From: Pigoraptor vietnamica | Taxonomy: Eukaryota > Opisthokonta > Filasterea | Length of the DNA stretch: 21,271 nucleotides | Assembly (NCBI GenBank): GCA_943704525.1 | Contig: CALSCQ010000669.1 | Location: 1 to 21,271, forward strand | Reading direction: 5' to 3' | Part shown: one piece after another, positions 1 through 21,271 of the stretch | How the letters are laid out: each line of letters begins with the position of its first letter | Numbering within the stretch: position 1 is the stretch's first letter | Program-made: the position numbers and the translations under genes | The notes under the pieces: generated by a model | The model's input: only the letters and a program-made list of their open reading frames with translations | Told to the model about the DNA's origin: nothing | The model's database searches: none

Positions 1-118
<118 letters not shown>

Positions 119-207
119 GCACAACGCAAATGCATATGAACATACACTGGCATGCACAACGATTGCGAACAAGTTTGAATTGCTATCACCGCGGCCGAGA
201 AACGTAC

Positions 208-1741
208 CATCGACGCTACTTTCTCAATCAGCGTGAGCCGGTCGTAGAACGTTGTTGCGATGAAACCGTGTGAATTGTTGAGATTCTCGACTGGATGGGG
301 ACGGAAATCATCAAACAAATGCAAACTGAAGTTAGGACAGGTGGGCATGGGAAGTAAACTCAGACACACATTCCTGAGTTCACATCCACACACCTTGTGC
401 CACGATCATCTGATCCGCCAGGGACACGTGTTCGTCAAGGATGAATGCCGTCCACGACCGCTCGTGGTACTTCTCGGAGAAGAGCCGAATGCGGTGAGCA
501 CCATCGAGGAGTCGATACTCTTGAACGCCGCCAGCCTTGAGAGGCAACCTCATGACGGTAAGGGGATGACGCCGAGTTGGGCCGCCAACACTCTCGAGAT
601 ATTTGTGAAGAAGTTCGATCCCCGCATCAGACACATCACGAATGCCCACAGCGTGTGTGATGGCGCCGAATTCCACCTCAGCGATTGTCCGCGTCGGATT
701 GTGTCGATTGTAAATGGCAGCAAGGGTGCTTGATGGCTCCTCTGCGCAAGAAAGAGAGGACGAAAGAGAGGGTGAGTCCAGCAAGGCCATTGACAGGAAC
801 AATACACACCGAGCTCAGCATACTCTATGGACACACACAATGCACACCACGACCGACACAATTGAGATAGCACACAGACACGCAGACACACAGACACACA
901 CATACACGGCCCACACACCCATACACGAACGAACGCATGCACAGCACACACACACAGACACACACACACACAGACACACACACACACATGACACACACGC
1001 ACACACACACACACACCCGCAGATACCGACACACGAACGCATGCACAAATGCACGCACCTCACACAAACGAACGCGGCGCACACGCGAAAACACGCACCA
1101 CATGGGCACGCACACACACACATACATGCACGAATGCACGCACAGCACATACACGCATGCACAGCGTACACTGAGCGCTCACCTTTCTTGCGCCCGCTGG
1201 GGTTGTGCTCGCCGCCGGGGTTGTGTTCGCCGCTGGGGTTGCGCTCGCCGCCAGTGATGTGCTCGCCGCCGGGGTTGCGCTCGCCGCCGCCGGGGTTGTG
1301 CTCGCCGCCGGGGTTGTGCTCGCCGCCGGGGTGGCGCTCGCCGTCAGTGTGCTCGCCGGGGTTGTGCTCGCCGTCGGTGTTGTGCTCGCCGTCGGTGTTG
1401 TGCTCGCCGCCGTGGTTGTGCTCTCCGCCGGGGTTGTGCTCGCCGTCGGTGTTGTGCTCGCCGGGGTTGTGCTCGCCGCCGGGGTTGTGCTCGCCGGGGT
1501 TGTGCTCGCCGCCGGGGTTGTCCTCGCCTTCCTTCTCGAGCTCGCTGTTGTCTTCTTCCGCAGCTCGCCGCCCCGTCTTCGGCTTCTTCGCTTTGGCGGC
1601 CGCAAGTCGCTTTTTGGGCGGCTGCACAGCGGCGCGACGTTGTGCAGCCGTCGGTACATCCTTCGCCTTGTCAACAGCAAGTCGCACAGCCGGCACCAAC
1701 TTCTGTGTCGCTGCTAGTGTCTGCCGCGGCTCCGCCTCCAT
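208..1741 (-). CDS. ParB/sulfiredoxin-like domain protein, 3' end outside window
   Basis: Three minus-strand exons join with matching phases: 1741-1183, 741-384 and 325-208, giving 345 codons with no stop. The first donor (GTGAGC at 1182) and the acceptor after TTGCGCAG are both phase 1. The third exon has a CTAAC branch-like motif before its acceptor and ends at a consensus GTACGT donor, so the gene continues left of the window. The donor at 383 (GTGAAC) is weaker; without it the protein would stop at 380. Residues 1-72 are Ala/Lys-rich and basic, about 75-184 are Gly/Glu/His/Asn/Pro repeats, and about 190-310 carry a ParB/Srx-type core with HPLTVM (about 245) and YRLLDGAHRIRLF (about 262). 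In this fold the DGxHR motif binds phosphate or nucleotide. The true substrate is unknown, and a nuclease, CTPase or sulfiredoxin-like role is not established. Start chosen: ATG at 1741, the first ATG after a plausible acceptor at 1754. Confidence 0.68.
742..1182 (-). other. Intron of the ParB-like gene, (TG)n-rich on the sense strand
   Basis: The 441-bp interval lies between donor GTGAGC (1182) and acceptor TTGCGCAG (742). From about 824 to 1160 it is almost wholly CA-rich on the plus strand, which is UG-rich in the transcript. The acceptor has a clear pyrimidine tract. Open frames through this tract on either strand are low-complexity artefacts. Confidence 0.75.
1195..1519 (-). repeat. Coding minisatellite (12/15/18-bp units)
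   Basis: Inside exon 1 of the ParB-like gene, units related to GGCGAGCACAACCCC are repeated more than 20 times. They encode variants of GGEHNPG, GEHNPG and DGEHNT. Nearly all unit-length differences are multiples of three, so the frame is kept. The result is a low-complexity, probably unstructured linker between the basic N-terminus and the ParB-like core. Copy number is likely to vary between strains. Confidence 0.9.
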
Positions 1742-1928
1742 TGTAACAAAAGTCTGGCATTGAAGAGGGCGAGAATGTCAAGAGAAATATAAAGAAAACG
1801 AACAAATATGAGCACACTCGAAACGTAAACTGAAGGAGAACTGAAAGAATCGACGAGACAGTCATGCACTCAGACGGTGACAAGCCCCATCCATCCACTG
1901 TTTTTCTGTTGATGCTCAATGCACATAC

Positions 1929-2009
1929 CTTGCGAAAAATGATTGGAGAGAAGTCGTGCCACAATACAAGCGGTCGCAAAGAGTGTTGCCGCAACAGGAC
2001 AGGGCACCA
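1929..2009 (-). other. Probable leader exon of the ParB-like gene
   Basis: An 81-bp segment is bounded on the minus strand by a strong acceptor (pyrimidine-rich, ending GTGTTTCAG at 2010) and a consensus donor (AAG then GTATGT at 1928). The following intron would be 1928-1754, ending at GCCAG just before the ATG at 1741. The segment contains no ATG and no upstream ATG was found in frame, so it is most simply a spliced 5' UTR exon. It is open in phase 0, so a coding role fed by a more distant exon cannot be excluded. Confidence 0.45.
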
Positions 2010-2395
2010 CTGAAACACAAAAACAAGAAAAAACGATCTAATGTCTGAGAAATTCAAATACTGTTCATGTGTTTATATGTAGGTGTGAAGAGAATTTTAA
2101 TGTCTTATTAAGGGTTTGTAGATTTATTATGGTACCAAATATAGTTCCTTTTTTTCCTATTGGAATATGGTATCTACCCAATATAGTGCACCCCCGAGAT
2201 CGACCCGAATTCAGTAACAATCTGTAACACTCCGTCATTTGAGCACAAAGACGTCACTGCTTGAGCTGTCAAAGGGATCGTGAATCACTTTGCTTGCTAA
2301 AGAGCAAGTGCTGTCGGCGTTCCTTTGTGTGCCATGGGCGTCTGAAGAGCGCCCCTTCCCTTCTTAGTGCCCAGTGCGTCACGTGCTCTGCAGGA
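2010..2395. promoter_or_regulatory. Divergent intergenic region, ParB-like gene / DENND4-like gene
   Basis: This stretch of about 390 bp separates the head-to-head ParB-like and DENND4-like genes. It is clearly AT-richer than the flanking exons from about 2050 to 2170 and contains T-runs. I see no TATA box or operator that I could defend. The reading frame of DENND4 exon 1 is open upstream to 2261, and TCTGCAG immediately precedes the chosen ATG, so a 5' UTR intron ending at 2393 is possible. Confidence 0.5.
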
Positions 2396-5300
2396 ATGAG
2401 TGCGGCGCAGCTCGGAGCCCCCGTCGTGGACTACGTGGCCCTCGTGGGCGCGGCCAAGGGACCCCCCGTGCCGCTCTACTCTGGCGGCATTGCGGGCGGC
2501 GTCGACCTCGATGTCTCCAGCCACCTCCCCATCACGGACCTTGCGCTCATCTCCGCCGGTGTGCCGGTGCGCTGCTGCTGTGGTTGCGTACTGTGGATTG
2601 TGCCGTGTTTCTGCTGTGGTTGCTTGTGGATTGTGGATTTGGCGTAACGCCGCGGACTGAATTGGTCCTTGCGCGGTCGTATGGTGCCGATGTCTCTTTT
2701 CATGTCTGCTGACTTCGGGAGGCGCGTGTGTTGGCAGTGCCCGGAGGGTTTTACGCAGGTCGATGGAGACCTGGGTAACCGCACGTACCTGTGCGTGAAG
2801 CGCGGCGGCGAGGACAAGCTCTCCGTGACGGAGATATTCACGGCAACGCTCTTGGACGCGGGCGTGCCGGGCCTCTTTGACCTCCCGGGGGTGCGTTGTG
2901 CCATTTGCACGTGTGTGCGTGTGCGTGATGCGCCGCTTGTCGTATGCGCTTCTCGCTCACCCGTGAACTTACGCACGTCGTTCTCTTTCTCAGTCGCAGC
3001 GTGCAGAGGCGGCCATCATGAGCTCCCTGCGGCTCCTCGTTAGTCCTGAGACGCACGGGCGCGACCTGCTCCCGCTGACGTCTGAGATTGCAACCCACGC
3101 CTCGTTCCTATGCACCGCGTGCAAGGGCGGCGCGGACGCCGTCTCGCATCCTGCGCTCAAGCAGCAGTTCACCGCGCACAGTCGCTCGATCGCAAAGGGC
3201 GCGTCGGCGCTTGTCGCGAGCGTACGAGACCTCGTGCAGCAGCGCAGTGACGAGGCGCGACGGCGGCTGGAGGAGAGCGCGCGCCACCTGCAGGCGGCGA
3301 TTGAGGCGCTGAGTGCGTATGCGCAGTGCGAGCCGTGCCCGGCGAACGTGTCTCTTGTACCGCGCCCCGTTGACACGAGCGGCCTCGGCGCCTCGACCTT
3401 CGCCCTCTACATGTCACGTGACGCGTCCAAGTCTCCCATCGTGGACGTGCTCGTGTTGCCGGCGGCGCAGAGCGGCGTGCCCCCTCCGCCGCAGTACAGC
3501 GTGTGCGAACCGCTCACGTTCAACACGTCCGTGACGAGCCCCTACGAGAGCCGCGCGCGCATCTGCATCAAGCGGGCCCAGCGCTATCCCGAGATGAACG
3601 TGGCGTACCGCGCCGCCATCCTCGACCGGCACCCGCTGACGGACCAGGCGGACTTTCCGCTGCCGCAGGCGCTGCCGTTCTTCTGTCTTCCGGACGGCGT
3701 CGTGTACCACCCGAAGGAGCGCAAGCCGCACTTTTTCACCTTTGTGCTCACGGATGCGCTGGGCGGGCGGCTCTACGCCAACTGCCTCGTCTTTTACGAG
3801 CGCGTGCAGATTGACGTGGACAACAATGTGACGACGGCGTGGGCGCCGAAGGTCCTGTGCCTCATCAGCCGCTTTCCATTCTACACGGTGTTCTCGCGGT
3901 ACCTGCGCACGCTGCACGACACGATGCAGGTGCCGTGCGAGGTGCCGCTCGAGCGCCTTCTCTCGAATTTGTTTGAAGGTGCGTTGTTGGCCGCTTTTTT
4001 TGAAGTGTTCCGCAGGCATGTGTCGCGCTGTGATATCGTCGTATTTGGGATCGCGCATTTGTCGCTGACATTGTCTCCATTGCACACCCCTCGGCGCAGT
4101 CCCGCTGCCCCCGCCCGGCCGCATCGCCATACAGCTGCAGGTGGGCCAGGGCACCGTCGTGTTCTCACGGCCACCGCCCACCGACTACCCGATGGCGGAC
4201 TACTCGCTGCTGCCGCTCTTCCACGCACTTGACCTCGAAAACGTCGTCTCGTTCTTCTCGCTCGTGCTGGCCGAGCGCAAGGTCGTCGTGCAATCGTCGC
4301 ACTATTGTGAGTGAACCCTTGCTTATCTGTGTACAAGCACGCGTACACACAAACGTACAGACACTTAGACGCACAAGGCATGAATGTTCCCGCATGCATG
4401 CGACGACTCAGCTGACGCCGTCTCTCCCGCAGCGCTCCTTGCGCCCGTGTGCGAGGCCATCTGCGCGCTGCTGTTTCCGTTCCGGTGGCAGCACGTCTTC
4501 ATTCCTCTCTGTCCCCCCGTCCTCATGGACTTTCTCCAGGCGCCCATGCCCTTCATAATCGGGGTCAAATCGGGTGCAGTCGACATCTCCACCCTCGCCC
4601 CGGATGTGTTCGTCGTGGACCTCGACACGAACCAGATACTGCGCAACGCCGACGGCAACGCCTCTGCGGCACCGCAGTCCGGACTCCCCTGGCGCGGCAA
4701 GTACCGGCTGATGGAGAGCCTGCGCCACGAGGGGTGCGCCGCGAACCTCTTCATCCGCAACTACACGCAGATGGACGCGATCGACTCGCACCCGTTTGCC
4801 GAGCCCGCGTCGCCGTACCCAGGGTTCAAGTCGGCCAACCAGAGCCGAATGGAGCAGATTCGGGAGGCCTTCCTCGCGTTCTTTGTGTCACTGTTCGGGG
4901 AGTACCGCGATTTCGTGCGCCCGCCGACCGCCGAGACGCTCAACGACTACGACATGGACGACCTCGAGCGGCTGTTTGACATGGCCGGGTTTTTGCGGTC
5001 GCAGATGCCGGAGAACCGCGCGTTTGTCGAGGCGTTCATGGAGCGACAGGCCTTCGCCCGCTTCCTCGAGGAGCGCTCCGAGTTCACCGACCGCGAGCAC
5101 GAGTATACGTTTTTTGATACGTGCATCGAGGCGATGAAGGCGCGCCCCATGGGGCGGGGGTCGCTGGCGTCGTCGACCACGCACCTGCCCGCCCTCGCAC
5201 CGGCCGCCCCCGAGAAGCCGCCGGCGCTCCCGCAGGGCGGCGCGGTGCTCGGCGTGTCGCCCACGCACATGAGCGGGATGTTGCAGGCGGGGCAGGCGCT

Positions 5301-7405
5301 GTCGCTGCACGGCGCCGCCGGGCTCTCGGGCCCCGGCGGTTCGGTCTATCGCGTGGTGCGCTTCCCTCTGCCGGAAATGGGGGGGCTCCCGCCGGGCAAG
5401 ACGTACTACTACGGCGGACACATCTCCGGGTTCGAGCGCAAGATGTTTGTTCCGCCGCGGCGCCACAACATCAACATGCGCACGCTGTCGGCGAGGCCAG
5501 GCGACGGCGGGCGCGTCGAGGGCCATCACGACGACGACCTCGGACCCTTCCCGCCGTTTGGCGCGGGGCGGCGGCCGTCGATTTCGTACCGCGAGTCGGG
5601 CGACATTGAGGAGGACGGCGGCGCGGCGGTGGCGCTGTCGCCCGGGCAGCCCGCCGCGCGGAAGGGACCGGAGCTGCCGGACGCGTTTGGGTCGGCGCAG
5701 ACGTTTCTCCGCACGATTTTCAACGCGTGGTTCCTCGTCTTCTCGACGTACGTTCCGCTCAGCCCGGAACCCGACGCCGTGTTTGCGTACGCGAACACCG
5801 TGCTCGAGCGCATGGAGTGGGCTGGAATTCCCGCCGACGAGACGGTGTTCCGGTACCTGCTGGAGGCGTGCGCGCGGGCCGGTCTTTCGCGCCACGCCAA
5901 GTCGGTGTTGAAGATGCTCGGCGACGCGGGCATTGCGCCCAATGCGACGACGACGGGCCTCTTTGTGAAGGCCGTCGCGGGGGAGCACGCCGGCCCAGCC
6001 GTCATGCGACTCCTCGCGCAGCAGGCGCCGGACCCGCAGGTGACGCCGGTCGCCGCCGTGCAGCGTCTGCGATCCGACTCCGTTCGCGCGGTGCGGACGG
6101 CGTCCATTGGGGCGGCCTCGACAGGCTCTGAGGGGGACGCGCAGCCCGCCCGCGCACAGACGCCGCCGCCGCCCGCGCAGCCGTCGGTCACGTGGCTGAG
6201 CGACGCGCTTGGGCTCGGGTCGGTAGTGATTGAGAGCCGGCAGGTGTGTTCGTCGTGCCAGGCGCCCGTGTGCGAGGAGGACGTCCTCATCGGCTGGGCG
6301 ATCAACCGCTCTGTGTTCAAGACGATATGCCCGCGCTGCGACGCCGCGTTCCTGCCGGCGCTGTCGTGGCACGGCGTGCCCTCTCTCCCCGGCTATCCGA
6401 ACGTCAAGCCGACGGGGAAGTGTCCGTACCTCAGCCCAGAGATGTTCCTGAAGGAACTGGACATTCTCGTCAGCCAGGGCGACGGCGTCGAGTTTCGCAA
6501 GTCGCCCGCACGCATGATGGCAGACCACCCGACCGTCTTCTGGAACATGCACTGGTACTTTGGCAACGCCCACCTCCCCGTGTCCTCCTCCGCCCTCCGC
6601 CGCACGGTGCCGCGCGCCTCCATTGGCGGCCCGGGTTCGACCCCCGGCGTGCGCGGCGCGAGGGCGAGCATTGCGCCCGCGACCCCCGCGACCCCCGCCG
6701 CAGCGACGTTCCTCCACGCGGCGTCGCCATCCAAGACGAATCCTCACGCGGACCGCATTTCGCGGCTGTCGGCGTGGTGGCTGCCGCAAGAGTTGGCGCT
6801 CAACACGCTGCGTGGGACGATGATGATGCACTACCGCGTCACTGGCGCGCGGGCGCTGCTGCAGAACAAGCCGACGCGGCGCATCTCTGCCGTCTCCGTG
6901 CTGCCCATCGGACCCGATGAGGTCACCGAGCGCAACGACGCCGTGGTGCAGGCGCTGTCCGAGTGCGCGATTGCACTCGACGAGAAGAACATGCGGCGCG
7001 CCATGGAAGTCTTCCTCGCAGCACGCGCGCGGTGTCCACGCCGGGACGGCGACGGCAGTGCGCTGCTGCACGGGCGCATGTACACGACGCTGCTGGCGCT
7101 GACGACGCGCCAGTCGTATGCGACGGAGAAAGAGTTTGCGGAGTCCTACAGGAAGGAGCTGTCGTCCCTGAGGTAAGAACTGCGTCGCCATTCGCGCAGC
7201 TAGTTCTCGTCCATTGTGCTTACGCGCTACGCGCTGCAGAGCCGGCGTCAAGGAAGAGATGCGCGAGGCGCAGGACGGAGTTCCGGCAGAGGCGTACGTC
7301 GCCTTTCGCAGCGCATTTGAATATCTACGGCCCGCCTTCCATCCCCCGTGGGGCGTGCGTGCGACTGGGGCGTCCGTGTGCGCCTTCTCGTGGAATGCGG
7401 CCTGA
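2396..7405 (+). CDS. DENND4-family DENN-domain Rab GEF (MABP-DENN-PPR)
   Basis: Six exons give 1473 aa: 2396-2566, 2738-2890, 2994-3978, 4100-4306, 4433-7172 and 7240-7405; all phases close and the total is divisible by three. The family activates Rab GTPases (Rab10 for animal DENND4) on membranes. The MABP region is at residues 10-300 (ITDLALI, CPEGF, GDLGNRTYLCVKR, IVDVLVLP). uDENN is at about 310-400 (LPFFCLPDGV, FTFVLTD), cDENN at about 425-590 (LENVVSFFSLVLAERKVVV, FPFRWQHVFIPLCP) and dDENN at about 640-705. A PPR-like unit follows at about 957-1015, then a CSSC...CPRC pair at about 1111-1141 and the HPTVFWNMHWYF segment at about 1204, all features of DENND4 rather than other DENN proteins. 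The final exon completes a conserved-looking C-terminus. Intron 1 could instead start at 2561, which would remove two residues. The start at 2396 follows a good context; an in-frame GTG/ATG extension to 2261 is less likely. No gene symbol is given because orthology within DENND4 cannot be fixed here. Confidence 0.9.
2567..2737 (+). other. Intron 1 of the DENND4-like gene
   Basis: The donor GTGCGC and the acceptor GTGTTGGCAG are separated by 171 bp, with a CTGAC branch-like motif at about 2709. Joining is phase 0 and connects LISAGVP to CPEGF, matching the MABP strand order. An alternative donor at 2561 is also phase 0. Confidence 0.7.
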
Positions 7406-7705
7406 GCCCTAGTCAAATGCACGTCGGGTCCAAGTAATAATAGTAACTGCATACCTCGGAGACAAAGAGCAATTTCGCTAGAGTCTGATTGCGAGTGTTG
7501 AGGACAATTGGCGCCGAGAACTCAGTGACTCGCATGTGATAACCATGCGGCAATGGACGGAGCGTGAATCAGAGTTTATGCTGGCTGGCTACAAGCCAGT
7601 ACCAGGCTCAGAGAGACAGTTGCGAACGGCGCAAGCGAATAGAGACAGAGCGCAAGACGAAGTGCACATCAACAGTGCGTTGCGATAGAAGGGTTTTCAT
7701 GCACG
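7406..7705. other. Convergent intergenic region, DENND4-like / EGF-TM gene
   Basis: The two stop codons, at 7403-7405 (plus) and 7708-7706 (minus), face each other across 300 bp. Both 3' UTRs must lie here. I see no recognisable element and no conserved reading frame; the open frames are short. A TAATAATAG stretch near 7435 is the only AT-rich patch that could hold plus-strand polyadenylation signals. Confidence 0.6.
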
Positions 7706-10700
7706 CTACACGTCCACAGCCATCCCCGGCATCTGCGGATTCTCGCTGAATGCCTCGGGGCCGTTGTCCACGCGCAGCATGAGGACGGGAACAAGCTCGT
7801 GCGGCGTCGAGCGTCCGCCCAGTTGCGCCACTTCGTACTCCGCGTCGCTCGCTTGGGCCACTGCGCGAGCATCAGCCGATGGCGGCGCGAGGCCTCCAGC
7901 GGCGCTGCCCACAGAGTGCGAGGACGCGGTTGACGAGACCTCCGACGACGACGACGAGCGTCGCGAACCCGTCGCAGCGCGATCGGCCGGAGCTACGACG
8001 ATCGGGGGCGGCATGCGTGCCTTGAGCGCAGGCGCTTTCCGCTCGCGCGGCGGCCGGGGCGCACCAGCCTTGCGGCGGGTCTTTGGGGCACTCGTGCGAC
8101 TGTCGGCCACAGACACGTCCGTTTCGTCCCCATCGCCCACAGAGCCAAACAGGGAGGGCACGTCGTAGCCCGTCTCGAGTGCGAGATCCCGCTGCACGCG
8201 CCACGCATCTGTGCGCTGCTGCTCCGGAGGCGGCTCATCGGGGAACCAGAGCGGTTCGCCCTCTGTGTGTTGCGGCACGCCGACACGCGATGCACCCATC
8301 GGTGGTGAGAGCGGGGGGGATATGGGACGGAAGGCGCTGACCCCGGCGCCCTGCACGCTCGTCTGCGTGTCACCCCACGCCGACCGCGTTGATTGCTGGG
8401 CAACCGATGTCGTGTTGACAGCCACCGCCACGCCCGCACCGTGAGCCTCCGCGTCGATCTGGAGGACGGCGGCCGCGTTCTTCTCTTCGCGCTGCTTGCG
8501 GTGCGCGAGCACGGCAAACATGAACGCGCCAAAGAGCAGCACAAAGAGAACGCCGAGACCAAGGCCGATTCCCAGGAAGATCGCATCTGCCAGTCGAGTA
8601 AGGTGTGGTGCCCGTCAACGAATCTGTGCACGTAACGCAGGCTGAAAGTAACAAGCGATTCACACGTCAAAACAGGCGCCACACTCGATACCCACTCCAC
8701 GAGCAGTAGTCGCCGCGGTACCCAGCGTCGCACGTGCAGCGGCCAGTGACCGAGTCGCACACGCCGTGTCCGCCGCACCCGTGCACGTTGCAACCGGCAG
8801 GAGACACAATGGGGGCTGCACAGGCGACGCGGAAATTCAGCCAAACTCTTATATGGCGGCCACACGGCAGAACGGCACCCACCAACAGAGCAATCGGATC
8901 CCTGGAAGCCGGTCCGACAGAGACACTCCCCGGTGGCAATGTTGCAGGTCCCGTTGCCGCTGCAATTGCGGGGGCAAGCGCCTGCGGTGGTGAAGCGACG
9001 TGAGCGGCTTGTGCTGCGACAACGAACAAGGCACACGGGCTGACAAGAGGGCTACACTCACGGAAAAAGGTAAGGGACAGCGTGTTCTCTGCGGAAGAGA
9101 CGACAATCCTCGCGTCGACGCCGTCGCCAATTCGCGCCGGCAGTGGCTTCGGGAGCAACTGGCCCGGCAGCACGGACACGTCGCCGTAGACACCTCCGGC
9201 GAACTGCGCCAGCGTATACCGCGTGTCGAGGACCGGCACCGCGCCGCCGATAAAGCTGAACGAAACGAATCCGCCAATAACGCCCAGGCCGGCAACGCTG
9301 AGACGCGACAAGGCCACAGGCGGCAGTCCGTCCTCGCCCGCCGAAAGCTGCGTAACAGCGACGGACAGCACCGCGGGGGTGCGCTGCAGGTACGAGCCCT
9401 CCACCGAAAAGCCGCCTGGAGCGCGGGCGAAGGCCGGTCCACGGCCGTCCCCGTGCACAGAAGCGGGCAGTGCGTCCAACACGCCGTTGCTCGCCAGCAG
9501 AACCGTCCCCCCGAGCACAGACACAGGCCCAACAACACGCGCTCCGGCACCGGCGTGGAAGAGCCCTCCCTCCACTACGAGGCCCGCGGCCAAAGACGCC
9601 GACCCGGCCAGTACAAGCGCACCCCCCGCGTGGCGGAGCACGCCGTCCGAACTGATGGACGCACCCAACGACACCGAAAACGTGCCATTGTTCAGCATGT
9701 TGGCGGATCGTGCGACCATTGCGCAGCCATCGGTACACAGGAACGCGCCACCGCGCAGCACGGAAAGTCGGCTGGTGGAGTTGCTCGCATCGCTCTCAGA
9801 CACAAGAGAGAAGGCGCCCGTCGCAGACAAGCGGCCGGAGAGCGCCAGTGACCCTGCGCCCGCGAGCGTCAGGAGGCTCCCGTTCAGCGCTTGCGCGACT
9901 GCCGCATCCCCGACGGACAGGACGCTCGCAAGGGCAAGAGAGGTGCCCCACATGCGTAGGGACGAGGACGCGACGACGGAGCCCTGGCCGGCCAGCAGGC
10001 CACCGGACCAATCCATCGACGTGACGTTGAAGAGCCCACCAACGTCCACGCGCCCGCCCGCAATGGTGGCACGCGTAGCAAACAACGCGCAGCCGGAAGG
10101 AACGGCGACCGCACCCTGGGTCACGAAGACGACGTCCACGTACGACGCAATCGGGGTCGTCGGGACGGGCAACGGGGCGATGCGCCGCCGGTCTGCCGCC
10201 GACGCACTGGCGACGACGTCGACCTCGCCCCCTGCGTCGACCGTAACATTGCCCAACACCCCGGCGCCGGCGCGAACAGCGGAGCGCCCGAGCAGGCGCA
10301 AGACGCCGCCGCCAAGCACGTGCAGGCAGGCTGCATCGGTGAGCGCAATGTCGGCGTCGTTCACCGCGAGAACACCTCCCACTGCCATGCACGCGTTCCG
10401 CAACTCACGAAGGGATGCGCCCGTGCGAACGGAAAGCGTGCCCCCCACTTGGAACGCCCCGTCTCCGGAAATTTCGCCGCCCGTCCAGTTGCCTCCGCCG
10501 ACACTGAGTCTGCCAAGCGCCCCTCGCAGCTGGCCACCTTCCAGCACCAGTGTACCCACGCCCATCGCAGCCCGCACGACCCCGCTGGCGGCGCCGCCTA
10601 TTCGAAGGAGAGACAGTGCCGCTGGCCCGGGACCCGAAAATTCGCACACTGCGTCGCCCGAGACATCGGCTGCCAACAGCGACGGGCTGCCCGCAATCTT

Positions 10701-12512
10701 CGCCACCGCCGAGCCGTCCAAAGCGAGACGCGCATCAGAGCGAAACAGCGCCACCGCGTCGAACGTCGCAAACGACTGGCCCGACAGCGACACCTGCCGA
10801 AACAGCAGCACGCCCCCCGCGCCAAATGTCCCGCTCGTCACAACAAGTGTGCCGCCCGCGTCGATTCCGGAAAACACGCCGGCATCCGCAGCGCGCACGT
10901 CGAGTGCACCGCGCGACTCGACGACGGCGGAGGACGCCACCGCGTAATCTCCGGACAGTCCAACCGAGCGCAAGAGCAGCGAGCGCGACGAGGGTCCAAA
11001 GACAACACGCCCCGGACAAGACAGAGGCGCGTCAATTGTGACGAGCGGGCCCGCCACCTCGAGAGACCCTCCAACCCGCACGGCAGCCGACGAAGCGTCT
11101 GCGACAAACAGCACCGGCAGTCCGCTAGCCACTCCTGCGCGCATCAAAGCCCCGGCGCCCACGTCCAACAGCGCGCCCCCCTCAATGCGGACAGCGCCGC
11201 CGCCCGCGACGACGCCCGACGCACCGGACTGGAGGGTCAGGCGAACACCGCGCAGAAGGCATTCACCGAGTGACGCCATTGTGACGGCACCAAACATCCT
11301 CACGGCCGGCGAGACAGTCGAGGAGATGCTTCCGGACGCGAGATTCGCAGCGCCCGCAACGTCCAAGGGACCGCCGAGCGCAACCGCACCGCCGACAACG
11401 TCCAGCGAGCCCGCGCGCGACAGGGCGGCCGCCGTGACGTTCAAGAGGGAGCCCGCGTCCTGCACGCGAAGGAAGCGGGCGACCGAGAGCGCGCCTGCGT
11501 CCACGAGCATGCGTGCTGCCTCAGCCACAAGGAGACTGTCAAACGCGGCCGACGGCGACCGGAGGTTCACAAAGGAGGCAGCGCGCACGTCGACGTCAGG
11601 GAACAGCAGCGCGCCATCAATTACGGACTCGCCACCGAGAAAGCGCGCCGTGTGGCCGCCAGCGAGACCCCCCGGAGGCACCACCAGGCCGCCCTCGAAG
11701 GCCACGGCGCCACGCGTGACGTTGAGCAGGCCACCCACGTGGACGCGAGGGCCCAGGCTGAGCCACGATGCCTCGCTGCCGAGCGCAATCTCCGCGACGC
11801 CGGCAATGTCGACGGCGGCACTGGACGACCCCTTTTCCAGCCGCGCAGCCGCGGAAATGCGCATCGAGGCACCGCGGAGCACGCGAATGGACACGCCGTC
11901 GCCCAGCGAGAGATCGCCGGCATCCCACGCGAGGCTGCCTGACGACGCAGTTACGACAGACCTGCCAACGATTTCGCTCAAATGACCGCACGAGGAGGAG
12001 GAGAGGGACACATGACCGCGCGACCGCAGCGACGCCGCCCAACGTGCAGACGCAAGCGCGACCTCTCCGTCCGAAAGAACGTCGCGGCGTGACAGCGAGC
12101 GCAGCCGCGCCTCAAACGCGGGCGCCCCGCCGCACGTGCCATTGGGACTGCCCACAACAATGCGCCCGCGGCTGCCGACAAGCGTGGGCCCCTCCAGCGT
12201 GATGTTGGCGCCGACAAGCAGCGTCTGCAGGCCGTAACCCATCGAGCCAATGTAGAGCGATGCCACGCGCGCCGCTTGCGAGAGGACGACAGAGTACGTG
12301 CCGTCGGACTCAATCACAACGACATCCTCGCTGGAGGGCACTTGCGGCGGGTCCCAGTTGGCCGCGTCGTGCCAGTCGCCCGCGCCCTGCGTCGGTGTCC
12401 AGCGCACGTGCGTTGCGGCAGCGCACGCGAGCACGAGCCACAGGGCGACCCCCAGCGGCAGTCGCCAGCAGGCCAAAATGGGGCGCCGCGCCATGGCCCG
12501 CGCGGGTCGCAC
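7706..12512 (-). CDS. Secreted-repeat, two-EGF, single-pass membrane protein
   Basis: Four minus-strand exons, 12512-9062, 8981-8883, 8815-8696 and 8586-7706, give 1516 aa, and every intron is phase 1. The N-terminus (residues 1-34; an alternative ATG lies six codons in) is a signal peptide with a basic start and the core LPLGVALWLVLACAAA. Residues about 35-1150 are Gly/Ala/Ser/Val-rich repeats, opening with GDWHDAANWDPPQVPSSEDV, a pattern typical of beta-solenoid surface proteins. Two six-cysteine EGF-like modules follow (about 1151-1183 and 1184-1223), then a hydrophobic helix (about 1225-1249, containing GIGLGLGVLFVLLFGAF), basic stop-transfer residues HRKQR, and a Pro/Ser-rich cytoplasmic tail of about 265 aa. 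It is therefore a type I surface protein, plausibly an adhesin or receptor. The ligand is unknown, and the last intron has an alternative donor that would break the frame. Confidence 0.85.
8696..8815 (-). other. EGF-like module exon 2 (phase 1-1)
   Basis: The 120-bp exon encodes the second EGF-like module: GCNVHGC, HGVC, GRCTC, GYRGDYC. The acceptor is CTGTGCAG at 8816. The donor GTGGGT at 8695 is phase 1, and the next exon begins after ACTGGCAG at 8587, directly before the transmembrane segment. In the reading frame used there is a stop just upstream of that acceptor, which supports the splice. Confidence 0.78.
8883..8981 (-). other. EGF-like module exon 1 (phase 1-1)
   Basis: The 99-bp exon encodes one complete EGF-like module: CPRNC, GTC, ECLC, then GFQGSDC, six cysteines in the usual spacing. 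The flanking introns are 9061-8982 (donor GTGAGT, acceptor CCACCGCAG) and 8882-8816. Because both are phase 1 the exon is symmetric and can be gained or lost without changing the frame. Confidence 0.8.
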
Positions 12513-13363
12513 CCCCTGTCAGTTGAGAGTGTCTATTCACCGCATAGTGTGTGTGTTTTCGTTTGTGTAGTGTGTGTGTGTGTGTTGTGGCACTTTGCTT
12601 CGATGTTCAGTCGACGCAATCGTGCCTGTGCGTCGGAATGGAGGTGGAGAGTGCGCGCATGGAATACGGCTAAATATGAAATTTCATTTTATACATGAAG
12701 TTAGTTTCATATTGTGCACTGGCTGGATGTGCGAAATTGTGTATTGTACCTAAAAAGTGTACCTTTCGTCCTGTTGCCAAGCACCCGCATTCCAAGCTAC
12801 TGATTCCACACCAAATTTGGACATCACGTGATACCCCGTGACCCATTGTTACATACTTCCGCACTCAGACAAAAAACGGGGCAGCTGAAGGACGTTGGCC
12901 GCAACCGCGCGCGCTCGGTCGCTGGGTTGACAGCAGTATGCGTCTGCGTCGTAAGCAATGTCGGCAGCAACAGGCCGTAATGCCGTGCGGGTCAACACTT
13001 TCACCACATTCACACACACTGAGACACCGATCCGGCCGTCACTGAGTCCAAGCGTTTGGTTGACGGCGGGCAGTAACAAGGCAATTTGTTTCTACTTGTG
13101 GTTTGATTTTGTGTGTATGCAAGTCATCAACATATCGGCATTCCGTCCATAAATTCAAAAGTATGTAGGGCAATGTGTTTTAGTAGTTTTCCCGGCACGT
13201 GGCAAAACCTCAAAACTCAAAACGGCGATGTGACCGTCACTCCTCGCTTTTCATACACCTCCTCCGCCTCTCCCTTCTTTCCCTGTCTCTCTGTCTCCCC
13301 CCCTGTCTCCCCTCTCTCTCTTCGCGTTCATCGCGGCCGTTCTTTTGTCCTGGTTGTCTGCGA
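12513..13363. promoter_or_regulatory. Divergent intergenic region, EGF-TM gene / SGNH-like gene
   Basis: About 850 bp between two divergent starts. It holds a short (TG)n stretch at 12548-12585, an AT-rich zone at 12660-12780 and a pyrimidine-rich tract at about 13245-13325 just before the plus-strand ATG, which is probably 5' UTR or a core-promoter pyrimidine tract. No gene, RNA or defensible binding site was seen. Confidence 0.55.
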
Positions 13364-14884
13364 ATGTTGTCGGACGCTTTAGCCGGGCGATTCGGGTTAA
13401 ACCGACGGCGATGTGTCGTGCTCGGCGTGTTGTTATTGGTTGCCTTTGTAATCGCCATGTCGAGCTACAGAAGGCGCATATTTGGCACAGGGGTGCGCGC
13501 ATCGCTGGAATTTGGGAGGGATTGGCCGACGCCACCTCCCCGCACGCCGTTTTCGCTCCCGCCGCACGAGAGCATTGAGACGGGCTTTGCCCGGCGCATG
13601 TACACGGAGCGCGAATTCGACACTGTCGTGGACGAGAAGGCGTTCTGGGAGCACGTGCAGGGGTCGGCGCGGATGGTGAAGAAGGTGGGCGAGCGTCGGT
13701 TCTACACGGGGTACTGGGATGACCCGCTGGACCACGCGAGTCCGCGGCACATCTCGAGGCCGATCCCGTTTGTGCAGGAGGTGCTGCGCGCGTACCTGAA
13801 CGGGACGTGGATTCACATGGCGGGGTGCTCGACGACGTGGCTCATCCTGGACGTCATGGTGAAGTTGTTGGTCGACGTAACGAGCGGCGCGCCGTTTGTT
13901 ACGAAGCGGCCGACGGGCGTGTACGACGCGCAGTGGCGCGCGTGCCTTGAGGAGAAGACAAGAATCGAAACGCTGGAGTGCGACCGCATGATTCAAACGA
14001 TCTCCCGGGTCATCGAAGCACACGACGTCGACGTTGCGGACATCACGCGCGAAGAGGCGCGCAAGCTTCTCCAGACGCTCGCGATCACGGCCGACACAAG
14101 CCCGCGCGAGCATTTGTGCACGCTCGGGCGCACGTCAGAGTCCCCCTCGTGTCCGGACAGCGTCCTCGAAGCAATGCGCAACGTGCGCGTTCGCCGCGGG
14201 ACCGTGCGCGTGATGGTGTCGGCGAATTGGAAGGAGACGTCGTTCGATTACCCGTACGACCGCCATCCCATCGAGCTCGTGATGCTGGACCTCGGGATGG
14301 ACCGACCGCCGGACGTCTACATGGCCAACGCCGGCATCCACGAGTTCCACAACGGCACCACGGACAAGCTCTTCAAGTACGGAATTTTCCCGAAGGGCGG
14401 CCTGAAGCAGTTCGTGACGGGGTTCGACGACTACGTCAAGGCCATGTCGCGCACGGACATTCCCTCGAAGCGCGCCGCCAACAGGCCACGAGACGGTCGC
14501 GCGGACGCCATCAACAAGGACGTTTGCGTCGTGTGGAAGGGGATGAACGACTACGGGTTCTACGACGGTGCGTCGTCGGACCCGTTGACGGCGAAGCTGG
14601 CAGAGGGGCGGTCCGTCTTTCGCGTGATGAATCGGATAGGGATGGAGATTATGGGGTCGCGCGGGGCGATCGTTCTGGACCCGACGGCGTTCACGGAACA
14701 CGACGTCGTCGACGACTACTTCCACCACCTGCTGTGGTCCACGAGCCTCATCGCAAGCGAGCTGTTGTTGTCGATCATGTTCCACGCGTGCGGCATATTT
14801 GGGGGCATCGGTCGGTTGCCGGAGGGCGGGATCCAGGTCGGCGTGGCCAGTTGGCTGCCGGGAATGAGCTTCCGCGTCGTCTGA
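13364..14884 (+). CDS. Type II membrane SGNH/PC-esterase-like protein
   Basis: An intronless 506-aa frame. The start is placed at 13364 because the 55 in-frame codons upstream translate the pyrimidine-rich tract into Leu/Ser/Pro low complexity. RRRCVVLGVLLLVAFVIAM at about 14-32 is a signal anchor with flanking arginines, predicting a short cytosolic tail and a lumenal or extracellular catalytic region. The domain shows the ordered blocks of an SGNH hydrolase of the PC-esterase type: GCSTTW (about 155, nucleophile-Ser block), ANAGIHEF (about 325, Asn block), VVWKGMNDYG (about 392) and a C-terminal DDYFHH (about 452, Asp-x-x-His). Relatives O-acetylate or de-acetylate polysaccharides in the Golgi, but the substrate here is not predictable. 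In the first block Cys replaces the usual Asp of GDS. The family call is by motif only; a divergent glycan-modifying or unrelated membrane enzyme remains possible. Confidence 0.66.
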   Translation: MLSDALAGRFGLNRRRCVVLGVLLLVAFVIAMSSYRRRIFGTGVRASLEFGRDWPTPPPRTPFSLPPHESIETGFARRMYTEREFDTVVDEKAFWEHVQGSARMVKKVGERRFYTGYWDDPLDHASPRHISRPIPFVQEVLRAYLNGTWIHMAGCSTTWLILDVMVKLLVDVTSGAPFVTKRPTGVYDAQWRACLEEKTRIETLECDRMIQTISRVIEAHDVDVADITREEARKLLQTLAITADTSPREHLCTLGRTSESPSCPDSVLEAMRNVRVRRGTVRVMVSANWKETSFDYPYDRHPIELVMLDLGMDRPPDVYMANAGIHEFHNGTTDKLFKYGIFPKGGLKQFVTGFDDYVKAMSRTDIPSKRAANRPRDGRADAINKDVCVVWKGMNDYGFYDGASSDPLTAKLAEGRSVFRVMNRIGMEIMGSRGAIVLDPTAFTEHDVVDDYFHHLLWSTSLIASELLLSIMFHACGIFGGIGRLPEGGIQVGVASWLPGMSFRVV

Positions 14885-15151
14885 TGCGCATGCGCGCCTT
14901 GCGTTGCTCATTAGCGTGCACTGCCGAACGCGTAATCGCACACACGCACAAACACCTGCATGAAATTTACATTTAACTCTCGTGACGTCGCGCAACCATG
15001 GCCATGAAGCGTCCGTCCTCACGTTGAGATTGGAGGCGCAACGTGACGCTGTTTGTTGGGCTGCCAATAACCGGGTTCTTTTGGTCGCTGGCAGTCATCG
15101 GGAGGCCAATTGAAAGCAGCCTCGTCTCCCGTAGGTAAAAGCGCCCTTTTA

Positions 15152-15626
15152 TTACCCTGCGCGCTCAAAATGGGCGCGGCTGCGCGTAATTTCGATCCCG
15201 CGCAATCCGCAAACAACAGCGCGGACGGCTTCTGGAGCGACACGGTCACTTCGCGCACGCCGCAGTCCACGACGCACACGCGCGCAATCTCCGTCGCAAG
15301 GGCCTCAATCGTCTTGAACGCGCTTTTTTCAATGGCCGCAACGACAGCCTGCATCGATTCAGTCGGGCGCTCAGTGCCGTGCACATGTCTTTTGCTTTTG
15401 AGAGAGGTAAACTCTACGACAACCAGACATAGGCACGAACCTTCGAGACCACGCGGTAGTTTCCCTTGGGCGTCACCCTGTCAGACTCGCCAGCAGCCTC
15501 GACGTCCAGCCACAGCACGAGACTGACGACGACCGACTGCTTCTCCTCCCGCTCCCACGGTTTCACGCCCACGATGCAGCGGACGAGAAGGTCCGTGATG
15601 AGAATCTTGTCTGAGGGATGCGACAC
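15152..15626 (-). CDS. folB: Dihydroneopterin aldolase domain (FolB), C-terminus out of frame
   Basis: Two minus-strand exons, 15626-15441 and 15348-15152, join in phase 0 (donor GTTCGT at 15440, acceptor GATGCAG at 15349). The product matches FolB, which converts 7,8-dihydroneopterin to 6-hydroxymethyl-dihydropterin and glycolaldehyde in folate synthesis. Visible landmarks are DKILITDLLVRCIVGV, WEREEKQ (catalytic Glu), GNYRVVSK (Tyr), TIEALATEIARVCV (Glu) and QKPSALLF (Lys), about 120 aa as usual. The first exon has no ATG and starts at an acceptor (CGCTACAG), so it is internal. After LLFADCA the expected GIEITRS ending is in the next frame: one base appears missing in a GCGCGGG run near 15196, and that frame ends at TAA 15154-15152, overlapping TAATAAA. 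Read literally the frame runs on to 15019. The slip may be a real mutation or a sequence error. The gene may be part of a larger folate protein. Confidence 0.78.
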
Positions 15627-15898
15627 CTGTAGCGGAAGTGTGTGAGCGTGGTTCGCACTTTGTTATTAAGTCGTGCCAGGCAGTTGGGCGTATGAATGTG
15701 CTGAATTGCACACGCGTGTGAATGCGAACAATCACGTCGGGCATGTACCGTATGAGTGCATATGGGTGTATGTGCACGCGTGCATGTGAATTAGGGCATG
15801 TGACAGGGTTGGGATGTAACGCCGTGGGTCAAGCAGCGCACGCGGGTTGTGCAAGCACACACACACATAAATATTGCTGTGAAAAGGTGCTTGTGCAC

Positions 15899-16006
15899 AT
15901 GGACGACCGCCTCTCCCAATTCAACGCAGCTGCGCAGTGAGTGTTCTGCCGAACGGGCGATCTCGACGCCCGCGGACGAAGCACTGAACAGCAGCGCAGA
16001 CGGCTT
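15899..16006 (-). CDS. Second FolB C-terminal exon, upstream copy
   Basis: A 36-codon minus-strand segment begins KPSALLFSASSAGVEIARS, the C-terminal strand of FolB with the catalytic-type Lys. It lies 273 bp upstream of the complete FolB copy, in the same orientation. It is bounded by a TTAAC branch-like motif and GGTGGAG acceptor (16007) and a possible donor GTGCAC (15898). Phase 0 at both ends lets it splice onto the next exon (acceptor CTACAG at 15627), as expected for a tandem FolB-FolB protein of the fungal FOL1 type. The N-terminal three quarters of this copy were not found in the (TG)n-rich DNA upstream, so it may be a relic or its other exons are unrecognised. Confidence 0.5.
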
Positions 16007-16021
16007 CTCCACCCGCACGGT

Positions 16022-16800
16022 TAACAGGTGCACAGTGAGATATTATGCACACACGCACAGTGACACACAGACGCACGGTGAGACACAGGGCCGGTATGGA
16101 GCACACGGCGCCGCCGGATTCAGTTCTAAGAAAAGGCTTGACTGATATTCTTCCCGTCCGCCGCCTGACACACAAAGATGCACAGAGGCACACACAGGCG
16201 CAGTGCACAGTGAGACCGACACAGAGGCACACTGAGACACACACAGGCGCAGTGAGACACAGACGCACAGTGAGACACAGTGACACACACAGACGCACAG
16301 GCGCACAGTGAGACACACAGACACACAGACACACAGTGACACACACACACACACACACGCACACACGCACAGTGAGACACACAGACGGACAGAGACTCAG
16401 AGACGCACAGTGAGACTCACTACCGACCGCATACCAAGCGCACACAGACACACAGACACCACACGCGTGGGATGATACACACAGACACAGGGACACGGAC
16501 AGTCGCACACACGCGCGGAGTGACATACACAGACGCTGGCACACAGACGCAACAGACACAATGGCCACAGATAGACACATGCACGCGCGGAGTGACACAC
16601 ACAGACGCAGGTACGTATACACAGACGCAACATATGCAAACAGTCAGACGCACCACATGCGACCGACGTCAGTGCTCTCGGCAATGTCTACAGGCTAAAT
16701 CTGGGACACACACACTGACACACGGACACAGAGACAGACGCACACGCACACACCCGCAAACACGGCACATACACACACACATTACTCACACAAATCACTC
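16022..16800. repeat. (CA)n-rich microsatellite field
   Basis: About 780 bp dominated by interrupted CA, CAGA and CACAGTGAGA units on the plus strand. If the upstream FolB piece belongs to a larger minus-strand gene, this is probably an expanded intron with (UG)n on the sense strand. A unique island at about 16090-16180 has no recognised coding content. Confidence 0.8.
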
Positions 16801-16812
16801 CTACGTCTACAG

Positions 16813-16932
16813 CGCGGATGGCCATCACCGTGGGTTGGACTCTTCGACGCCGCACATGCTGCCCGTGCCGGGACCCACTGGCACGCCGACGCCAGCAAGA
16901 ACTGCCCTGACCCCCACAACCCCCTCCACAGG
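16813..16932 (+). CDS. Possible exon upstream of the USP-like gene
   Basis: This 120-bp segment has consensus splice sites: TCTACAG before it and CAGG then GTAAGT after it. Two plus-strand frames are open. One gives a Thr/Pro-rich peptide; the other is phase 0 throughout and contains WVGLFDAAHAARAG and, with an intron 16933-17070 ending GAAAATAG after a CTGAC branch-like motif, joins in frame to the downstream open region. No domain is recognised, so the choice of frame, and even whether it is coding, is uncertain. The minus strand is not favoured because a stop falls in its most protein-like frame. Confidence 0.35.
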
Positions 16933-17070
16933 GTAAGTGTGAACCAGGTCCGTACACGTACGTACCCAGTCGTCGCATCGATACCTATCACACACTTACA
17001 GATTCCTCAGGTCGCTCACCTACTGAAAAATAATGCCTTCTTAGATTGCTGACAAAGTGTCTTGTGAAAA

Positions 17071-18419
17071 TAGGTATACCGCCGCGCAACATGTGGATGG
17101 GCTTCCGGCACAGACAGCCTCGCCGATACGTGCACCGCGAAGCGCTGGCGGCAGTGCCGGCCTGTCCCTGTCGACGCGTCTGCCGGCGTGGGTGCTTTCA
17201 GCAACAAGGCCGCACCAAAGAAGTCGCCAACTGCAACCGCAGTCCAGGCCAGCGGCAGTGCGTATTCCAATGCACAGGCCCTGCGGTCGGAAACGCCCGC
17301 CCTGCACACGGTCCGGCGGATCACTTCACGGGTGTTTGCTCTCTTCACTAGAGGCAACCCTGATCCACGGCTCAGGAGGTACGTGGAATTTCGCCGTCGG
17401 CGTCAGGTCTTACACTTTCTACAGTTTCGAAAGGCATTATCTTTACTGACCGCGGCACCCAGCCTCGGGATCTTCGCCGATGTGGGCGAGTTTTGGAAAA
17501 CTTTTTTCGACAACCTCATTGCGGAGGCCTGGCAAAGCGGCGATCTTGCGGCGGCCCTCTCGTCACTCGGTCATAGGACGGAGCGGATGCACGTGGCGTG
17601 CTCGTATTAATATGGATGCCAGGAAAACAGCGAGATCGGTTGGAGAGCCTGGACAATGTGCGACAAGCTTCGACGTGGTGACGGCAAGACCGACGAGATG
17701 ATTCAACAGCGCACGGAAACGTTCCATGCATTCACGCCGCTCGAGCTAGTTGGGTTCGAGTACTCGCGCATGGAAAGCATTGAGGACGTCCTCCGTCGCC
17801 ACCTCGTGCGGGGATCGAGGAAGTCGCAGTGGCTCGAGCTCGTTGAGGGCGTTGGCGACACCGTCTGCGGTGACACGCGGCTGTGGTTCTGCGGCACCAA
17901 CATCGCCTGCCAGAGGGCAGAGACTGCGGAAATCGAGAGATCTCGGGCGATTATGCCTCGCTCGTCTGAACGTAGACGTCGACATGAACAGGTGCGCCTC
18001 GTTACGGAACGGACCATCATCACAGGGGACGTTTTGGTGCTCGGACTGCCGTACGAGCTGACGGGTAAACTGGAGGACATGTTCTGGCGCAAGGACGTCC
18101 TGACGTGCCCCCTCAAGATGTCCTTGCCCGTAGGTGAAGACCTCGTTGAGCGATCCTTCGAGCTGCGTAGCACCGTTGTCTACCCTTCGCCGAACCACTT
18201 CGTGGCGTACGTTCGCAGCAAGCAGGATCCCCGGCCCGCGTCGCGTGGTGCTGTGACGGCAAGAGGGTCGAACGCTGTTCGGTGGAAGACATGGTCGGCA
18301 CGTCGCCCAGAATGACCCGACCGGGCGGGTGCTTACCCGACTGGCTGTTTACGTGCGATCACACTCGTCGTGAGGACGTGTGTGCAGCGTTTTTGCTAAG
18401 CGTGAAAGTTGGTGTCTAA
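17071..18419 (+). pseudogene. USP (peptidase C19)-like gene, frame interrupted
   Basis: One plus-strand frame is open from 17071 to a TAA at 17608-17610, then to 18315. The second part has the layout of a ubiquitin-specific protease C-terminal half: FTPLELVGFEYSRMESIEDVL, a short Cys-containing finger (LWFCGTNIAC), ITGDVLVLGLP, CPLKMSLP, and the His box FELRSTVVY...NHFVAYVRS at about 18159-18220. Just after it the protein-like continuation (WCCDGKRVERCSVEDMVGTS and on to TAA 18417-18419) lies in another frame, implying one missing base near 18225-18245. A Cys-box (GNxCYxNS type) was not found upstream, so deubiquitinase activity cannot be claimed. Either the gene is decaying, or it has unrecognised introns, or the sequence has indel errors. 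The first part (KAAPKKSPTATAVQ, then GEFWKTFFDNLIAEAWQSG) is of unknown function. Confidence 0.55.
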
Positions 18420-18948
18420 GCACTTGCGTTGTGAACGAATTTGAAGGCTAGAAAAATCTGATGAACGGTTGAGACGCCGATTATGACGCGAGATGAACGG
18501 TTGAGACACATATTATTTTTTTTTTATTATTACGCGTGCGACATAGCTCTGTAAATATAGCCAACCGACAACAGCTAAGCAACGATTTGCTCCCGGAACT
18601 AACATTACAGTCAGAAAATATCTGATGGGTGCGTACCGGCCAGTGTGAGCCGCAAAATTGATGAACGGAGTGGGCGTACAGTCAAATTCTCGGTGCAAAA
18701 TTAACTGAGGCTTCCATCACTACACAATAACATAAGCTTTCTCATTGGTATACCCGCCATGGTCACTATTTTTAGGTCGACCTCAATGACTTTAACAGTA
18801 TTAAGAGAACTGTGATTCCACATGAATCGAATAGCCGTAATGATGATAACCACACTGTCAATACATATGATTCTGCGCATGCGAAACTGGGAACAAAACA
18901 AAAAAGAGGACTTCAAGGCCCAAAAGGCGAGGTCGGCCGTCTGGTAAC
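18420..18948. other. AT-rich intergenic DNA
   Basis: No gene is supported. Composition drops to clearly AT-rich, with a T-run at about 18515-18526. A 16-bp direct repeat (GATGAACGGTTGAGAC) occurs at 18460-18475 and 18492-18507, a 32-bp period, and its first part recurs near 18659. All open frames are short and composed of unlikely codons. Confidence 0.6.
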
Positions 18949-19121
18949 CACTGAGCGTTCCGCCGCTCACCACGGGGTGCGTAGTTATGCTAACCTTGTT
19001 TTTGTTAATTTTAGTCCAGTCAATAAAAGTGCTAAAAATTGTCTAATAAACCAGAGCGGCTTGCCTGACACGCTCAGTTAGCACAACTACGAACTCCGTG
19101 GTGAGCGTGGAACGCTCAGTG
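18949..19121. mobile_element. 173-bp inverted-repeat element (MITE-like)
   Basis: Arms of about 45 bp at 18949-18995 and 19077-19121 are imperfect reverse complements; both outer ends read CACTGAGCGTTCC inwards and both inner ends read GTTAGC/GCTAAC. The spacer of about 80 bp is AT-rich. Size and structure fit a non-autonomous DNA transposon (MITE) or a foldback element. No clear target-site duplication is visible, and no transposase is present, so the superfamily is not assigned. CACTG termini recall CMC elements but this alone is weak. Confidence 0.6.
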
Positions 19122-19183
19122 TTTGCCAAAGTGCGCTGCGCCATCATGCAGGACGGAATCATAATGACAGGCAAAATCATGAC

Positions 19184-19935
19184 GGAGGGCCGGGTGGAAT
19201 CTGCACGAAGGGTGCAATCTGCACTGAGGGCGTAATCTGCACTGAGGGCATAATCTGGCCGGCGGAGGGTGCAATCAGCACGGAGGGTGGAATCTGCACT
19301 GAGGGCGTACTAATCTGCACTGAGGGCGTATTCTGCACTGAGGGCATAATCTGGACGGAGGGTGGAATCTATTCAGCACGGAGGGTGCCAGTGAGTGGAA
19401 TCTGGACAGAGGGTGGAATCAGCACGGAGGGTGGAATCTGCACGAACTGGCAAGGTGGAATCTGCACGAAGGCTGGAATCTGCACTGAGGGCCGGGCGTA
19501 CTAACGGCTGCACTGAGGGCGTAATCTGGACGGAGGGTGGAATCTGCATGGAGGGTGGAATCTGCACGGAGGGTGAAATCTGCACGGAGGGTGGAATAGC
19601 GTCCAGAACAAAGACGTGAACAAAATGAGGTAGGCCAGTTCTACAGCGGTGGACCGCGCGGTTCGGCACAATGCTGGCGAGGTCTAGAAAAGAATGACAT
19701 GCGCCGGGCAAAAATGGTGAAATCCGCATTGAGGGCAAATTAAATCAAATCGGAGGGCACAAAAATCTGCACGGAGGGCGAAATTAGAACGAATTGCACA
19801 AACAACACTGACGGCGAAATCAGAACGGAGGACAAAATCAGCACGGAGGCGCCATCCGGCAGCACGGAGGGCGGAATCTACACGAAGGCCGGGTGGAATC
19901 TGCACGGACGGCAGAATCATCACGAAGGGTGGATT
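19184..19935. repeat. 18-bp minisatellite array, GGAGGGTGGAATCTGCAC type
   Basis: Many head-to-tail units close to GGAGGGTGGAATCTGCAC, with variants CTGAGGGCGTAATCTGCA and GGAGGGCATAATCTG. The array is dense from 19184 to 19600 and more diverged from about 19720 to 19935, with a unique insert at about 19600-19720. The 18-bp period leaves six-residue repeats open on both strands, but unit-length variation breaks the frame repeatedly, so I treat it as non-coding. Confidence 0.85.
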
Positions 19936-19939
19936 CATG

Positions 19940-20113
19940 GGTGTGTACGTAGAGGCACAGAAGACAGCAGTACTCACATTGTGTAGCACTTTTCTTGGCC
20001 ATACAGAGTCTCATCGAGCCGCCCGAGTTCCTGAACTGCAAGCAAACGCTCCGAAAAGGCACGTGGACCAGCTCTGGCACACGCAACATGCGCAAGTGAA
20101 CACGGAAGACAAT
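19940..20113 (-). repeat. Diverged direct repeat A, exon-like on the minus strand
   Basis: About 170 bp that closely resembles 20228-20399 (offset 287 bp). Shared landmarks on the minus strand are CCACGTGCC, TTGCAGTTC.GGAACTCGGGC and a donor-like GTGAGTACT. An AG (GTGTGCCAG) precedes the core. The two copies differ by a non-multiple of three inside the core, so the coding frame is not kept. Confidence 0.6.
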
Positions 20114-20227
20114 GCCTACAACAGTGAGTGCGAATGCAACACGGGGCGTGTGCGAGGTGTGTGAGAGAGCCGAGTTCGCATTGGAGTGTGCACGTGCACG
20201 TGTGGGGATGGAACATGGACGCTGGTG

Positions 20228-20399
20228 GTTATGCGCGTGTACGTGCGGATAGACAAGTACTCACTTGCGAAGCAGGCTGTACGCAGTCCCGTCGAGTCGC
20301 CCGAGTTCCCGAACTGCAAACGAATTCGGGGCTCCGTACAGGCACGTGGATCAGATCTAGCAACACAACACACGCGCAAGTGAGTGCAGAAGACAAATG
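20228..20399 (-). repeat. Diverged direct repeat B, exon-like on the minus strand
   Basis: Second copy of the 19940-20113 unit. On the minus strand the core is preceded by TTGTGTTGCTAG and followed by GTGAGTACTT. It encodes no recognised domain. Repeats A and B may be duplicated exons of an RNA or gene starting to the right of the window, or simply part of a dispersed repeat family. Confidence 0.6.
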
Positions 20400-20548
20400 A
20401 GCGCGCAAAAGTGTTCGCGAGTGTACAAACTATGTGTTGCGCATGCGTCGGCGTGAGCGGGCAGAGTCAGAAGGCCGGCGTGAGGTGAAGAAAGAACGCC
20501 CGAAGGAAAGGCACATAAACAGAGAGGCGTGTGGAGATGAAGCGCGCG

Positions 20549-20776
<228 letters not shown>

Positions 20777-20788
20777 CGTGCGACAAAG

Positions 20789-20885
20789 AAGTCTTACCTA
20801 GGCGGTCTCAGCCGGCCTTGCGTTCGCAATCGTCAGAGGCGCTGCGCATCTCGATGACGGAGGGACACGTTAGAGAGAGGGAGAT
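20789..20885 (-). repeat. Diverged direct repeat C
   Basis: About 95 bp similar to the internal part of the right-edge element (offset about 326 bp). Shared plus-strand landmarks are GGCGGTCTCA, GGCCTTGC, GGCGCTGCGCATCTC and ACACGTTAG. On the minus strand it ends with CCTAG then GTAAGA, a good donor. Spacing between landmarks differs by five bases from the other copy, so a shared reading frame is unlikely. Confidence 0.6.
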
Positions 20886-21099
20886 GTGCGTACAAGGTGT
20901 GTAGAGGGAGGTGGCACAGGAGGAACAACATGGGCAAGGGAGGCAGCGCGCAAACAACACGACCAAAGAAAGACACGGGAAGAAGGATGCATGTCGATGA
21001 GAAGGGGCACAAGAAAGGGCGCAAGCAGCACCACCGAACAAATTAAAGGCGAGGGAAGAAAGAGGCGCGAGGTGAAGCAGCAGGAGAGAGCGCGCGTGC

Positions 21100-21271
21100 T
21101 ATAGAGACAAACTCCCACCTCGGCGGTCTCAACTGGCCTTGCTTGCGTTCGGCGCTTGTCAGGGGCGCTGCGCATCTCACGGCCACGGAGGAACACGTTA
21201 GTGTGACCTAAATACAAGAGGCGGCGCGCGAGGACGTAGGAAAGGCACCGGGGGGGGAGTTTGTCTCTATA
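21100..21271. mobile_element. Right-edge element with exact 17-bp terminal inverted repeats
   Basis: TATAGAGACAAACTCCC at 21100-21116 has an exact reverse complement at 21255-21271, the last base of the window, and weaker matching continues inwards. The 172-bp interval carries the second copy of repeat C at about 21112-21200. Termini beginning TA and short size fit a MITE with a TA target site, but the outer limit is cut by the window edge and no transposase is visible. Confidence 0.55.

Follow-up and report, generated by a model that had tools for sequence, protein, structure and literature searches.

The stretch analyzed here (the window; 21,271 nt, contig C260) carries on its minus strand a gene that begins with an ATG at position 12494, ends with a stop codon at position 7706, and, after splicing of three predicted introns, forms a single open frame of 1510 aa. 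Exon 1 (9062..12494) contains the start ATG, a signal peptide at about aa 1 to 27 (judged by eye), and an ectodomain of about 1117 aa that is rich in Gly, Ala, Val, and Ser. It is followed on the same strand by intron 1 (8982..9061; 80 nt, GTGAGT..CGCAG), exon 2 (8883..8981; 99 nt) with EGF module 1, intron 2 (8816..8882; 67 nt, GTGGGT..TGCAG), exon 3 (8696..8815; 120 nt) with EGF module 2, intron 3 (8587..8695; 109 nt, GTGGGT..GGCAG), and exon 4 (7706..8586), which encodes a transmembrane (TM) helix (about 8586-8504) and a cytoplasmic tail of about 270 aa. All three introns are in phase 1, so that exons 2 and 3 are both of class 1-1. They have exactly six cysteines apiece in EGF spacing and score singly at 29.8 and 28.0 bits against the Pfam EGF_2 model (cut-off, 22.1); together, they reach 40.7 bits and exceed the EGF_Teneurin cut-off as well. 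The sequence-only reading had described one six-cysteine EGF module per intervening exon, followed by a transmembrane exon, and with both modules above the EGF_2 cut-off this description holds.

The ectodomain of the predicted protein contains 12 N-glycosylation sequons, and the tail contains the tyrosine motifs GYDVP and EYEVA and five PxxP motifs; a Pfam search detects no kinase in this gene. The sole Pfam match in exon 1 is a sub-threshold one to Amnionless (aa 40-86, E value of 0.005), phmmer searches of solved structures with this exon return only E values of 0.79 and 1.2, and a genome-wide search with the N-terminal 287 aa of the mature ectodomain recovers nothing but the query region itself. 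Alignment-free structure prediction gave a mean pLDDT of 31.0, and no fold was drawn for exon 1. The gene codes for a type I surface protein with the EGF pair as a membrane-proximal stalk, and the role of this protein is likely to be that of a receptor or an adhesion molecule. On the plus strand of the window, positions 4384-7176 encode a protein with a DENN plus a dDENN domain.

Splicing of the window gene

Introns were predicted with an ab initio gene finder that combines coding and non-coding Markov models, splice weight matrices, and intron lengths and was trained on the loci surveyed below. An intron penalty of -5 led to runaway self-training, with up to 2498 introns, and the penalty was then raised. 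The splice consensus learned by the gene finder is G|GTGNGT for the donor and CGCAG for the acceptor. Trained on the other 40 loci, with the window excluded, it returned the identical three window introns, and these calls did not change across three intron penalties. Among frame-compatible splice pairs, those of introns 1, 2, and 3 have the locally best summed scores (11.3, 12.8, and 9.5), the runner-up pairs scoring 8.2 for intron 1 and 7.7 for intron 3, with none listed for intron 2. The borders are GT..AG in all three introns, and the running length of the coding sequence places each of them in phase 1. The earlier claim of phase 1 for each of the three introns (9061-8982, 8882-8816, and 8695-8587) is thus confirmed, at the level of gene prediction, by the borders, the running length, and the gene finder that had not been trained on the window.

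Retention of an intron would bring in an in-frame stop codon only in the case of intron 3. Introns 1 and 2, if retained singly, break the frame by their length, but together they add 147 nt and restore it, which is why a raw open reading frame of 1283 aa spans the region.

Pairs of paralogous genes provided a check of the gene models. In the closely related loci L018 and L019, the phase agrees in all 13 compared introns; identity is 86-96% for 12 of the 13 exons that follow them (62% for the remaining one) and 37-69% for 12 of the 13 introns (85% for the remaining one). In the pairs L024/L031 and L045/L046, phases agree in six compared introns per pair. For the first five of these, the following exons are 50-66% alike and the introns 17-47%; in each pair, one of the two genes has a cut or shortened sixth exon, and here the exon is no more similar than its intron (36% versus 38% and 17% versus 36%).

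Intron phase and exon class around EGF modules

The genome searched comprises 32.5 Mb in 1395 contigs and contains at least 148 EGF_2 matches (150 of the 362 candidates were scored), which were grouped by hand into 63 EGF loci on 61 contigs, the window included. Introns were surveyed in 41 of the 63 loci, namely, the window, 20 of the best-scoring loci at up to 10 kb, and 20 more at up to 3 kb, for a total of 271,752 bases with a G+C content of 60.2%. The loci were picked before their introns were known, with a bias toward short open frames, and EGF modules were located on the predicted spliced proteins by a six-Cys expression.

The 97 genes predicted in these loci have 410 introns, of which 121, 179, and 110 are in phases 0, 1, and 2, respectively. 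Introns lying outside a six-Cys module and no more than 15 residues from it have a very different distribution (6/27/1) from those inside the modules (1/3/3), the remaining introns of EGF genes (62/88/65), and the introns of genes without EGF modules (52/61/41). Thus, 27 of the 34 EGF-flanking introns are in phase 1, versus 149 of 369 other introns (Fisher's exact test, p = 1.0e-5; the seven module-internal introns were excluded). With a single member kept per paralogue family, the counts are 21/27 versus 127/316 (p = 1.6e-4), and with the window left out as well, 18/24 versus 122/303 (p = 1e-3). A permutation of phases within each of 18 genes gave p = 0.0046. This is the weakest of the tests, yet a strict one, because the six-Cys expression overlooks some Cys-rich modules, and these, too, are bordered by other introns of the genes in question (e.g., in L018 and L048). 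The phase-1 excess that the sequence-only reading had predicted for EGF genes of the same genome is therefore present in the loci surveyed. At the frequency of phase 1 found in genes without EGF modules (61 of 154 introns), three consecutive phase-1 introns would be expected by chance in about 6% of cases; the three window introns have no significance when taken alone, and the survey is significant.

Exon classes show the same tendency. Among internal exons of 25-80 residues, 38 of 49 with six or more cysteines belong to class 1-1, as compared with 18 of 130 with at most two cysteines (p = 1e-15); for those with three to five cysteines, the count is 3 of 25. With one member per family, the respective counts for the first two groups are 24/32 and 18/118 (p = 2.8e-10), and the count of 38/49 stays the same at three intron penalties. 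Could all this be due to chance or to ab initio gene modeling? The gene models come from DNA alone, three phase-1 introns in a row are not a rare event, as noted above, and a module could be missed if an intron were wrongly predicted within it. Against such an artefact stand the exon and intron conservation between paralogues, the stability of the calls over parameters, the recovery of the window introns without the window in training, and the p values of 1e-5 for flanking introns and 1e-15 for exon class, and we consider it very improbable.

Class 1-1 exons are one mode among several in this genome, and arrays of modules within an exon are commoner. Of the 228 six-Cys modules, 195 share an exon with other modules, and no more than 15 are the sole module of an exon of up to 80 residues, 11 of these exons being of class 1-1. 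At the extreme, a single predicted gene in L012 (C583:23000-32999) has 65 EGF modules on very long exons. Likewise, the coincidence of module and intron borders is exact in the window, and most modules genome-wide have no intron at their border; in 5 of the 10 genes with a six-Cys EGF module just before a TM segment, there is no intron between the two. Introns nevertheless avoid the modules themselves: of 41 introns located in a module or close to one, 7 interrupt the module, versus 20.4 expected (p = 1.5e-5).

A bias of this kind might arise with exons that never moved, if introns were inserted at module borders and splice-like sites there gave phase 1. The introns of this genome favor G before the donor, and phase-1 introns, all taken together, split Gly most often (33 cases), which would suit the argument, made in the excerpt of Patthy 2021 (PMC8001218) used here, that Gly-rich linkers lead to phase 1. 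However, when each possible insertion point in the real linkers is weighted by the exon letters that introns of this genome prefer, the expectation for phases 0, 1, and 2 is 35, 33, and 32%, whereas 79% (27/34) are observed in phase 1 (p = 4e-8). Furthermore, only 1 of the 27 EGF-flanking phase-1 introns splits Gly, while 8 split Ala and 5 split Pro. Linker composition does not explain the phase-1 preference here, and the account in that excerpt, which derives the phase from Gly codons at AG|G sites, does not fit this genome. We therefore regard the insertion of introns around immobile exons as quite unlikely.

Shared exon boundaries in unlike receptor genes

In EGF module 1 of the window gene and in L024, L031, L045, and L046, 5 nt separate the upstream intron from the codon of the first cysteine, and 7 nt separate the codon of the sixth from the downstream intron. 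A second set of boundaries, with the intron 2 nt before the first cysteine, is shared by L017, L025, L034, and L040. The carriers of the first set have different ectodomains: Gly/Val repeats in the window gene, an ANF_receptor ligand-binding region in L024, and a Cys-rich one in L045. In both L024 and L031, a single EGF exon and a TM segment are found between the ANF_receptor region and a kinase, and Pfam assignments of these two domains (PF07714 for the kinase) were made on L024 only. The ectodomain of L045 has only EGF matches in Pfam. To the eye, L045 seemingly runs into a kinase; its stretch is cut there, and Pfam finds no kinase in it.

Whole arrays of class 1-1 exons, mostly of 33-38 residues, are present in L018, L019, and L048, and such arrays also occur in L034. 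L018 encodes an EGF-type array, a TM segment, and a tyrosine kinase (PF07714, 280.8 bits); L019 is a close paralogue whose kinase is assigned by similarity, and L048 is cut by the end of its stretch. By eye, the ectodomains of L018 and L019 (and of L048) start with a DSL-like segment, which is followed by EGF-like 1-1 exons.

Nucleotide-exact borders of module exons are thus found in otherwise unlike proteins, but sequence similarity does not group their carriers. The genes that share boundaries with the window gene are absent from the 43 genome matches to its EGF-TM region, so that common descent of the shared-boundary exons rests on position and not on sequence. The best non-self matches to this region are on contigs C91, C993, C121, C1113, and C617, and in the two of these that were surveyed, C91 (L039) and C993 (L020), no intron comes within 15 residues of the EGF module.

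We consider exon shuffling and duplication via phase-1 introns, in a genome outside the animals, to be the best reading of these data and a fairly probable one. An EGF exon whose length is a multiple of three and which has phase-1 introns on both sides could be duplicated, lost, or placed in a further phase-1 intron with the frame left intact. EGF exons would have spread and multiplied among receptor ectodomains through duplication and through recombination within phase-1 introns, as has been described for animals.

The sharing of boundaries might alternatively go back to an ancestral EGF-TM cassette that was inherited by several receptor families, with the ectodomains replaced upstream at a later time and the introns surviving as old landmarks. 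The identical boundaries in module 1 of the window gene, L024/L031, and L045/L046 are what such a cassette would leave behind, as is the phase-1 intron that separates an EGF-type module from the TM exon in the window gene, L024, L031, L042, L043, L045, and L046. However, the TM exon of L018 and L019 is preceded by a phase-0 intron and contains the last cysteine. In addition, the tails are unlike, with a kinase in L024 and none in the window gene, and there are arrays of class 1-1 exons in L018, L034, and L048 as well. Moreover, replacing an ectodomain through an upstream phase-1 intron would itself amount to shuffling. On balance, inheritance of a cassette appears unlikely, if still deserving of weight, and the shared boundaries more probably stem from exon shuffling than from the descent of one EGF-TM cassette.

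Duplication of symmetric exons together with their introns does take place in this genome. In L022 (positions 5650-6574), a 142-nt unit is tandemly repeated 6.5 times, each unit consisting of a 72-nt leucine-rich repeat (LRR) exon of class 2-2 and a 70-nt intron. The mean identity between units is 0.87 for exons (n = 4) and 0.92 for introns (n = 4), and this duplication of exon and intron is recent. More generally, 10 of 13 exons that are 24 residues long and have at most two cysteines are of class 2-2; these are LRR exons by eye, with the Pfam assignment made on L022 only. No recent copy of an EGF exon was found in the arrays compared (the window, L018, L034, and L048), and the DNA of the two EGF exons of the window gene is 0.57 identical, versus 0.55 for shuffled sequence.

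The sequence-only reading had left two options, either a modular logic at work in this lineage as in animals or acquisition of the modules as exons. The first is supported by the phase-1 excess of 27/34 versus 149/369, whereas acquisition from elsewhere finds no support here. Lateral transfer of EGF exons, or of the whole gene, from an animal would account for the fact that the nearest solved relatives of the window modules are teneurins (E value of 2e-16), an animal family. However, the codon use of the window gene falls within the range of the window (GC3 of 0.77; 0.71-0.87 in six other predicted genes), and other receptor genes of this genome have the same exon class and splice consensus. 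On the grounds of codon use and this resident splice consensus, we set transfer from an animal aside as hardly credible.

Likeness to known systems and nature of the host

In the excerpt of PMC8001218 used here, the sign of exon shuffling is an agreement of module and exon borders combined with a non-random intron phase, and both are present in this genome. The same excerpt describes class 1-1 module shuffling as practically restricted to animals, states that shuffling helped create genes for multicellular life, and cites a study that found no exon shuffling in Monosiga. As in the animal systems described there, module borders coincide with introns, the flanking introns are in phase 1, and the exons are multiples of three; the modules are extracellular ones of EGF types and stand in receptors before a transmembrane exon. 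In contrast to that description, the host is apparently not an animal, the split codons are mostly not those for Gly, the LRR exons are of class 2-2, and the majority of EGF modules lack an exon of their own.

In teneurins, eight EGF modules are followed by the NHL/YD-repeat superfold. The window modules resemble the teneurin and EGF_2 modules (PF23106 and PF07974) in having six cysteines with matching spacing and scores above both curated cut-offs, and the best phmmer match among solved structures is to teneurin-2. However, the window gene has only two EGF modules and no teneurin domain in exon 1 according to Pfam, and its product differs from teneurins in topology, being a type I protein with a C-terminal tail. 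With just two modules and no Pfam match to the NHL/YD-repeat region in exon 1, the gene was rejected as a teneurin.

Holozoan receptor tyrosine kinases with EGF ectodomains are known as a group. L018 and L019 resemble its members in their arrays of EGF-type 1-1 exons, TM segment, and tyrosine kinase, whereas the window gene has no kinase match and its tail consists of short tyrosine and proline motifs.

The gene content of the genome suggests that the host is a unicellular holozoan and not an animal. A degenerate nucleotide pattern for the kinase motif HRDLAARN has 28 matches in the genome, 26 of them coding for exactly HRDLAARN, and the reversed pattern, used as a control, has none; there are 27 matches to SH2. 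Integrin beta is detected on four contigs (on one of them below the cut-off only), and long runs of cadherin repeats are found on two contigs, C1328 and C874, with a model that also matches one archaeal control. Searches of the genome for Wnt and for the nuclear-receptor ligand domain, run without a positive control, gave no match. This content of tyrosine kinases, SH2, integrin beta, and cadherins presumably resembles that of unicellular holozoans. The window gene had earlier been labeled a protist surface protein; "protist" is a label that rests on gene content. The window also encodes a FolB (dihydroneopterin aldolase) domain (15480-15019, minus strand; E value of 1.2e-8). The lack of an HPPK match in the genome, in a search with a working control, weakened the case for taking folate genes as proof that the host is not an animal.

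If the shuffling reading is true, a mechanism that built the molecular toolkit and is held to be an animal innovation would predate multicellularity. Its signature in a holozoan-like genome would either move the process back in time or show it to be capable of arising a second time. We see about an even chance that class 1-1 module shuffling was already active in the single-celled relatives of animals, or had an independent origin in them, and built their tyrosine kinase receptors and other receptors from EGF exons. The data also bear on the cause of the phase-1 preference, which in this genome is not linker composition. A literature search by titles and abstract openings, in which subscription journals were mostly uncovered, found no report of class 1-1 EGF exons in a protist.

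Repeats in the window, at 1194-1528, 19192-19597, 20552-20773, and 1-115, comprise 18-nt tandem arrays (in two places), a (GA)n run, and an (AC)n run.
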